A stretch of 64,000 bases of DNA from a virus, in IMG/VR virus record IMGVR_UViG_3300008954_000022, positions 1 through 64,000 of that record. One strand, written 5' to 3'. The notes below the pieces were generated by a model. That model did not search any database and had not been told where the DNA came from. It saw only the letters and a list, made by a program, of their open reading frames with translations. Position 1 is the stretch's first letter; every line of letters starts with the position of its first letter. Shown here one piece after another: positions 1-64,000 of this stretch. The translations under genes and the position numbers were made by a program.

Positions 1-2
1 GG

Positions 3-902
3 GACCTGGTACTGCAGGGATCGAATAACGCTCTTATCTGCCTGGGCCAGGACCGAGGCTGGGGTGTCACCGACCGCCCAGATGGCACAAAGACCAATGC
101 CACAGATCCCGAGGACACACCACCACGGGCCTTCTCCGGAACAATCGACCTCGTCGCAGGACGAGGCAGGTACTTTGGTGATCCGGATGAGAAGAAGCCT
201 CTTCGGGAGACACGTCCCCGGTCTATCAAGAACGCTAGAGATACGTTTGAGACAGACAAGAATCCGACTGCTAACGGCGACGATGACGCTCTGGGTGGAG
301 ATAGCAAAAGAGGAGATCACGAGGAGAATCGTCTCTCCCATCCGGCTGAGGGCGACCCGGACTTTATGCACGATGCCAGCCGCGTGTATATCTCTATGAA
401 CACCGACGGTGATAAGAACTTTGATCTGGACGAGCAGACACCTGGGTTCATGAAGGACAATCACGGGGTGGCTGCTGTTGATGAGCAACCCTACATTGTT
501 GTCAAGTCGAATCAAATAAGAATTGTCTCCAGAAACTCAAAAGAAGAGTCAGGCGACTGGGGAGAGATTCCAAAAGAGGAGGGCTCGATCAGAATTATTC
601 GTCAGGATGAGGAGGCAGAGAACGTCTGCGCGATAGTTCTTCTTCCGGGTGGAAAGCTTCTCATCGACGCGAAGACAATTGTGATCGGTGATGGTCGAGA
701 TGGACAGATATTTCTCGGTGAGGAAGCCGAGGAGCCTGCTGTTTTGGGAGACACTTTGGCAGATATGCTCAAGACATTCTGTGACACAGCCAAGAACGAG
801 ATGGGAAACCAGGGTTTCCCGCTGGTCAATCTCAAGGCTGCGTGTGAGACCCTAGCTAGCTCGCTGGACAACTTCAAGAGCTCCGTCGCCAAGGTGAAGT
901 AG
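3..902 (+). CDS. Baseplate central spike protein, gp5-like, 5'-truncated
   Basis: The reading frame is already open at base 3 with no stop, so the gene begins upstream of the window; an internal ATG at 366 is not the start. The visible 299 residues begin with DLVLQGSNNALICLG, a motif I associate with gp5/gpV-type spike proteins of contractile tails. They continue through a charged linker into short alternating beta strands (VVKSNQIRIVSR, GSIRIIRQ, LLIDAKTIVIGDG) that fit a beta-helical spike. The end, EEPAVLGDTLADMLKTF plus a helical tail, is typical of spike and VgrG-like proteins. The role would be the membrane-piercing tip of the baseplate hub. No lysozyme domain is visible in this part; it could lie upstream. 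The next gene starts directly after the stop codon. Confidence 0.7.
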   Translation, partial: DLVLQGSNNALICLGQDRGWGVTDRPDGTKTNATDPEDTPPRAFSGTIDLVAGRGRYFGDPDEKKPLRETRPRSIKNARDTFETDKNPTANGDDDALGGDSKRGDHEENRLSHPAEGDPDFMHDASRVYISMNTDGDKNFDLDEQTPGFMKDNHGVAAVDEQPYIVVKSNQIRIVSRNSKEESGDWGEIPKEEGSIRIIRQDEEAENVCAIVLLPGGKLLIDAKTIVIGDGRDGQIFLGEEAEEPAVLGDTLADMLKTFCDTAKNEMGNQGFPLVNLKAACETLASSLDNFKSSVAKVK

Positions 903-2063
903 ATGCCAGTCAATCAGATACCCGAGCATCTGAAGCACCTGCGCTCCTCAGACACAGAGGGCGCAAAAACAGCTCAAGAGATAATCCAGGCTGATACAGC
1001 AGCCTTCCAAAACACCGGTCCTCCTGATAATAGGGATCTGAGCCAGCAGGAGCAGGACGCAGCTGCGGCACTATCAGCCGGCGCCGTAGGGGCTGCTGCT
1101 GCCGACTTAAGCTCTGGCGATCCCCCGGGTATAGGTACAGGAGCAGATCCCGCCGCCGGCGCCGGAAGCCCCTCAGCTGTGGCAGCTATGGGAAATGGTG
1201 TCTTAGTGTATATTTCCAACAGGCTGGCAACGATGCCAGGCATGGATGAGGACGATGCGAAGGATATTCTCAAGTGTGTCTTTCAGAAATTGGATGCCAG
1301 GGGGCCCGAGGACGACCCGCGGGATCCCATGATACTGTTACCTGCTGTGTTAGAGTGCTCCGGGGAGGTCCTCGAGGATGGAGGTGAGGACTTTTTTAAT
1401 GCGATCCAGGCCAAGGTGAATGAGGCTGTAGCCTTATCGGGAGGAGATCCCATCCCGGATGATCCCATGAATCTGCCTGTGGTCCCCCTAATGCCCTTTG
1501 TCAAGGTGATGATGGTTTTCGATCCCGCTGGTTCTGTTGATGATGTAGCGTCCCTTGAGTGCCTTGAAAAGATAATTGGTCCACTCCTTCGCCTATCGTA
1601 CCTCGTGATGCCCATTCCGCCTATTCCGGCGCCAGCCATTGTCCTCGGTTTGGGTCTTCCACTTATTCTAGACTGTTTGGGCTGGGGTCCCATTAATCAC
1701 TCGAAGATCGACGAACTCATCGCAGCTGTGGAGGAACTACCACCCCATGCTGTACCGGCCGCAATTGCTGCGGCTGCCATGTCAATAGCCAATATTGTCT
1801 TGGGCTACACATTAATTCTTCTCGGACTTAGTCTCGATGTCTTAACAGAGATTCAGACGAAGCAGATGCAGGGATCAGCGACACTAATGGCTGTGCCGCC
1901 TGTCCCAGGTTCTCCGCTGGTTATCGTGGCACCCAGTAGTCTGAAGTCGGTGTCAATGCTTAAGGACCCCATGGCGAAGGCCGTTTTTGCTTGGGGTGCT
2001 GCCCACGTTCCCCCTGTTGATCTGAGAATTGGGGGAATGATACCCTTAGTGCTGCCTTTCTAG
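903..2063 (+). CDS. Hydrophobic structural protein of unknown function next to the spike
   Basis: The ATG at 903 directly follows the TAG of the spike gene, so the two are translationally coupled. The 386-residue product has an Ala/Gly/Pro-rich N-terminal third (residues about 35-100) and an acidic middle. It then has several long hydrophobic stretches: one with PIPPIPAPAIVLGLGLPLIL near residues 240-260, one with AIAAAAMSIANIVLGYTLIL near 285-310, and a hydrophobic Pro-rich C-terminus ending IPLVLPF. I do not recognise the family. The position between the spike and gp25 suggests a baseplate hub or ejected membrane-active protein, which is inference. It is not an obvious tape measure: it is short and lacks long coiled coils. 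Confidence 0.7.
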   Translation: MPVNQIPEHLKHLRSSDTEGAKTAQEIIQADTAAFQNTGPPDNRDLSQQEQDAAAALSAGAVGAAAADLSSGDPPGIGTGADPAAGAGSPSAVAAMGNGVLVYISNRLATMPGMDEDDAKDILKCVFQKLDARGPEDDPRDPMILLPAVLECSGEVLEDGGEDFFNAIQAKVNEAVALSGGDPIPDDPMNLPVVPLMPFVKVMMVFDPAGSVDDVASLECLEKIIGPLLRLSYLVMPIPPIPAPAIVLGLGLPLILDCLGWGPINHSKIDELIAAVEELPPHAVPAAIAAAAMSIANIVLGYTLILLGLSLDVLTEIQTKQMQGSATLMAVPPVPGSPLVIVAPSSLKSVSMLKDPMAKAVFAWGAAHVPPVDLRIGGMIPLVLPF

Positions 2064-2096
2064 AACAAACAGGTGCACTGACAAGTTCAGTCTGGC

Positions 2097-2105
2097 TATA
2101 CTTAG
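2097..2105 (+). promoter_or_regulatory. Candidate promoter motif TATACTTAG
   Basis: The 66-base gap before the gp25-like gene holds TATACTTAG, 33 bases upstream of the GTG start. Similar strings lie in other larger gaps of the window (31276, 37700, 59226). A phage promoter -10-like element is an inference from this recurrence. Confidence 0.3.
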
Positions 2106-2129
2106 CCTTAAGCGAGAGGTGTATCGTCT

Positions 2130-2612
2130 GTGTCGTACTTAAAAAAATACGATTTTAGTAGTGTTGGAGAGCTGGATACCGACTTCCAGAGTCGTCGTAC
2201 GGCCGAGCTTGCCGGACGAGCTAAGCCTGTGGGAATTGAAACTCCCCTGCAGATGGGAGCGGATCATGAGGGCCTCTTTAAGATGCACAAGAACATGCAG
2301 GATCAGATCGCCGATAATTTTCGAAATTTGCTCATGACAAATCACGGGGATAGATACGGTTTATACGATTTTGGAGCAAATCTCTCAGAGCTCGCATTTG
2401 AGATGGGTACTGAGGACGGTGATACAGAGGCGATGAGAAGAATCGCCAGGGCAACAAAGAAGTATATGTCTTTCATTTCCTTGGAGAATTTTGAACCGCT
2501 TGTGATGAGGAATGATAAGGATATTGCTAGAATAGGAATTAGAGTGTCTTATAGAATTCCAAAGCTTGAGTCAAAGAGGCGCGCTGTAGAGGTAGTGTTA
2601 TTCTCAGTCTGA
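2130..2612 (+). CDS. gp25: Baseplate wedge protein, gp25-like
   Basis: This 160-residue protein has the length and pattern of the gp25-like baseplate wedge family (related to T4 gp25 and type VI secretion TssE). The hallmark region is QIADNFRNLLMTNHGDRYG followed by an acidic LSELAFE helix, and it ends in the strand-rich segment IGIRVSYRIPKLESKRRAVEVVLFSV. The start is GTG at 2130 in the context TCTGTGTCG, with a purine-rich GCGAGAGG upstream. In T4, gp25 joins gp6 and gp53 in the conserved wedge core that starts sheath assembly, and here gp6 follows 12 bases downstream, which supports the call. Confidence 0.9.
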   Translation: MSYLKKYDFSSVGELDTDFQSRRTAELAGRAKPVGIETPLQMGADHEGLFKMHKNMQDQIADNFRNLLMTNHGDRYGLYDFGANLSELAFEMGTEDGDTEAMRRIARATKKYMSFISLENFEPLVMRNDKDIARIGIRVSYRIPKLESKRRAVEVVLFSV

Positions 2613-2624
2613 TGAGGTGTTTAT

Positions 2625-4472
2625 ATGACAGTTGACATTAAGAAAAAACTAAAGAAGGAGCGGAACAGAAGCTTTCTCGCAAAGGATTTTAATGCCTTTC
2701 GTGCTGAGCTCCTGAACTATGCTCGCACGTATTTTCCCGACAAGATTCAGGACTTCTCCGAAGCAAGTCTGGGCGGTTTGTTCTTGGACATGGCCTCCAT
2801 GGTCGGGGACACGATGTCTTTCTACCTGGATCACCAGTTTGGTGAGCTGAATCCTCTGACAGCGGTTGAGTCATCCAATATTGTCAATCACTTGAGAAAC
2901 GCCGGTGTTAAGATCGTGGGAGCGAGTCCTTCTTCTGTTAGGGTTAACTTCTATATTGTGGTGCCCTCGACGAGAATTTCTAGTGGAAAGTATGTGCCAA
3001 AGACCTCAGCGCTTCCGGTAATACGTCAGGGGACAGTGCTGAGATCGGATGCTGATCTTCAGTTCAATCTGACAGAAGATCTCGACTTTACAGCTACTGA
3101 CTCAGACGGCAATCTTCGAGCCACAGTATTAACAAAGACAACAAACACCGATGGATCACCTGCGACCTATATTCTGATTCGTTCGGGTCTTTGTGTGTCA
3201 GGCGTGGAGACAACTGAGTCTTTCTCAATTCCTAATACACACAAGCCATTTCGGGAGCTTGTGTTGATGAACGAAAGCGTTTCAGACATTATATCTGTTC
3301 GGGATACGGAGGGCAATGAGTACTATCAAGTGGAGACACTCTCACAGGATACAGTCTTTAAGGGAGTCCTCAATATGGGGCCTGATGGTGTTTTGGTGCC
3401 CATGAACTTAGAGATAGCTTCAGCACCCTATCGTTTCACTACAAAGCTCAGCCCTGTTACTCGTCTGACAAAGATAAGATTCGGATCGGGTAATACTGAT
3501 GCCCTGGATGATGATATAGTCCCAGATCCCAGTGAGCTGTCCCTCCCGCTGTATGGTAAGACGACATTTTCGAGATTTTCTATAGATCCCAATGCTCTTC
3601 TACAGACACACACCCTCGGCCTGGCTCCAAAGAATACGACAGTGACAGTGACCTACCGCTATGGCGGAGGCCTCGCACACAATGTATCTGCAGAGTCAAT
3701 TAGATTCATAAGTGATCTCAAAATGGAATTTCGTAGGGCACCTTCTATCACTGATGCTGCATTTGTTAGAGCGTCGATCGACGTTAAAAATCCCGACCCA
3801 GCTCGTGGGGGAGATAGAGCCCCAACGCTAGATGAGCTCAGGACACAGGTCCCATCAGCCAAGCAGATGCAGTCCAGAATTGTGAGCAAGCAGGATCTCA
3901 TATCGAGGATCTACACACTTCCCAATCGATTCGGGCGTGTCTATCGATCAGGGATAAGGCAGAATCCCACAAACCCCCTATCAACCCAGCTATTTGTTGC
4001 CAGTAGAAATGAGGACGGTGATCTTGATGTCTGTCCGGACTCGCTTAAGAAGAACTTGAGCTTATATCTCAATGAGTTTCGCCTGATCTCCGATGCGATG
4101 GATATCCTCGATGCCCAGATAATCAACTACGGAGTGAAGTTTGGTATTCTATCAGCCCCGGGGAGTAATAAGACAACTCTGATACAGACAGTCATCACCC
4201 GCCTAAGCGATGTGTTGCATATTAAGAACTTTCAGATAGATCAGCCCGTTCTTTTGGATGATCTTGTCAATGTTATCATCAACACACCGGGTGTCGTATC
4301 GCTTATCAATCTAGAGGTATCACCCATCAATGGGACAATCTCGGGAAGGAAGTACAGCTCTGCAACCTTTAACTTCAAGAACGCGACCAAGAATCGAATG
4401 ATTGTAGGACCACCCGGATCAATCTTTGAGCTGAAGTTTCCAGATCATGACATTGTTGGAACATCATCGTAG
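2625..4472 (+). CDS. gp6: Baseplate wedge protein, gp6-like (baseplate J family)
   Basis: The 615-residue product starts with a basic helix followed by FNAFRAELLNYARTYFPDKI, then ASLGGLFLDMASMVGDTMSF, YLDHQFGE and NIVNHLRNAG. This order (a short DF motif, a domain around a D-x-x-SFYLD helix, then a variable beta region) is the pattern of T4 gp6 and baseplate J proteins. The C-terminal half has the usual late helices and DDLVNVIINTPGVVSLINLEV. gp6 forms the inner ring that holds the wedges together. The ATG at 2625 follows TGAGGTGTTTAT. The gene is about the length of T4 gp6 (660 residues). Confidence 0.88.
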   Translation: MTVDIKKKLKKERNRSFLAKDFNAFRAELLNYARTYFPDKIQDFSEASLGGLFLDMASMVGDTMSFYLDHQFGELNPLTAVESSNIVNHLRNAGVKIVGASPSSVRVNFYIVVPSTRISSGKYVPKTSALPVIRQGTVLRSDADLQFNLTEDLDFTATDSDGNLRATVLTKTTNTDGSPATYILIRSGLCVSGVETTESFSIPNTHKPFRELVLMNESVSDIISVRDTEGNEYYQVETLSQDTVFKGVLNMGPDGVLVPMNLEIASAPYRFTTKLSPVTRLTKIRFGSGNTDALDDDIVPDPSELSLPLYGKTTFSRFSIDPNALLQTHTLGLAPKNTTVTVTYRYGGGLAHNVSAESIRFISDLKMEFRRAPSITDAAFVRASIDVKNPDPARGGDRAPTLDELRTQVPSAKQMQSRIVSKQDLISRIYTLPNRFGRVYRSGIRQNPTNPLSTQLFVASRNEDGDLDVCPDSLKKNLSLYLNEFRLISDAMDILDAQIINYGVKFGILSAPGSNKTTLIQTVITRLSDVLHIKNFQIDQPVLLDDLVNVIINTPGVVSLINLEVSPINGTISGRKYSSATFNFKNATKNRMIVGPPGSIFELKFPDHDIVGTSS

Positions 4473-4482
4473 GAGATATTAG

Positions 4483-6033
4483 ATGTACCTGATAATCACG
4501 TCTAGCAGGGATGCATACATCACAAACAAGATCTTGAGCAACAAGTTTAGGGCAACAGACGCTAACACTGGACGCGCCGGCACCCTGGACCTCTTCAAGC
4601 TGTACAGTGAGTCAACAATTTCCGGAGAGACAGATCCTATTGAGCTCTCCCGGGCCCTGATCAAATTTGATTTTGACAAGCTGATAGAATTGACCGGCTC
4701 TATTTTGGATGTCAATCACAGCTCATTCAAGTGTACACTCAAGATGAAAGCTCTAAGAGCCGGCCAGGTGACGCCACAGAACTTTCGCCTGGCAGTCTTT
4801 CCCCTCTCACAGAGCTTCGATGAGGGTATTGGTCGCGACGTGGGAAGCTACGGTGATCTGGACACATGCAATTTCATAACTGCATCGTATGCAGATGGTG
4901 CAGTCGTGCCGTGGAAATCAACAGGTGCAGCTGCTGAGGGCTTATTGGGATCTGATGACATTGATATCATATCATCGGGAAATCTCAATGATGGCACAGG
5001 CGTGCAGGACCTCTTCCAAGTTCAGGTATTTCAGGACGGAAATGAGGATCTAAATGTTGATGTGACAACAGTGGTGTCAGGTATACTTGCGGGAATGATA
5101 CCCAATCACGGATTTCGTCTGTCCTACTCCGGGACAGAGGAGACAGATACGAAGACACGATTTGTCAAGAGATTCTTCTCCCGCCACAGCCGCCAGATCT
5201 ACAAGCAACCCATGATTCACGTGTCATTTGATGACACAATCCACGACCATCATCAGGGCTTTTTCTTTGACGTTTCAGGTTCTATCTTTCTGAATAACTT
5301 TCATCGCGGACGCCCAGCTAATATTGTATCGGGATCTGCTCTGACAGACTTAACGGGTGACGATTGCCTGGCTGTCACAATAATGTCAGGATCTTTCTCT
5401 AAGGTGGTGACAGCATCTCAGCACGTCGCTTCCACAACACCTGCTGCTGGTCTTCCAGGCGTCTACTCTGCATCTTTTGCAATTCCCATGAGTGAGACAT
5501 CCACAGTAATTTCTACTGATCGGGTTACAGATTTTGCTATTAAGAGTGGATCTCTCACTTTTGACGAGATCTGGCACTCCCTTGATGGGACTGTTGCCTT
5601 CTACACGGGAAGCCTGACCCTGGCAGCTCCAACCCGAACAGCTTCCAACTTCACTTCTCGAAATCCCTCTATCATTATAACAAACGCCAAGGGAGATTAC
5701 ACTCGTGGAGACAAGGTAAAATTCAGGGTCTTCGCTCGTGATCACGAGGCCGAGCGGGTTGCACCAAAGAAGAGGAGCTACGAGCGTAAGAGCGTGATCC
5801 TGGAGGAAGTCTACTACAGAGTTCGGGACACTCTGTCAGGTGACGTGGTAATTCCGTTCCAGAAGACCGGCAGCGGAACGAGGCTGTCATCGGACAGCGC
5901 CGGAATGTACTTTGAGTTTCACATGTCCAATCTGTTTATTGGAAGGGTGTATAGTTTTGAGTTTCTTATTGTTGACAGGGGTCAAGAGTATGTCATCGAT
6001 GACCTGGCACTGCGGTTTAGAGTGGATCCATAA
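4483..6033 (+). CDS. Virion structural protein with DNRLRE-like N-terminal half
   Basis: This 516-residue protein shows no signal peptide. Residues about 1-245 look like a DNRLRE/TGF-propeptide-like beta sandwich: AYITNKILSNKFRATDANTG, ALIKFDFDKLI, FRLAVFPLSQSFDEG, then VDVTTVVSGILAG and NHGFRLSY. The rest is beta-rich with Ser/Thr/Gly runs and ends in YVIDDLALRFRVDP. The start is ATG 4483 behind AGGAGATATTAG. It lies between the gp6 wedge gene and a LamG protein and overlaps the latter by one base, so it is probably a baseplate-attached or fibre-anchoring protein. The exact function is unknown. Confidence 0.75.
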   Translation: MYLIITSSRDAYITNKILSNKFRATDANTGRAGTLDLFKLYSESTISGETDPIELSRALIKFDFDKLIELTGSILDVNHSSFKCTLKMKALRAGQVTPQNFRLAVFPLSQSFDEGIGRDVGSYGDLDTCNFITASYADGAVVPWKSTGAAAEGLLGSDDIDIISSGNLNDGTGVQDLFQVQVFQDGNEDLNVDVTTVVSGILAGMIPNHGFRLSYSGTEETDTKTRFVKRFFSRHSRQIYKQPMIHVSFDDTIHDHHQGFFFDVSGSIFLNNFHRGRPANIVSGSALTDLTGDDCLAVTIMSGSFSKVVTASQHVASTTPAAGLPGVYSASFAIPMSETSTVISTDRVTDFAIKSGSLTFDEIWHSLDGTVAFYTGSLTLAAPTRTASNFTSRNPSIIITNAKGDYTRGDKVKFRVFARDHEAERVAPKKRSYERKSVILEEVYYRVRDTLSGDVVIPFQKTGSGTRLSSDSAGMYFEFHMSNLFIGRVYSFEFLIVDRGQEYVIDDLALRFRVDP

Positions 6034-9000
6034 TGGCTCGAGATAGTTCGTACTTTGGAAGGGGGAAAGCCCTCTTTTCACCGTCCGTCTTGAGGGAGCT
6101 GACATCGAATAGGTCCACTGTTGCCAATCAGACAGCAGCTCTCCACAGCGGCTCGATCCAGAGTAAAACAGGATCCTTTAGATACGACCCACCCCATGCG
6201 GGCGTCAAGTCAACACAGCAGCTGCCGGTCGACTGGTCCAAGTTCGAGAATCACACTTTCTTTAACTCGGCTGAGGCCAAGGTCAACACAGCATTCGATC
6301 AGATTATCAACTCTTTTCCATTCGATGGAACTCGACCGGATGTGTTAACATTCTATGATAGCCTCACAGGATTTGAGAAGTACGTTTATGACTCTTTTCC
6401 GAAGCATCGAGGTTTCCTCCACTTCTCAGGCACCCAGGCGGGTGAGGATCCGGAGAATCTCTTTGATGCTGAGCTGGGAACTCACATAAAGGTCACTGAC
6501 TCTGCGGGATCGTATTACCCTACCCTGGCCAGAAATCGATCGGGTGACCCTGCTATTGATCCGGGTACCAAGTCAATCTCGTTTGACTTTCATTTTCGGG
6601 TGCCGGACCTGGGTGTGGATACGGGAAATCAGGTGATAGCTCAGAAGCTCACTGGTAGTGATGGGTTCTCTCTGGTTCTCTCCTCGTCGACATCAACAGA
6701 CGTGTCATCGTCAATCATCTTCTTGGCTTCATCTGGCTCTCGATACGTGAGTGCCTCTATGTTGCTAGAGAAGGGTAAGTTCCATCATGTGTGTGCTACT
6801 CTAAATCGAACACCCAATATACACAGGATGCAGCTTTACCGGGATTTTGCTCTAATCGTCACATCTTCGAGAGTAGAGCTGGGCGATTTTGGCGTAACAA
6901 CTTCTCCCCTCCTGATTGGAAGTGGTACCAACCACGAAGCCGGCCTGTGGGATCATGATAATACAACACTAGAATTCCAACAGACACTATCTGGTACCCT
7001 TGATGAGTTTCGAGTGTTCCACGAGCCCAGAAGTGTGGGAATGCTGAAGAAGGAGGGGAACAAAACGATCTACCCACGCAAGGACCTTCGCCTGTATTTT
7101 AAGTTTAATGAGCCAACAGGATCATACACATCGAATGACCTGGTGTTGGACAGCTCAGGAAACGCACTTCACTCAACAATTGTGAATTACAACACAGACT
7201 TAAGGATTTTGCGGGGTCTGAGCATTCCGATCGTCAGGGAGTCTGATGAAGACTGCCCTGTCCTGTTCCCAACATGCCCAGATCTCGTAACACTCAATCA
7301 ACGTCTCCTCTCGTCTGCATCTGTGTACGATGCGAATAATCCTAATATGATCACAAAGCTCATTCCCAAGCACTATCTCCTGGAGGCCTCGCACTTTGAG
7401 GGTTTTGAGAAAGAGACAGCTGAGTGGGCGAATGACTACAGTTCCAGCAAGGATATGCCAGGGGGAGGAAAGCTAGGTTCACCCCAGATTATTAGTGCTT
7501 TCCTTTTTGTCTGGGCCAAGTTCTTCGACGAGATAAAGATGCACCTGGACCAGTTCGGCCGTTTGGCCTTTGCTGATAAGGTTCCTGAGGGCTCAATCGC
7601 TGATCAGTTCTTGATGTCCTTGGGAAGAGCACACGGTTTTGTCCTTCCTGACATGGCATCTGATGCATCCCTACCCCAATTTTCCGACGGTGTAGATCTG
7701 ACAGTTGACAGCATCATAAGTGACCGTCCGCTCAAGTACGTCCAGAACCAGATCTGGAGGAGAATCCTATCAGATATGGGCGAGATCGTCCGCTCCAAGG
7801 GAACGATACACAGTATTAAGACCCTGATGAGGGACATGGGAATTAATCCGGACAAGTCTTTCAGGTTCAGGGAATTCGGTGGTGCAAAGACGAGAAGGAT
7901 CTCGGATGTGAGGGACATCACATCGGAGGTGAGCACAATGCTGGACTTGTCCGGAACCTTCGCGAATGTGAGTCAGAACCTAACAGCACAGGGAAATGAT
8001 CTTAACAAACCCTTCATAATGTCACCCTATCTTTCAGCATCCAGAATCGAGCCAGGCGCCCCGAATGTCGTGGGTACAATGGTGAAACACCTATCCAGTA
8101 GCGATGGTCATCAGTGGCGGGAACAGAACTATGATTACAATCCGCATGGTATTTCTGACGAGCCTAGCGATGGCCTACTGACCTCGGGATCGTGGTCTTA
8201 CGAGGCAATCTACCAGTTTCCGTCGCGACGCGGCCAAATGGGACGCTCAGGATACCCACTAACTCAGAGCCTGGTTAGATTCTGTGTGACCGGCACCACC
8301 ACCACCTCCGATGCATCCGGCACCGGCGGCCTCATAATGAACCTTCTGGCATTTTCCGGAACTATGGAAGACCAGCAAACAGGATCACTGTCTCTCATTG
8401 CCAAGCCGACAATATCGGGAGTGGCACCCATGGTCCTTCCCCTGACCGGTGTTGACATCTTTGATGGAGATAAGTGGCACATCACCCTGGGTCGATCTCG
8501 AAACGATCTAACAGGATCTGTTGTGTCGTCGTCGTACTATCTCCACGCCGGAAAGATCAATGAGGGACGACTCACTGCGTATGAGAGTAATGCCAAGTAT
8601 TTCAACGATCACGGTGAAAGCACGACCTATAATCTCCTGGAGAACGTGTCGACTACACACAACAGGCAGGGCACATTTTTTGTAATAGGATCCCAGAGCA
8701 TATCCATGTCTGTCAATTCTAATCTTCTCAATAGGACGACCTACGACAGCATGTTCAGGCACACATTCTTTGCCGGCCGCATTGGTCATATTAGATTCTG
8801 GTCGAAGGAGATGTCTGATCGAGAGTCTCAGGAACACATTTACAATTTCAAGTCTCTGGGAAGCGAAGACCCACACAGTAATTTCAACTTTAAGACGACC
8901 AGATCCGGATCTTTCGGAAGACTCAGAATTGATGCTTCAACCGATCAGCCTGTCACAAAGTCCAATGTCGACGGGGAGATCTCAATATTTGACTTCTCAC

Positions 9001-9644
9001 AGGGAAACTTCCACCTCTCAGGCTCAGGTTTCGAACCCCTGAAGCAGGTGATACAACCAGAGAAGTTCAGGTACTCAATGCTGTCTCCCAACTTTGACCA
9101 GGCCCGTACAGGAAATAAGGTGAGGGTTAGAAGCTACAAACACAAGAGCAATGTAAAGAAGTATGGTGCCTCCTTTGCCCCAACCTATGCAATTCCACCC
9201 AATGAACAGCCCGTTGACGACACGAGATTCTCAATCGAGGTGTCAGGTATCCAGGCCCTGAATGAGGATATGGTCTCCCTGTTCTCGACCCTGGATCTGC
9301 TGGACAATGTCTTAGGTTCACCGGAATTGGTCTTCTCTCCTGACTACCCGGACTTAGTTGATCTCAGGGATATTTACTTCAACCGGTTGACTGACAAGGT
9401 CAACTACAAGAAGTTCTTCGAGTTCTTCAAGTGGTTCGATAGTACGATGGGAATGATGATTGAGCGGCTGGTACCACGAAAGACGAAGTTCCTGGGTGTC
9501 AACTTTGTCGTTGAGTCACACATGTTCGAGCGTGCCAAGTATCACCACGCCTACCACGACATGTATCTCGGTCCCAATGACAGACATGGTCTTAAGGGGC
9601 AGATTCTGATGCAGCAGTTTATAGCCCACCTCCGGAGGTTCTAG
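6033..9644 (+). CDS. Large baseplate/fibre protein with two LamG-like domains
   Basis: The ATG at 6033 overlaps the previous TAA (TAATG). The 1,203-residue product has two concanavalin/LamG-like regions. The first (about 173-330) has KSISFDFHFRVPDLG, GKFHHVCATLNR and GTLDEFRVFHEPRSVGML; the second (about 719-925) has SYEAIYQFPSRRGQ, DKWHITLGRSRNDL and GRIGHIRFWSKEM. A helical segment between them (about 480-640) contains ADQFLMSLGRAHGF and DMGEIVRSKGTIHSIKTLMR, and the C-terminus has KVNYKKFFEFFKWFDSTMG. LamG folds usually bind glycans or act as spacer lectins, so a surface or receptor-contacting role is likely (inference). The helical part may anchor it to the baseplate. Confidence 0.8.
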   Translation: MARDSSYFGRGKALFSPSVLRELTSNRSTVANQTAALHSGSIQSKTGSFRYDPPHAGVKSTQQLPVDWSKFENHTFFNSAEAKVNTAFDQIINSFPFDGTRPDVLTFYDSLTGFEKYVYDSFPKHRGFLHFSGTQAGEDPENLFDAELGTHIKVTDSAGSYYPTLARNRSGDPAIDPGTKSISFDFHFRVPDLGVDTGNQVIAQKLTGSDGFSLVLSSSTSTDVSSSIIFLASSGSRYVSASMLLEKGKFHHVCATLNRTPNIHRMQLYRDFALIVTSSRVELGDFGVTTSPLLIGSGTNHEAGLWDHDNTTLEFQQTLSGTLDEFRVFHEPRSVGMLKKEGNKTIYPRKDLRLYFKFNEPTGSYTSNDLVLDSSGNALHSTIVNYNTDLRILRGLSIPIVRESDEDCPVLFPTCPDLVTLNQRLLSSASVYDANNPNMITKLIPKHYLLEASHFEGFEKETAEWANDYSSSKDMPGGGKLGSPQIISAFLFVWAKFFDEIKMHLDQFGRLAFADKVPEGSIADQFLMSLGRAHGFVLPDMASDASLPQFSDGVDLTVDSIISDRPLKYVQNQIWRRILSDMGEIVRSKGTIHSIKTLMRDMGINPDKSFRFREFGGAKTRRISDVRDITSEVSTMLDLSGTFANVSQNLTAQGNDLNKPFIMSPYLSASRIEPGAPNVVGTMVKHLSSSDGHQWREQNYDYNPHGISDEPSDGLLTSGSWSYEAIYQFPSRRGQMGRSGYPLTQSLVRFCVTGTTTTSDASGTGGLIMNLLAFSGTMEDQQTGSLSLIAKPTISGVAPMVLPLTGVDIFDGDKWHITLGRSRNDLTGSVVSSSYYLHAGKINEGRLTAYESNAKYFNDHGESTTYNLLENVSTTHNRQGTFFVIGSQSISMSVNSNLLNRTTYDSMFRHTFFAGRIGHIRFWSKEMSDRESQEHIYNFKSLGSEDPHSNFNFKTTRSGSFGRLRIDASTDQPVTKSNVDGEISIFDFSQGNFHLSGSGFEPLKQVIQPEKFRYSMLSPNFDQARTGNKVRVRSYKHKSNVKKYGASFAPTYAIPPNEQPVDDTRFSIEVSGIQALNEDMVSLFSTLDLLDNVLGSPELVFSPDYPDLVDLRDIYFNRLTDKVNYKKFFEFFKWFDSTMGMMIERLVPRKTKFLGVNFVVESHMFERAKYHHAYHDMYLGPNDRHGLKGQILMQQFIAHLRRF

Positions 9645-12146
9645 ATGGCATCAACACAGAGAGTCCTGTCAGGTTCTCAGTCTAAGGGAAGTCAGGCAAT
9701 CCTGGTCTACCCGCCCTCTCTATCCGGAACCACAGCAATAGACCAATATCGGCAGGGAATCAACTGTCGCACGATGGATCACCTGTATGGATTCATAGGG
9801 CTTAAGCCGGCACCTATTAATGACCCCATCAAGATTGTCGACGGACAGAGAATGGAGACGTATAGATTCTATAATGATCTAGACGCGCCGAGCAACATGG
9901 CTTTGTCCTCCAGCCGACCTGAGTCCGGATCTGTAGAGGCTTCCTTTAACACCAGCACAGCTACGGTCGATACAGGCATATTCTCAAAGAACACCAACAG
10001 TGCTGTGGGTGATGCTGCTACGACGTCTAATAAGTGGGTGGTGTTGGGTGGAAGTGATACGACGAGGTACTTGAGTACTGTGGGATCACACGGAGGAATT
10101 AGAGCTAACAGCCTCCAGGACAAGGTGACAGTCAAGTATCGTGTGATCCGTGGCAACACAGCAGGAGGATCCGAGGGTGTCATCACATGGACGGGTGGTA
10201 ACATGTCCAATCCTCCCGAAGCAGACGAGGACCTACAGCTCCAGGTAAGGCTCGACCTCGATGCGGATACGGGTGGTAACCAGTGGTCACCAATTAAGAT
10301 ACACTCTCTGTCAAATACGACCGCTGGCGTGGCACTCTCTGTCACAGAGTCCCTAGGGTCTTACGGGCCCGGCCCCTGGAGCGTGAGGTGGATACAGACA
10401 AATCACAGCTCCGGATCAGCCGATACCTGGGCTCTGACTGATATCTCTATTGAGGTTAACTCACCCATTCGCGAGCCCAAGTGGGGCGTGAAATCCCTCC
10501 CACAGCTGGATACCTCCACCCGATCCTCTGGCCTGGGTGTAGCAATCAATCACGCCAGGGATCAGCGTGACCTCGGCCAGGCGATGTACGTCTACCAGGA
10601 CGGCCGTGAGTACAACGACCTGATGACCACCAACGGTGCTGATATTGTTCGAACACCGCCTCTCAATCTAGTTGTGCCTGAGATGATGGTTGATGCGTCT
10701 GCACGCAGCCTAATGGACGGTGTAATGGAGGTGTTTCCAATCAGAGGCCTCGCAGATCGATCCTCAATTGAGCTGCCCTACACCGCGCGCGGCATACGAG
10801 CTGATATGTGCACAGAGGATGTTTTCAGGCAGTCGTCCCTTATGGACCAGCAGTACGATCCCAATGAGAAGGGCGTGGACATGTACTTCGATGGAGTTGA
10901 GACTTTTGGTCTAGACCTATTGGAGCCGACCTTCCAGGCCTTCAATCCCCAGGAGGACGACGAGACCTTTGCGGACAGGCTTCCTGTTGGTGCAACATCC
11001 ACAGGCCCAGTCACAATGCAGGGATTGTTCGCACCCAGAACTAATCAACTTGAGCCCTTTAAGGAGGGGTCGGACGCGTACATAAGGATAGCGGGTATCA
11101 CAGACGAGCAGATTGTCAACGAGCACCCGGCCACAGCAACAGTTTTTATTGGGGGGAGTGATGCATCGTCCCCCATTTCGATAGTAAATCTCACCGTTTC
11201 CAGCGGCACCGGTGCCTCCGGGATGGCAGAGGGTGAGCGCATCATCATCCGAGCCGACTGGCTCAATCCGCATCTCGGTGGATATGAAATGCGGAAGAGG
11301 ACCTATAGGATCGTTGATGAGGAGCTCTCAACCGTCTCTACCGGGACTGTGCTGTCGGCCGACTCAGACACGGGTTCTGCCACAACCGCGAATGCTGGTG
11401 ACATCGCTGTCGCAATCAAGGTGACAGGGTCCTCCCTGGACACTCAGAATGAGTTTCTGGTCCAGCTTAAGGCTGCCATTGAGAATCCCAAAGGCCACGG
11501 CTCCTCGATAATTGTTGGTGATGCGCCGACTGCCGCCGGCGCCCAGTCCCTTTCACTAACACGATCTGACAACGTCGCGTGGGTCTACAATCCGGCCAGT
11601 AACGTGGGCAATCTTGAAGTCGACATGGGGGTGCCCTACACCAACTCAACAGTCACAATCGTCTCGACAGACGGGACCTCCAGGGTGTACACCATGGCCG
11701 CCCCCGGAGTTGCACCAAATCCTCTAGCAAATCCTCCCACTTTTGGTGGGGCGGTCCCGCTGGCCGTCGCTATATCCCTTCGTAGCGCGATTGAAGCTCC
11801 GACTGGCACTGGAGGCGCCGGCGGTCACGGTGGCAGGATTACTGTGTCACTTCCAGCGCTGTCCTCTCTGCTGACCTTAACACAGGCAAACGCCGGCCCG
11901 GAAGGAAACACCACAGTAACTTACGCCGAAGCGCCAGGGAAGCCCGTTGCCGCCGCGGCAACATCCTTCACAGGGGGCATGTCCGGTGGTCTGGTAGACG
12001 GAATAATGACGACAGCTCTGGCAGCAATGACAGGCTCAGCCCAGGATCGCCTCAAGAGAAACCATGTTTCCGCCGGAGCAGGTTTTGTGTATATTGGTAT
12101 GGATAAGGGCACAGACTCCATCGCATTCGGAGGCCTCAAGAAGTAG
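9645..12146 (+). CDS. Virion structural protein carrying two insertion modules
   Basis: The ATG at 9645 directly follows the stop of the LamG gene (TCTAGATGG). The 833-residue product begins MASTQRVLSGSQSKGSQAIL and has a beta-rich N-terminal half. Two copies of the recurrent STDGT...FTGG module follow: a long variant at about residues 496-642 (RTYRIVDEELSTVSTGTVLS, then a helix EFLVQLKAAIE) and a second at about 654-778 (TVTIVSTDGTSRVYTM ... LLTLTQANAGPEGNTTV ... FTGG). The protein resumes after the second copy with MTGSAQDRLKRNHVSAG. I do not recognise the family; the context indicates a tail or baseplate surface protein. Confidence 0.75.
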   Translation: MASTQRVLSGSQSKGSQAILVYPPSLSGTTAIDQYRQGINCRTMDHLYGFIGLKPAPINDPIKIVDGQRMETYRFYNDLDAPSNMALSSSRPESGSVEASFNTSTATVDTGIFSKNTNSAVGDAATTSNKWVVLGGSDTTRYLSTVGSHGGIRANSLQDKVTVKYRVIRGNTAGGSEGVITWTGGNMSNPPEADEDLQLQVRLDLDADTGGNQWSPIKIHSLSNTTAGVALSVTESLGSYGPGPWSVRWIQTNHSSGSADTWALTDISIEVNSPIREPKWGVKSLPQLDTSTRSSGLGVAINHARDQRDLGQAMYVYQDGREYNDLMTTNGADIVRTPPLNLVVPEMMVDASARSLMDGVMEVFPIRGLADRSSIELPYTARGIRADMCTEDVFRQSSLMDQQYDPNEKGVDMYFDGVETFGLDLLEPTFQAFNPQEDDETFADRLPVGATSTGPVTMQGLFAPRTNQLEPFKEGSDAYIRIAGITDEQIVNEHPATATVFIGGSDASSPISIVNLTVSSGTGASGMAEGERIIIRADWLNPHLGGYEMRKRTYRIVDEELSTVSTGTVLSADSDTGSATTANAGDIAVAIKVTGSSLDTQNEFLVQLKAAIENPKGHGSSIIVGDAPTAAGAQSLSLTRSDNVAWVYNPASNVGNLEVDMGVPYTNSTVTIVSTDGTSRVYTMAAPGVAPNPLANPPTFGGAVPLAVAISLRSAIEAPTGTGGAGGHGGRITVSLPALSSLLTLTQANAGPEGNTTVTYAEAPGKPVAAAATSFTGGMSGGLVDGIMTTALAAMTGSAQDRLKRNHVSAGAGFVYIGMDKGTDSIAFGGLKK
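11130..11570 (+). repeat. Insertion module copy 1 (long form)
   Basis: Encodes about 147 residues with RTYRIVDEELSTVSTGTVLS, a helix EFLVQLKAAIE, GHGSSIIVG and SLSLTRSD. It matches the long copy at 15972-16436 closely in order and wording. Boundaries are approximate. Confidence 0.6.
11604..11978 (+). repeat. Insertion module copy 2
   Basis: Encodes TVTIVSTDGTSRVYTM, a helix AVAISLRSAIEAP, HGGRITVSLP, LLTLTQANAGPEGNTTV and the closing FTGG. Confidence 0.7.
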
Positions 12147-12149
12147 GAT

Positions 12150-14684
12150 ATGGCTAAGGTCAAGTTAAGTAAGAAGTTAACAGGAGCCCGTTTCGACACC
12201 AACTTCCAGGTGTCCTCGGGCATCGAGGGTAGGTCCCACGTGGGTCGGCTGCACTACACAGCAGCCAACTCCCTGGTTGCCCACTGGAGATTCACAGTTG
12301 ACGGAGCTCCGCACAGACTTCCACTGCACAGTGGAAGCATCAGGGACCTCTCCGGAAATAGTCACCGCGGCACATATACAAGTGATGGCTCAGAGACGAG
12401 CTTCAAGGCCTGGGGACACGTTGCGGCCACTGCTACTGTGACTTTCGTCGGTGTACCGGACAACGATGAGAACATCACGATCATCTCCACTAACAACACT
12501 GCCAGAACGTACACGAAGGCCGCCAGTGAACTCCTCACCACGGGATCACACTTCGCTGGTGCCACTCCAGCCCTATTAGCTACCAGTTTAAGGGACTGCA
12601 TCAACGCGGCCGCCGGTCACCCGAATGAGATAACTGCAACGTCCACCGGTGGAGTCGTGACACTCACACAGGATTTGAGTGGGTACGGTGGCAACACAAC
12701 GATAACCCACAACATGTCCCCAGAGGGTTCTGCTACGAACTTCACGGGAGGCAACAGCAATCCCACCAGCACATCTGTCCCCGGCCTAACCTTCGCTAGC
12801 GGTACCCGCCCAGGATACGACGTCCTGGTGAGTCCACACTCCGGAACACACGTCGCTAGCGACCCACCCCCACTCGCTGCCAGTTTTCCGTCAACGACAC
12901 CCTATGTCACCATTGCGCCTGATCTCAGAGCATCCAGTAACTTTCACTTCATAACCGAGAATATTGGCTCACCCCAGGACATCACGAAGGACAAGCCGTT
13001 CTCATTCGCAACGTGGCTCAAGACGACTGATACATCCTTTGGAATCTTCGCGTTCCAGGACCCCCTCAATCCGGACAACCACGGTCACAGGTTCTACTAC
13101 GATGCAACTTCCCTGCACCTCTCCCTAAGGGACGGCCCAGCGATCACAGATGAGTTTCACGTCTACACGGGACCTGTTAGCTCACTAGTGCCCACTAATA
13201 CCTGGGCCCATGTGGCGGTGACCTATGATGGATCTGGCGGGCCCACCCTCCTTTCTCACGTCTCTGCCAGTGACGCGGAAACTAACTACAACGGAATGTA
13301 TGAGGGATCGGGCATTCGAATCTACGTTAACGGCTCGCGCCTCCATGATATGGGTGGAACCCGCTCGGGAACTAAAAATAATCTCTGGTTCAACGGCGAT
13401 GGCATTGAAAGCTCAACCTACACGTCTCCCACACCGACGTGGTTACACGGATCTGAGGCAGCGACTGCCACTGTGACATTCACGGGTGTGCCAACCAACG
13501 GCGACACGATCACAATTACTTCCACTGATGGAACGACCAAGGCCTATGTTAAGGGAGCAGCGCAGGATCTCACCGCTGATCCCTGTGTGTTTCACGGGGC
13601 CAACGCCAGCGCAGCGGCCACTTCCCTCAAGCTGTGTATCTTAGATGCCGAGGGCGGTCACAACGGCAAGATTACTGTATCCGGTCCGGACGCGGGAGCG
13701 CTAATACTAACACAGGCCATCGCCGGAGGTGCAGGGAACACGCACATAGTGACAAATGCAGTCTCCGGAACTCCTGTCCCCATTACAGTAACGAACCCTG
13801 TTCCATTAGCGCAAAGAACCCGCACAGGCCAAGGTGCCTATCGCTATAACAATCCTGGTTTTACCGGGGGACACGACCAGCAGCAGCTGATCCTCGGGCG
13901 CGGTCGGCCCGCTTTGACAGGTTCCTACGGACTCCCATACACGGGACTCATGTTCGAGCCCGCCCTGTGGTCCAAACAGCTTAGGGATGAGGACGTTCGA
14001 GCCCTCTACCACGCGGGCCTCAAGGGTGTGAGGCAGTACAGGAAGCAGTCGGGATTCCTCGGTCTCCCCCCCCGCGTGGAGATTAGAGATAGGGACAATC
14101 AGCTTGGTGCTTATCCGACGATCTCCAGGCCTGGGTCCAGGGACTTCTCCGGCCGATTCACCACCCAGTATGACGACTCCACAGCCAATGAGTTTCTCTC
14201 CGGATACGCGTCAGCCAACATAAAATTCCTCAGAAATCCCAAAAGTACAACGAGAATAGCGCTGACAGGATCACACGGCCTGGATGGGTCGCCTGCCACA
14301 GTGAAGGAGTTCGAGTGGTCCCACAGCCCATCTCACTCTGTTACTATAATAGGCGCCGGCCGAGTCCCAGTTCGTAGGCACAGGCGAACGGCCCTAGCCG
14401 CACGAGAGTTTGTCAAGCAGGTCAATGAGCTAACAGGCACTCTGGGTATCTACGCGTCCCTGTCCGGCAAGACAGTAAGCCTCTCCCAGATGATTCCTGG
14501 AAAATCAGGTAACACCAGAATCGTTCTAACAAATGTCACAGGAACGTTCGATGTAAGTCAGCGTCACCATAAGTGGAGGGCCCTGGACCCGGGTGTTGTC
14601 GATGTGACGTCAGACGCCGGCCGAGATCCGGGCAAAGAGTCGTTAGGGTTAAGTGGTGGCAATTTTTGGATTCTGACAGGATAA
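12150..14684 (+). CDS. LamG surface protein interrupted by insertion modules
   Basis: This 844-residue protein starts at ATG 12150, three bases after the previous stop. It opens like a LamG protein (NSLVAHWRFTVDG, GSIRDLSGNSHRGTYT) but is interrupted by a module at residues 93-201. It returns with the LamG core (PFSFATWLKTTDTSFGIFAF, NTWAHVAVTYDGSGG, GIRIYVNGSRLHDMGG) and is interrupted again at 437-574. The final LamG strand follows (QLILGRGRPALTG, LMFEPALWSKQLRDEDVRAL). A more divergent module-like stretch lies near residues 717-802 (VKEFEWSHSPSHSVTIIGAG ... VSLSQMIPGKSGNTRIVLTN). The fold suggests glycan binding or a surface display role. The TAA stop is in the same frame as the next large gene. 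Confidence 0.75.
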   Translation: MAKVKLSKKLTGARFDTNFQVSSGIEGRSHVGRLHYTAANSLVAHWRFTVDGAPHRLPLHSGSIRDLSGNSHRGTYTSDGSETSFKAWGHVAATATVTFVGVPDNDENITIISTNNTARTYTKAASELLTTGSHFAGATPALLATSLRDCINAAAGHPNEITATSTGGVVTLTQDLSGYGGNTTITHNMSPEGSATNFTGGNSNPTSTSVPGLTFASGTRPGYDVLVSPHSGTHVASDPPPLAASFPSTTPYVTIAPDLRASSNFHFITENIGSPQDITKDKPFSFATWLKTTDTSFGIFAFQDPLNPDNHGHRFYYDATSLHLSLRDGPAITDEFHVYTGPVSSLVPTNTWAHVAVTYDGSGGPTLLSHVSASDAETNYNGMYEGSGIRIYVNGSRLHDMGGTRSGTKNNLWFNGDGIESSTYTSPTPTWLHGSEAATATVTFTGVPTNGDTITITSTDGTTKAYVKGAAQDLTADPCVFHGANASAAATSLKLCILDAEGGHNGKITVSGPDAGALILTQAIAGGAGNTHIVTNAVSGTPVPITVTNPVPLAQRTRTGQGAYRYNNPGFTGGHDQQQLILGRGRPALTGSYGLPYTGLMFEPALWSKQLRDEDVRALYHAGLKGVRQYRKQSGFLGLPPRVEIRDRDNQLGAYPTISRPGSRDFSGRFTTQYDDSTANEFLSGYASANIKFLRNPKSTTRIALTGSHGLDGSPATVKEFEWSHSPSHSVTIIGAGRVPVRRHRRTALAAREFVKQVNELTGTLGIYASLSGKTVSLSQMIPGKSGNTRIVLTNVTGTFDVSQRHHKWRALDPGVVDVTSDAGRDPGKESLGLSGGNFWILTG
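12426..12752 (+). repeat. Insertion module copy 3, inside LamG
   Basis: Encodes ATATVTFVGVPDNDENITII, STNNTARTYTKA, a helix LLATSLRDCINAA, GHPNEITATS, VVTLTQDLSGYGGNTTI and FTGG. It lies between the first LamG strands and the LamG core. Confidence 0.75.
13458..13871 (+). repeat. Insertion module copy 4, inside the same LamG
   Basis: Encodes ATATVTFTGVPTNGDTITIT, STDGTTKAYVKGA, HNGKITVSGP, LILTQAIAGGAGNTHIV and FTGG. It interrupts the LamG fold between IYVNGSRLHDMGG and QLILGRGRPALTG. It shares a 21-base string, TCCACTGATGGAACGACCAA plus G, with the copy at 18753. Confidence 0.75.
14298..14555 (+). repeat. Divergent insertion module copy 5
   Basis: Encodes SVTIIGAG, a helix ALAAREFVKQVNELTG, VSLSQMIPGKSGNTRIVLTN and lacks the final FTGG. 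The order of elements matches the other copies but the wording is worn. Confidence 0.4.
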
Positions 14685-14765
14685 GCAGATGGGATTCACT
14701 TTCCGTTCAATCTCCCCCAAGGTCACACAGGTATACCATTCGCAACTCCCAATACCACAACCACA

Positions 14766-17700
14766 ATGTTCGGACCCGGAAGATCGCACAGAAGCTCATT
14801 CGATCCTCGCCGTCGGTCTGATAATCCTGAGAGTCTAGGAGCTTTCACTGAAGCACATCTATTTGCACAGTTTGGTCACACACCAGTGCGTGCCTCAGAT
14901 ATCACAACCGGGAGTTCAGCAGGCGACAATCCCAATCTCACCTGGGACAGTCGATACACTGTGGACGAGGAGTTGAATTCAGGCTTTTACATGACAGGAT
15001 CAGATCCTGAAATAGTTGGCCCTGGATTATCTGCTCCGTTGTGGGACAAGCACAAGATAGAGATTGATCTAACACCGTCGACAACAACAGAAGTACAGCA
15101 CCAAAACTGGAACTCCCAATCTCTGGGTTTCTACCACGATGCCCCCAATCAGACGCTCTACGGCCCAATGATGTACTTTAACTTTAACGAGCAAAAGTGG
15201 GAGAGGATTGGAACACACGAGGCACACCCCCTCCCTACAGACCCAATTCCCGCTTCCCAGCGAGGGAACCTCACTGAGGAACAGGCTCGCTTGCGACTGT
15301 GGCTGGACAGGACAATGGTGGGCTTCGGTCAATCTACACAGATCTTCACTGGTGATTCCGACGACCGCCAGGCTTCATCGCCAAAGTCGCCGAACTCAGA
15401 TCCCGCAAAGAAGATCTTTCTGACCACAGGCATGGCGCAGCCGACCAACACGTTTGGGTTTCCCTTTCATCCAAAGTTTGCTGCGACAGGATCCCAGGTG
15501 TTCAACGTGTCCAGTGTGATTGACCGACCGTTCTTGGTTGAGAAGGTGGTGTACGAGTTCTCAGCCTCGCTATCGAATAAGACCACGTCTGCAGACAGCA
15601 ACCCTTTTACAAGGCACCCTGAGGGTGTCACTTTCTTTATCCTGAATCAGCGCGCAGGAAATATAGATCCGGGTATTGAGAACAGGGCAGTAATGGTGAG
15701 GGTGAGCGATACATCTCCCACCGGCAGTGATGGAAGCCCAGCCCCGGGTACAGAGACCCTCGAGATACCCTATTCCGGAACTATCCCAGGTGTGTGGCAG
15801 CTCTCTCCCCCGCTATCTGCGTACGGATACGGTGAGGGATACAGCTTCACGACCCTCGCAGGCACGACTGCAACGTCGGGATCGACAACAACTGTGACAG
15901 GTGTGTCTACCAGTTTTCTCAGTGAGCTGAAAGTGGGTGACAGCATTCAGCTAGTTCCCAGGGACGAGGAGGCGACAGCAACAGTATCTGTATCAGACGG
16001 AGATAGAAACCTGACCACAGCGTCCGGCGAGGGGAGAAAGATAACCATCACCTCCACCGATGGAACGACGAGGGTCTATCGAGTAGTTGATAGCAACCTC
16101 TCCGCCATCGCCACGGGAGCTGTGTTAGCAGCCAACTCCGACACCGGTGCGGGTACAACAGCGGACGCCGGCGACATTGCAGTCTCAGTCCCCGTTAATG
16201 GAAGCCCAGGAAAGCAAAATGCTCTCCTGGTCCAGCTCAAGGACGCAATTGAGGACGAAAACGGACACGACGGTAAGATTGTGGTGGGAGCTGTTCCGTC
16301 TCAGGCTGATGGAAAGCAGTCAATAACACTGACCCAGTTGACAATAGGTACCGGCGGCGGTGCATCTAGGGGCGTCACAGAGATAGTTGAGGACTTTTCG
16401 GACGCGGCCAACCAAGGGTGTCTCTCAGTAACAAATTTCGAGGTCGCAGATCTCAAGTCCAATGTCGTGACCCGAATTAACAGCGACACAGAGCTCCTTG
16501 TGAGCGCACCCGCCACCGCTGCAACTGCAATATTGACATTCACGGGAACGCAGGTAGCTGACACGTTCATGGTGATCAAGTCAACAGATGGGACTCAGGT
16601 GACCTATTCAGCGGGCACTGAAACGACAATAAGCTTTTCGGACATGCAGTTTCAGGGCAATGTGAGTGCTGTGGTCTCTGCAAAGGCGCTCCAGGAGTGT
16701 ATTGAGTCTAAAGCGGGACACGGAGGCAAGATACGTGTGCACCGTGCGGGCGCTGTTCTCACTCTCACCATGGTACAGGCAGGTCAAATACACACTCTTC
16801 ATTCCGGCAATTTTGCCATTGATATCCTCACCGGCAATCTGGCCAATGTTACGATCACACAGCAGTGGAAAGACGGCCAAGACGCCGGCATTGCAGGCGG
16901 CACAAGAACGGGATCCACGACCTCGTACATTCGTAGAATAATTCCTGTCAAGTATGATAATGTCGACACTGTGAGAGACCTGGTGACCTTTAGTCGCCTA
17001 GCAACAATGTCGAGCAAGGACAGTCTCGATCTCAAGGACGATTTTGAGAAGTATGTGGTTGACCCTAGACGTGACGCAGATCTCACAGTCGACTCACCCA
17101 CCAGCTGGTCCCATCAGAAGCTGACACTAGCAGCACCCTGCAGGGCACCCTCCCTCAGCCCGGGTGCGTCTACATTTGATGTAGGGGGCAACTTTATTGA
17201 TATCGATGGAGATGACGATGAGGATCGTCTTCTCATTAGGTATATCAACGGCTCGAGGAACGGTATGGGAATCCCAACCGGTCGATCGCCTCGTGGTGGA
17301 GAGTTTAGTGGCTTCTCTAAGCAGTATGAGCTCACCTCCGGCGATAAGGCCTTTAGACTCTTCTCACCCACAACTGATAATGTCGTCTCACCCTACCTAC
17401 TCAAACCAGGTGACAAGCTGGTCTTCGGATTCCAGGCACCGCTAGCGTACTCTGTCTACAACACAGGTCCCAAATTTCTCGTCCATCCCGGCGCCGGAAA
17501 GCTCGTCTTGTACGGATCAGTCCTGAGGAATGATCACGAGTTAACGCCTGAGAGCAATCAGCCCCTAACATCAGAGGCTGTGCATGAGTCGCTTATTTTG
17601 GGAACAGATGTGTACGATCAGTTTGACACTGAGCCCACGTTCGCGTTCTCTGGATCCTACCTGGATAAGATTGTAGGTGGGCACATGATCACAGGCTCAT

Positions 17701-20414
17701 TCCCCACTGTAACCAGTGCATCCTTCCACCTCGAGAATAAGGGAATGCACAGAAAAGTTATGGGCTACATTACCGAGGGTACAGCGGGAGTCACCGGCTC
17801 CTTCCTACGCGGTATTAAGATGGCTGACACCCGGGAGAGATTTTATGACTCCCTCCTGCCTTCTGTCGCGGAGATGCTGGCTGTGAACGGGGACTCTCTG
17901 TTTGATGGAAGAAGTTTTCAGGTCCAGGCAACACTGCAGTCGAAGCTCTTCGACGATACGGGCGCTGAGCAGTCTTTTTCGATTCCCCTCCATAGGGATG
18001 CGGGAATGTTAGATCCGTCAGCTAATGTGCTGGTTATAGCTGAGCCCCGCTCGTCTATACAAGGCCCTGGGCAAATCTTTGACAGGGATCTGGCATTCCT
18101 GTTCCCCTTTGAGCCAAAGTACTCAAATGTCTCCCGATTGGCCACAGAGAGAAAGGGCAACAAGACATTCAGCGTGGTGACAGGCTCTACTGGCAGGGGC
18201 GTGAGAAGAGGTTTCATCAGTCACATTGCTGTCACAGGCTCCCAGGTCTTTCTAAAATCGATGGGCCTGCAGTCGTACCTCCTCAGAGTGAAGGACATCG
18301 ACATGACCGACGTGCGCAACAATCGTGGCGCGCCGGTGAAGAGCCATGGCAACGGCCGAAGTCGACCATCGTTCACTGAGCTCTCCTCCTCTGTGTCTGA
18401 GTCCATCTCCCACGCAGGTCTGGCCATCCTGGGTCCCGGTGGAACAGAGAAGACTTTCAATGAGATTGATGGCGTCACCCTTCTTAACTCCCTTTACTTC
18501 GGGTTCGGCGATGGATTCTTTGGCATGCCCAAGTTCAAAAAGTTTGAGTACGAGGGCGGTGAGGAGGTAACACCGGTTGGCTTTACCAGGGCCAATCAGG
18601 CGACGACAATAACAGGCGTCGACACCAGGTTCACTAGAGACATTAAGGTCGGTGATCGTATTGCCCTGAGTGGTACCCTCGCCCCTGAGGGCTACGTCCA
18701 GCCTGGCCACGCCGGCGGCGGCGGATCCATCATAAGCCATGGCCCGCGGTCCTACGCAAAGATAACGTTCACCAACACTCCGCAGACAGCCCCGGACAGT
18801 AACACCACAATTACAATTGTGTCCACTGATGGAACGACCAAGACCTACGTCGGCATGGGTCCTGCCGCTCCCACCCCCGCCTCCCTGGAGTTCACGGCGA
18901 CCTCCACCGCCGCCACCGCCGCGGCAACGCTGAAGACAGCTATTTATGATGCTGCTGGTCACACAGGGGACAAGATTGAGGTAGAAGATAACCTGGACGG
19001 ATCCCTAACCCTATACCAGACTGAAGTCGGGACATCCGGATCGATGAATACAGCTATCGTCCTGGGTTCCAGCATGGGCAACACAACAGTGGACAACTTC
19101 AACAACACCCAGTACGGCCAATTGGGATCGAGTATATACGGGTCTGTTACAGCAATAGCCTCGGACACAGAGCTGACAGTTGAGTCCACAAACACCAACA
19201 GCAGTCGCGCGCGCACAACGATCGCGGTGACCGTTGGCGACGCCGCCCACGGAATGACCAAAAATCAAAAAGTCACCATAACATCGACCGATGGAACAGT
19301 CAAAGATTACATTGTCACCGACACAGGAAACTCCGGAGCGGCGACGGGCACCGCACTAACAAATGGCGTCACAAATGTCGGTGGTGGGACAACCGCTACT
19401 GTTACTGCTGCCGACGGAGGTGTTGCATTCGGCGCCGACCTCGGCACCAACCCCACACAAAATGCCATGCTTGCCCAGCTCAGGACGGCCATCTTGTCCG
19501 CCGCCGGTCACAATGGGAAGATTGCAGTTGGAGACACATCTGCTGATAACAATGGGACCCAGCTTCTCGCGCTAACACAGTCAGTCGGAGGCATCGCTGG
19601 TAATACAACATTCACAGAGAATATAGCCAACTTCACCGCCGCCACAAACTTCACAGGAGGTGGCGGCCTGGGTGACGGCACAGACTTCCAGAAAATAGAG
19701 GTTGAGCGTAATCCCACGATGCAGGTCTCAGGCTCCTTCACCAGCACCGGCACGCAGACCCTGACCACAACCACAGTGACGTACACGTACTGGCACCCCA
19801 GCGATTTCTGGTGGGAGTACTACGCGAGATTCTACGAAACCTACGCTAAGGGAGGCTTCTTCCAGGGCCAAGGGTGGTCCTACACCTACCCAGGCTTCCC
19901 GGTCGGGTCGTGGATCTACGGCATCTATATTGGGTGGTCCCAATACTACACAAATCTCAGGCAACAGAATGCACTGCCAGTCTACAGCCACAACAGTGTT
20001 GAGGTCAATAGGGACATCTCAATGCACATCACCGGTGCGATGCACATAGGGGTCGGATCTGGGGTGGAGCTGAGGGGTTTCAAGTATGGTATTGCGAATA
20101 TTAGGCCCCTCTACACTTCTGCAGTCTATAGGCACAACAGGTACGGGCAGGTGAGGGATCTCCTCGAGCAGAGACAGTTCACACGCTTCTTCACAGAAGA
20201 CGGCGTTGAAGCTGGCCCGGTCAAGGTAACGTTCACCTCTCGACCAGACGAGGATGGCGCAAGGTCAGTTAATGTGGATCCAGCGTCGACACACAGTCAG
20301 AACTTAGATATATTTTGCACATCATCACTTCCATACTTCGACGGCCTCACCCGGGACCGTGCCACCGACCCGGATCGGAGCGGTGGTGACAGCATTATGT
20401 TGACATTTGAGTAG
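14766..20414 (+). CDS. Giant tail-fibre/adhesin-like protein with four insertion modules
   Basis: The called frame gives 1,882 residues from ATG 14766, but that ATG has no Shine-Dalgarno sequence, and the frame is open back to the TAA of the previous gene. A well-placed AGGA-ATG at 14678/14689 lies in another frame, so the true start may be 14689 with a frame change. Two GxxTxF-type domains (GVSTSFLSELKVGDSIQL near 377 and GVDTRFTRDIKVGDRIALSG near 1283) are each split by a module and followed by another (modules at about 403-557, 583-703, 1330-1450 and 1482-1632). Residues about 1670-1733 are extremely rich in Tyr, Trp and Phe. The C-terminus returns to ordinary beta-rich sequence. The role is probably host contact; the family is not recognised. 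Confidence 0.75.
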   Translation: MFGPGRSHRSSFDPRRRSDNPESLGAFTEAHLFAQFGHTPVRASDITTGSSAGDNPNLTWDSRYTVDEELNSGFYMTGSDPEIVGPGLSAPLWDKHKIEIDLTPSTTTEVQHQNWNSQSLGFYHDAPNQTLYGPMMYFNFNEQKWERIGTHEAHPLPTDPIPASQRGNLTEEQARLRLWLDRTMVGFGQSTQIFTGDSDDRQASSPKSPNSDPAKKIFLTTGMAQPTNTFGFPFHPKFAATGSQVFNVSSVIDRPFLVEKVVYEFSASLSNKTTSADSNPFTRHPEGVTFFILNQRAGNIDPGIENRAVMVRVSDTSPTGSDGSPAPGTETLEIPYSGTIPGVWQLSPPLSAYGYGEGYSFTTLAGTTATSGSTTTVTGVSTSFLSELKVGDSIQLVPRDEEATATVSVSDGDRNLTTASGEGRKITITSTDGTTRVYRVVDSNLSAIATGAVLAANSDTGAGTTADAGDIAVSVPVNGSPGKQNALLVQLKDAIEDENGHDGKIVVGAVPSQADGKQSITLTQLTIGTGGGASRGVTEIVEDFSDAANQGCLSVTNFEVADLKSNVVTRINSDTELLVSAPATAATAILTFTGTQVADTFMVIKSTDGTQVTYSAGTETTISFSDMQFQGNVSAVVSAKALQECIESKAGHGGKIRVHRAGAVLTLTMVQAGQIHTLHSGNFAIDILTGNLANVTITQQWKDGQDAGIAGGTRTGSTTSYIRRIIPVKYDNVDTVRDLVTFSRLATMSSKDSLDLKDDFEKYVVDPRRDADLTVDSPTSWSHQKLTLAAPCRAPSLSPGASTFDVGGNFIDIDGDDDEDRLLIRYINGSRNGMGIPTGRSPRGGEFSGFSKQYELTSGDKAFRLFSPTTDNVVSPYLLKPGDKLVFGFQAPLAYSVYNTGPKFLVHPGAGKLVLYGSVLRNDHELTPESNQPLTSEAVHESLILGTDVYDQFDTEPTFAFSGSYLDKIVGGHMITGSFPTVTSASFHLENKGMHRKVMGYITEGTAGVTGSFLRGIKMADTRERFYDSLLPSVAEMLAVNGDSLFDGRSFQVQATLQSKLFDDTGAEQSFSIPLHRDAGMLDPSANVLVIAEPRSSIQGPGQIFDRDLAFLFPFEPKYSNVSRLATERKGNKTFSVVTGSTGRGVRRGFISHIAVTGSQVFLKSMGLQSYLLRVKDIDMTDVRNNRGAPVKSHGNGRSRPSFTELSSSVSESISHAGLAILGPGGTEKTFNEIDGVTLLNSLYFGFGDGFFGMPKFKKFEYEGGEEVTPVGFTRANQATTITGVDTRFTRDIKVGDRIALSGTLAPEGYVQPGHAGGGGSIISHGPRSYAKITFTNTPQTAPDSNTTITIVSTDGTTKTYVGMGPAAPTPASLEFTATSTAATAAATLKTAIYDAAGHTGDKIEVEDNLDGSLTLYQTEVGTSGSMNTAIVLGSSMGNTTVDNFNNTQYGQLGSSIYGSVTAIASDTELTVESTNTNSSRARTTIAVTVGDAAHGMTKNQKVTITSTDGTVKDYIVTDTGNSGAATGTALTNGVTNVGGGTTATVTAADGGVAFGADLGTNPTQNAMLAQLRTAILSAAGHNGKIAVGDTSADNNGTQLLALTQSVGGIAGNTTFTENIANFTAATNFTGGGGLGDGTDFQKIEVERNPTMQVSGSFTSTGTQTLTTTTVTYTYWHPSDFWWEYYARFYETYAKGGFFQGQGWSYTYPGFPVGSWIYGIYIGWSQYYTNLRQQNALPVYSHNSVEVNRDISMHITGAMHIGVGSGVELRGFKYGIANIRPLYTSAVYRHNRYGQVRDLLEQRQFTRFFTEDGVEAGPVKVTFTSRPDEDGARSVNVDPASTHSQNLDIFCTSSLPYFDGLTRDRATDPDRSGGDSIMLTFE
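15972..16436 (+). repeat. Insertion module copy 6 (long form)
   Basis: Encodes ATATVSVSDGDRNL, KITITSTDGTTRVYRVVD, the long loop with ATGAVLAANSDTGAGTTADA, a helix ALLVQLKDAIE, GHDGKIVVG and SITLTQLTIG. It is inserted after KVGDSIQL of a host domain. Confidence 0.65.
16512..16874 (+). repeat. Insertion module copy 7
   Basis: Encodes ATAILTFTGTQVADTFMVIK, STDGTQVTYSA, a helix SAKALQECIESKAGHGGKI and AVLTLTMVQAG. It follows the resumed host strand INSDTELLVSAP. The closing FTGG is missing. Confidence 0.6.
18753..19115 (+). repeat. Insertion module copy 8
   Basis: Encodes YAKITFTNTP, TTITIVSTDGTTKTYVG, a helix AAATLKTAIYDAAGHTGDKI, SLTLYQTEVG and lacks the closing FTGG. It sits after KVGDRIALSG of the second host domain copy. 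Confidence 0.65.
19209..19661 (+). repeat. Insertion module copy 9 (long form)
   Basis: Encodes QKVTITSTDGTVKDYIVTD, a long loop, a helix AMLAQLRTAILSAAGHNGKI, LLALTQSVGGIAGNTTF and FTGGGG. It follows the resumed host strand IASDTELTVEST. Confidence 0.7.
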
Positions 20415-20426
20415 GAGTAGGGTCTC

Positions 20427-20915
20427 ATGCCTAAAATTGTGAAAGACCATCCGGATCAAGCCAGGAAGAGGGTGAAGTACGTTGTGAAGGACTCCACCGG
20501 TCGTGTAACAGATGTGATATTTCCGAACGGCCTACAGGTAGGCCTTCCATCGTCACAGTTCTCAAAGCCCCTCAAGGCTGTCTGGGGTGTGAAGCTAGGG
20601 TCATTTCCTGATAAAGAATATTCTGCCGGCACTGTAGACGGAGAGGGCTCGAATCAGAAACCAACTAATTGGCCAGCAACAGGAAGCCTCCTGTATGTGA
20701 GTGGTACCACCCTAATGTTCGGGGGAACTCCAGCAGCAGCTAGCGGCATGGTGGGAGTAGGAACTTTCAGGACATTAGGAAGTGATGAATTTACCATCGC
20801 TTCCGAGTACCAGGGTCTTCACTTCAGCCCCATTGTGGTGAGTGAGGGAAATGTGATTACGTTATCCAGCGGATCAGTTCTCTGCGTCGCGCCCTTCGGA
20901 GAGTTCAATATCTAG
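20427..20915 (+). CDS. Small virion-associated protein, unknown function
   Basis: This 162-residue protein begins MPKIVKDHPDQARKRVKYVV and then reads as a beta-rich protein with SGTTLMFGGTPA and VITLSSGSVLCVAPFGEFNI. A GGAG lies 11 bases before the ATG. It sits between the giant adhesin and a tail-fibre-like gene, so a role in the fibre assembly is plausible. I see no recognised domain. Confidence 0.65.
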   Translation: MPKIVKDHPDQARKRVKYVVKDSTGRVTDVIFPNGLQVGLPSSQFSKPLKAVWGVKLGSFPDKEYSAGTVDGEGSNQKPTNWPATGSLLYVSGTTLMFGGTPAAASGMVGVGTFRTLGSDEFTIASEYQGLHFSPIVVSEGNVITLSSGSVLCVAPFGEFNI

Positions 20916-20925
20916 GATATAACAT

Positions 20926-21738
20926 ATGAGTAAGATAAAGGTAAATAACATTCTACCCCTCCCGAACACAGATCTCAAGATCTGGACTGGGGGAGTGACT
21001 ACTGCAGGTTCAGAAGCTGATCCTGCTGCTAAAATAACACTCCAGAACTCGACTGGACGCGTGGGAATAGGCACAGTAATTCCAGTCAGCATGCTACATT
21101 TAGAAACTTCCAATAGCACATCGCTGATAACAATCACGAGAAATGATTCATCCATCGCCGACGGCGACGAGCTGGGCGCAATTCTCTTTGGCGGAACGTT
21201 AAACGGAACTACACATAACTCTAATGCTGTTGTTGTGCGTGCGTTAGCAGATGGAGCCTGGTCCGATGTGTCCAGTGATGCGGGAGCCAAGCTCCAGATC
21301 ATGACAACCCCAGACGAATCGGCCACCGCGGCGGTTCGAGTAACCATCGCCGGATCCGGGGACGTCGGCATTGGCACAGCCTCTCCAAACTGTATGCTTC
21401 ACGTTGCGGGCGCAGCGGCATTTTCCGGGCCAAACGAAACATTTGTTACTTTTGCTGATGGCGACGCGTCGCCTTCTGTGGCCACAGGAAATATATTCAA
21501 ACATCATGCCAGCACACAAGCCATCACCACGTTTGATGATGGTGTTTGTGGTCAAATAATTACAGTGATCTCAACTGCTGCTATAACGTACAATTATACT
21601 GGAAGTAATCTTAAATGTGGTTCTGCTAATATAGTGACTGCCAATGGAGACGTCACCATGTGGGTATTTGATGGAACCAATTGGTACTTGCTGTCTTGGA
21701 TGGACGTTTCTGCTAATCTATCCTCTGGTGGTTTCTAA
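20926..21738 (+). CDS. Tail fibre-like protein with GIGTxxP repeats
   Basis: The 270-residue product contains two copies of a tail-fibre repeat motif, GRVGIGTVIPVSMLHLE near residue 45 and GDVGIGTASPNCMLHVAG near residue 145. This motif is widespread in phage tail fibres and bacterial surface proteins. It ends in a beta-rich domain (VISTAAITYNYTGSNLKCGS ... MWVFDGTNWYLLSW) that looks like a trimeric tip. No peptidase S74 chaperone is present. The Shine-Dalgarno is AGGA in TCTAGGATATAACATATG. Confidence 0.7.
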   Translation: MSKIKVNNILPLPNTDLKIWTGGVTTAGSEADPAAKITLQNSTGRVGIGTVIPVSMLHLETSNSTSLITITRNDSSIADGDELGAILFGGTLNGTTHNSNAVVVRALADGAWSDVSSDAGAKLQIMTTPDESATAAVRVTIAGSGDVGIGTASPNCMLHVAGAAAFSGPNETFVTFADGDASPSVATGNIFKHHASTQAITTFDDGVCGQIITVISTAAITYNYTGSNLKCGSANIVTANGDVTMWVFDGTNWYLLSWMDVSANLSSGGF

Positions 21739-21802
21739 GGGTGACTTTTGGAACCTCACAATCGACGGGCCCGACACTTTGGAACTGGAATAGTTACTAG
21801 AC

Positions 21803-22744
21803 ATGGCCGGCATACTCAATAGCAAGACACGGGTGATCGATTTCATAATCACCGAGCAGGGCCGGGAGCAGGCTGCCAACGGTGAGCTGCAGATAAAGTA
21901 CGCGACCTTCTCAGATAGGGACACTTTCTACAGCAGTGATCTTGAGGGTGTGGCAGCAGACGCAGATGGTCGTATTTTCTTCGAGGCTTCTGGTCGATCG
22001 CAGGATCTGATAGTCGTAGAGACAACGCCTCAAGGTTCTATGAAGCCGTTTAAGACAGCAGACTTTGATCTGGACGGAACAAATGTGGTCACAGGCTCAT
22101 TCAGTTACGCGGACACTGCTGCTTCCACGCTGCTAACGGGAAGTCAGTATTCAGCTCTCTCTAGCATCATTGTTGATAACGTGACACAGAATTTCACTGA
22201 TCAGATGATTATTGGTCAGACAGATCCTTTTGCGGACTCAACTGATTTCCTGATTAATCAGGAGGATGTTACATTCGAGATAACTGATTCATCACCCATT
22301 GAGGAGGGAAAGATAAAGGAGGCGTCAATCTCGGCCATCGAGAGCCTCTTTCAGGACAGACGCCTCTCCCATCTTCCGAACTATAAATACCTACCACCCA
22401 GGAATCCTCCCATGTTGGGTAATAGCACTGGAAGGCTACTGGGAAGGTACGCCAATCTGAGTCAGGCCAATCATATGACGCTGCAGAATTTACAGGAAGA
22501 TCTCAAGGGAAAGCCGTGGGTGAATATCAATTTCACTGATACGTCTCGGGATAACAATATTGTGATACAACCTTTCGAGTTTCGCCATGAGGGAATTCAG
22601 AAGCTTTCAATTATTGATTTTGGAGAGTTTCCTGATGAGGATCCTGTCTCGCCAGGAAAAAGAGTTTTCTTTCTAGGCAAAATCATGAAAGATCACTTTG
22701 GATCGTCAACATTTGTCAACATGTTCACAGTTATTTTGGACTAG
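21803..22744 (+). CDS. Virion structural protein with TRxIDFIITxxGRE N-terminal domain
   Basis: The 313-residue product opens with SKTRVIDFIITEQGREQAAN and GELQIKYATFSDRDTFY. The gene at 31384 opens with the same pattern (NNIIVDAVLTDIGREFLAAN, FSLSDDEVDY), so the two share an N-terminal attachment domain. The middle is acidic, and the end (KRVFFLGKIMKDHFGSSTFVNMF) is beta-rich. I know this N-terminal pattern from other marine phage structural proteins but cannot name a function. It precedes a fibronectin-like gene by 8 bases. Confidence 0.72.
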   Translation: MAGILNSKTRVIDFIITEQGREQAANGELQIKYATFSDRDTFYSSDLEGVAADADGRIFFEASGRSQDLIVVETTPQGSMKPFKTADFDLDGTNVVTGSFSYADTAASTLLTGSQYSALSSIIVDNVTQNFTDQMIIGQTDPFADSTDFLINQEDVTFEITDSSPIEEGKIKEASISAIESLFQDRRLSHLPNYKYLPPRNPPMLGNSTGRLLGRYANLSQANHMTLQNLQEDLKGKPWVNINFTDTSRDNNIVIQPFEFRHEGIQKLSIIDFGEFPDEDPVSPGKRVFFLGKIMKDHFGSSTFVNMFTVILD

Positions 22745-22752
22745 GAGATCAC

Positions 22753-25743
22753 ATGAGGTTTACACGTGATGAAGTACAATCTGCTAGCTTTGATGATATT
22801 TTTGTAGTTGATCATGAACGCGGCCTGGCACTGCTTGACGATCTCGAGGAGGCACCGAATACTCGAGAGCCGGGCCAGGGAATCCTCTCTGCAAAGGGTG
22901 AGTTCATATATGAGATGGAATTCTACATAAACTCTCTTCTGGCCCTCTCTAACAACATCAAGTACGTATCAATTCAAGTTTTTAGTGAAGACCCAGAAAG
23001 GAAAGCCTCGACCGGAAGCACCGATACATCGAGGGCGTCTGTTCACAAGATGATCGGACTGTTAAAGGGACAAGCGTCCGGCCCTGGCAACCAGGCCAGT
23101 GATCCTGTGAAACATATGATATCTCGCAAGGGATCACGAAAGAAGTACCTGGGAGGCACCATGGTGAACCTTCGATCTGAATTGAGCTTGGAAGATCTCG
23201 AGAAGTTCAAGAGATTTCAGGAGGAGGGAAGAGAGCCCGAGCCAGAGGTGTACACTTATATCACAGACGAGCCTGAAGAGGACTTAAAAGAGAAAGAAGT
23301 CTCAGGAGTTGGACGAGCTGCTTCTAATCTCAAAGTTGATGAGAATATGATTCGAGGAGCTAAAGCCGGCGCAACTGATGGTGGAGCATTTCATCGACTT
23401 GCCCTTAGCGCACTGCACCAGGAGAAAAAGGATCCGACAAGTTTTGCGCTAACACAGCATCCTGCAGCAGGATCCTCAGGTAGTGGTCTAGGGGGAACGA
23501 TGGACATCGTTCCCACACGTCGAAATGAGAGAAAGAATCGAAAAAATACGAAGCGAAGGCGAAAAAAGAGGCAGGGTCACGGAAGCCCAGGCCCGAGAAT
23601 TTCATTAATGCGGCAGTCTCCGGTCCTCTCTCCACTTAAGTTTTCCACTGGAAGAAACTCCATATGGGCTCCGGCAATTGCAATGATCGCGCAGCAAACG
23701 ACTAAACTAGAATCTGCTCCCCCGCCAGCCAGAGGAAAAAATCCGGATGTTGAGACTTCGACTTCAACAGCATGGACTCCACCGCCACCTCCTGCCATTG
23801 TTAAGTTTGAGTCTAGGCTAATTGAAGTGGAACGAACTGTTTCTGTTCCCATAAGAAAGACCGGAGTGATGGGAACCATTTACTGGCAGGTTACTCTTAT
23901 GAGAGTTAAGGACATCGCCGGAAGAAAAAGGCTCGATCCCTTTATGAGCAGAGTATACAGTGTTCGTCATAGGGCACAGACAGAGGAGATTCTAACACCG
24001 GTAACCCCTCCGGATATAGTGTCTAGCGCTCGAATGAGGGGAAGAAATTTGCTGACAGTGACACAGCAGGATCCTGTGGGTACTAAAGTTTTAATTCAAC
24101 GAAAGACAACCAACCCCCAAACGAGCGATGTGGATCTAAACAACGAAAGTAGATACACGACAGTTGCTGAAATAGATCTCACAGCAGGCATGGGACCAGA
24201 ACTTATAACAGACTCTGGTGTAGTTAATGTAGGTAATACAATCAATATCTACAGGGTGTGCAGTATAGGGCCCACTGGAAGAATGTCGGAGGAGTATAAC
24301 TCAGTTGTAGTCAAGAGTCTCCAACCAATCGCCGGAACAGGATCTGGATCAGTTAGCGAGGAGACCCATGTATCAATACACGCGAGGAACGACTATAACA
24401 GGATCATCGTAGAGATTACTCGACTCCCGACGTCTGCTGTTGCTGTGACGCTGCTAAGGGAAGATTTATCTGCTGATTCCTTCACATCCAACGCTCGTCG
24501 ACCACTTCGGCCTGTTGAGGAAAACGGCACCGGCAAGACTGTTATTATGATACCCAAGGGCACAAATAGCATAAGATTTGATGATCATGACGTGACGCCC
24601 TTTAAGAAGTATCGGTACTGCGCTGAGCTTCGAATGAGATTTGGGCCTGCTGTTGAAGCCACCGGGGATGAGGTGATAGTTCACAGACGACCCCAGATAG
24701 TTGTCCCTGTTAAGTCTGCTATACGAAAGACTAACCTGTCAGATCGTAAGCGACGAGGATCCACACAGAAGGGTTATGAGGTTTCCTTTGATATTGCTAC
24801 AAAACCCACCCACGACGGTTTGGAGACACTCGCTAAAATTCTCGAGTCTTCAGGTGTGGGAGCGGCATTTATTGATGAAGTGAAGAGGGATCGTGATAGA
24901 GTTAGTGAAATTGCTGCCTACGTTATTGAGCGCCTTGATCTCAAGACGGGACGCCGCGAGATGTTAGGTTTAGCATCATCAGGAAAGTTTGTTGATAACT
25001 CTGAGACCCAGTCCCATAATAGAAATTCTTCCTTGAGGCCGGGACACACATATCGATATATTGCGAAGCTCTGCTTGAGGCCCCCTGAAGCTCTCTTTAG
25101 AGAAGCTATGACCACGATACCTGTACAGCATGCCCAGGGCACCGGTGGGTCTCGTCCTGATAAGACAAAAGTGCTAGCACAGAAATTTCTATACGCTTTT
25201 GGTGCAACTCCAGGAATGCTACCAAGCGACACTGAGCTGAAGAAAGGATCATCCCAGAGCATTTCAGCACTTATGCACCAGGGAATGACAGGTGTTGAGA
25301 TCTACACAGATATTACAATACCCAATCCACCACCCATCATTGAAAATGTTAGAGGTCACAGGACCAAGAGGGGTCAGAATATCATTACATGGGAGGCCCG
25401 AGGCGATGTCGATCGAATTGAGTGTTTCTTCATCTTTGCAAGATACAAGGGTACCTCTGCTGTTGTAGCCAGAATAATGAATAGTGACGACGGAGGAAGG
25501 CACAAGTTTAAGTACACTGACAGGCGCCTGTCAGGTCGTGTGGGGAAGATTGAATATACAGTGGGTGCAATGCTTGAAGATTGCTCTAGAATTAAGTCAA
25601 GTAGGCCTGTGACTATTTCACGCGTGAGATCAATGCCACCAGAGCTTCTAAGGAATCTCAAGCGTCGGCCACGATCGATGTCAAAGATCAAGAAACCCCG
25701 GCGTTTTAAGAATGTTTCCAAGCTAGTGAAGGACTCTGAATAA
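22753..25743 (+). CDS. Large structural protein with fibronectin III-like domains
   Basis: This 996-residue protein starts at ATG 22753 behind a strong AGGAGA. Residues about 250-300 are a very basic, probably disordered linker (RKNRKNTKRRRKKRQG). The remainder consists of FN3-like beta domains, for example FDDHDVTPFKKYRYCAELRM near 620 and NIITWEARGDVDRIECFFIF with KIEYTVGAML near the end. The C-terminus is again basic (RRPRSMSKIKKPRRFKNVSK). It overlaps the next gene by one base (TAATG). The context and the FN3 folds point to a tail-associated surface protein. Confidence 0.7.
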   Translation: MRFTRDEVQSASFDDIFVVDHERGLALLDDLEEAPNTREPGQGILSAKGEFIYEMEFYINSLLALSNNIKYVSIQVFSEDPERKASTGSTDTSRASVHKMIGLLKGQASGPGNQASDPVKHMISRKGSRKKYLGGTMVNLRSELSLEDLEKFKRFQEEGREPEPEVYTYITDEPEEDLKEKEVSGVGRAASNLKVDENMIRGAKAGATDGGAFHRLALSALHQEKKDPTSFALTQHPAAGSSGSGLGGTMDIVPTRRNERKNRKNTKRRRKKRQGHGSPGPRISLMRQSPVLSPLKFSTGRNSIWAPAIAMIAQQTTKLESAPPPARGKNPDVETSTSTAWTPPPPPAIVKFESRLIEVERTVSVPIRKTGVMGTIYWQVTLMRVKDIAGRKRLDPFMSRVYSVRHRAQTEEILTPVTPPDIVSSARMRGRNLLTVTQQDPVGTKVLIQRKTTNPQTSDVDLNNESRYTTVAEIDLTAGMGPELITDSGVVNVGNTINIYRVCSIGPTGRMSEEYNSVVVKSLQPIAGTGSGSVSEETHVSIHARNDYNRIIVEITRLPTSAVAVTLLREDLSADSFTSNARRPLRPVEENGTGKTVIMIPKGTNSIRFDDHDVTPFKKYRYCAELRMRFGPAVEATGDEVIVHRRPQIVVPVKSAIRKTNLSDRKRRGSTQKGYEVSFDIATKPTHDGLETLAKILESSGVGAAFIDEVKRDRDRVSEIAAYVIERLDLKTGRREMLGLASSGKFVDNSETQSHNRNSSLRPGHTYRYIAKLCLRPPEALFREAMTTIPVQHAQGTGGSRPDKTKVLAQKFLYAFGATPGMLPSDTELKKGSSQSISALMHQGMTGVEIYTDITIPNPPPIIENVRGHRTKRGQNIITWEARGDVDRIECFFIFARYKGTSAVVARIMNSDDGGRHKFKYTDRRLSGRVGKIEYTVGAMLEDCSRIKSSRPVTISRVRSMPPELLRNLKRRPRSMSKIKKPRRFKNVSKLVKDSE

Positions 25744-28700
25744 TGTCAACCGGCGGTGTTCCAAACTCAAATGCAGTTTCAGATGAACGGGCCAATGCCC
25801 CAGAGCCACATGTTGAGGTTAAGGGTCTTAACTCTGAGATAGAACCGTTCCCTGCTGAAGCACAGATTCAGGCGGTAACTGCACCCAAGAGAATAAACCT
25901 GGAGACAAATATGTCTGTAGGGGAGCTGATGGACATGTCGATGTCGTCGGTCAGGCCTGAGATAATAGCTTCTGTGGAAATGTCAGAGTTTTCGGACGCA
26001 CCTCTCGTTCTTAAACTCTTAAAGAGTAGAAGATTCGAAGCCGGTTTGAGGCATGCTCAGATTGAGTCTGGATTCAAAGTAGTCCAGGATCAGGACCCCG
26101 ATGGAATTTATACAGAGCTGACAGAAGAACAGATCCAGGAATCTGATAAACTCACTAGTGAGATTGAGTCACTGAGAACAGTGCGTTACGCAATTGACGA
26201 GGTGATAAAGGTCTTAAATCTTCGCGGAAACTCAGAGACACTAGTGGCAGCTGCAAAGGATATCCTCAACGAGGGATTGGACCCGGATGAGGCATCATCA
26301 ACATCCTTCCCAGGTACTGTTGATGAGATACTGGAAACCTGGTGTGGATTTCAGGGACAGACTGTCAGGGCTTTTTCTAATTCGAAGACCTATGCGACTC
26401 TTCTTCGGGAGCTCTCATCTGCTATAGGAGGTGTATACCCATCATTGATTGACCACGGACAACATCGAATAGATGAAGGAGCTATAAAGCTAGGAAGTCG
26501 GAATATTGCGCCGCCGAATCTTAGTCATCAATTGAATTGTGCTCACATTGGTAATCGATCTGGTGTAAAGACTCCTGTTGGGTCCGGAACCCATACCGGT
26601 GCCGGCGGAAATATTTCTTCCGGTCCAATCCGAGGCCTCGACCGAGCTCTTGTTCTAGCAACACTTCTCTCTAACGAGCTAACGGTCTCCGCCGGCATAG
26701 GAAGACTGTCGGGAATGCCGATCGGCAATCGATTTGGAGCGACTCAGGAGGATCCAGTGCTCGGTGCACTCGGAATTTCGCCATCTTTGAGCAATGTTAA
26801 TATTACAACAATGACAACCAAGCCCGGAAGTCTGGCAGATTTTATTGTTGTGAATGAGACACAGAACAACGCTCAGAGCACCGTTCTTCCCTTCGAAGCA
26901 GCTCCCGTCCGCGCCGCTGGAAAAACACTGACATCAGGAGCGGATTTCTTCGTAGAGGGTCCCCTAAGGTTTCCTGGCGGAAACCATGTTGACTCGTACA
27001 AGCGTTACGCATCAAGCTTGTCCGACACCACTCAGGATGTTTCAAGTTACCTCGAGGAGCTACTTGCGCTGGGTGAGAAGGAGATACCGATAACACCCCA
27101 GGGAGTGCTTATAAGGTGTCTAACAGAGCTTTATAAAGTAGCTGCATTTTTGTCTGAGACATTCGAATCAGGAAATATCCCTCGTATAACTTACACTACA
27201 GCAGCCTTTTATGCTAACTCCACCACCGTCACATCGAAGAATTGGTGGACTGGCGCTAATGCTGACATTCCCGTCCGGGCCAGCCTTTTGGGTGTGACTC
27301 TGAGATTTAGGGAAGAGTTTGATCAGCAGCTGCTCGACAAGAGCTTCGTTCCCAATAGGACTCAGGCCGGGGATTTAGGGGCGACTGAAAATGACACAGA
27401 AGCTATTTTTGACATGGAAAGAGGCAATACCTATGAGCACCAGCTAGGGAACATCAAGGGATCTGTCAAGACGTCGACCTTCACTAAAGTAAAGAACAGA
27501 GAGGGCGGTTGGGCTTCCTGGACCCACACAGATAAGTTTAGCCCAATGGGAAACTTGAGATCGGCCGACAATCCGGACGATATGAGTCTAGTAGAGTCAC
27601 CCGTCCAGATAGCTAGAGAGCTTCAGCGTGAGGCAATGAACTTGGCGCAGCGGGAGAAGTCCTCTGCTTCCTATCTAGACTCCAGCGGTTTTACGAGATT
27701 CAATAGGTGGGATGACAATCTAATTGTAGCTGTGGTTCAAGAGATTCTAATGTCTCTCTCAAGTCACTTTTTCAAGATGTATATTGTAACCCACTCCCCT
27801 CATGGGCGCAAAACGTACCCCGGCACTGGAGATCCATGGTGTAGTATAGCCTGGTCTCCAGTTGCGATGCGAAAACTAAGGGACTTTTTGGAATCCTTAA
27901 TTCTAACGTCGCAGTCAGGTGTCTCTCTAGAGTCGATGTGGTTGGATAGTGGAGAGTCAGCGTCAGTTCCAGGTGTGATTAGATCGTCTACATTCAGGGG
28001 AAGATACCCCCGTGTTACTGTGGCTGAGGATCTGTCTAGCATGATGACATCAGCAATAAACCATCGAAAATTCATAAAGATGATTGTGTCGCTCTTAAAG
28101 GCCACTGGAAATGAGATTCTCCGAGCCTCTGATTTATCAAGTCAAGTCTACAGTGCCCTTTCGGACCCAGAAGCTACCCAGAAGGAGGACTCTGAGCTAA
28201 CTTCGGATGTGCACGAGGCACTAGTACGCTTGTCTAGGAGCCCTTCTGGACGACAATCACTCAAGTATTTAACACCAGATCAGACTAGCCTCAAGCTAGT
28301 TGACAAGATGAGATCCACTCCCAATAGCTCAACAGCATCTCAGCTAGAGTCCGACCTGACCCTATCACCCTCACAGCGCCTGGCCGTGGACTCCTTCGTA
28401 GCCGGCCCACACGTTGCTGATATAACGTTCCCGGGAGATGGAACAGTTCTTTCTGTGGGCCTTCCTGTGGGAATGATGAGGGAGCTCCGCAGGCCTGTGC
28501 TGGACGGCGATGGCGGTGCTTCGGTTGATTTTGCTGATCCTGACGCATCAGGTGTTAGTATACGGGTGCACCGAGTGAGTGAGCTTCATACGGGTCTCTC
28601 ATCGTGGATACCTCTCGAGTTCCAGTTTGATACCGAGCTATTTCTCCTTCCCGACTCTATTCGAGTGACTGACGCCGTGCATGGAATAAATCAGGGATCC

Positions 28701-29411
28701 CTATCCCTACAGGTTATTGTTGACACATCTGTCTGGTATAGAATTCGATCAGGAAGGATAATCTCAGCCGATCTGGGCTCTGACCTAAGAGCAGCAGATC
28801 CCTCGAAGGCAGCCATCCTCAACAATCACATGAAGAGTTACCTGTATGAACTAATGATCTACGAAGTCTCAGGTCTCCCCCTAAATGAGAAGAATTTTCT
28901 CTTTCAGGGAAACCTCTTGAATCCCTTGATAGACAAGGAGACACGAGACAGACTGAGTAAGCTGCTTGGGAAAGATGACATAGCTGAGCTACTGGATATT
29001 ACAGGGTCTACTTTTAATAGAATTTTTGTGGAAGAGCGTGTTAATGCTGTAGACTATTTGAAGTGCCAGACTGGTAACGTCCTATCCAGTATGTTGAGCT
29101 CTCGATCGGTGAATACTCAAAATGAGTTTGGAACAATCATAACAACATATCATCCGCCAGAGATAAAGAAAGATTCGCTTCGCGCCGGGATAATGCTTTC
29201 TAAGTCAGGACTCCTGTCGGCTCGAGTTCGTCGTGAGCGTGTCTTAAGCCCCTCCCAGTTTGATAGAATCTTCAATATTATGATCGAGTCCCAGGACTTC
29301 TCAAATTCTGCACAATCACATACTAATCCCATTGTGCGCAGTCACTACTATCAAAACTGGATGAAAGGGGACATTAATGGTTACTACTGTGAAGTTGACC
29401 TGGTGGGATAG
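25743..29411 (+). CDS. Large (1,222 aa) virion-associated protein of unknown function
   Basis: The ATG overlaps the previous stop (TAATG at 25741). The protein is acidic and helical in the first 250 residues (TEEQIQESDKLTSEIESLRT, then ETLVAAAKDILNEGLDPDEA). Its middle is rich in Ser/Thr/Gly, and the C-terminal 300 residues have beta/alpha character (LYELMIYEVSGLPLNEKNFL, SHYYQNWMKGDINGYYCEVD). No signal peptide, membrane segment or catalytic motif is apparent. It lies between two FN3-like genes and is co-transcribed with them; a structural role is inferred from position and size only. Confidence 0.65.
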   Translation: MSTGGVPNSNAVSDERANAPEPHVEVKGLNSEIEPFPAEAQIQAVTAPKRINLETNMSVGELMDMSMSSVRPEIIASVEMSEFSDAPLVLKLLKSRRFEAGLRHAQIESGFKVVQDQDPDGIYTELTEEQIQESDKLTSEIESLRTVRYAIDEVIKVLNLRGNSETLVAAAKDILNEGLDPDEASSTSFPGTVDEILETWCGFQGQTVRAFSNSKTYATLLRELSSAIGGVYPSLIDHGQHRIDEGAIKLGSRNIAPPNLSHQLNCAHIGNRSGVKTPVGSGTHTGAGGNISSGPIRGLDRALVLATLLSNELTVSAGIGRLSGMPIGNRFGATQEDPVLGALGISPSLSNVNITTMTTKPGSLADFIVVNETQNNAQSTVLPFEAAPVRAAGKTLTSGADFFVEGPLRFPGGNHVDSYKRYASSLSDTTQDVSSYLEELLALGEKEIPITPQGVLIRCLTELYKVAAFLSETFESGNIPRITYTTAAFYANSTTVTSKNWWTGANADIPVRASLLGVTLRFREEFDQQLLDKSFVPNRTQAGDLGATENDTEAIFDMERGNTYEHQLGNIKGSVKTSTFTKVKNREGGWASWTHTDKFSPMGNLRSADNPDDMSLVESPVQIARELQREAMNLAQREKSSASYLDSSGFTRFNRWDDNLIVAVVQEILMSLSSHFFKMYIVTHSPHGRKTYPGTGDPWCSIAWSPVAMRKLRDFLESLILTSQSGVSLESMWLDSGESASVPGVIRSSTFRGRYPRVTVAEDLSSMMTSAINHRKFIKMIVSLLKATGNEILRASDLSSQVYSALSDPEATQKEDSELTSDVHEALVRLSRSPSGRQSLKYLTPDQTSLKLVDKMRSTPNSSTASQLESDLTLSPSQRLAVDSFVAGPHVADITFPGDGTVLSVGLPVGMMRELRRPVLDGDGGASVDFADPDASGVSIRVHRVSELHTGLSSWIPLEFQFDTELFLLPDSIRVTDAVHGINQGSLSLQVIVDTSVWYRIRSGRIISADLGSDLRAADPSKAAILNNHMKSYLYELMIYEVSGLPLNEKNFLFQGNLLNPLIDKETRDRLSKLLGKDDIAELLDITGSTFNRIFVEERVNAVDYLKCQTGNVLSSMLSSRSVNTQNEFGTIITTYHPPEIKKDSLRAGIMLSKSGLLSARVRRERVLSPSQFDRIFNIMIESQDFSNSAQSHTNPIVRSHYYQNWMKGDINGYYCEVDLVG

Positions 29412-29422
29412 GAGAGTGAAAC

Positions 29423-31222
29423 ATGTCTGAGAGCTATCCATCTAAGGAGGTCTGTGTCGCAAACTTTCCGGATCCGAGCAGCATCGTAGCAAATTTTGTC
29501 TATAACTTCTTCACAAAAGACGAGAAGATAAATGACTCTGGTGTTACTGCTGCCTACGGAGAGATAACAGAGAGCCGACAGGCACTAATAGACAACAAGA
29601 CAATGGAAAAAACAGTGCCCAGATACATTCGCATTGACTGGCCGACTATTCGAGTCAATCATGAGAGGTATGAGGATGAGGCGCGAAGTGGTCTTGTCCA
29701 GCAGTACAGGCACAGAATTCAGTCAGAGGATGAGATCGCGATACCATTCCAGAAGCGAATGATAATTCAGGACACAGGCCTCAAACACCGCCTCCGAAAC
29801 CTGTTAGATGAGTTTATGAGGGATAGAGTTGAGGATTCAACGTTAGAGGCAACCGCATCCCAGACAGACATCGCCGAGGCCATCAATATGTTAACACCTG
29901 ACGAGGTCCAGGGAGAACAAATTCTTGAGCTTCTTTTAGATCGAGAGGAGCAGGGTATTGCATTTGTTAATGAGGTGGGGGAGAAGATAGTAACTGACAC
30001 ACTAGCCGGCCAGACCAACTTTCGTTTCACATTGAAATCAGATGAGAGATTTCTGGGTGATATAAGTCGACAGATGTATGCTAATCCTCTATGTCCCTCT
30101 GGAGTAACACAGGGCATTAATATTGATGAATCAGTAAGAAGACAAGGTAGCGCTAGGCAGAATACAAATTCTGAGATAAACATTGATATAGACTATGAGC
30201 CCAATTTAAGGATCTTTCAGTGGCTGCTGGAGGGCGCGCCCAGCCTCCCGCAAGTGGGAGCTGTTGGCTATGTAATCGACAAGTACGAGATGCTCCCGGA
30301 TGGCACACGAGGACAGCATACGTCGCTGTACATGAATGGTTCGCATGTGTCCAGCGTAATTGACTCTAAAATAAAGTATGGAATGACGTACGCGTACACC
30401 GTCAGCGCTGTGTTTATTGTTGAGATAACCTCACCAGGCCCATGGGGGTTGACCTGGAAAGCCCGTGCACTAGTGAAATCTCGACCGAGCCCACAAGTAG
30501 TGGTCCAGTGTGTTGAGCACGTGCCGCCCCCAGAGCCTGATGGAATATTCTACTACTACATGCCTGAGTCTTCGGGACTAAACATCAACTGGCAGTTTCC
30601 AGTATCATCCCAGAGAGATGTCAAAAAGTTCCAGGTCTTTCGTAGAAGAAACATAGAAGAGCCCTTTACAATAATTGCTCAGTTTGATTTCGATGACTCT
30701 GTGATCAAGTCACACACTAATGAGACAGTAGACGAGAGCATAAATCACATTCTTCCAGGAAGTAGAACTTACTTTATTGATTCTGATTTTGATAGGGATG
30801 GAGACTTTATCTACACAGTGTGCTCAATTGATGCCCACGGCCTCACATCAAACTACGGTGCCCAGACAAGGGTATACTTTGACAAGCTAAGCAACTCGCT
30901 TAAGCTTAAGTCGATGTCTAGACCCGGTGCTCCTAAGCAGTACCCAAACATGTTTGTGAGCCCAACTGAGTCTGCTAATATCACAACAAACAGGATAACT
31001 GAGGATGTGATGAAGGATAGTGGTCACCAAAGCATGCGAATTTATCTAGATCCTGAATACTTAACAGTTCGAGGCGAGCATGGTGAGGACTTAAAGCTTC
31101 TGGCAACAGACAGGGACAGGGGTCTTTACAAGTTCCAGATAATCAATGTGGACAGGCAGAAGGCGCGTACAGTGACAATAAATCTTAGAGATAGACAGAC
31201 AGCTCGCCGAGTCCAACAATGA
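29423..31222 (+). CDS. Structural protein with fibronectin III-like domain
   Basis: The 599-residue product starts behind TAGGAGAGTGAAACATG. The N-terminal 250 residues are helical and charged. From about residue 270 it reads as FN3-like strands: AVGYVIDKYEMLPDG, KYGMTYAYTVSAVFIVEITS, SGLNINWQFPVSSQRDVKKF, QVFRRRNIEEPFTIIAQFDF and GDFIYTVCSIDAHGLTSNYG. The C-terminus ends in DRDRGLYKFQIINVDRQKAR, which looks like a docking strand. FN3 domains in phage tails usually contact surfaces or act as spacers. It closes the operon segment before a 161-base gap. Confidence 0.7.
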   Translation: MSESYPSKEVCVANFPDPSSIVANFVYNFFTKDEKINDSGVTAAYGEITESRQALIDNKTMEKTVPRYIRIDWPTIRVNHERYEDEARSGLVQQYRHRIQSEDEIAIPFQKRMIIQDTGLKHRLRNLLDEFMRDRVEDSTLEATASQTDIAEAINMLTPDEVQGEQILELLLDREEQGIAFVNEVGEKIVTDTLAGQTNFRFTLKSDERFLGDISRQMYANPLCPSGVTQGINIDESVRRQGSARQNTNSEINIDIDYEPNLRIFQWLLEGAPSLPQVGAVGYVIDKYEMLPDGTRGQHTSLYMNGSHVSSVIDSKIKYGMTYAYTVSAVFIVEITSPGPWGLTWKARALVKSRPSPQVVVQCVEHVPPPEPDGIFYYYMPESSGLNINWQFPVSSQRDVKKFQVFRRRNIEEPFTIIAQFDFDDSVIKSHTNETVDESINHILPGSRTYFIDSDFDRDGDFIYTVCSIDAHGLTSNYGAQTRVYFDKLSNSLKLKSMSRPGAPKQYPNMFVSPTESANITTNRITEDVMKDSGHQSMRIYLDPEYLTVRGEHGEDLKLLATDRDRGLYKFQIINVDRQKARTVTINLRDRQTARRVQQ

Positions 31223-31275
31223 TGAGGATGAGCTTGAAATCAGTGGATACCGTTTACGGCCTATCTGATATTCAT

Positions 31276-31284
31276 TATACTTAT
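31276..31284 (+). promoter_or_regulatory. Candidate promoter motif TATACTTAT
   Basis: The gap 31223-31383 is the largest in the window. It contains TATACTTAT at 31276, 108 bases upstream of the next ATG. The motif resembles those at 2097, 37700 and 59226. Apart from the hairpin at 31345 I see nothing else in this gap. Confidence 0.35.
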
Positions 31285-31344
31285 CTGCGAGCGTTTAGGA
31301 GCATATCGTGATCTCAAGAGGGTGCAGAGCACTCAAACATCCAC

Positions 31345-31361
31345 TCCTGTGGGACACAGGA
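31345..31361 (+). other. Leader hairpin (7-bp stem, GGA loop)
   Basis: TCCTGTG pairs perfectly with CACAGGA around a GGA loop. No T-run follows, so it is not an intrinsic terminator. It lies 22 bases upstream of the ATG at 31384 and could stabilise the leader or modulate translation. Confidence 0.4.
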
Positions 31362-31383
31362 AGACCGCAAGGGGAGAAATAAG

Positions 31384-32100
31384 ATGGGATTCCTTGATCA
31401 TTCAACCAACAACATTATTGTTGACGCTGTCCTGACAGATATTGGAAGGGAATTTTTGGCTGCCAACAAGGGCGACTTTATGATTTCTTTTTTCTCTCTG
31501 TCAGACGACGAGGTGGACTACACTATTATTGAAAAGTTCGGAAGGACTGTGGGCAAGGAGAAGATCATTAAGAATACACCGATCTTCGAAGCCCAGACGC
31601 AGTCCGGCATCGCGCAGAAGTTTCGCATGTTGAGCCTTCCCGATCCAACAGTTCGTAACCTTCCAACTGTGTCGCTGCAGGGAACATCAGGACTCACCGG
31701 AAACACAGTGGCATTTAATACAAGCACCAACTCTTCTCGTGAGGTGGTGTTTGAGCAGACAATTGAGGGTGAGACTAGAATTCCTGAGGGGGTCTCCGAC
31801 ACCTCTTTCATTGTCATGGCACCCGATAGGTTTTTGGCTGTAGAGGGGCGATCGCCTTTCAATACTGAATCAACAACACGGATTTCATCTTACCTTGTTG
31901 AGCAGACGGGGGTTAACAACAAAAACGGGGCCCAGGTGCGGTTCAATCTAGTCCTCCAACCGGGATTGGATGACACAATTTTCACAATTTATGGAAATCT
32001 CGGGGACAAGAATACAATCACAAGCACGTGTGCTGTGATTGGTAATCAGTCCGGATATCGAAAGGACTTCACTGTGACCATCACGAGACCCACAGCGTAG
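31384..32100 (+). CDS. Virion structural protein, shares N-terminal domain with the 21803 gene
   Basis: The ATG follows a good AGGGGAGAAATAAG ribosome site. The first 55 residues (NNIIVDAVLTDIGREFLAAN, then GDFMISFFSLSDDEVDYTII) repeat the N-terminal pattern of the 313-residue protein at 21803. The remaining residues form a beta-rich domain with PDRFLAVEGRSPFNT and end FTVTITRPTA. The product is 238 residues. Sharing only the N-terminal domain suggests a common docking site on the particle with different distal domains; that is inference. Confidence 0.7.
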   Translation: MGFLDHSTNNIIVDAVLTDIGREFLAANKGDFMISFFSLSDDEVDYTIIEKFGRTVGKEKIIKNTPIFEAQTQSGIAQKFRMLSLPDPTVRNLPTVSLQGTSGLTGNTVAFNTSTNSSREVVFEQTIEGETRIPEGVSDTSFIVMAPDRFLAVEGRSPFNTESTTRISSYLVEQTGVNNKNGAQVRFNLVLQPGLDDTIFTIYGNLGDKNTITSTCAVIGNQSGYRKDFTVTITRPTA

Positions 32101-32118
32101 GTAGAGGTAAAATAGACA

Positions 32119-33399
32119 ATGCCACAATTAACCGGTGGAAGCTTTAAGAGAATACAACCTGAGGACATTAAAGTCCGTCGATCGACACTAAATCAGTTGG
32201 TCGATATTATTCAGGAGGACATCTCCGGATCACAGACACGCCGTGCATATCAGGTCTTTGTTACGGGTGGTGTTGGTCCGGGTGTAACTTCGTCCCTGTT
32301 CCAGACAGTAAATGATCAGGACTTCTCTCTACAGACTGCCAATCCAATCTTCGACCTAACTGTGGGACTCCATGCATCGGGAACCACAGTGACGGTTGCG
32401 TCCACCGGCCTAGACTCCGCCGGAAAACTTCTGTTCGCATCAAGTTCAGTGATGATGAGAGAGAAGGTGGACATCTATAAGCAGTACGCTCAGGCGCTTC
32501 TAGGTAATTCAGACTCGGCATTCTACTCGCCAATTGGTTCCACAGACGTGTCTGATCGAATCGATGAGGCCATGTTTGTCTCCTTTAAACGTCTGTTCGC
32601 AAGGGACAAGATCAAGAAAGAGACCTTTGCGATGCGTTTCTATCAAACAGGAACGATGACTGCTACTGAGACAGGCGACCATCCGCCACGGCCCACGCTG
32701 AACATTACGAGTGAGTCAGGTTCCGTGATCTTCACCGATATTGGCGCAGCGACCAACACCCGACGAATATTTGGGGGTGACGTCGCAAACGTCGTTGCAG
32801 CGTCCAATACAGCTCGACGCGTCGGCCTTATCTTCTATGATCACGGAACAGTACTCCTCGACCTCGCGAAGGTGATATCAGGGACTCAGCATGTCTCCGG
32901 TGTTATTAGGGCGATGAATCAGTACTCACCTGACGGACTCCTAGCGACGGGAACAATGGTCATTGGGCACGGTTTTGAGAGCGTTGCTGATCCTACGAGA
33001 CAGATATTCTCAGGCAATCCGAATGCGAAGTACATTCCCGACCTAATGGTGTCGGCATCGATCGATGATATTGTCAACCATCTAGCAACTACTCGATTCT
33101 CCTCAGGAACACTAACAGCGATGACATTCCAGAATGTCACAATGATTAACTCGACGTTGGTCTTCTGCCGGGCTACTGCGGATGAATTCAATTTCTCCAC
33201 GAATCCAACATACACAAATAATTCTGGGCGAATTCGAGTGATTGATCAGGGGCAGGAAACACAGAGATCGTTCTCCTTCCCAACAACAATTGGCCTCCAC
33301 GATGATTTTGGGAACTTGCTGGCAGTTGCAAAGCTCTCCAGGCCTATTGAGAAAAACGATGAGCGGGATCTCACCTTCCGTGTTCGTTTGGACTTCTAG
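32119..33399 (+). CDS. Virion structural protein with conserved C-terminal LHD motif
   Basis: This 426-residue protein starts MPQLTGGSFKRIQPEDIKVR, followed by STLNQLVDIIQEDISG. The C-terminus reads SFPTTIGLHDDFGNLLAVAK then LSRPIEKNDERDLTFRVRLD. The 1,227-residue protein of the next gene ends with the same pattern (ITSVNLHDESFNVIGRANLA, QPIVKRDSDGYLFRLRID), so the two are related at their C-termini. I have seen this ending in other marine phage structural proteins. A role in the tail or fibre network is likely, but no function can be named. Confidence 0.72.
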   Translation: MPQLTGGSFKRIQPEDIKVRRSTLNQLVDIIQEDISGSQTRRAYQVFVTGGVGPGVTSSLFQTVNDQDFSLQTANPIFDLTVGLHASGTTVTVASTGLDSAGKLLFASSSVMMREKVDIYKQYAQALLGNSDSAFYSPIGSTDVSDRIDEAMFVSFKRLFARDKIKKETFAMRFYQTGTMTATETGDHPPRPTLNITSESGSVIFTDIGAATNTRRIFGGDVANVVAASNTARRVGLIFYDHGTVLLDLAKVISGTQHVSGVIRAMNQYSPDGLLATGTMVIGHGFESVADPTRQIFSGNPNAKYIPDLMVSASIDDIVNHLATTRFSSGTLTAMTFQNVTMINSTLVFCRATADEFNFSTNPTYTNNSGRIRVIDQGQETQRSFSFPTTIGLHDDFGNLLAVAKLSRPIEKNDERDLTFRVRLDF

Positions 33400-33437
33400 T
33401 GGATCGGTTAATTGAAGTTTCAAGATGACGGCGTTAA

Positions 33438-36400
33438 ATGGCAATTATACCAATACCAATAGAGAATCTTGAACGATTTACCCTCACAGCCAATCCCCGC
33501 CGGACATTCACATCATCATCCTCAGGACTAACAGGGTCAGTTAAAGTCTTCTCTCGTGCTTCAACCATTGAGAAGGAGGCACAACCCCTCGAGGATTATG
33601 GTGGAGACAGCTGGGGAACAGCTGATGTTGAGGAGCTAAGGGTCCAGACTGTCAGGGACTCTAGGGGTTCAAGTGATATTTCTGGCAACATCAGTCAGTA
33701 TTTAGAGACTGTTAACTCCTCTTCAGCATCACCTGCACGTCAGAAGAAGGTGGAGGTCATTCGATTCGAGCCCTCCTTCAAGCTGACCAGTGACTCCCTT
33801 CGAAAGAATGTGGTGAGAAAGGTGCTCTTTCCCACATATCGAAGCACCTACCCCACATTGCAGTGGGCGTATCCCAACTACCACACCCTACACTTCTTTA
33901 CGTCCGACACGACTCCCACGGGATCTGTCCTCATATATCCAGCTGCTACTTCTTCCGGGGAGACCAATGAGGTCGACAACTTCATGTACTCACCCCACAA
34001 GGAGTTTACGTTCGATTTCTACATCAATCCGAAGTATTCGTCTGAACCGAACGACTCGAAATTCACTTCTACTGCAACATTCACGTTCTCAGATAAGCCT
34101 CCTGAAGAGTCCGCTATCACCCTGTTAGATAGCGATGGGACTTCGGTTGCTTTCGAAATAGATAACGAGAATAATGGTCTTAAACCACCAGCAGCCACCT
34201 TTACGCTAACCGACAAACCTAACGAAGGCAGTACAATCAATTTGATTGATGGTGATGGAACCTCAGTTACGTTTGAAGTTGATAACGAGAACAACGGTGT
34301 CTCTGCAGGCAATGTTGCTCTCAACGGAATCTATGCTGCAGGTGGCGGCGCCACAGGAACCGCTGCAGATCTTGCTGCAAAGATTAATGCTCAGTCTGCG
34401 TTAGATATGACAGCATCAGCGTCAGGAATTGGAGTAATAACCGTAACCCAGGGTTCAACTGTCGGCCGAAGCGGCAATACTACAATCACAGTAAATGACG
34501 CCGCTCACTGGAACAGCGTGTGCAGTGTAAATGTCCCCTCAGCTTTCACTGGTGGGCGTGGAGATGTCGCTGTAAGTGGAATTGCTGCCGCCGGCGGCGG
34601 CGCCACGGGAACTGCTGCAGATCTTACTGCAAAGATTAATGCACAATCATCCCTGGATATAGTAGCTACAAATCCCTCTGCGGGAGTAGTCTTACTCACG
34701 CAAGGTGCTGTCGAAACAAGCGCGGGTAATACTGCAATTACCCTAGACAATGCCGCTGCATGGAACGCAAGCACTAGTGTTAACGTTCCATCTACATTTA
34801 CAGGCGGCACTGAGCCTGGAAGAACAGTGTACCATCCGGGCACGGTCATTCACATGTCTTCCTCGTACGCAGTGAGCCTAATCTCGGGCTCATCGAAGGA
34901 TCACAACGGCAAGACGGATGGCTTCAGGATAATGTTGCAGCTGAGCAACAGTGCTGAGACATCGCCCAGGAATACTGTAGTAACAGCTAATAGTGCGAAT
35001 CAGCCCTTCCCGCAACGAGCGGTCGGTACAGGAGAACAGATCAGTGACATGGTATTCTTCTCGAAGGACAACGCGCTCAAGAGAAATCACTGGCATCATG
35101 TCGCTATTAGGTGGGGTTCCTCGATTAACAACGGCACAGGATCGTTCGTGATCGACGGAAAGGAGGACGCGACATTTGTGGTAACAGCCTCCTCAGTGAT
35201 GCCCCAGGCCTTTGAACCACCGTACGGTGATCCCGACGCCGTTTTTGTGGGCAACTTCTATGACGGTCCCAACAATGGTACACTGGATGGCTCAGGTGTT
35301 GTAGCACAGTTCTTCAATGCCAATGCTGCCCACCGTGAGGGTGTTACCAGCATGTTCACGAATGACTCGTACGACATGTCTAATGTAGATGCCACACACA
35401 ATGATATAGCAGAACACAAGATAAGATTCTCACACCCATTAAGGGCGGAGATCCACGATCTCAAGATATTCAACACTTACCACTCACTGCAACAGATAGC
35501 CTCATCCTCTCAGAAGGGACCTGATCCCCTTCCAGCTGACCTGATCTTCTATGTGCCACCTTTCTTTGTGAAGGAGACTAAGGAGCGGGAGGTGATGCAG
35601 ACACCGTTCCAGACAGTTCGATCGACCACAGATGATCCCTTTAACGTTGCCCTGTCGTTCGGCGTCGGTGGCCACATGTTGAACCTTCCAAACTTTACCC
35701 GAGAGTTCGTTAACGGCCTCTATCCTCGCCTCTTCAATCTGACGGGATCGACAATTGATGTGACCACGAACACGGCAGAGCTGTGTAACCTGTGGCTCTA
35801 CCGAAATGCGTCACTGAGAAAGAGAAACCTCACAGTGCTACCGTGTGATAACGGGAGGTTCAGTCCGTCATTCAACCTCCTCAAGTCAGGAACCCGAGTC
35901 GAAGTCCCTGCATCCGGATCACTGATCGATAGGTTTGTTAATGACTCTGGAAATATTGACTACGGCCTTATCAACCTCTCGAACATGGTCAGCACCGCAT
36001 CCCTACCGGAGGGGCTGATCGATATAACCAGTGAGAACCGCGGAAGGCAAGGAGTAGGAACTCAGGCTGCCTCTGCAGAGATTGTCTACACAGCAACCAA
36101 GACTGCGGATCAGACAACTATAAGCCTAACAGGATTACGCAAGAACTCGGTGACAAACTCTTATGACAGAGTGACGAAGGTCTACCGATTCGTATTCACA
36201 GGCGGTGTCAACGGAGATGTTCAGGGGGGCAAGGTTATAGTTGATGCCAGCAGCGCCGATGCCGATACTGTCTACGACAATTTTGTGTCTGCTGTCAATG
36301 GCTCCACCGGGCACGCAGGTCTAATTCTGGCCAGCAGAGATGCCAACGACACCGATGACTACGCCGGAGTGGTGACCCTCAATCAGCGCGCAGTGGGAAC

Positions 36401-37121
36401 TATAGGGAACACTAATATAGGGCACAACCTCACGAACCTGTACAGGACATTGACCTCATTCACAGGCGGGAAGGACAATTCTGACTCCTCTATTTCCAAC
36501 TCTCTAGAGGGCGCGCCGCCCGAGGATCCGGGTGTGGCCAAGTCCGGTATTCTGACGATTCTGAATAGGACGAAGGACCCCTCCTCGAACCAGGTTGCAT
36601 TCTTTGACGTGTCGAACCTCTTCTATGGGAATCAGATTAGGCGTGGATCGTTCCAGGTGACAGACACTAGTGTAACTGGATCTGGTGGCGTTTTATCAGT
36701 TACACTCAGGGATGATGGACACGGAGGCCTCTACCGTGCCGATGCCCTATCGAAGCACGCCACGTGGAACGCTGTGGGCAATATCATCTATGAAGAGGGT
36801 ATTGCTGTTGTTAAGACACCGAACATTCCTATTTTTGGGGCCGACGAGTGGACAACCAGCTTCGAGGGTGAGCACAATGTGCACGTCCTGGAGATAAACG
36901 TGCCCTGCCCCAAGGGAACCGTCAACTCCTCCTCCAATCCGACCTTCAAGGCGCTTAAGCCCACAGACTACGCCAATGAGACAGCGTCTCAATTTAGTTA
37001 CATTACAAGTGTAAATCTCCACGATGAGAGTTTTAATGTAATAGGAAGGGCCAACTTGGCCCAACCCATTGTGAAGAGGGACTCCGATGGATACCTCTTC
37101 AGGTTGAGGATCGATTATTGA
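33438..37121 (+). CDS. Giant LamG structural protein with a self-nested insertion module
   Basis: The 1,227-residue product has a weak ribosome site (ATGACGGCGTTAA before ATG 33438). A LamG-like domain begins at about residue 190 (KEFTFDFYINPKY). It is broken by a double module at 212-457, in which a complete copy (252-373) sits inside another copy (212-251 plus 374-457). It then continues with DGFRIMLQLSNSA, NHWHHVAIRWGSS and IHDLKIFNTYHSLQQI. A further module occupies residues 878-1011. The C-terminal strand motif (ITSVNLHDESFNVIGRANLA) is shared with the upstream gene. A surface or adhesin role is inferred. The stop overlaps the next start (TGATG). Confidence 0.78.
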   Translation: MAIIPIPIENLERFTLTANPRRTFTSSSSGLTGSVKVFSRASTIEKEAQPLEDYGGDSWGTADVEELRVQTVRDSRGSSDISGNISQYLETVNSSSASPARQKKVEVIRFEPSFKLTSDSLRKNVVRKVLFPTYRSTYPTLQWAYPNYHTLHFFTSDTTPTGSVLIYPAATSSGETNEVDNFMYSPHKEFTFDFYINPKYSSEPNDSKFTSTATFTFSDKPPEESAITLLDSDGTSVAFEIDNENNGLKPPAATFTLTDKPNEGSTINLIDGDGTSVTFEVDNENNGVSAGNVALNGIYAAGGGATGTAADLAAKINAQSALDMTASASGIGVITVTQGSTVGRSGNTTITVNDAAHWNSVCSVNVPSAFTGGRGDVAVSGIAAAGGGATGTAADLTAKINAQSSLDIVATNPSAGVVLLTQGAVETSAGNTAITLDNAAAWNASTSVNVPSTFTGGTEPGRTVYHPGTVIHMSSSYAVSLISGSSKDHNGKTDGFRIMLQLSNSAETSPRNTVVTANSANQPFPQRAVGTGEQISDMVFFSKDNALKRNHWHHVAIRWGSSINNGTGSFVIDGKEDATFVVTASSVMPQAFEPPYGDPDAVFVGNFYDGPNNGTLDGSGVVAQFFNANAAHREGVTSMFTNDSYDMSNVDATHNDIAEHKIRFSHPLRAEIHDLKIFNTYHSLQQIASSSQKGPDPLPADLIFYVPPFFVKETKEREVMQTPFQTVRSTTDDPFNVALSFGVGGHMLNLPNFTREFVNGLYPRLFNLTGSTIDVTTNTAELCNLWLYRNASLRKRNLTVLPCDNGRFSPSFNLLKSGTRVEVPASGSLIDRFVNDSGNIDYGLINLSNMVSTASLPEGLIDITSENRGRQGVGTQAASAEIVYTATKTADQTTISLTGLRKNSVTNSYDRVTKVYRFVFTGGVNGDVQGGKVIVDASSADADTVYDNFVSAVNGSTGHAGLILASRDANDTDDYAGVVTLNQRAVGTIGNTNIGHNLTNLYRTLTSFTGGKDNSDSSISNSLEGAPPEDPGVAKSGILTILNRTKDPSSNQVAFFDVSNLFYGNQIRRGSFQVTDTSVTGSGGVLSVTLRDDGHGGLYRADALSKHATWNAVGNIIYEEGIAVVKTPNIPIFGADEWTTSFEGEHNVHVLEINVPCPKGTVNSSSNPTFKALKPTDYANETASQFSYITSVNLHDESFNVIGRANLAQPIVKRDSDGYLFRLRIDY
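34071..34808 (+). repeat. Insertion module copy 10, split by a nested copy
   Basis: The outer copy is encoded by 34071-34190 (TATFTFSDKPPEESAITLL, then DSDGTSVAFEIDNENNGLKP) and 34557-34808 (GIAAAGGGATGTAADLTAKI, VVLLTQGAVETSAGNTAITL, FTGG). Together these make 124 residues, the same size as the 122-residue copy inserted between them. Confidence 0.85.
34191..34556 (+). repeat. Insertion module copy 11, nested inside copy 10
   Basis: Encodes a complete 122-residue copy: AATFTLTDKPNEGSTINLID, SVTFEVDNENNGVSAG, YAAGGGATGTAADLAAKINA, ITVTQGSTVGRSGNTTITVN and FTGG. It sits directly after DNENNGLKPP of the outer copy. Confidence 0.85.
36069..36470 (+). repeat. Insertion module copy 12
   Basis: Encodes ASAEIVYTATKTADQTTISL, VTKVYRFVFTGG, a helix TVYDNFVSAVNGSTGHAGLI, GVVTLNQRAVGTIGNTNIGH and the closing FTGG. 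Confidence 0.7.
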
Positions 37122-37693
37122 TGTCATGCTGTTTGGGACTGGACATATCCACCTCTAAGACAGGTTGGTGTGTGATGTACACAGATGAACACCAGAGCTT
37201 ATCCAAGGTGGAAATGGGGTGTATACACCTAAGTGACTGGAAGGATAGCTTCAGTAAAGCCCAGAGGGTCTTGGATGTTCTTCAGGAGCTGCAACGTCAG
37301 CATCCCATTGAACGGGTGTTCGTTGAGGAGAACCTACAGCGTTTTCGAAGGGGTTTTTCATCTGCCAAAACGCTGGCAGCTCTGGCCAGATTTAACGGTG
37401 TGGTCTCGTATTTGAGTGAGGCTACATTCAAGATCGGTCCCGAGTTCCTAAATGTGAACTCCGCGAGAAAGAGCGTTGGTCTTCGCCTGCAGAAGGAGGC
37501 AGTTTGTGGGAAGACGACCAAGCAGCAGGTTCTGGATTGGGTCTCCAATCGCCTCGATGATGACTATCAATGGCCAGTTAAGGTTCTCAAGAGCGGTCCG
37601 CGCCGCGGCCAGGAGATTTTAGAGCCTGGATGTTATGATATGGCAGACGCGTATGTTGTGGCTCTTGCTGGTGTGTTGAACAACAATACATAG
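37121..37693 (+). CDS. RuvC-like Holliday junction resolvase
   Basis: The ATG at 37121 overlaps the previous TGA (TGATG); a TTG three bases upstream is less likely. The 190-residue protein has the RNase H-fold resolvase pattern: GLDISTSKTGW with Asp8, a central RVFVEEN acidic motif near residue 68, and a C-terminal YDMADAYVVALAG with two Asp residues. These would supply the metal-binding acidic residues. The role would be cleavage of branched DNA before packaging, comparable to T4 endonuclease VII in function but of a different fold. It starts the repair island with the primase and Mre11-Rad50 genes. Confidence 0.82.
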   Translation: MSCCLGLDISTSKTGWCVMYTDEHQSLSKVEMGCIHLSDWKDSFSKAQRVLDVLQELQRQHPIERVFVEENLQRFRRGFSSAKTLAALARFNGVVSYLSEATFKIGPEFLNVNSARKSVGLRLQKEAVCGKTTKQQVLDWVSNRLDDDYQWPVKVLKSGPRRGQEILEPGCYDMADAYVVALAGVLNNNT

Positions 37694-37699
37694 ACACAG

Positions 37700-37707
37700 T
37701 ATACTTC
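37700..37707 (+). promoter_or_regulatory. Candidate promoter motif TATACTTC
   Basis: GTATACTTCTACTG lies in the 19-base gap before the primase ATG at 37713, which has no visible Shine-Dalgarno. If it acts as a -10 element the transcript would be nearly leaderless. The call rests on similarity to the motifs at 2097, 31276 and 59226. Confidence 0.25.
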
Positions 37708-37712
37708 TACTG

Positions 37713-38681
37713 ATGAATTTGTTCTCGAGTAAGGCCGCGCTCCTGCGGCGCGCCTTTGGTAGTGTAGAGATTAGCAGGGATCAGGTCAATGTGGCCATCA
37801 AGTGTCCCAAGTGTGCTGATGCCCGCTCCAGCAAGAGAAAACTCGTTGTGAGGTTGGATGATGGACGCTATCACTGTTGGGTCTGTGGTCTTAAGGGTCG
37901 AAAAGTTGTCAATCTCTTTCGAAAGTATGCACCTAGTCATGTTGAGGAACTCAAGGATTTTGGTTGGGCTAACGGAGATCACTCAAATGATTCTCCAGTT
38001 GAGCTGGAAGAGCCTGATATCGAAATACCACAGGGCTTTGTTCTCCTGGCCGATTCCCTGAAAAGCCGGGATCCGGATGTGAAGGAGACAGTTCGATACG
38101 TTCGAGAGCGTGGTCTGAGTATTCGGGACTTGTGGTACTATAAGATGGGGACAACAACAAAAGGAAGATTCAGACGCAGGGCTATTATACCATCTTTCGA
38201 TGCAGAAGGGAATCTAAATTATTTCGCAGCACGATCAATTGACAGCACCACTCACATGAAATATCTCAATGCGAAGGTCCCAAAGAAGCAGGTGATATTC
38301 AATGAGCTCAATATCAGGTGGGATGAAGAGCTCACAATTGTTGAGGGTCCACTTGATCTGGTGAAGTGCGACGACAATGCGACGTGTCTCCTGGGATCAC
38401 ACCTCGCGGAGGACTCCATCCTTTTTCGAAAGATTATTAGAAATCAGACACCCATTGTGCTAGCCCTCGACACTGATGCGAGACTCAAGGCTCACAATTT
38501 AGCGAGATCCCTATCGTCATATGGGATTAGGGTTCGCATGGCCTCTCTTCCTTCTGAGTTGGACGTGGGAGATCTCTCCCGTCGACAGTTCAGCAAGATG
38601 AAGCAGGAGGCGACATTGTGGCAGTCGACACACCGCTTGTGTGAAATCATTGGTGGAATCAAGACTGGCTCAATTATTTAG
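37713..38681 (+). CDS. DNA primase (zinc-binding plus TOPRIM)
   Basis: The 322-residue protein has an N-terminal zinc-ribbon of the DnaG/CHC2 type: IKCPKC near residue 30 and YHCWVCGLKG near residue 52. This is followed by a helical segment and a TOPRIM core: ELTIVEGPLDLVKC with the Glu near residue 211 and TPIVLALDTDARLKA with the DxD pair near 250. These are the template-binding and catalytic elements of a bacterial/phage primase, which makes RNA primers for lagging-strand synthesis. No fused helicase is present, so a gp41/DnaB-like partner should lie elsewhere in the genome. The ATG at 37713 lacks a clear ribosome site. Confidence 0.85.
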   Translation: MNLFSSKAALLRRAFGSVEISRDQVNVAIKCPKCADARSSKRKLVVRLDDGRYHCWVCGLKGRKVVNLFRKYAPSHVEELKDFGWANGDHSNDSPVELEEPDIEIPQGFVLLADSLKSRDPDVKETVRYVRERGLSIRDLWYYKMGTTTKGRFRRRAIIPSFDAEGNLNYFAARSIDSTTHMKYLNAKVPKKQVIFNELNIRWDEELTIVEGPLDLVKCDDNATCLLGSHLAEDSILFRKIIRNQTPIVLALDTDARLKAHNLARSLSSYGIRVRMASLPSELDVGDLSRRQFSKMKQEATLWQSTHRLCEIIGGIKTGSII

Positions 38682-38689
38682 GAGTTGCG

Positions 38690-41600
38690 GTGACATTTAG
38701 GTGTGCCCATTTAAGCGATGTGCACTGGCGGGGACTCACGAGACATGATGAGTATCGTGAAGCTTTCAGCCAGATGTTCGAGACATTCAGGGATCTGAAT
38801 CTAGACGCCATTTTTGTGGGAGGGGACATTGTTCACTCCAAGACACAAGGTATATCACCGGAGCTGATAGACTGTCTCTCATGGTGGTTTTCAGAGATGG
38901 CGGATATTGCCCCGACTCATATCATCTTGGGAAATCATGATGGTCTGATAATGAATAAGCACCGTCAGGATGCGATAACCCCCATTGTCAATGCCCTGGG
39001 TCATTCCAATCTCCACCTCTACAAGAGTTCCGGAACTTATCCTATCGGGGTGCCAGGCTATAACTGGTGTGTCTTCTCGTGCTTTGATGAGGAGTCCTGG
39101 CCAGATGTGAAACCGGTGCAGGGTGAGATTAATATAGCAACCTTCCATGGGGGTGTTCAGGGATCGACAACCGACATCAACTGGGATATTGAGGGTGACG
39201 TCGACCTGGATTTCTTTGATGACTTTGATTTTACCTTCCTGGGTGATATTCACAAGTTGCAGTATCTGGATGATGAGAAAAGAGTAGCTTATCCCGGGTC
39301 GACAATACAACAGAATTACGGTGAGGATCCCGGGAAGGGTTTCCTCTTCTGGGAGATAGAGGATAGGGATACGTTCACCAGCACTTTCTACGAGATTCCC
39401 CACTCTTGTCCATTTGTTACAATCGACTGGGCTGGGAATGTCAAGGACACAGTCTCTTTAGCCGCAGCCCATCCCAATCTATCGAGGTTTAGGGTACGCA
39501 CTGACAGCCCAATCTCCCAGGCTGAGATAAAGCACCTCCACAGTGCACTCAAGAATCAGAAACGCGCCACAGAAATAGTCTTTAAGCATGATCACACGAT
39601 CGATGTGTCAACGATTCAGACCAGCGCAGGGGATTTTTTCACAGAGGACCTCCGTGATGTCAACACCCATGTGCGTCTAATGAGGGAGTACTACTCAGAG
39701 ATAGATATTTCTGATGAGCAGTGGGAAAGGTTGGAGGGGCTCATAGCCAAGTACGTGACACCTGCTTCTAAGACAGATGTTGTACGAAATATCAAGTGGT
39801 CAGTGCAGCGGCTGGAGTTCGATAACACCTTCTCGTACGGTAAGGGAAACATCATTAACTTTGACGCCCTGGGTGGGATTCTCGGTCTCTTCGGCAAGAA
39901 CCGTGCTGGGAAATCATCGATCCCAGGCACTATGATGTATTCACTTTTTAATACTACAGATCGCGGCCCTATCAAGAACCTTCACATCATCAACATGCGA
40001 AAGGGGTACTGTCTAGGAAAAGTGTACCTGTCAGCGAATGGAAAGAGATACCTCGTTGAGAGACAGTCTGTTCGAAAGACCTCTCGGAGGGGAGTCGAGA
40101 ATGCGGTAACACACCTCAATTTGAGCGAGATTGATGAGGTAGGAAATCAGATAATTGATATGAATGGCTCCCAGAGACGGGAGACTGAGAAGTCTCTTAG
40201 ACAAATTGTGGGAACTGCTGACGACTTCCTAATGACATCCCTGGCCAGCCAGGGCCAGATGAATAACTTCATCAGACATAAGGCAACCCAGCGCAAGGCC
40301 ATTCTCACCAAGTTTCTTGACCTCAACATATTCGATGACATTCTAAACCTCGCCAAGGAGGATTCCTCCGAATTAAAAAGCATCCTGGGAAATGCCTCGG
40401 ACAGGGACTGGGACACTCTAATATCTGAAAAGAACACTCTCAAGAGAAAGAAGTCGAAGGAACGACGAGAGATAGAGGCAAGCATAGCCAGGCATCGAAA
40501 GCAGCTTCAGGAGATAACAGTTGCGATTGCCACACACTCGAATAAGGATCTGGTCACTGAGAGCGATGTGAGTCAGAAGGAAGCAGGCATCGCAGATTCC
40601 AGGCTGCAGTTAACCGGGATGACAGAACAGTCTCAAGCATCTCTGGAAAAGATAAGGGAGATAGAGGCAACTCTAAAATCGATTGATTCAGTGAAGGATC
40701 AGTTCCCAATCGAGGATCTCCGACAACGTCGGGATGCCCAACAAGACCTTGAGCGAGCGCTGGTTGAACTGGGCCACACTCACGAGAGGGAAAAGACGCT
40801 TCTCAAGAGCCAGAAGAAGTCCATTAAGCTTCTAGAGGAGGTTCCGTGTGGGGATACATTCCCCACTTGCAAGTTCATCAAGACATCCCACGAGAATAAG
40901 AAGAAACTGGATGATCAGGAACGCCTGGTTACAGAGTCATTGGACAGGGTGAAGGCATCGAAAAAGTCACTGAAGGTTCTTACGAGGGAGAATCTCTCTG
41001 AGAAGATTGAGAAGTATGACAAGATCCTGACTCGCGAGAATAATCTCAAGATAAAGCTCTCTAATCAGAAACTCGACTTGACGAGGGTGAACAATCGAAA
41101 GAAAGTGCTTCAGGATCTGATCGATAATGCAGACAGAGAGCTCCAGGGAATGCGCCTTCGGGTCTCTACTTCCACTGAGGCCCAAAAGGTAAGTGCTGCT
41201 CGTCAGGAAATGAATACGATCAATGACAAGATCAACAACTTCGACGCTCAGCGTATTAAGCTTACCGAGTCTATCGGTCACCTCGATGCTGAGATAACTC
41301 TCCACAAGAAGGATAAAGAGAAGTACGGCGACCTAATTGAGCAGTGGAAGATGTATGAACTCCTCCTGGGCGCTGTCTCCAAGAAGGGTATTCCTCTCCA
41401 GATAATGGCATCCCAGCTACCTGCGATCAACAAGGAGATCTCACAGATTCTCCAAGGAGTTGTTGGTTTCACTGTGGAACTCGAGGCAGATGCTGGAACG
41501 AATGACATGGATATCTACATCAACTACGGCGACTCGCGCAGGATTATTGAGTGTGCTAGTGGCATGGAGAAGATGATGGCATCCCTCGCAATTCGGGTAG

Positions 41601-41830
41601 CCCTTATCAATGTCAGCTCTCTTCCCAAGACAGATCTTCTCATTATTGATGAGGGGTTCGGCGCGCTGGATGATATGAACATTGAGGCGTGCACTCGCCT
41701 ACTTGATTCCCTCCGACGGTGGTTCAAACACATTCTGGTAATATCACATGTTGATGCTGTGAAGGATGCAGTGGACAATGTAATCGAGATCTCCCAGAGA
41801 GAGAAGAACGCGGTGGTCATCTGTGAGTGA
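38690..41830 (+). CDS. Fused Mre11-Rad50 (gp47-gp46/SbcD-SbcC) recombination nuclease
   Basis: The GTG start at 38690 follows TAGGAG. Residues 1 to about 350 are an Mre11/SbcD/gp47 calcineurin-like nuclease: AHLSDVHW, FVGGDIVHS, ILGNHDG, TFHGGV and FLGDIHK. From about 365 the chain becomes a Rad50/SbcC/gp46 ATPase: Walker A GLFGKNRAGKSS near 400, Q-loop LASQGQMNNF, long coiled coil, hook cysteines at 720 and 727, signature ECASGMEKMMASLAIR, Walker B LLIIDEGFGALDD near 985 and the H-loop VISHVD. In T4 these are two genes (47 and 46), as in most bacteria; here one 1,046-residue chain carries both. The complex resects DNA ends for recombination-dependent replication. Confidence 0.92.
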   Translation: MTFRCAHLSDVHWRGLTRHDEYREAFSQMFETFRDLNLDAIFVGGDIVHSKTQGISPELIDCLSWWFSEMADIAPTHIILGNHDGLIMNKHRQDAITPIVNALGHSNLHLYKSSGTYPIGVPGYNWCVFSCFDEESWPDVKPVQGEINIATFHGGVQGSTTDINWDIEGDVDLDFFDDFDFTFLGDIHKLQYLDDEKRVAYPGSTIQQNYGEDPGKGFLFWEIEDRDTFTSTFYEIPHSCPFVTIDWAGNVKDTVSLAAAHPNLSRFRVRTDSPISQAEIKHLHSALKNQKRATEIVFKHDHTIDVSTIQTSAGDFFTEDLRDVNTHVRLMREYYSEIDISDEQWERLEGLIAKYVTPASKTDVVRNIKWSVQRLEFDNTFSYGKGNIINFDALGGILGLFGKNRAGKSSIPGTMMYSLFNTTDRGPIKNLHIINMRKGYCLGKVYLSANGKRYLVERQSVRKTSRRGVENAVTHLNLSEIDEVGNQIIDMNGSQRRETEKSLRQIVGTADDFLMTSLASQGQMNNFIRHKATQRKAILTKFLDLNIFDDILNLAKEDSSELKSILGNASDRDWDTLISEKNTLKRKKSKERREIEASIARHRKQLQEITVAIATHSNKDLVTESDVSQKEAGIADSRLQLTGMTEQSQASLEKIREIEATLKSIDSVKDQFPIEDLRQRRDAQQDLERALVELGHTHEREKTLLKSQKKSIKLLEEVPCGDTFPTCKFIKTSHENKKKLDDQERLVTESLDRVKASKKSLKVLTRENLSEKIEKYDKILTRENNLKIKLSNQKLDLTRVNNRKKVLQDLIDNADRELQGMRLRVSTSTEAQKVSAARQEMNTINDKINNFDAQRIKLTESIGHLDAEITLHKKDKEKYGDLIEQWKMYELLLGAVSKKGIPLQIMASQLPAINKEISQILQGVVGFTVELEADAGTNDMDIYINYGDSRRIIECASGMEKMMASLAIRVALINVSSLPKTDLLIIDEGFGALDDMNIEACTRLLDSLRRWFKHILVISHVDAVKDAVDNVIEISQREKNAVVICE

Positions 41831-42104
41831 CGTCAGGACCAGAGTACACGAACAGGGTTTTCTCATTGTTGAGACTGATACAGGTGCTGATTGTGTGCCT
41901 TTAGACTGTCCCATATGTGAGCTAGCCCTACGAGACCGAGACGACATCAGGGCTTTTTACAGGGTTGAGTGCTGCCGGACCTGTGAGATGCACTTCGTCC
42001 AGCCTAACATGGGTAAGTGGGACAGTGGTTGGCGACCCTCTGAGGAAGAAATTATCAGCAGACGACGAGATCTCAGGGATCATCCGTCATATTTAGTAAA
42101 GTGA
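41823..42104 (+). CDS. Small zinc-finger protein
   Basis: The GTG at 41823 overlaps the end of the Mre11-Rad50 gene by eight bases. The 93-residue product has two cysteine pairs, CPIC near residue 29 and CRTC near residue 51 with an extra preceding Cys, spaced for a zinc ribbon. The C-terminus is charged (PSEEEIISRRRDLRDHPSYL). A small nucleic-acid-binding or transcription-related role is possible, but no family is recognised. ATG starts are absent from its N-terminus, which supports the GTG. Confidence 0.65.
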   Translation: MSDVRTRVHEQGFLIVETDTGADCVPLDCPICELALRDRDDIRAFYRVECCRTCEMHFVQPNMGKWDSGWRPSEEEIISRRRDLRDHPSYLVK

Positions 42105-42122
42105 CTAGCAACGGAGACAACT

Positions 42123-42503
42123 ATGTTAAGCGCGAAACACGTTGAAGCAATTGGAAGTGTTCTAACGAACACATTCGGACGCGAAGGAAGTCCATCAGGG
42201 GCTACCTCGATAACCCACAGTATGAACGGCGACGTCCTCGTCCTTAAGTTTGTGTCTGTTGTCCACTTCGCGGAGGAGCGAAGTTTGAGGCTACAGGTTG
42301 ACAGAGTGACACAGGAATCTGTACAGCTTTTGGGTGACAAGCTAAAAGAGGTCAAGTCGGCCTTCAAGGATATTACTGGAGAAGCTCTTAAGGTGAAAGA
42401 GATAAACAGTAGGGACGATGTTGAGATGGTGTCGGGAACAGCACACTCGGCCCGAAAGGTTGCCTACTACAGGCGTAATCACTGGCTACAGATTCTCAAC
42501 TAG
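42123..42503 (+). CDS. Conserved phage protein upstream of terminase, unknown function
   Basis: The start is ATG 42123 behind CGGAGACAACT. The 126-residue product begins MLSAKHVEAIGSVLTNTFGR, has a beta-rich middle (DVLVLKFVSVVHFAEERSLR) and an amphipathic helix (VQLLGDKLKEVKSAFKDITG). It ends in ARKVAYYRRNHWLQILN. A protein of this type commonly precedes the large terminase in marine T4-like phages as I recall them. It could be the small terminase or a packaging cofactor, but it lacks the long coiled coil of gp16, so I leave it unnamed. Confidence 0.65.
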   Translation: MLSAKHVEAIGSVLTNTFGREGSPSGATSITHSMNGDVLVLKFVSVVHFAEERSLRLQVDRVTQESVQLLGDKLKEVKSAFKDITGEALKVKEINSRDDVEMVSGTAHSARKVAYYRRNHWLQILN

Positions 42504-42513
42504 CTCTAGGACA

Positions 42514-44109
42514 ATGGCACCGATATCAAAGCAGCGCCAGATCAAGGAAATTATCAAGTGCGGCAAGGATCCCGTTTATTTTAGCAATCGCTACCTCAAG
42601 ATCCAGCACCCAACCCGAGGTCTAATAAGTTTCGACACGTATCCCTTTCAGGATGAGTGCCTTCATGACTTTGTGAATCACAGGTTCAATGTAATTCTAA
42701 AGTCTAGACAGCTGGGTATCTCAACCCTGACCGCTGCGTACGCTGTCTGGCTGGCTGCCTTCTACAAGGACAAGAATGTCCTGATTATCGCCACAAAGCT
42801 CTCTGTGGCACAGAACTTCATTCGCAAGGTCAAGGTGGCACTTCGAAGTATGCCTAAGTGGCTTCTTCTCCCAGAGATCATCGGAAACAACAAGCAGGCA
42901 GTGGAGTTCAGCAACGGTTCCATCATCAAGGCAGTTCCAACCTCCGACGATGCTGGTCGTTCCGAGGCTCTCTCCCTGTTAATTGTGGATGAGGCAGCGT
43001 TCATTCGTAACTTTGATGAGCTGTTCACAGGTCTCTACCCCACGCTGTCTACTGGTGGGCGCGCAATAATTCTATCGACACCCAACGGTGTGGGTGGTCA
43101 GTACCACGACCTCTGGGTAAATGCTGCAGGGGGCGAGAATAAGTTTCACCCCATTAGGCTACCATGGGATGTGCACCCAGAGCGAGATGATGAGTGGTTC
43201 TCGAATGAGTGTCGAAATTTAAGTAAGAAACAGATAGCGCAGGAGCTCCTGTGCGATTTTGCAGCATCCGGTGATACTGTACTCAATAATGAAGACATTG
43301 AGTGGCTAGGGTCATCGGTGCGAACTCCTATGGAACGTTGGGGCCCCAATATGGGTGTCTGGGTCTGGAAGTACAGTCTCAGCGATCACCAGTATATTAT
43401 TTCTGCAGATGTCTCCCGAGGCGACTCCGGCGACTACAGTGCATTTCACGTGATTGACACAGGAGAGTCAGAGATCGTCGCGGAGTTCAAGGGGAAGATT
43501 CCACCTGACCAGTTCGCGTCTCTCCTCGCTGAGGCCGGCAAGAGATATAACAATGCTTTGCTCTGTCCGGAGAACAACACATACGGGTATGCTGTTGTTA
43601 TGAAGCTTCGAGAGCTAGATTACAGCAATCTATATTTCAAGAACGAGAAGGACAAGTTTGCTGCGATGTATGGTTTGGAAGAGCCTGACCTTCACAAGAT
43701 AGGGTTCACCACTTCCGGTCACACCAGGAATCAGATCCTGACTAAACTTGAGCAGGTGGTGAGAAACAGGGAGATTCGATCGTATTCATCCAGGCTTTAC
43801 GAGGAGGCCAAGACATTCATCTGGAGGGGCAACAAAGCCCAGGCCCAGAAGGGAAGAAATGACGACCTTATAATGTCACTGGCTATCGGGATCTGGTTGT
43901 ATGACACCTCCCCCGTGCACAGTAAACACGCGTACGACCTGAACAAGGCCATGCTGGATGGGTTCGATGTGAATTCTCGGGAGATGGAACGAGACACTCC
44001 CACACCCTGGCAGGATAAGTCATACAATCCGTTCAAACCGTTCCAGATTGGCGAGATGCCGGTCTCAGGAAGTAACCATCCCATGGGCGACCTGGGATGG
44101 CTTCTGTAG
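42514..44109 (+). CDS. gp17: Terminase large subunit (gp17-like)
   Basis: I place the start at ATG 42514 (CTCTAGGACAATG), which gives 531 residues and avoids overlap with the previous gene. The ATPase half has a P-loop KSRQLGIST (Lys63 to Thr71), Walker B LLIVDEAAF (Asp159, Glu160) and coupling motif ILSTPNG. The nuclease half has IISADVSRGDSGDYSAF (Asp299), ALLCPENNTYG and NDDLIMSLAIG (Asp450/451), matching the RNase H-like nuclease of gp17. The enzyme cuts concatemeric DNA and pumps it into the prohead through the portal encoded next. The P-loop has Ile where T4 has the GKT lysine; the conserved Lys is at its N-terminal end instead. Confidence 0.93.
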   Translation: MAPISKQRQIKEIIKCGKDPVYFSNRYLKIQHPTRGLISFDTYPFQDECLHDFVNHRFNVILKSRQLGISTLTAAYAVWLAAFYKDKNVLIIATKLSVAQNFIRKVKVALRSMPKWLLLPEIIGNNKQAVEFSNGSIIKAVPTSDDAGRSEALSLLIVDEAAFIRNFDELFTGLYPTLSTGGRAIILSTPNGVGGQYHDLWVNAAGGENKFHPIRLPWDVHPERDDEWFSNECRNLSKKQIAQELLCDFAASGDTVLNNEDIEWLGSSVRTPMERWGPNMGVWVWKYSLSDHQYIISADVSRGDSGDYSAFHVIDTGESEIVAEFKGKIPPDQFASLLAEAGKRYNNALLCPENNTYGYAVVMKLRELDYSNLYFKNEKDKFAAMYGLEEPDLHKIGFTTSGHTRNQILTKLEQVVRNREIRSYSSRLYEEAKTFIWRGNKAQAQKGRNDDLIMSLAIGIWLYDTSPVHSKHAYDLNKAMLDGFDVNSREMERDTPTPWQDKSYNPFKPFQIGEMPVSGSNHPMGDLGWLL

Positions 44110-44165
44110 TTTAAGGATTCTTCTCTATGAATACAATCCTACTTAGGGGACAAAGGTAATAGAAG

Positions 44166-46202
44166 ATGGCTGGCAAGAATACAAATCTCTTCGTTAGACT
44201 CACAAAGCTTTTTCGATCCGGCCCGATCATCAAGCGAAGGGTTAAGGGATTCAAGCAGACGACGCCCTACACCTCCACAGCGTTGGAGGTCTTTAAGCGT
44301 GCACACAGTGATGTCTACAACAGTACAATATCATCGTACGGCGCATTCGATAGAATGTCGAGGTACGCAGATTTCAGCGAGATGGAATCAACACCTGAGA
44401 TTGCTGCAGCTCTCGACATCTACTCTGAGGAGTCAGTTTCTCCAGACGCTAAGGGCCAGGTTCTACACATCTACTCTGAGAACAGAAAGATTCAGGGGAT
44501 TCTCGACTCTCTCTTCTATGAGACACTGAACATTGAGTTCAATCTGTCAATGTGGGTTAGAAACCTCTGTAAGTACGGGGACTTCTTTCTCTTCAATGAT
44601 GTCTCACCTGAGTTCGGAGTCATTAATGCCTTTCCCATATCAATCAATGAGATTGAGCGTGAGGAGGGTTATGACCCCAATGATCCGGCTGCTGTGCGCT
44701 TTCGGTGGATAACACAGGGAAACCAGATTCTGGAGAACTGGCAGCTTACTCACTTTCGTCTGTTGGGCAATGACACCTTCCTACCGTATGGATCGTCGGT
44801 TCTTGAGGCTGCGAGACGAATCTGGCGTCAGCTAATTCTCATCGAGGACGCGATGCTGGTGTACAGGGTGATTCGTGCTCCGGAGAGACGTGTCTTCTAC
44901 ATTGACGTGGGAAATGTTCCTCCGGAGGACGTCGCGAACTACCTCGAGCAGGCAAAGTCTGCCCTCAAGAGGAACCAGATAATTGACAAGGACACAGGTA
45001 AGGTCGATCTGAGGTACAATCCCCTTAGTGTGGATGAGGATTATTTTCTTCCCGTACGCGGTGGAGAGTCAGGAACAAAGATTGACACCCTGGCCGGTGG
45101 CTCGAACACCGCTGCAATTGAGGATGTCGAGTATATTCAGAAGAAGCTCTTCGCTGCCCTCAAGATCCCTAGAGCGTATCTCGGGTACGATGAGGATGTT
45201 GGTGCCAAAGCAACCCTAGCTCAGGAGGATATGAGATTCTCTCGTACAATTCAGAGAATACAGAAGACGATTATATCAGAGCTCAATAAGCTGGCAGTGA
45301 TTCACCTGTATGCACACGGATATGAAGGAGACGATCTCGTCGACTTTCAGATAAAGCTATCCAACCCATCATCAGTTGCTCAGCAGCAGAAGCTAGAGCT
45401 CATTCGATCAAAGTTTGAGATCGCAGGAGCCGCGCCAGAGGGGCTGGTCAGCCGAGCGTGGATTCGTAAGAACATCTTGGAGCTGACCCCCACAGAGATT
45501 AAATCTCTCGTTGATGAGAAGATTGCTGATGCTAAGGAAGACGCGGATGTCGAATCTGGAGGAGCAGAGGCAGCAGCGGCCGCACCGGCAGGTGGTGACG
45601 ACGCCGGAGGTGACGACGCCGGAGGCGACGAGGGCGGAGGACTTTTCGCAGCAGACCAGCCCGAGGGACAGCTACTGACAGCTCTTCCCGCCCTTGACGA
45701 CGACGACGATGACGATGATGAGCAAGATGAGGATGATGAGATCGATCTGAGTTTCTCCATAAAGGACCTTGAGGCTCCAGCAAAGGCCCAGAATCAGATA
45801 CGCAATATCTTTAATGAGCCCATCTCTAAGAGTCGAAAGGTGACGTCAGGCCCAGGAAGTACCCACATGCCTGACTTTGGGAAGATGACATCCACTGGAC
45901 GTCCAGGTCGCAGACAGGATACATCCAACAAGCCATTTGACGATGACTTTCTCAGAAATCCGTTTGGAGAGGGCCTGCTTCCAAAGAATGAGTTCATCGA
46001 TGATTTTCTCGACAAGAAAATCGAGCAGCGTACTAAAATGACCCGGGAGATGGAGGGGATGCTAGGTAAGTTTCAAAGCGCAATAGGTATTGACCGCGCG
46101 GGAATACTTACAGAAGCGGAGGGCATAATGCCACACGAGGATCCTGAAGAGACTGTTGAAGTTGATATAGAGGAGCTAAGGAGTCAAGGAGACAATGAGT
46201 AA
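44166..46202 (+). CDS. gp20: Portal vertex protein (gp20-like)
   Basis: The 678-residue product matches the T4 gp20 pattern: an N-terminal RMSRYADFSEMESTPEIAAA segment, ALDIYSEESVSP, ELNIEFNLSMWVRNLCKYGD-like clip region, then RAPERRVFYIDVGNVPPEDV and GAKATLAQEDMRFSRTIQRI. It forms the dodecameric DNA gate of the head. The last quarter is unusual. It carries an Ala/Gly/Asp-rich linker with short tandem repeats (45594-45638) and a run of acidic residues near 510-530, before a more ordinary tail. A 56-base gap separates it from terminase, and its stop overlaps the next ATG. Confidence 0.93.
   Translation: MAGKNTNLFVRLTKLFRSGPIIKRRVKGFKQTTPYTSTALEVFKRAHSDVYNSTISSYGAFDRMSRYADFSEMESTPEIAAALDIYSEESVSPDAKGQVLHIYSENRKIQGILDSLFYETLNIEFNLSMWVRNLCKYGDFFLFNDVSPEFGVINAFPISINEIEREEGYDPNDPAAVRFRWITQGNQILENWQLTHFRLLGNDTFLPYGSSVLEAARRIWRQLILIEDAMLVYRVIRAPERRVFYIDVGNVPPEDVANYLEQAKSALKRNQIIDKDTGKVDLRYNPLSVDEDYFLPVRGGESGTKIDTLAGGSNTAAIEDVEYIQKKLFAALKIPRAYLGYDEDVGAKATLAQEDMRFSRTIQRIQKTIISELNKLAVIHLYAHGYEGDDLVDFQIKLSNPSSVAQQQKLELIRSKFEIAGAAPEGLVSRAWIRKNILELTPTEIKSLVDEKIADAKEDADVESGGAEAAAAAPAGGDDAGGDDAGGDEGGGLFAADQPEGQLLTALPALDDDDDDDDEQDEDDEIDLSFSIKDLEAPAKAQNQIRNIFNEPISKSRKVTSGPGSTHMPDFGKMTSTGRPGRRQDTSNKPFDDDFLRNPFGEGLLPKNEFIDDFLDKKIEQRTKMTREMEGMLGKFQSAIGIDRAGILTEAEGIMPHEDPEETVEVDIEELRSQGDNE
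45594..45638 (+). repeat. 15-base tandem repeat in the portal gene
   Basis: GGTGACGACGCCGGA occurs twice in tandem (45594 and 45609) and a third degenerate unit follows. It encodes GDDAG repeats in the acidic linker of the portal protein. Confidence 0.8.
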
Positions 46203-47043
46203 GACGCACAACAAAAAGAGAAATGTTGGCATCATATACGAGCAGTTGGTGCGACGTGTCTCCGAAGCGTTGGTTGAAGGAGACACCCAGACAGCTGACA
46301 AGGTGGTGGGAATTCTACGCCGACATTTCGATCGAGACAGTCAACTCTATCGTGAGTTTAGACTGTTCAACGCGCTAGTAAAGACCACTGTTCCATCTGA
46401 GTCACTGGCAACACGAATTCTCACTGAGGCGAAGGAGGCTGCTCAAGATCACAACGCAACGAAGCTTCGTCAGGAGAAGGCGGCTCTCATTCGGGATATT
46501 AATCACACACTGAATGATAGGAACTTCTACAAGACACGTGTTGAGGGGTACCGAACGTACGCAACAATCCAGACACTTCTCAATGATTGGCGGGCTGGTA
46601 GTCGACTGGGTCGAGTGATTGATTATGAGCAAAAGATTCATGAGTGGCTACTATCAGATGCCCCCACAAGATCAATTAATGAGCTTAAGACACCAGGGGT
46701 TAACCCCCTTACTGTGAAGATAATGACAGACAAGTTTAATCAAAAGTATGGAAGGTCATTGACCAGTGCTCAGAAGGAGATCGTCCAGGAGTATGCGTTT
46801 TCGAAGTCGCCCAAGAGGGACGATATCGTGAGGGGTATGCTAGCTCGTCAAAAGGATGAGCTTCTCAGGGGACTCACCAGCTACGCGCGCGAGTGTAGTA
46901 ATAAGATACTCCTTGAGAAGATTCCCGAGGTAAGGGAGAAGATAGACTCCCTGGATCTGAGCGAGATGTCTGATATGGGCATCTCTCGATTTCTGGTCCT
47001 GTCCCAACTGGGGCACGAGATAATGGAGGGCGAAGATGAGTAA
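46195..47043 (+). CDS. Conserved helical protein between portal and protease, unknown function
   Basis: The ATG overlaps the portal stop (ATGAGTAA). The 282-residue product is largely alpha-helical and basic at the N-terminus (MSKTHNKKRN). It contains GIIYEQLVRRVSEALVEGDT, KTRVEGYRTYATIQTLLNDW and SKSPKRDDIVRGMLARQKDE. Because it is nested between gp20 and gp21 homologues, as the prohead core genes 67 and 68 are in T4, a prohead core or assembly role is plausible. No known domain is recognised. It overlaps the protease gene by eight bases. Confidence 0.7.
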   Translation: MSKTHNKKRNVGIIYEQLVRRVSEALVEGDTQTADKVVGILRRHFDRDSQLYREFRLFNALVKTTVPSESLATRILTEAKEAAQDHNATKLRQEKAALIRDINHTLNDRNFYKTRVEGYRTYATIQTLLNDWRAGSRLGRVIDYEQKIHEWLLSDAPTRSINELKTPGVNPLTVKIMTDKFNQKYGRSLTSAQKEIVQEYAFSKSPKRDDIVRGMLARQKDELLRGLTSYARECSNKILLEKIPEVREKIDSLDLSEMSDMGISRFLVLSQLGHEIMEGEDE

Positions 47044-47650
47044 TACGAAACTGAAACTGCTCACTGAGTGGGTACCGTTTGAGTACACCCAGGAGATGAT
47101 AACAGAATCGAGGGATTCCAACGGTGGAAAGATTATCCTCAAGGGTGTGCTACAGAAGGCAGGAACTCTCAATCAGAACGGCAGGGTTTATCCTTTGCCC
47201 ATCCTAGAGCGTGAGGTTAGGAACTATCAGAAGTTCATCCAGGAAAATCGGGCCCTGGGAGAGTGCGATCATCCAGAGTCAAGCGTTGTGGAGCTCAAGA
47301 ACGCGTCCCACATCGTGCGTGAGGCCCACATGGAGGGAGATGTGGTGTTCGGAGCCGTTGAGCTCCTAGACACCCCAAGCGGAAAAATTCTACAGAGCCT
47401 GGTGGAGTCAGGCATTACACTGGGTATCTCAAGTCGCGGCGTAGGTTCGACAAAGGCTGAGGGAGACCACGATGTTGTTCAGGACGATTTTCAGCTAATA
47501 TGCTGGGACTTTGTATCCGAGCCCTCCACGCCAGGCGCATTTATGATGAGAGAAGGACGTATCGTTAACGAGCACGATCTCAAGACTCACTTTACCAAGT
47601 CTGATAGAATTGATAGAATATTCAACGATATACTTCAGTGGGAGGAGTAG
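47036..47650 (+). CDS. gp21: Prohead core serine protease (gp21-like)
   Basis: This 204-residue protein has the herpesvirus/T4 prohead protease pattern: KGVLQKAGTLNQNGRVYPLP near the N-terminus, the catalytic His in GECDHPESS (His79) and the catalytic Ser in LGISSRGVGS (Ser132 or Ser133). It would mature the prohead by trimming scaffold and capsid N-termini and then degrade itself. It sits in the conserved order portal, protease, scaffold, capsid, though seven genes lie between it and the scaffold here. Confidence 0.92.
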   Translation: MSNTKLKLLTEWVPFEYTQEMITESRDSNGGKIILKGVLQKAGTLNQNGRVYPLPILEREVRNYQKFIQENRALGECDHPESSVVELKNASHIVREAHMEGDVVFGAVELLDTPSGKILQSLVESGITLGISSRGVGSTKAEGDHDVVQDDFQLICWDFVSEPSTPGAFMMREGRIVNEHDLKTHFTKSDRIDRIFNDILQWEE

Positions 47651-47656
47651 GGGACA

Positions 47657-48091
47657 ATGGCAAACTATTATTCAGGTGATCGAACCAACGTCGGCGTCGG
47701 CGGATCCGGCTGGGCACCTACTCACCACGGTTCAGTCTCGGAGTACCAGGGTTCCTGTATTCCGTTTATAACGTCGTCGTTGTGTGGCACAGGGGTGCAG
47801 CTAATCGAGTTCCCTAGGGTAACACGGTTTATTGTCCTTAGAAACAATCACGCATCAAATACTCTAAGCTTTGGCTTTACCGAGAACGGCCTAAATGGTG
47901 CAGAGACGGAGAACTTCTTCACACTCACAGGTAAGACTGAGACGGGTCGCTTGGAGATCAAGTGTGATAAGATCTTCATTAAGGCGAGCGATGCATCAAC
48001 TAATTTCTCGTTAATTGCGGGAATCACAAATATTGCGAAGGGATCGTTTCTGAACCTCACGGGTTCAGAGGGCTTCGACGGAGTTGGTTAA
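47657..48091 (+). CDS. Small beta-rich virion protein, possible head decoration
   Basis: The 144-residue product begins MANYYSGDRTNVGVGGSGW and carries a single beta-sandwich-like domain (RFIVLRNNHASNTLSFGFTE, FFTLTGKTETGRLEIKCDKI, FIKASDASTNFSLIAGIT). A GGAGTAGGGGAC ribosome site precedes the ATG. The single compact beta domain and the position in the head module suggest a capsid-associated or vertex protein; this is inference. Confidence 0.62.
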   Translation: MANYYSGDRTNVGVGGSGWAPTHHGSVSEYQGSCIPFITSSLCGTGVQLIEFPRVTRFIVLRNNHASNTLSFGFTENGLNGAETENFFTLTGKTETGRLEIKCDKIFIKASDASTNFSLIAGITNIAKGSFLNLTGSEGFDGVG

Positions 48092-48096
48092 GATAA

Positions 48097-48567
48097 ATGG
48101 CAAAGCTTACGCGCACTAACCTAAAAATGTTAGTCAAAGAGTGCTTAGTGGAGTTACTCGCTGAAGGCCTCTCAGATAATTCTAGTGTGCTTCGTGAATC
48201 ACTAGTGAGACACGAGCCTGTAGCACCACCCTCGGTTTCTGGTCGAAGTGGTCGATTCCAGTCACAGCAATCGCTTCATCCTCCGAAGAATCCTGCACTT
48301 GACGGTACGAGGTTCAATAGTGCAGTGGACACTGCGGTCCGTGAGTTAACAAGCAATCCAATGATGGCAGATATTTTTGCGGATACTGCCAGAACAACGC
48401 TCCAGGAGCAGAATGCAGCTGGATCACCTGGAGGTGTTGGTGGCGCCGCTGATATGACAGAAGTTTTTGATGCACCTGGTGGTGATATATCCAGCATGAC
48501 AGAGTTTGCAGGCGCCTCGAAGAACTGGGAGGCTCTAGCATTCGGTGATGGCTCAAAAAAGCTCTAG
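48097..48567 (+). CDS. Small head-module protein, unknown function
   Basis: The 156-residue product starts with an amphipathic helix, LTRTNLKMLVKECLVELLAE, a pattern I recall at the start of several marine phage structural proteins. The rest is low in hydrophobics and rich in Ser, Gly and Pro, so probably disordered, apart from a helix TAVRELTSNPMMADIFADTA. It ends FGDGSKKL. No ribosome site is strong. The role is unknown. Confidence 0.6.
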   Translation: MAKLTRTNLKMLVKECLVELLAEGLSDNSSVLRESLVRHEPVAPPSVSGRSGRFQSQQSLHPPKNPALDGTRFNSAVDTAVRELTSNPMMADIFADTARTTLQEQNAAGSPGGVGGAADMTEVFDAPGGDISSMTEFAGASKNWEALAFGDGSKKL

Positions 48568-48593
48568 GGTCAATCTAGATCCAGAAGATTTTT

Positions 48594-48622
48594 TGCGAAC
48601 TTGATATGTATGATATGCGAAC
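48594..48622 (+). repeat. Direct repeat TGCGAAC in the gap before the 48651 gene
   Basis: TGCGAAC occurs at 48594 and 48616, 22 bases (about two helical turns) apart, with GATATG also repeated between them. The gap 48568-48650 holds no gene. It could be a regulator site, but chance is possible. Confidence 0.25.
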
Positions 48623-48650
48623 ACGCTTATCATTGTAGGAGATACAACAA

Positions 48651-48965
48651 ATGGCACGAAGAGTTAGAAGGTTGACACCCACACTCCTCCGGAGAATGGT
48701 CCTCGAGGAAAAGTCTAAATTCGAAAGATCACGACGTCGACGTCGAATTCGTGAGACATCTGATCCTGTAGAGGCAGGTATTGAAGATCCCGAAAAGGTC
48801 CAGGCCGACGAGGTCGAGCCCGGCGATGAGGCTGAGTCCATTGCCAAGGATATTGACTGGATGAGAGCTCTTAAGATTCAAGAGAGAAAGCTCAGTTCAA
48901 AGTTGCGTAGAATTCAAGAGACCAAGAGGCGCCTTAGAGCACGAGTCGTGCGGCGTCTCTCGTAG
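48651..48965 (+). CDS. Small arginine-rich protein
   Basis: The ATG follows GTAGGAGATACAACAA. The 104-residue product is basic at both ends (MARRVRRLTPTLLRRMVLEE, RSRRRRRIRE and RRIQETKRRLRARVVRRLS), with an acidic centre (EVEPGDEAESIAKDIDW). It is predicted helical throughout. Such a charge pattern fits a nucleic-acid- or scaffold-binding prohead core protein, but I cannot assign a family. Confidence 0.6.
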   Translation: MARRVRRLTPTLLRRMVLEEKSKFERSRRRRRIRETSDPVEAGIEDPEKVQADEVEPGDEAESIAKDIDWMRALKIQERKLSSKLRRIQETKRRLRARVVRRLS

Positions 48966-48985
48966 GATATTAAGGAGATCAAGAG

Positions 48986-49462
48986 ATGCCTACTCACAAG
49001 CAAATAACAGTTGAGTCCACACCCACTGAGAGGTTTATGGGACGCTCGGCCAGTAATGACCTGGGCACAGCCTATCCTGCTTCTCCCATGGTTCTGGGTG
49101 ATATGACCGATGACGAGAGGCGTCAGTGGTTTCAAGACAATGTTCTGGACGCCGTTATCAATGACGGCGGTCACACATTCGGAGAGATTGATACATCCTA
49201 CACTAATGCTCCCGATCTAGCCGATGTTGAGACAGGCGGAGGTGGGCTGCCCGGAAGCGCACATGTGCCCAACCCAGTATCTCCTGGGCCTGGAAGCCAC
49301 AATCCCGCTGATATTGCTGATCCCCCCGACGGTTGGGGGCTCAAGCCTTCAGACACGTGGGGTTCAGGCGTTGGCTCTCAACTCCAGCCTAAGGCATCTT
49401 CTGAGAAGATCTCCGGACAAACCCTGGGGGCGTATATTCTGGGTAAGTCCTCGGCTGAGTAA
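48986..49462 (+). CDS. Head-module protein, low complexity, unknown function
   Basis: The ATG follows a strong TAAGGAGATCAAGAG. The 158-residue product has one more ordered part (MTDDERRQWFQDNVLDAVIN) and then a Gly/Pro/Ser-rich tail (PVSPGPGSHNPADIADPPDG). It ends TLGAYILGKSSAE. It is one of a run of four similar-sized proteins with Pro/Gly/Ser-rich, probably disordered sequence between the protease and the scaffold. Confidence 0.6.
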   Translation: MPTHKQITVESTPTERFMGRSASNDLGTAYPASPMVLGDMTDDERRQWFQDNVLDAVINDGGHTFGEIDTSYTNAPDLADVETGGGGLPGSAHVPNPVSPGPGSHNPADIADPPDGWGLKPSDTWGSGVGSQLQPKASSEKISGQTLGAYILGKSSAE

Positions 49463-49467
49463 TACTA

Positions 49468-50067
49468 ATGGCGCAGGAACCAGCCGGTGGACAGATGAAC
49501 CACGGCACGGTGGTCTTTGAGGGCCCTGCGCCAACAGCCGCATCAACAAATGTTGAGGGTGCTGGTCTAGCAAAGTCAAATAAGGATCGACTAGGCAAGG
49601 GGTTTCCCAACTCCCCTATGTTGGGCGCTGCGCCAAGCTACACCCCGGACGTAGTAAGGGGACTCCATCACAAGCTAATTACTAATAGTGTAGATGATAA
49701 ATCCCGAACAGACGCCGCAGGCTACTGGGGATTTTCAGCACCTGAGTCTGATGAGGTTAACCCCTCCAGTACTGACATGGTATTTCCTGCCCCAGATGTT
49801 AGCGCTGTTGAGGTATCGGGCCCGGACGCTACTCCTCTGGCTAGCCCGTATATTCCCAATCTCCTTCCGCCCGCTCTAGGCGATGCTAATGACAATCCGG
49901 ATGGGGAAGCGACTAAAAGCTTTGCAGAATCAAAGACTTCCAGGCCGCCGTTCTCAGGACCGGGGCTTGCGTCTCCGGATGAGGATGGAATCCTCGGCCG
50001 AAATCCGAGCGCTACTTCAGCAGAGATACAGAGCCGACCCTGGCGCACAAAGCCAAGTGACAGCTAA
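49468..50067 (+). CDS. Head-module protein, Pro/Ser/Ala-rich, unknown function
   Basis: The 199-residue product begins MAQEPAGGQMNHGTVVFEGP and is low in hydrophobic residues, with many Pro, Ser, Ala and Asp residues. It looks largely disordered. The start lacks a Shine-Dalgarno sequence and lies in the 12-mer AATACTAATGGC, which recurs at the end of this gene. No domain is recognised. Confidence 0.58.
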   Translation: MAQEPAGGQMNHGTVVFEGPAPTAASTNVEGAGLAKSNKDRLGKGFPNSPMLGAAPSYTPDVVRGLHHKLITNSVDDKSRTDAAGYWGFSAPESDEVNPSSTDMVFPAPDVSAVEVSGPDATPLASPYIPNLLPPALGDANDNPDGEATKSFAESKTSRPPFSGPGLASPDEDGILGRNPSATSAEIQSRPWRTKPSDS

Positions 50068-50084
50068 ATACTAATGGCTGATCC

Positions 50085-50633
50085 ATGAGAGAATCTATTG
50101 GAGCTCTTAATCAGCATGATGCGAATACAGACTCGGGGTACGGCAGATCCAGCGATCGACTATTCAAACCGAGGCAGACTGGAAGTCACTTCCCCTATAA
50201 GACACCTGATGCGTACGAAGATGACGACGATCTAGACCTGGGTGACTCAGAGGAAGTAATTAGCAAGAAGCATAGACCCTACAATGCCAGCGACCCGCTG
50301 GCATTCAAAGGAACAACTCCATTTTACTTCGCCGCCGGAAATACCAAACTTTCAGATTGTTTCGAAAGACCGGATGATGTTCTTCGTGAGGTGGAGAGTA
50401 CAGGGAAATCAATGTCACCCAAACATAAATCTCCCGGTGTAGGGCGAGGGGCTCACCCATACATGACTGTGGGCTCAGCCAAGAGAACTGGAACGACCCG
50501 AGGTTGGGCCTCTCCTCCACCGCCTGTTAAAACTGATCGTGGCCTTGAAGAGCTCGAGACCAGTGAGGAGCAGAATCCTCTAGACTGGGTCTTTGATGAT
50601 CCTCATGAGTCCTGGATCTGGGACGCGAAGTAA
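50085..50633 (+). CDS. Head-module protein, unknown function, start uncertain
   Basis: The open frame from ATG 50085 encodes 182 residues with an acidic N-terminal part (YEDDDDLDLGDSEEVISKKH), a Pro-rich centre (GWASPPPPVKTDRGLEELET) and the end NPLDWVFDDPHESWIWDAK. An ATG at 50074 sits in the same AATACTAATGGC context as the previous gene start but reads only MADP before a stop; a one-base difference would fuse it to this frame (MADP-MRES). No family is recognised. Confidence 0.58.
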   Translation: MRESIGALNQHDANTDSGYGRSSDRLFKPRQTGSHFPYKTPDAYEDDDDLDLGDSEEVISKKHRPYNASDPLAFKGTTPFYFAAGNTKLSDCFERPDDVLREVESTGKSMSPKHKSPGVGRGAHPYMTVGSAKRTGTTRGWASPPPPVKTDRGLEELETSEEQNPLDWVFDDPHESWIWDAK

Positions 50634-50637
50634 GAAA

Positions 50638-50880
50638 GTGTCGAAGCCAGTAAATGTCTCAGTTCGCCTCGGAGGAAAGATTCGAACATCTGAGCAGTTG
50701 ATAAGACTATTCATAAGGAAGTGCAAGCGAGAAAGAATAGTACAGGAATACAGGGAATCTCTGGTATACGAGACAAAAGGTCAGAAGCGCCGCCGAAAGA
50801 AGGCGCAGGGCAAAGCTCGGCGCAAGAGAGAAGAGGACAGCAACAAGAGTGATTCTACGAAAGATAAATTGAGGCGCTGA
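50638..50880 (+). CDS. rpsU: Ribosomal protein bS21-like
   Basis: I choose GTG 50638, four bases after the previous stop, giving 80 residues beginning (M)SKPVNVSVRLGGKIRTSEQ; the frame is open further upstream to ATG 50605 or 50596. The segment LIRLFIRKCKRERIVQEYRE, followed by VYETKGQKRRRKKAQGK, aligns without gaps to bacterial bS21. It shares the RxFxRxC, E-x-R and YE positions and the basic Arg/Lys tail. Phage-encoded bS21 proteins are known, including in marine phages. It could enter host ribosomes and bias initiation towards phage mRNA. It lies just before the scaffold and capsid genes, which are expected to be highly expressed. Confidence 0.78.
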   Translation: MSKPVNVSVRLGGKIRTSEQLIRLFIRKCKRERIVQEYRESLVYETKGQKRRRKKAQGKARRKREEDSNKSDSTKDKLRR

Positions 50881-50919
50881 ATCATATTTAGACACAACAC
50901 ACGTGTGAGAGAGAGGATT

Positions 50920-52689
50920 ATGAGTCAAAATCTTTATGACGACGCGATCGCCGAAGCACTCAGACTTGCCGATATGGCTGAGGAGAATGCTCGGAACAAG
51001 ATCATTGATGCAGTAACTCCTAGAATTAGGAGCCTCATTGAGCGTCAACTCCTGGGAGAGGACGATGGTCTGGATCCCTTGGACGACGAGCTCGAGGACG
51101 ATGCCCCCGCAGGTGATGAAATACCTGGCGAGGGAGGACCTGAGGTTCTCGATCTAGACGCTGCATCTGATGATTTAGCCGTCCCCGAAGCTCCGTCTGA
51201 TGACCTCGGCATGCCGCCGGCGTCGCTAGAGCCGATGGGAGCACCTGTTGATCTAGCACTTCCAGGGGATGATGATGCTGATGCAGCATCGGTCTCTGTA
51301 ACACCTGACGGTGAAGTGGAGGTATCAGTAGGCGACATCAGTATTGAGGTCGACACTTCATCGGATGAGGGGGGCTTTGAGGATGAGGACGACCTCCTTC
51401 TCGGCCAAGAGGTCGCCGAGGCCCTGGCTCGTATGGTCTCACAAAGTACAACAGGACGACAGCGACTCCAGAAGAGAATTAAACTTCTTGAGTCTAGAAT
51501 CAAAGTTTTAAGAAAAGCCCTGCCAATTGCCAAGAGGGCAGGTTCGACAAATAGACAGCGTCAACGAATAGCCCAGATTTTTGAATCCCTGGCACGTGAG
51601 GCAGTCATTTTGCGACGGCAGGTAATACTTACAGAGCAGGATACAGGAGGAACACTCCTAGAAAAAGCTCGCATCAATTCTGTGATTAAGGAGATGAAGC
51701 AAATGTCAAGGCGTAGAAACAGGAACATCTTCGATTTTCTCTTCGAACAAGAAGAGGACCTCGAACTCGCACCCGAGGAGGGGGAAGCCGTTGAAGGCGA
51801 AGAGGCACCGTTAGAGGAGCCAGATATCGACGCAGCGGAAGACGCCCTACTCGATCTAGGTGACGCACTCGGCCTTGAGGTCGAAGTACTGCCCCCAGAG
51901 GGCGAAGAGGGTGAAGAGGGTGAAGAGGCTCCTGAAGATGAGCTCGATCTCGAAGAAACCTATGAAATCGATGAGGCAATGCTTCGTCGGGAGCTTCGTA
52001 GAATTCGTAAGCTTAATGAGAACGATCCAGTCGACGGCTCCGGAGACTCCTCGTTTGGCGGCGGTGACGCCGAAGACGAGCCCTTCGTAGAGGTAGATGA
52101 GGACGACCTTCTCAATGCCCTGGCCGACGAGCTTGGAGATGCTCCAGTTCCTGACGCCGGCGGTGGACAGCCTCCCGGACACGACGCGATGCCAGAGTCT
52201 TATAGAAGGAGACGCGCACGCGTGCGAAGGATGCGTGAGGCAGCACGACGACGTGCCAGCGCTCGAGGACGACGACCAGTCGCCCGACGTAGCACCGGTG
52301 GAAGACGTAGTGCCGCTGGTGGTCGACAGATCGCCGAGTATCGCAAGGTGGTGAGTGCACTCAAGGGGCAACTTACCGAAATGAATCTTTTCAATGCGAA
52401 GCTGCTTTATGCAAACAAGCTAATCCAGAATCGCAATCTAACAGCTAAGCAGCAAAGAGCAATAGTCGAGGCCCTGGATAATGCCAAGACGCTCCGCGAG
52501 GCAAAGCTTCTTTACAAGAGCTTGACTTCTTCGCTCAAGAAGGTCTCCAGGAAGAACCTTCAAGAGGGACGTAGCTCAAGATCGCTCGGATCATCCTCCA
52601 GATCAACCCGGTCGGCTTCGCCGTCCAACAGTGGGAATGAGGTGGATCGATGGGCAGTCCTCGCCGGTATTGACAACGGTGGGAACTAA
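50920..52689 (+). CDS. gp22: Prohead core scaffold protein (gp22-like)
   Basis: I place the start at ATG 50920 behind GAGAGGATT rather than the GTG 50905, which lies within the ribosome site. The 589-residue product begins MSQNLYDDAIAEALRLADMA and is very acidic through the middle, with GEEGEEG repeats around 51898-51930. It then has an Arg-rich stretch (SYRRRRARVRRMREAARRRA) and ends in a helical motif (LTEMNLFNAKLLYANKLIQN, LTAKQQRAIVEALDNAKTLR). That ending is characteristic of T4-like scaffold proteins. It precedes the capsid gene, as gene 22 precedes 23. It would nucleate the prohead and be degraded by the gp21 protease. Confidence 0.85.
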   Translation: MSQNLYDDAIAEALRLADMAEENARNKIIDAVTPRIRSLIERQLLGEDDGLDPLDDELEDDAPAGDEIPGEGGPEVLDLDAASDDLAVPEAPSDDLGMPPASLEPMGAPVDLALPGDDDADAASVSVTPDGEVEVSVGDISIEVDTSSDEGGFEDEDDLLLGQEVAEALARMVSQSTTGRQRLQKRIKLLESRIKVLRKALPIAKRAGSTNRQRQRIAQIFESLAREAVILRRQVILTEQDTGGTLLEKARINSVIKEMKQMSRRRNRNIFDFLFEQEEDLELAPEEGEAVEGEEAPLEEPDIDAAEDALLDLGDALGLEVEVLPPEGEEGEEGEEAPEDELDLEETYEIDEAMLRRELRRIRKLNENDPVDGSGDSSFGGGDAEDEPFVEVDEDDLLNALADELGDAPVPDAGGGQPPGHDAMPESYRRRRARVRRMREAARRRASARGRRPVARRSTGGRRSAAGGRQIAEYRKVVSALKGQLTEMNLFNAKLLYANKLIQNRNLTAKQQRAIVEALDNAKTLREAKLLYKSLTSSLKKVSRKNLQEGRSSRSLGSSSRSTRSASPSNSGNEVDRWAVLAGIDNGGN

Positions 52690-52725
52690 TCGAACTACTG
52701 AAATAGGACTTTTAAGGAGAAACAA

Positions 52726-54615
52726 ATGTCCAAGAATTTTACACTTGATCAACTAACAGAGGGCATCCGGCAGCGGCACCTCGGTTCTCAGAACCGTCGT
52801 CTCGTTGAGAAGTGGGCCCGCACCGGCCTCCTCCGTGGCCTTGAGGGTGTTCATCGAGAGAACATGTCCAGAATGCTTGAAAACCAGGCTGGCCAGCTAC
52901 TCCGTGAGCGTTCCACCCTGTCCACAGGAGCCAGCGCCCTAACCAACGCAAATGACATTGCGGGATTCACCAACGTGGCATTCCCAATCGTCCGCCGCGT
53001 GTTCGGCGGCCTGGTAGCCAATGAGCTGGTTTCTATCCAGCCCATGAGCCTACCTTCCGGCCTGCTGTTCTACCTCGACTACCAGTATGGCTCTGATGGC
53101 GGCGCTGATGCCTCCTCAACAGAGGCAGTCTACAGTCAGGGAGACTCCATCTATAACAGCCCAACCGGCAAGGGCGTACGCTCCGGTTCACTAGGAACCG
53201 GCGGCCAGTACGACCTCGCAGGCAGTGGCTTCTCGCGCGTACACAGCAATACAGACCTGGATGCTGATATTTTCCTCGCTTCCGGTTCGTATGTGGGTGC
53301 TGCTTCAGCCGGCGGAAACTGGTCTGATGGTGGCAAGCTTCACGCGACGGGATCTGATGGCAAGCTTCTCCAGTTCGATCCACAGATCGCTGCGCTGATT
53401 GAGGATGACCCCAATCGAGCGAACACTGGACAGTTCCAGGCAGTTGTCCTCAATCTGGGTAACGCCTGCTTCTCCAATGCGGACCTCACCCTGGTGAAGG
53501 ACATTGCGCTTCACTTCGGTGCTGCATCACCCAGCTCTGCATCCGGTCTTCCCAAGACGGTTCAGGGCGGTGTCGGTATCGTCAATGTGCGACGCCTCAA
53601 CCAGATTGGAACGTGGACGAACAACGTGTTCACTGCTGATCCTCTCGTTAATCGGGCATCCACCGGTGCAGCTCTGATGGCTGTTATCTCCGGATCGATG
53701 CTTGATGATGCAGATCGTCAGAAGCTTGAGGTCTCCGTCGTTCTGGATTCCGCATTGAACGCCTCGAACGGTGAGACCCTTGTGGTTCCCGCCTTTGAGT
53801 CGGACTTCGGTGCAACACCAACTCCGGCAATCCCAGAGATCGATATCAAGATCGAGTCGATCGCTGTGACAGCGGTAACCAGAAAGCTGCGTGCCAAGTG
53901 GTCACCAGAACTCGCTCAGGACCTGAACGCCTACCACAGCCTCGACGCTGAGGTGGAGCTAACCCAGATCCTCTCCGAGCAGATCGCCCTAGAGTTGGAC
54001 CGAGAGATTCTCAACGACCTGCTCACCCAGGCGAATGGTGCAAACCTCTACTGGAGTCGTGCACCTGGTAAGTTCGTCAACAAGGAGTCTGGCGCTGAGA
54101 TCAATCAGAGCTCCAGTCTCGCTCCTGGACCCTCCTTCACGGGAACCGTCCGCGAGTGGTATGAGACTCTCATTGAGACCGTCATTGACGTGGCAAACAC
54201 CATTCATCGCAAGACGCTGCGTGGTTCTGCTAACTTCGTCGTGGTCGGTCCCGATGTGGCGACTATCCTTGAGGCATCGGTCTTCTATCGTCCGTCCTAC
54301 ACCCTAGACGGTGAGGGACAGGTCAGTGGTCCGATCTCCCTGGGAGCCGAGAAGGTCGGTACCCTGAGCAATCGTTTCACGGTCTACAAGGACCCCTACT
54401 TCCCACGCAACAAGATTCTTGTTGGTTACAAGGGTGGTAGCTACCTTGAGACGGGATACGTCTACGCTCCGTACGTGCCGCTTATCGTCACCCCGACGAT
54501 CTTCGCACCCGAGGACTTCACTCCTCGCAAGGGCGTGATGACCCGTTACGGCAAGAAGATGGTTCGTTCCGATTTCTACGGAACAGTGACACTCATGGAT
54601 ATGAACGTCATCTAG
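52726..54615 (+). CDS. gp23: Major capsid protein (gp23-like)
   Basis: The ATG follows a strong TTTTAAGGAGAAACAA. The 629-residue product has the T4 gp23 pattern: VEKWARTGLLRGLEGV, MSRMLENQAGQLLRE, FTNVAFPIVRRVFGGLVANE and LVSIQPMSLPSGLLFYLDYQ near the N-terminus. It has ALELDREILNDLLTQA in the middle and YGKKMVRSDFYGTVTLMDMN at the end. This is the HK97-fold shell subunit. The N-terminal part before about residue 60 would be removed by the gp21 protease. It is longer than T4 gp23 (521 residues). A terminator follows 32 bases after the stop. Confidence 0.95.
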   Translation: MSKNFTLDQLTEGIRQRHLGSQNRRLVEKWARTGLLRGLEGVHRENMSRMLENQAGQLLRERSTLSTGASALTNANDIAGFTNVAFPIVRRVFGGLVANELVSIQPMSLPSGLLFYLDYQYGSDGGADASSTEAVYSQGDSIYNSPTGKGVRSGSLGTGGQYDLAGSGFSRVHSNTDLDADIFLASGSYVGAASAGGNWSDGGKLHATGSDGKLLQFDPQIAALIEDDPNRANTGQFQAVVLNLGNACFSNADLTLVKDIALHFGAASPSSASGLPKTVQGGVGIVNVRRLNQIGTWTNNVFTADPLVNRASTGAALMAVISGSMLDDADRQKLEVSVVLDSALNASNGETLVVPAFESDFGATPTPAIPEIDIKIESIAVTAVTRKLRAKWSPELAQDLNAYHSLDAEVELTQILSEQIALELDREILNDLLTQANGANLYWSRAPGKFVNKESGAEINQSSSLAPGPSFTGTVREWYETLIETVIDVANTIHRKTLRGSANFVVVGPDVATILEASVFYRPSYTLDGEGQVSGPISLGAEKVGTLSNRFTVYKDPYFPRNKILVGYKGGSYLETGYVYAPYVPLIVTPTIFAPEDFTPRKGVMTRYGKKMVRSDFYGTVTLMDMNVI

Positions 54616-54647
54616 ACCAAGTCCAGTTGATCCTCGGATCATGATCA

Positions 54648-54682
54648 GGGGCGCTTCCTTTGGAAGCGTCCCTTTTCTTTTT
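54648..54682 (+). terminator. Intrinsic terminator after the major capsid gene
   Basis: GGGGCGCTTCC pairs with GGAAGCGTCCC around a TTT loop, an 11-bp stem with one G-U pair, followed by TTTTCTTTTT. It ends the capsid transcript and lies 26 bases before the next small gene. Confidence 0.9.
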
Positions 54683-54708
54683 CCCTCCGAGGGCGATAGT
54701 TATGTGGT

Positions 54709-54960
54709 ATGGATAAGTGTGACTCCAAGAAAGGCCGCGCATCACTCAAGAAGCTGAGAGAGCTCACTAGCTCCCTCAACGATAGAGATAGCCAGCTAAA
54801 GAAGAACGCGAAAACCCTCTGGGTTGTTATAGAGTCACTCAGGGAAGTCCGAAATTTACTTTCCGACGAGAGCCCCGATATTCCGTGTGTTGTTGAACGT
54901 ATTGAGTCAGTTCTAGGGTTAGTTGAAACACACGGATGTAAGAGGGTTTGTGATGAGTGA
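54709..54960 (+). CDS. Small helical protein of unknown function
   Basis: The 83-residue product begins MDKCDSKKGRASLKKLRELT and is predicted alpha-helical (ALKKNAKTLWVVIESLREV-like pattern, then VVERIESVLGLVETHG). It has several Cys residues. It is the first gene after the capsid terminator and has no strong ribosome site. Its end overlaps the ATG of the next gene. No family is recognised. Confidence 0.6.
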   Translation: MDKCDSKKGRASLKKLRELTSSLNDRDSQLKKNAKTLWVVIESLREVRNLLSDESPDIPCVVERIESVLGLVETHGCKRVCDE

Positions 54961-55282
54961 TGATACGCAGAATGGCTGGAATGAGTATTCGAGATTGGTG
55001 CTTAAGGAACTGGAGTCACTGGCAGAGAATATATCTGCTCTAAACAAGGAAATACAGGAGCTCAAGCAAGAGATTGCCCAGATGAGAGCCAAGGAAGATC
55101 GCGTCGAAGATCTCAAAGCATGGAAAGAGAAGGTCGATGAGGTTGCATCGCCGACACAGCTCAAGGAGCTGATGGACGAGGTACAATCTCTCAAGATATT
55201 CAAGACAAAGGCAATCACAGTGTTTGCAGTCATACAGTTTGGTATGGCGGCATCAATGTGGCTGCTTAAAATAGTCTCTTAA
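54953..55282 (+). CDS. Small coiled-coil protein with C-terminal membrane segment
   Basis: I choose ATG 54953 (AGAGGGTTTGTGATG), overlapping the previous stop by eight bases; an ATG at 54923 is possible. The 109-residue product has an N-terminal coiled coil (LVLKELESLAENISALNKEI, QELKQEIAQMRAKEDRVEDL). It ends in one hydrophobic helix (AITVFAVIQFGMAASMWLLK). This layout resembles the XhlA-type membrane-associated proteins found near phage lysis genes, which is only a topological resemblance. A membrane-anchored lysis or host-interaction role is possible. Confidence 0.65.
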   Translation: MSDDTQNGWNEYSRLVLKELESLAENISALNKEIQELKQEIAQMRAKEDRVEDLKAWKEKVDEVASPTQLKELMDEVQSLKIFKTKAITVFAVIQFGMAASMWLLKIVS

Positions 55283-55297
55283 GAGAGAGGAGAGAAA

Positions 55298-55540
55298 ATG
55301 CCCGCAAAGAGTTTAACACCAAAGAAGGCTGCCAAGACAAAGTCAACCCCGACTAAAAAGGCCGTCAAGACCACTTCCGCATCGGAGGTGAAGGCACTAC
55401 GCACAGAGGTTAATGATCTCAAAGCACGCCTAGATTCACTAACTCACGTGTTACACACAGAATTTAGAACCCAGATGCGACATGGCACTCGACATGTTGC
55501 TAAGCGTCTGGCCCAAGAGGGGCTGGTCGACAACGACTAG
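55298..55540 (+). CDS. Small basic coiled-coil protein
   Basis: The ATG follows AGAGAGGAGAGAAA. The 80-residue product begins with a Lys/Ala/Thr-rich basic tail (MPAKSLTPKKAAKTKSTPTK, then KAVKTTSASE) and ends in a coiled coil (VKALRTEVNDLKARLDSLTH). The tail resembles histone H1-like or DNA-binding tails in composition. No family is recognised. Confidence 0.6.
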   Translation: MPAKSLTPKKAAKTKSTPTKKAVKTTSASEVKALRTEVNDLKARLDSLTHVLHTEFRTQMRHGTRHVAKRLAQEGLVDND

Positions 55541-55584
55541 CGCGATAACCTTAACATCAGATATTTTGAGGCTAAAATCAATTG

Positions 55585-55601
55585 AAGAGGCTTTACCTCT
55601 T
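55585..55601 (+). other. Small stem-loop AAGAGG/CCTCTT
   Basis: A 6-bp stem with a CTTTA loop lies in the gap 55541-55624. No T-run follows, so it is not a clear terminator. It lies 23 bases before the next ATG and could be a leader structure. Confidence 0.3.
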
Positions 55602-55624
55602 GTGTCTGATAGGATTTTAAGAAA

Positions 55625-55822
55625 ATGTCAACATTCGAAAACGATCAGGTAGCTGCTCTTAATACGCTTATTGCTGTCGCACAAAGGGCCCAATCCCGCG
55701 GCGTGCTTTCGCTCGATGAGGCAGCTGCTACCCTTGCTGCAATTCGTGTCTTTGTTCCTGCTGAGGCGCCTGCTGATGGCGCCGCCGCGGATGAGACCCA
55801 AGATAATTCTTCCGAAGAGTAG
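55625..55822 (+). CDS. Small helical protein of unknown function
   Basis: The 65-residue product begins MSTFENDQVAALNTLIAVAQ and ends in an acidic, Ala-rich tail (AEAPADGAAADETQDNSSEE). AGGA lies 11 bases before the ATG. It is the last of the four small genes that follow the capsid terminator. No family is recognised. Confidence 0.58.
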   Translation: MSTFENDQVAALNTLIAVAQRAQSRGVLSLDEAAATLAAIRVFVPAEAPADGAAADETQDNSSEE

Positions 55823-55861
55823 CAAGCTCTAGGGTTATCCCAACCATCGCCAGGCGGAGTG

Positions 55862-55928
55862 TCACTAAATTACATGGCACTTTTTTCTTAGGCCTCTGAC
55901 GTCACCCTCTGACTCACATATTTAGTGA
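55862..55928 (+). other. Perfect 9-bp inverted repeat TCACTAAAT / ATTTAGTGA
   Basis: TCACTAAAT at 55862 and ATTTAGTGA at 55920 are perfect complements 49 bases apart, in the gene-free stretch 55823-55959. They could be operator half-sites or form a hairpin. No -10-like motif is evident here. Confidence 0.35.
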
Positions 55929-55959
55929 TGTTAGATGAAGGACTACGTCGGAGACTTAC

Positions 55960-57132
55960 ATGGCAACATTTGCAGATACACTGAATCCAACGCCCTTTGG
56001 GCTCTTTGATTCTGACGGTAATTTTCAGCTTGAGGCTGACGCTATGGTGACCTTTGTAAAGAGGAAGCTGGGTGATGATATTCTCAGCGTCGAGCTGACC
56101 AAGAAGCAGGTGTGGGCGTGCTTTGAGGAGTCGTTCTGTGAGTACGGCTCAATAATCAATCAGTATCAAGCTCGTTCCCAGCTGGCAAATCTCCTCGGCG
56201 CGCCTACAGGATCGTTCCTATCAGGCACGGAACAGAAGTTTCCCAGGGAAAATCTGGAGTTTATGCTCCGCCGCGGCGAGCCGTATGCCATGGAGGCCGG
56301 TCTCGGAGGCTCCTACAATACGATATCAGGTAGTATCTCTCTGGAGAAGAATAGGCAGGACTACGATATCTACACAGAGCTCAAGGATGAGGATGGTAAT
56401 CTAATCACAGCTAATGCTGCCAACAGTCCACAGACTAAGATGAAGATAATGGAGGTGTTCCACTTCTCTCCTCATGCAGCTTACAGGTTCTTTGACACAT
56501 CATCAGCTATCAACTATCTCAACAATGAATTCTCATTTGAGTCGTTCACTCCGGAGACTGTTTTCTACGTCCTTCCGGTCTTTGAGGATGTGCTGAGGGG
56601 AGGGATGTTAAGCATGTCGTCCAAGGTGCGTCGTTCGAACTATTCCTACAAGATCGTGGGAACCAAGATACGTCTCTTTCCAATGCCCACGTCCTCTGAT
56701 CCAAAGAAGCTGTGGATTCGTATTGCGTTCTCACCAGATCCCCTGCACCCAGGTTACACAGATGATACGATATATGGAGTCAGCAATCTCTCCAATGTTC
56801 CCTTTGGTGATCTGCTGTACGCTAGGGTCAATAGCATTGGGAGACAGTGGGTTAGACAGTACACACTCGCACTCTGCAAGGAGCTTCTCGGTTTAGTGAG
56901 GTCTAAGTTCTCCAGCATTCCTATCCCTGGCTCCGATCTAACACTCAATGGCACAGACCTGGTAACACAGGGCAGGGAGGAGCAGGAGAATCTCAAGACA
57001 AAATTATCTGAGATGCTCACAGAGCTGACGTATGACAAGATGCTGGAATCGGAGGCCTCGGCCGCCGAGAACCTGCAGAGAATTCTTAGACAGATACCCA
57101 TACCCAATGGTAAAGCCATCATAATGGGCTAA
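55960..57132 (+). CDS. Putative neck protein (gp13-position)
   Basis: The 390-residue product begins MATFADTLNPTPFGLFDSDG and has VKRKLGDDILSVELTKKQVW, the kind of helix seen in head-tail connector proteins. It ends AENLQRILRQIPIPNGKAII. The position directly after the head genes and before the gp15-like gene is that of the T4 neck genes 13 and 14. I do not recognise gp13 sequence features with certainty, so the assignment is mainly positional. Confidence 0.6.
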   Translation: MATFADTLNPTPFGLFDSDGNFQLEADAMVTFVKRKLGDDILSVELTKKQVWACFEESFCEYGSIINQYQARSQLANLLGAPTGSFLSGTEQKFPRENLEFMLRRGEPYAMEAGLGGSYNTISGSISLEKNRQDYDIYTELKDEDGNLITANAANSPQTKMKIMEVFHFSPHAAYRFFDTSSAINYLNNEFSFESFTPETVFYVLPVFEDVLRGGMLSMSSKVRRSNYSYKIVGTKIRLFPMPTSSDPKKLWIRIAFSPDPLHPGYTDDTIYGVSNLSNVPFGDLLYARVNSIGRQWVRQYTLALCKELLGLVRSKFSSIPIPGSDLTLNGTDLVTQGREEQENLKTKLSEMLTELTYDKMLESEASAAENLQRILRQIPIPNGKAIIMG

Positions 57133-57143
57133 GGAGCACTTAG

Positions 57144-57806
57144 GTGGCAAGACTTTTCATTACACCCCGAGAGATCGATTTTATCTCCGACATAACAAAG
57201 GAGATAACCAAGGATGTCATGGGACAGAAGATCTACTACTACCACGTGAGGGAGGACCTCACGGAGGTACACGAGATCTACGAGGAGGCCATTGACAAGG
57301 TCTTTGATCCCCCGATTGAGATGGAGGGAATGGTAGAGTGGCAACCTGAGGAGTTCTCAACCACACGATACGGCAGTGAGGAGTCAACAAAGATAAGTGT
57401 CTACCTCCACGCGAGGGACCTTCTCGACAAGGACCTCGAGGCGAAGGAGGGAGATTATTTTAGCTATGGGACAGTGTTCTTTGAGGTGACATCAGTGATT
57501 GCTGACAAGCAGATATTCGGTCAGGTGGAGCATCTCACAGGATTCAAGATAGCGGGTGTCCAGGCCCGTGAGGGACAGATAAATGTGAGGCCTCACGGCC
57601 CACTTTCAGAGTCACTCACTGACGAAGATGCTGTACAGACAACGTTCGCGCAGCAACGCGGGGCCCCGGAAAACAGTCTGGGTGAGACAGGAGACGTGAG
57701 GCAGCTCCAGGCAAATGGCAAGCTAGATAAACCAATTACGGGACCAAAAGAGGTTGCAAGTAAGGGTGGAATAGCAACCACAGATTCGTCATTCTACGGT
57801 GATTAG
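57144..57806 (+). CDS. Putative neck/head completion protein (gp14-position)
   Basis: The start is GTG 57144 (GGAGCACTTAGGTGGCA). The 220-residue product has a compact N-terminal domain (FITPREIDFISDITKEITKD, EIYEEAIDKVFDPPIEMEGM). It continues with EGDYFSYGTVFFEVTSV and KQIFGQVEHLTGFKIAGVQA, a pattern I associate with neck and head-closure proteins of myoviruses. The C-terminal third is disordered. It sits between the putative gp13 and gp15-like genes, which supports the call. Confidence 0.65.
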   Translation: MARLFITPREIDFISDITKEITKDVMGQKIYYYHVREDLTEVHEIYEEAIDKVFDPPIEMEGMVEWQPEEFSTTRYGSEESTKISVYLHARDLLDKDLEAKEGDYFSYGTVFFEVTSVIADKQIFGQVEHLTGFKIAGVQAREGQINVRPHGPLSESLTDEDAVQTTFAQQRGAPENSLGETGDVRQLQANGKLDKPITGPKEVASKGGIATTDSSFYGD

Positions 57807-57824
57807 TGAGAGAGGGAGGATATT

Positions 57825-59189
57825 ATGACGACTAGACACGATAAGGCCACGATGACAGGAGACTTCATCCGCAGTGGCTACGAGGGTTTTGACACTCCCG
57901 ATGACTTCACCATTCCACCCTGCACAATAGAGGATGTGGATCGCGCTGTCTTTCATCTCTTCGACAAGAAAATACCCTTTCAGTATAAACGTCGTGAGGA
58001 AGTAAAGAGTGTGCCTGTTATCTTCGCTACTGGAGAGCGTTTTGCTGTGCTCCGAAGAAAGAGGCCGCTTCGTGATAAGAATAATGCACTAATTCTCCCA
58101 CTAGTGTCCATCTTAAGGTCAGGGGTGACCCAAGATTCTAACCCAGGAATGGGACCGGGCCAGGGTGGCCCGCAGATGATTAAGAAAAGAATCTCGAAAG
58201 AGTCAGATGTCTATCAGCGCCTAATGAACACACATGGTCTAGTCAATCAGGATAGTGTTGCTGCAGTAGGACACAGGGTCGCCACAGGTCCTGTGACAGG
58301 ATCCCTACCTGGTACAGTGGCCAAGCGCGAGGGTAACACCCAGCAGTCACTGAGCAGCCGCCGTGGGCATCTTCTGACACCCTCCCTCGGGTCTGACGTC
58401 TACGAGATCTTGACGATGCCTCCTGTCAAGTACTACACTGTCACCTACGATGTGACCTTCTGGGCTCAGTATACCCAGGAGATGAACGACATGCTTATGA
58501 CGATGATGAGTGTGTATCAGGACAATAGACGCAGAACGTTCAAACTAGTAACAGATAAAGGGTACTGGTTTGTGGCATACGTCGGTGCTGATCTCTCACC
58601 CGGCAATAACTATGATGACTTCACCGACTCAGAGCGTCTTGTGCGCTACAACTTTGAAGTTCGAGTGACAGCTTACTTGATAGCACCTGACTACTCTGGG
58701 GCCCCAGCGCCCATACGAAGGTTTATATCCGCACCATCCGTATCATTTGAGACGACGCAAGTAGCAGGACCAACTGTGGGGATACCTATCAGCACACCTC
58801 CCTCTGGAGATCCGAGTGCTTATATTCTGGATGATCTGGCAACCACAGACGATCCCAACCCTGGCCAGGGAATGGGAACAGACTCCAGTCAGGCAGCTGT
58901 CTCCCTTGCGGGAGGTAGATTGGCAGGATCTGCGCCATCAGCTCAGGAGGGATCTGTAGTTGGTAGCAAAGTATCTGTTCAGCGAGGACTCACCGCTTCT
59001 GAGAAGGCTTCTGGCGCGAATCTTGGAGGCTTCAATTCCGGGCCCGCGGGAGTCAATCTCGTGAGGTCAGAGAAGGACCCATTTACGGGTAAACAGAGAA
59101 AGACAATCATTCGAATTAAGTCCCGAAATCAAAGAAAGGGAGAGACCGTTTATCGTGAAGGAATAAATATCGATCTAGGAAAGCTCTAA
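57825..59189 (+). CDS. gp15: Tail completion / sheath stabiliser protein, gp15-like
   Basis: The 454-residue product follows GAGAGAGGGAGGATATT. The core resembles T4 gp15: VPVIFATGERFAVLRRKRPL, ALILPLVSILRSG, a break, then MPPVKYYTVTYDVTFWAQYT with QEMNDMLMTMMSVYQD and LVRYNFEVRVTAYLIAPD. T4 gp15 is a hexameric terminator that caps the tube and sheath and joins them to the neck. This protein is longer than T4 gp15 because of a Gly/Pro/Ser-rich insertion and a long C-terminal tail. Confidence 0.78.
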   Translation: MTTRHDKATMTGDFIRSGYEGFDTPDDFTIPPCTIEDVDRAVFHLFDKKIPFQYKRREEVKSVPVIFATGERFAVLRRKRPLRDKNNALILPLVSILRSGVTQDSNPGMGPGQGGPQMIKKRISKESDVYQRLMNTHGLVNQDSVAAVGHRVATGPVTGSLPGTVAKREGNTQQSLSSRRGHLLTPSLGSDVYEILTMPPVKYYTVTYDVTFWAQYTQEMNDMLMTMMSVYQDNRRRTFKLVTDKGYWFVAYVGADLSPGNNYDDFTDSERLVRYNFEVRVTAYLIAPDYSGAPAPIRRFISAPSVSFETTQVAGPTVGIPISTPPSGDPSAYILDDLATTDDPNPGQGMGTDSSQAAVSLAGGRLAGSAPSAQEGSVVGSKVSVQRGLTASEKASGANLGGFNSGPAGVNLVRSEKDPFTGKQRKTIIRIKSRNQRKGETVYREGINIDLGKL

Positions 59190-59225
59190 CTACCCCATAC
59201 GAAGGGGAACTTTGGGCGCGCCCTC

Positions 59226-59234
59226 AATACTTAT
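59226..59234 (+). promoter_or_regulatory. Candidate promoter motif AATACTTAT
   Basis: The 79-base gap before the tail sheath gene contains AATACTTAT at 59226, 43 bases before the ATG, and the palindrome GGGCGCGCCC at 59214. The string resembles those at 2097 and 31276. Tail sheath should be highly expressed, which fits a promoter here. Confidence 0.35.
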
Positions 59235-59268
59235 CCTACGATGACATGAGTCTAAGGAGATACATTCA

Positions 59269-62200
59269 ATGGCCGAGCAGACATTCAGATCACCTGGGTT
59301 TTTCGAACAGGAGATAGATCTTTCCGCAAGGCGTGCCACTCCTCTCGGAACACCAGCTGGTGTAATTGGCACCGCTGAAAGGGGACCCGCTTTCGTCCCA
59401 GTAACGCTGGGATCTCTGGCAGACTTCGAGGCCAGATTTGGCTCACTGCACAGAAATCGATTCGGGCCGTACGCCGTGCGCGAGTTTCTTAAGAACAAGA
59501 CATCCTTAACCTATATTAGAGTTTTGGGTGCAGGTTCTAATGAGACAACCACAGATATAACAACTACAGACAACGAGGGAACTGTAAAGCATGCAGGTTT
59601 TCGCCTGGTGTCGACAGCTTTGGGGGTAGACGACAAGATCGATGCCGGCCACAATGGTGTCGTCCAGTTCTTGTGTGCAACACATGCCCTTCGAACTCTA
59701 GACGGTGGGGAAGCCGCAGGCTATCCGATGTTCAGCGACAATGATAGCTTCGCTGAGCGAGGCGGCGACGACAAGGTAAATCTTGTTCGTGCTGTGCTTT
59801 TCACCCCGACGGGATCTCGACTTGAGGTTTTCGACGGAGATCAGCAGTATTCGAATTACGCTGCTGATATTGATGATGTAGCATCACCTGTTGACATTGG
59901 CTCCGGCGCAGGAGGTCACTTCAAGCTAGCAATATCCTCTTCAGTGGGCACATCTTTTGCCAATGATGAGGGGTATGCGGGTGTGAGAATCTACACAGCT
60001 TCTCTCGATCCTAACAACGGACAGTACATTGGAAAGATTCTCAACACAGACCCACACAAGTTCCAGGAGGAGCATCACCTTCTCTATCTTGATTTTGCTG
60101 TAGAGGATGAGATAGCCTCAGTTGGAACAGTGGCTAGCTCTGTTGCGATCCTGTCCGGATCTGGACATGCGACCTCTGGAGGTGGTGATACCTCAACAGT
60201 CTTCCGCGACCTCTTTGGAAGGTTTGACACGAGGTACACAACACCGAGAACCCCATCAATAATCTCTCAGCCGTACGGATCGACTGAGTTCGATCTCTTT
60301 CACTTCGAGACAATTAGTGACGGCGCGTGGGGCAATAATAAGTTCAAGGTTTCGATTGCCAATCTCCGCGCATCGGTAGATCCCAATAATGATTTCGGCA
60401 TCTTCGAGGTCCAGGTTCGTAGTTTTGGAGACACAGATCACAACAAGGAGATCCTCGAGACATTCCCAGAGTGTAGCCTGGATCCCAATCACGAGAATTA
60501 TGTCGCCCGAAAGGTTGGCGACAAGAAGGTCTACTGGAACTTCGACGCCGCGGACGAGGACGAGCAACGCTTGGTGATTAGGGGCAAGTATCCTAATCGA
60601 TCATCAAGAATTCGAATCGTCATGAATTCTGCTGTTGAGGAAGAAAAGATTCCGGCTGACGCTCTGCCTTTCGGCTTCCGAGGCGTACCGGTTCTCAAGA
60701 CTTCAGATTCAATGATGGATCTTCAAGAGAACATTCTAACAGATAACAAGGGCGCAAATCTTGGTGAGTCTCGAAATAGACTGGACGGTGAGTTCTCATC
60801 TCTGGCACACGAGATTCAGGCACTAAGTGGTTCAATTGTTCCACCGCTTCCCATGCGCTTTAAGTGCACTCGAGGCGCTGTGGATTCAACCCCGACAACC
60901 TACTTGGGAGAGGTGGGAACCAATGAGCGTTCTGATAGCCGCCTCTACTGGGGCGTCAAGTTTGAACGCCTCCCAGTGACGTCCTCAGCTCCGGGTGGAT
61001 CTGTTACAAACTCGATCCTCAAGGCAAATCAGGGCGGTCTGGCGAACCCACTAGTATCTGCTTACGCCAAGTTCAACGGAATTCAGAAGCTAGACACTCT
61101 AGTTACTGGCTCTGGCGCAGACTACTTCAACAATAACAAGTTCACGCTCGCGCGCGTGGCCCTCTACAATCAGCTTAGCAGCGGTCACATCACGGACGTG
61201 TCAGGGACAGCTAAGGAGCACATGCTCGAGACAGTCTACGTCCGGAACGGTAACCCCAATCCCTCGACGTACGTTGTTGATGATAGTGTGAGAAAGAATC
61301 GCATCTCTCTCGCTACGTTGGTTCACTCGTCCTCGACGGTGTTCAATCGCTTCACTGAGTATGCGAAGTTCACGACGATGTTCTACGGTGGTTTCGACGG
61401 CCTTAACATTCTGGACAAGGACTCACACCTGATGAACGATCGGGCATCCTCCTCAGATGCCGGCGGAAAGGCACAGGCCGCGGCCAGTGTCGACATCGGC
61501 CTCCCGGCTGTGGCAACACTCAACCAGATGGGCGAGGGTAAGAAGAACAACGTGGTGAACTCCTTCCGAGTCGCCACAAGAATTTTAACGGACCCGATGG
61601 CATCCAACATCAACATCCTGGCAATTCCAGGCATGCGGGATACGTTCATCACAGACTACGCCTTGGAGAGGGTCAAGGACTACTCTATGGCATTCTATCT
61701 GATGGATGTTCTCAAGTATGACTCTTCTGAGAATCGCCTCTTTGACGATGACAAGAATAAGGTCGACGTTCGAGAGGTTGCTGAGCAGCTAGATTCCAGA
61801 GCCTTGGATAACAACTACGCTGCAACGTACTTCCCAGATGTGTATGTGAAGGATCCCGTCAACGGTACAACGATCAAGGTTCCGGCCTCTGTGGCAGCTT
61901 TTGGTGCCCTGGCCTTCAATGACAAGGTCTCATTCCCATGGTTCGCTCCTGCTGGTTTCAACCGAGGAGCACTGGAAAATGTTGCTAACGTCGATGTGAG
62001 GCTAAACTCTGCGGATAGGGACACACTCTATGATGCTAGGATCAATCCTATCGCCGTGTTCCCCGCAGGAGGCTTCGTAATCTTTGGGCAGAAAACCCTG
62101 CAGATGGCCAAGTCGGCACTGGATCGAGTTAACGTCCGACGGATGCTTCTCGAGGTGAAACGCCTGGTGGTCCAGGTTGCCAATCGTCTGCTGTTCGAGC

Positions 62201-62436
62201 AGAACAACTCGTCAACCCGTTCACGATTTGTGAATCAGGTAACACCCCTGCTGGCACTGGTCCAGGCCCAAGCGGGCATCGAGAGTTTCAATGTTGTCTG
62301 TGATGACACCAACAACTCATCGGTGGACGTCGAGGCAAATAAGATGAATGGACGAATTGTTGTTGTTCCCACACGAGCTGTGGAGTTCATCGCGATAGAC
62401 TTCATCATTACCAACAGCGGGGTTTCGTTTGAGTAA
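59269..62436 (+). CDS. gp18: Tail sheath protein (gp18-like), first paralogue
   Basis: The 1,055-residue product starts MAEQTFRSPGFFEQEIDLSA and has the sheath N-terminal hallmark (GTPAGVIGTAERGPAFVPVT, GSLADFEARFG, FLKNKTSLTYIRVLGAGSN). It ends with the sheath C-terminal domain (PAGGFVIFGQKTLQMAKSAL, DRVNVRRMLLEVKRLVVQVA, RIVVVPTRAVEFIAIDFIIT). T4 gp18 has 659 residues, so this one carries large insertions in the outer domains. It forms the contractile cylinder. The ATG follows CTAAGGAGATACATTCA. Confidence 0.93.
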   Translation: MAEQTFRSPGFFEQEIDLSARRATPLGTPAGVIGTAERGPAFVPVTLGSLADFEARFGSLHRNRFGPYAVREFLKNKTSLTYIRVLGAGSNETTTDITTTDNEGTVKHAGFRLVSTALGVDDKIDAGHNGVVQFLCATHALRTLDGGEAAGYPMFSDNDSFAERGGDDKVNLVRAVLFTPTGSRLEVFDGDQQYSNYAADIDDVASPVDIGSGAGGHFKLAISSSVGTSFANDEGYAGVRIYTASLDPNNGQYIGKILNTDPHKFQEEHHLLYLDFAVEDEIASVGTVASSVAILSGSGHATSGGGDTSTVFRDLFGRFDTRYTTPRTPSIISQPYGSTEFDLFHFETISDGAWGNNKFKVSIANLRASVDPNNDFGIFEVQVRSFGDTDHNKEILETFPECSLDPNHENYVARKVGDKKVYWNFDAADEDEQRLVIRGKYPNRSSRIRIVMNSAVEEEKIPADALPFGFRGVPVLKTSDSMMDLQENILTDNKGANLGESRNRLDGEFSSLAHEIQALSGSIVPPLPMRFKCTRGAVDSTPTTYLGEVGTNERSDSRLYWGVKFERLPVTSSAPGGSVTNSILKANQGGLANPLVSAYAKFNGIQKLDTLVTGSGADYFNNNKFTLARVALYNQLSSGHITDVSGTAKEHMLETVYVRNGNPNPSTYVVDDSVRKNRISLATLVHSSSTVFNRFTEYAKFTTMFYGGFDGLNILDKDSHLMNDRASSSDAGGKAQAAASVDIGLPAVATLNQMGEGKKNNVVNSFRVATRILTDPMASNINILAIPGMRDTFITDYALERVKDYSMAFYLMDVLKYDSSENRLFDDDKNKVDVREVAEQLDSRALDNNYAATYFPDVYVKDPVNGTTIKVPASVAAFGALAFNDKVSFPWFAPAGFNRGALENVANVDVRLNSADRDTLYDARINPIAVFPAGGFVIFGQKTLQMAKSALDRVNVRRMLLEVKRLVVQVANRLLFEQNNSSTRSRFVNQVTPLLALVQAQAGIESFNVVCDDTNNSSVDVEANKMNGRIVVVPTRAVEFIAIDFIITNSGVSFE

Positions 62437-62484
62437 TGAATACGTATAGTAAGACTGACAGACGTACAGTTAGGAGCATAAAGA

Positions 62485-64000
62485 ATGGCTGAACTGACCT
62501 TTAAGAGCGCCGGCGTAAGCACGAGGGAAATAGACCTCAGTGGACCCACGGCGATAAGTCCTCAGGGTGTACCTGCAGGTGTCATCGGAACTTCGCAGAA
62601 GGGACGGGCATTTGTCCCAATCACTGTTGCGACGTACCAAGACTTTGTAGCCGAATTCGGCGCAACCGATGGAGAAAAGTTCGGCCCGCTTGCCATGAAT
62701 GAGTGGATGAGAAATGCCCGAGCAGGAACCTATGTGAAGGTTCTGGGTGTGGGAAATGGCACCCAGCGACAGTCTGGCGGTGACAACTCGGGACGCGTAG
62801 TTAATGCGGGATTCATTGTGGGTAACCGACAAGTTCAGGATAACGGACTCGTTGGTAACAACGCATATGCAGGCGCTAACTCTGCTACAAATGGCATCGA
62901 GGGAAGAACATACTTCTTGGCAGCACTCTGCTCACAGAACAATGGAACAATGCTAGCTGACGCAGGGATTCAGACAGATGTAGCACATCCTATTTTGAGA
63001 GGTGTGCTTATGGCACCCTCTGGTGTGCTCTTGGCCCTATCCTCATCCTACGCGGCCGCCGCAAATCAGAACGACCCAGCAGCTAATCAGTCTGCCATGG
63101 GTGTCTTTGGATCTGCTGCCATTAACGACGGTGGCTCGTGCCACGGAACTGTTGATGTCTCTAACGGACAGCAGAACTTTGTGCTGATCCTCAACGGGCA
63201 CAAGAAGCAGGACACGTATCCTAACGTGATCACAGCTTCTTTCGACCCAGCGGCTCCACAATATATCTCAAAGGTTCTGAACACAGATCCCACCAAGATC
63301 GAACAGGCTGGGCACCTCCTCTACTCGAGCTTTGACGTCTACCCATCACACCTAACTCTGACTGGAAGTGGAGTCAACGCGGGCACAGATGTTATTGATG
63401 AGTGTGCGCTCCTATTGACAGGAACACTAGGGAGAAATGTGGGATCGGCAACGTCTCCCAACTATGAAAACTGGGAGGACAGGTTCCAGACAGCGCGCTC
63501 CCCGTGGATAATCTCTCAGAAGTTTGGCGCTAGTAATAAGAACCTCTTCCGAGTTCACGCTCTTGATGACGGAGATCGTCCAAACAGTCTCATTAAGATA
63601 ACCATTGAGAACATCCAGGCAAGCAATAATGAGAACACCACTTACGGTAAATTCGATCTTCTAGTACGAGATTACACAGACACAGATGTGAACTCTGTTG
63701 TGCTAGAGAGTTTCCGAGGCCTCTCATTGGATCCCTCCTCTGAGCGCTATGTCTCGCGCGTTGTGGGTGACACGAAAATGTACTACGACTTCGACCAGAA
63801 GTCTGGTGCTCAGAAGCTGAGAATTGAGGGATCACACCCGAATGCCTCTGCCTATATTCGCATCGAGGTTCATTCTGATGTCGAGAACCTCGTGGTGGAT
63901 GCAACCGCTCTGCCGTGTGGATTCCGCGGTCCCCGTCACCTGGTGACTAGTGGTTCCGAGGGCGCCAGCACCGGTGGCCACCTTGAGGGCTTTGTTGCTT
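62485..64000 (+). CDS. gp18: Tail sheath protein (gp18-like), second paralogue, 3'-truncated
   Basis: The frame is open from ATG 62485 (behind TTAGGAGCATAAAGA) to the window end, giving at least 505 residues with no stop. It aligns with the first sheath protein: AELTFKSAGVSTREIDLSGP, GVPAGVIGTSQKGRAFVPIT, EFGATDGEKFGPLAMNEWMR and TYVKVLGVGNGT. Later QYISKVLNTDPTKIEQAGHL corresponds to QYIGKILNTDPHKFQEEHHL of the first. The C-terminal domain lies outside the window. Two tandem sheath genes mean either a mixed sheath or specialised subunits. Confidence 0.9.
   Translation, partial: MAELTFKSAGVSTREIDLSGPTAISPQGVPAGVIGTSQKGRAFVPITVATYQDFVAEFGATDGEKFGPLAMNEWMRNARAGTYVKVLGVGNGTQRQSGGDNSGRVVNAGFIVGNRQVQDNGLVGNNAYAGANSATNGIEGRTYFLAALCSQNNGTMLADAGIQTDVAHPILRGVLMAPSGVLLALSSSYAAAANQNDPAANQSAMGVFGSAAINDGGSCHGTVDVSNGQQNFVLILNGHKKQDTYPNVITASFDPAAPQYISKVLNTDPTKIEQAGHLLYSSFDVYPSHLTLTGSGVNAGTDVIDECALLLTGTLGRNVGSATSPNYENWEDRFQTARSPWIISQKFGASNKNLFRVHALDDGDRPNSLIKITIENIQASNNENTTYGKFDLLVRDYTDTDVNSVVLESFRGLSLDPSSERYVSRVVGDTKMYYDFDQKSGAQKLRIEGSHPNASAYIRIEVHSDVENLVVDATALPCGFRGPRHLVTSGSEGASTGGHLEGFVA

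Follow-up and report, generated by a model that had tools for sequence, protein, structure and literature searches.

Whole copies of a phage virion-protein module nested inside copies of the same module

How does a protein come to carry two first halves of one module followed by two second halves? The question is raised by a 1227-residue open reading frame (ORF) in the window, by which we mean the whole stretch of 64,000 nucleotides analysed here, part of a 95,672-base phage record. Within residues 212–457 of this ORF, first parts (A) and second parts (B) of the module follow one another in the order A1-A2-B1-B2, in the following setting:

33438–37121, + strand: ORF of 1227 aa from the ORF listing, carrier of the nested modules
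33885–34070, + strand: concanavalin/LamG-like host domain, first part, residues 150–211, ending in FTFDFYINPKYSSEPNDSKFTS; aligns to uninterrupted viral-contig homologues
34071–34190, + strand: outer module, first part (A1), residues 212–251, profile positions 2–37
34191–34556, + strand: inner module, complete (A2 and B1), residues 252–373, 122 aa, profile E = 2.7e-52
34557–34808, + strand: outer module, second part (B2), residues 374–457, profile positions 41–122
34809–35597, + strand: concanavalin/LamG-like host domain, second part, residues 458–720, with GTVIHMSSSYAVSLISGSS and, further on, HWHHVAIRWG; aligns to uninterrupted viral-contig homologues
36189–36452, + strand: divergent partial copy of the module superfamily later in the same protein, E = 9e-5, profile positions 29–110

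The product of this ORF is a virion protein of the tail/baseplate region. Its gene sits among virion genes, with RuvC-like, primase and SbcCD-like recombination/replication genes coming after it, and baseplate-wedge (phrog_43, phrog_6) and tail-fibre PHROGs are present elsewhere in the window. Sequence searches of Pfam, PHROG and PDB assigned neither the protein nor the module to a family. In addition, GTDB genome contigs contained zero relatives, and tblastn searches of INPHARED phages with the module, the nest of contig L010 (described below) and the whole 1227-aa protein returned none that was related.

Removing the inner copy joins A1 and B2 into a module of 124 aa, which is identical to the inner module at 77 of 122 residues (63%). 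A sequence-only reading of this DNA had proposed that one module copy lies whole inside another, and the order of the parts bears this out. Its limits (34071–34808, with the inner copy at 34191–34556) and the 124 residues left on removal are exact; a small correction applies to the point at which the outer copy resumes, which is RGDVAVSGI (34557), just before GIAAAGGG. The hand count of about 64% identical bases over the first halves comes close to the computed 62% (71/114), and the second halves agree at 61% of bases (154/252). At third codon positions, identity falls to 34% in the first half and 38% in the second. From these base and third-position identities, the two copies in the window are either old or derived from different sources. 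Because the third positions are near saturation, the nesting event is not recent, as had been suggested from the sequence.

The four pieces match half-profiles with E-values of 2e-21, 7e-21, 3e-34 and 1e-34 and therefore do not represent chance similarity. We scored the outer module with a profile built without the 1227-aa protein and shuffled each part 200 times. The two parts reach 156.0 bits when joined, as against 55.1 (positions 2–37) and 98.6 (positions 41–122) singly and a maximum of 107.1 when either part is shuffled. The outer module thus has the properties of a domain interrupted by another: its pieces tile a single profile and, joined, score far above the separate parts and the shuffles. 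All outer first parts, at 34071–34190 and in the homologues, carry E-E after DKP-x (PPEES, PNEEER, PNEESW), a position at which most inner copies show E-G and most single copies E-T, E-G or E-Q. Either common descent or adaptation to the host role could account for the E-E.

The nested pair itself interrupts a loop, between FYINPKYSSEPNDSKFTS and RTVYHPGTVIHMSSSYAVSL, of a domain that we take to be concanavalin/LamG-like from sequence motifs and general knowledge rather than from a Pfam match. As read from the sequence, the concanavalin-like domain encloses the outer module, which in turn encloses the inner one. The host loop measures 16–24 residues in 20 distinct homologues, compared with 273 in the window and 272 in the L002 contig. 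In L127, the same loop holds an independent, divergent module of the same superfamily (170 residues), and in L110 and L131 a module occupies a different loop of the concanavalin-like domain. A second host, a small protein, has the empty site MIKITAGGSTKTATLIDFS in L140, compared with MIKLTGPG followed by the AABB unit and AAGTTKTATIVDWS in L004; the empty hairpin site is also found in L139, L141, L146 and L150. Homologues of the outermost hosts that lack the insert therefore exist (20 concanavalin-like and five with the empty hairpin site), and for the outermost layer the direction is clear: the insert entered a host that was older than the nest. For the inner layers, we infer the direction of insertion. 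The short C-terminal domain WMSDGTGAGDDGDIMMKITAGGSTKTATLVDFS, empty in the same five contigs, is common to otherwise unrelated phage proteins; in other phages, it is this domain that houses the AABB unit.

The A-A-B-B order recurs in 11 IMG/VR contigs and in two unrelated protein contexts. The first comprises the window's protein and L002, whose sequence agrees with that of the window at 94% across the nested region, and the second is the small protein of ~360 aa (L003, L004, L005, L006, L014, L015, L016, L017, L019 and L021). Shared by so many contigs and with so close a relative in L002, the order is not an assembly artefact of one contig. In none of the AABB homologues are the halves replaced by two full domains, an outcome that the sequence-only reading had named as telling against nesting. 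Trees of the halves, which are too short for the purpose, did not separate a single origin of AABB from several. At the A/B-linker site alone, AABB could also be written as separate tandem duplications of A (to AA) and of B (to BB) with no nesting of whole modules, a scheme compatible with the two halves having diverged to the same extent (62% and 61% identical bases). We regard this as very improbable: it requires A and B to have been copied equally often on every occasion (AABB in 11 contigs, AAABBB in L025), and the empty sites of AABB hosts lack both parts. Nor can it yield L010, in which the B half is cut at positions 79 and 103 into pieces that tile one module.

A deeper nest, AAABBB, lies inside a 5920-aa frame in L025 and L033. 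Its two outer modules are 80% alike, and the innermost one shares 73% of residues with one of them and 70% with the other. The inner module of the window is 72% identical to the innermost module of this nest and 62% and 58% identical to the outer two, and the outer module of the window is about equally like all three (70–71%). With module types assigned from the likeness of the two outer modules of AAABBB to each other and from the inner one, the parts run in mirror order (outer, outer, inner, inner, outer, outer), which matches the prediction of nesting. The same order bears on a domain swap or parallel pairing, in which A1 would pair with B1 and A2 with B2 to give two interlocked domains. 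The linear order of the parts permits such pairing, and the confidence of the AABB structure model is too low to decide against it; the pairing would nevertheless mismatch the mirror-ordered types, and it is inapplicable to L010, where the innermost modules are contiguous. We think it has little chance of being correct.

Nesting of whole modules is extended to two loops other than that used in the window by L010, where a 3735-aa frame parses as M1(M2(M3)M4):

1478–1558, 1806–1830 and 1954–1973: M1, in pieces that tile profile positions 1–78, 81–102 and 105–122
1560–1664 and 1787–1805: M2, in pieces that tile profile positions 1–103 and 105–121
1665–1786: M3
1832–1953: M4

Divergent copies of the superfamily also act as hosts. 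In the hairpin loop of one such copy in L025 lies a further module (28.3 bits, compared with shuffle maxima of 18.6 and 18.1). In L018 and L020, a module lies in the third loop of a divergent copy (32.1 and 32.7 bits joined; shuffle maxima 25.0 and 24.7), and this divergent copy probably sits, judging from profile scores, inside yet another, making three layers. The outermost of these layers scores 35.3 and 36.4 bits joined, and none of 200 first-part shuffles scored as high. For the outermost layer of L084, 2 of 200 shuffles matched or exceeded the joined score. Two further candidates were set aside: the outermost layer of L011, for which 50 of 200 shuffles scored as high and nesting is unsupported, and a hairpin-loop host module in L007 that appears nested by eye and whose 15.5 bits equal the shuffle maximum of 15.5, so that it was not counted.

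The nesting itself, the tiling of interrupted modules, its recurrence and the empty sites of the outermost hosts can be read directly from the sequences. We consider it highly likely that they reflect the insertion of complete module copies, in frame, into loops, the outer copy being interrupted by the inner. The earlier proposal that a whole module can enter a loop of another module gains support from the tiling of the interrupted modules, and equally from the balanced AABB and AAABBB orders, the use of two further loops and the outermost hosts with empty sites.

An AlphaFold2 model of the inner module alone (31 relatives; pLDDT 80, pTM 0.79) contains strands at 2–5, 15–19, 25–30 and 42–44, a helix at 53–67, strands at 73–78, 82–87 and 99–101 and a helix at 104–110. 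The self-insertion sites at ~38–41 (A/B linker), 79–80 (hairpin turn) and 103–104 (before the last helix) all fall between these elements, a result that is not significant alone since about half of the module residues are in loops. In the weak AABB model (mean pLDDT 65, pTM 0.50), the expected succession of strands and helices appears twice, once per copy; the other four models have mean pLDDT values of 42 or below.

In the reading that we favour, the module is a promiscuous add-on domain of ~120 residues in virion proteins of metagenome-derived tailed phages, built, as predicted, of three strands and then a strand, helix, hairpin, strand and helix. Complete copies have entered, in frame, surface loops of other virion domains and also three loops of the module itself: after residue ~38 in the A/B linker, at ~79 in the hairpin turn, and at ~103 ahead of the final helix. 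The two pieces of an interrupted module most likely still come together across the insert and fold, so that A1 would pack on B2 as one unit. The insertions probably originated in rare illegitimate or homology-assisted recombination and were kept when both ends landed in loops. From its hosts and folds, the module may serve as extra exposed surface or as a spacer on the tail.

At matched amino-acid use, GC3 in the nested unit falls below that of the remainder of its gene (89 observed against 129.6 expected; z = −5.4), which suggests that the unit was acquired from elsewhere. No target-site duplication was found at 11 junction pairs; nine of the 11 share no word of at least 7 bases, and the remaining two share 7-mers only. 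The module thus lacks the marks of a DNA transposon or other mobile element, whether target-site duplication or terminal repeats, and its earlier description as being like a transposon holds as an analogy only. A module that is actively mobile, as a protein-coding unit that brings its own means of insertion and does not spread by ordinary recombination only, would fit the many hosts, the use of at least three loops within the module's own copies and the foreign-looking GC3 in the window, but the junctions speak against it, and we give it the slimmest chance of the explanations considered. Somewhat more plausible, if still doubtful, is that recursive self-insertion at the three loops is a regular mode of growth with a matched-bracket grammar, possibly by way of recombination targeted to module copies.

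Recursive self-insertion has a precedent in Si3 of the cyanobacterial RNA polymerase β′ subunit, in which several copies of the sandwich-barrel hybrid motif (SBHM) are assembled from segments that lie far apart in the chain (PMC10802570) and which has been described as a six-level recursive insertion (PMC13114784). As in the phage module, homologous domains are nested in each other, so that the phage nest is a new variation on a known phenomenon. Si3 differs in its fold and in belonging to a cellular enzyme, whereas the phage nests lie in virion proteins. Unlike those of Si3, the copies within a phage nest are still roughly 60–87% alike; they also occupy three different loops, and homologues of the outermost hosts were found with the site empty.

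The top PDB fold matches of the AABB model are the D2-D3 regions of flagellin and the flagellar cap protein FliD (8erm, 5xlj), but these are weak (best E 0.015, TM ~0.3), and no match fell below E 0.001. FliD (6iwy) is also the second-best PDB fold match of the single module. In FliC and FliD, D3 is inserted in D2; PDB sequence searches gave no match between these proteins and the module. Among viral folds (BFVD), the best match of the single module has an E-value of 3e-5, with weaker matches to tail sheath, tail tubular protein B and baseplate J-like proteins. Thirteen of 32 modules match the phage tail sheath PHROG 165 weakly (E up to 0.1, best 4e-4; window copy 0.059). Large sheath-like proteins of L008 (158–3373) and L097 (ORF from 973) each carry a single complete module, as with the inserted domains of tail sheath and tail tubular protein B, for which we found no account of self-nesting in a limited open literature. 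Ig-like domains are add-on domains in many unrelated phage virion proteins, and the module resembles them in working as an add-on. Its model, in contrast to Ig-like domains, has a central helix, and the bacterial Ig-like (Big) families gave no Pfam match above the gathering cut-off (Big_1, E 0.14).

Phage proteins of this module family grew by nesting as well as end to end. Judged by an open-literature search with a few terms, the novelty lies in the module family and its occurrence in phage virion proteins, in insertion at three different loops, and in a layered series for whose outermost hosts empty sites exist. Domain insertion is common, but it is rare to find a domain inserted into itself three deep and to have both relatives at various stages and empty sites for comparison. 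The nests form a natural series for asking what allows a fold to accommodate an insert as large as itself, how mispairing among near-identical halves is avoided and how phage tail proteins enlarge. Repeat annotation that follows a tandem logic miscounts self-nested proteins.

Elsewhere in the window, profile searches located the module superfamily seven more times, in divergent form and spread over three further large ORFs:

11628–11978, 12426–12734, 13461–13802, 14208–14546, 15972–16340, 16521–16787 and 18753–19100: divergent module-superfamily copies

The neighbouring ORFs at 32119–33399 and 33438–37121 are homologous over their last ~66 residues (E 8e-8) and so have a common C-terminal end.
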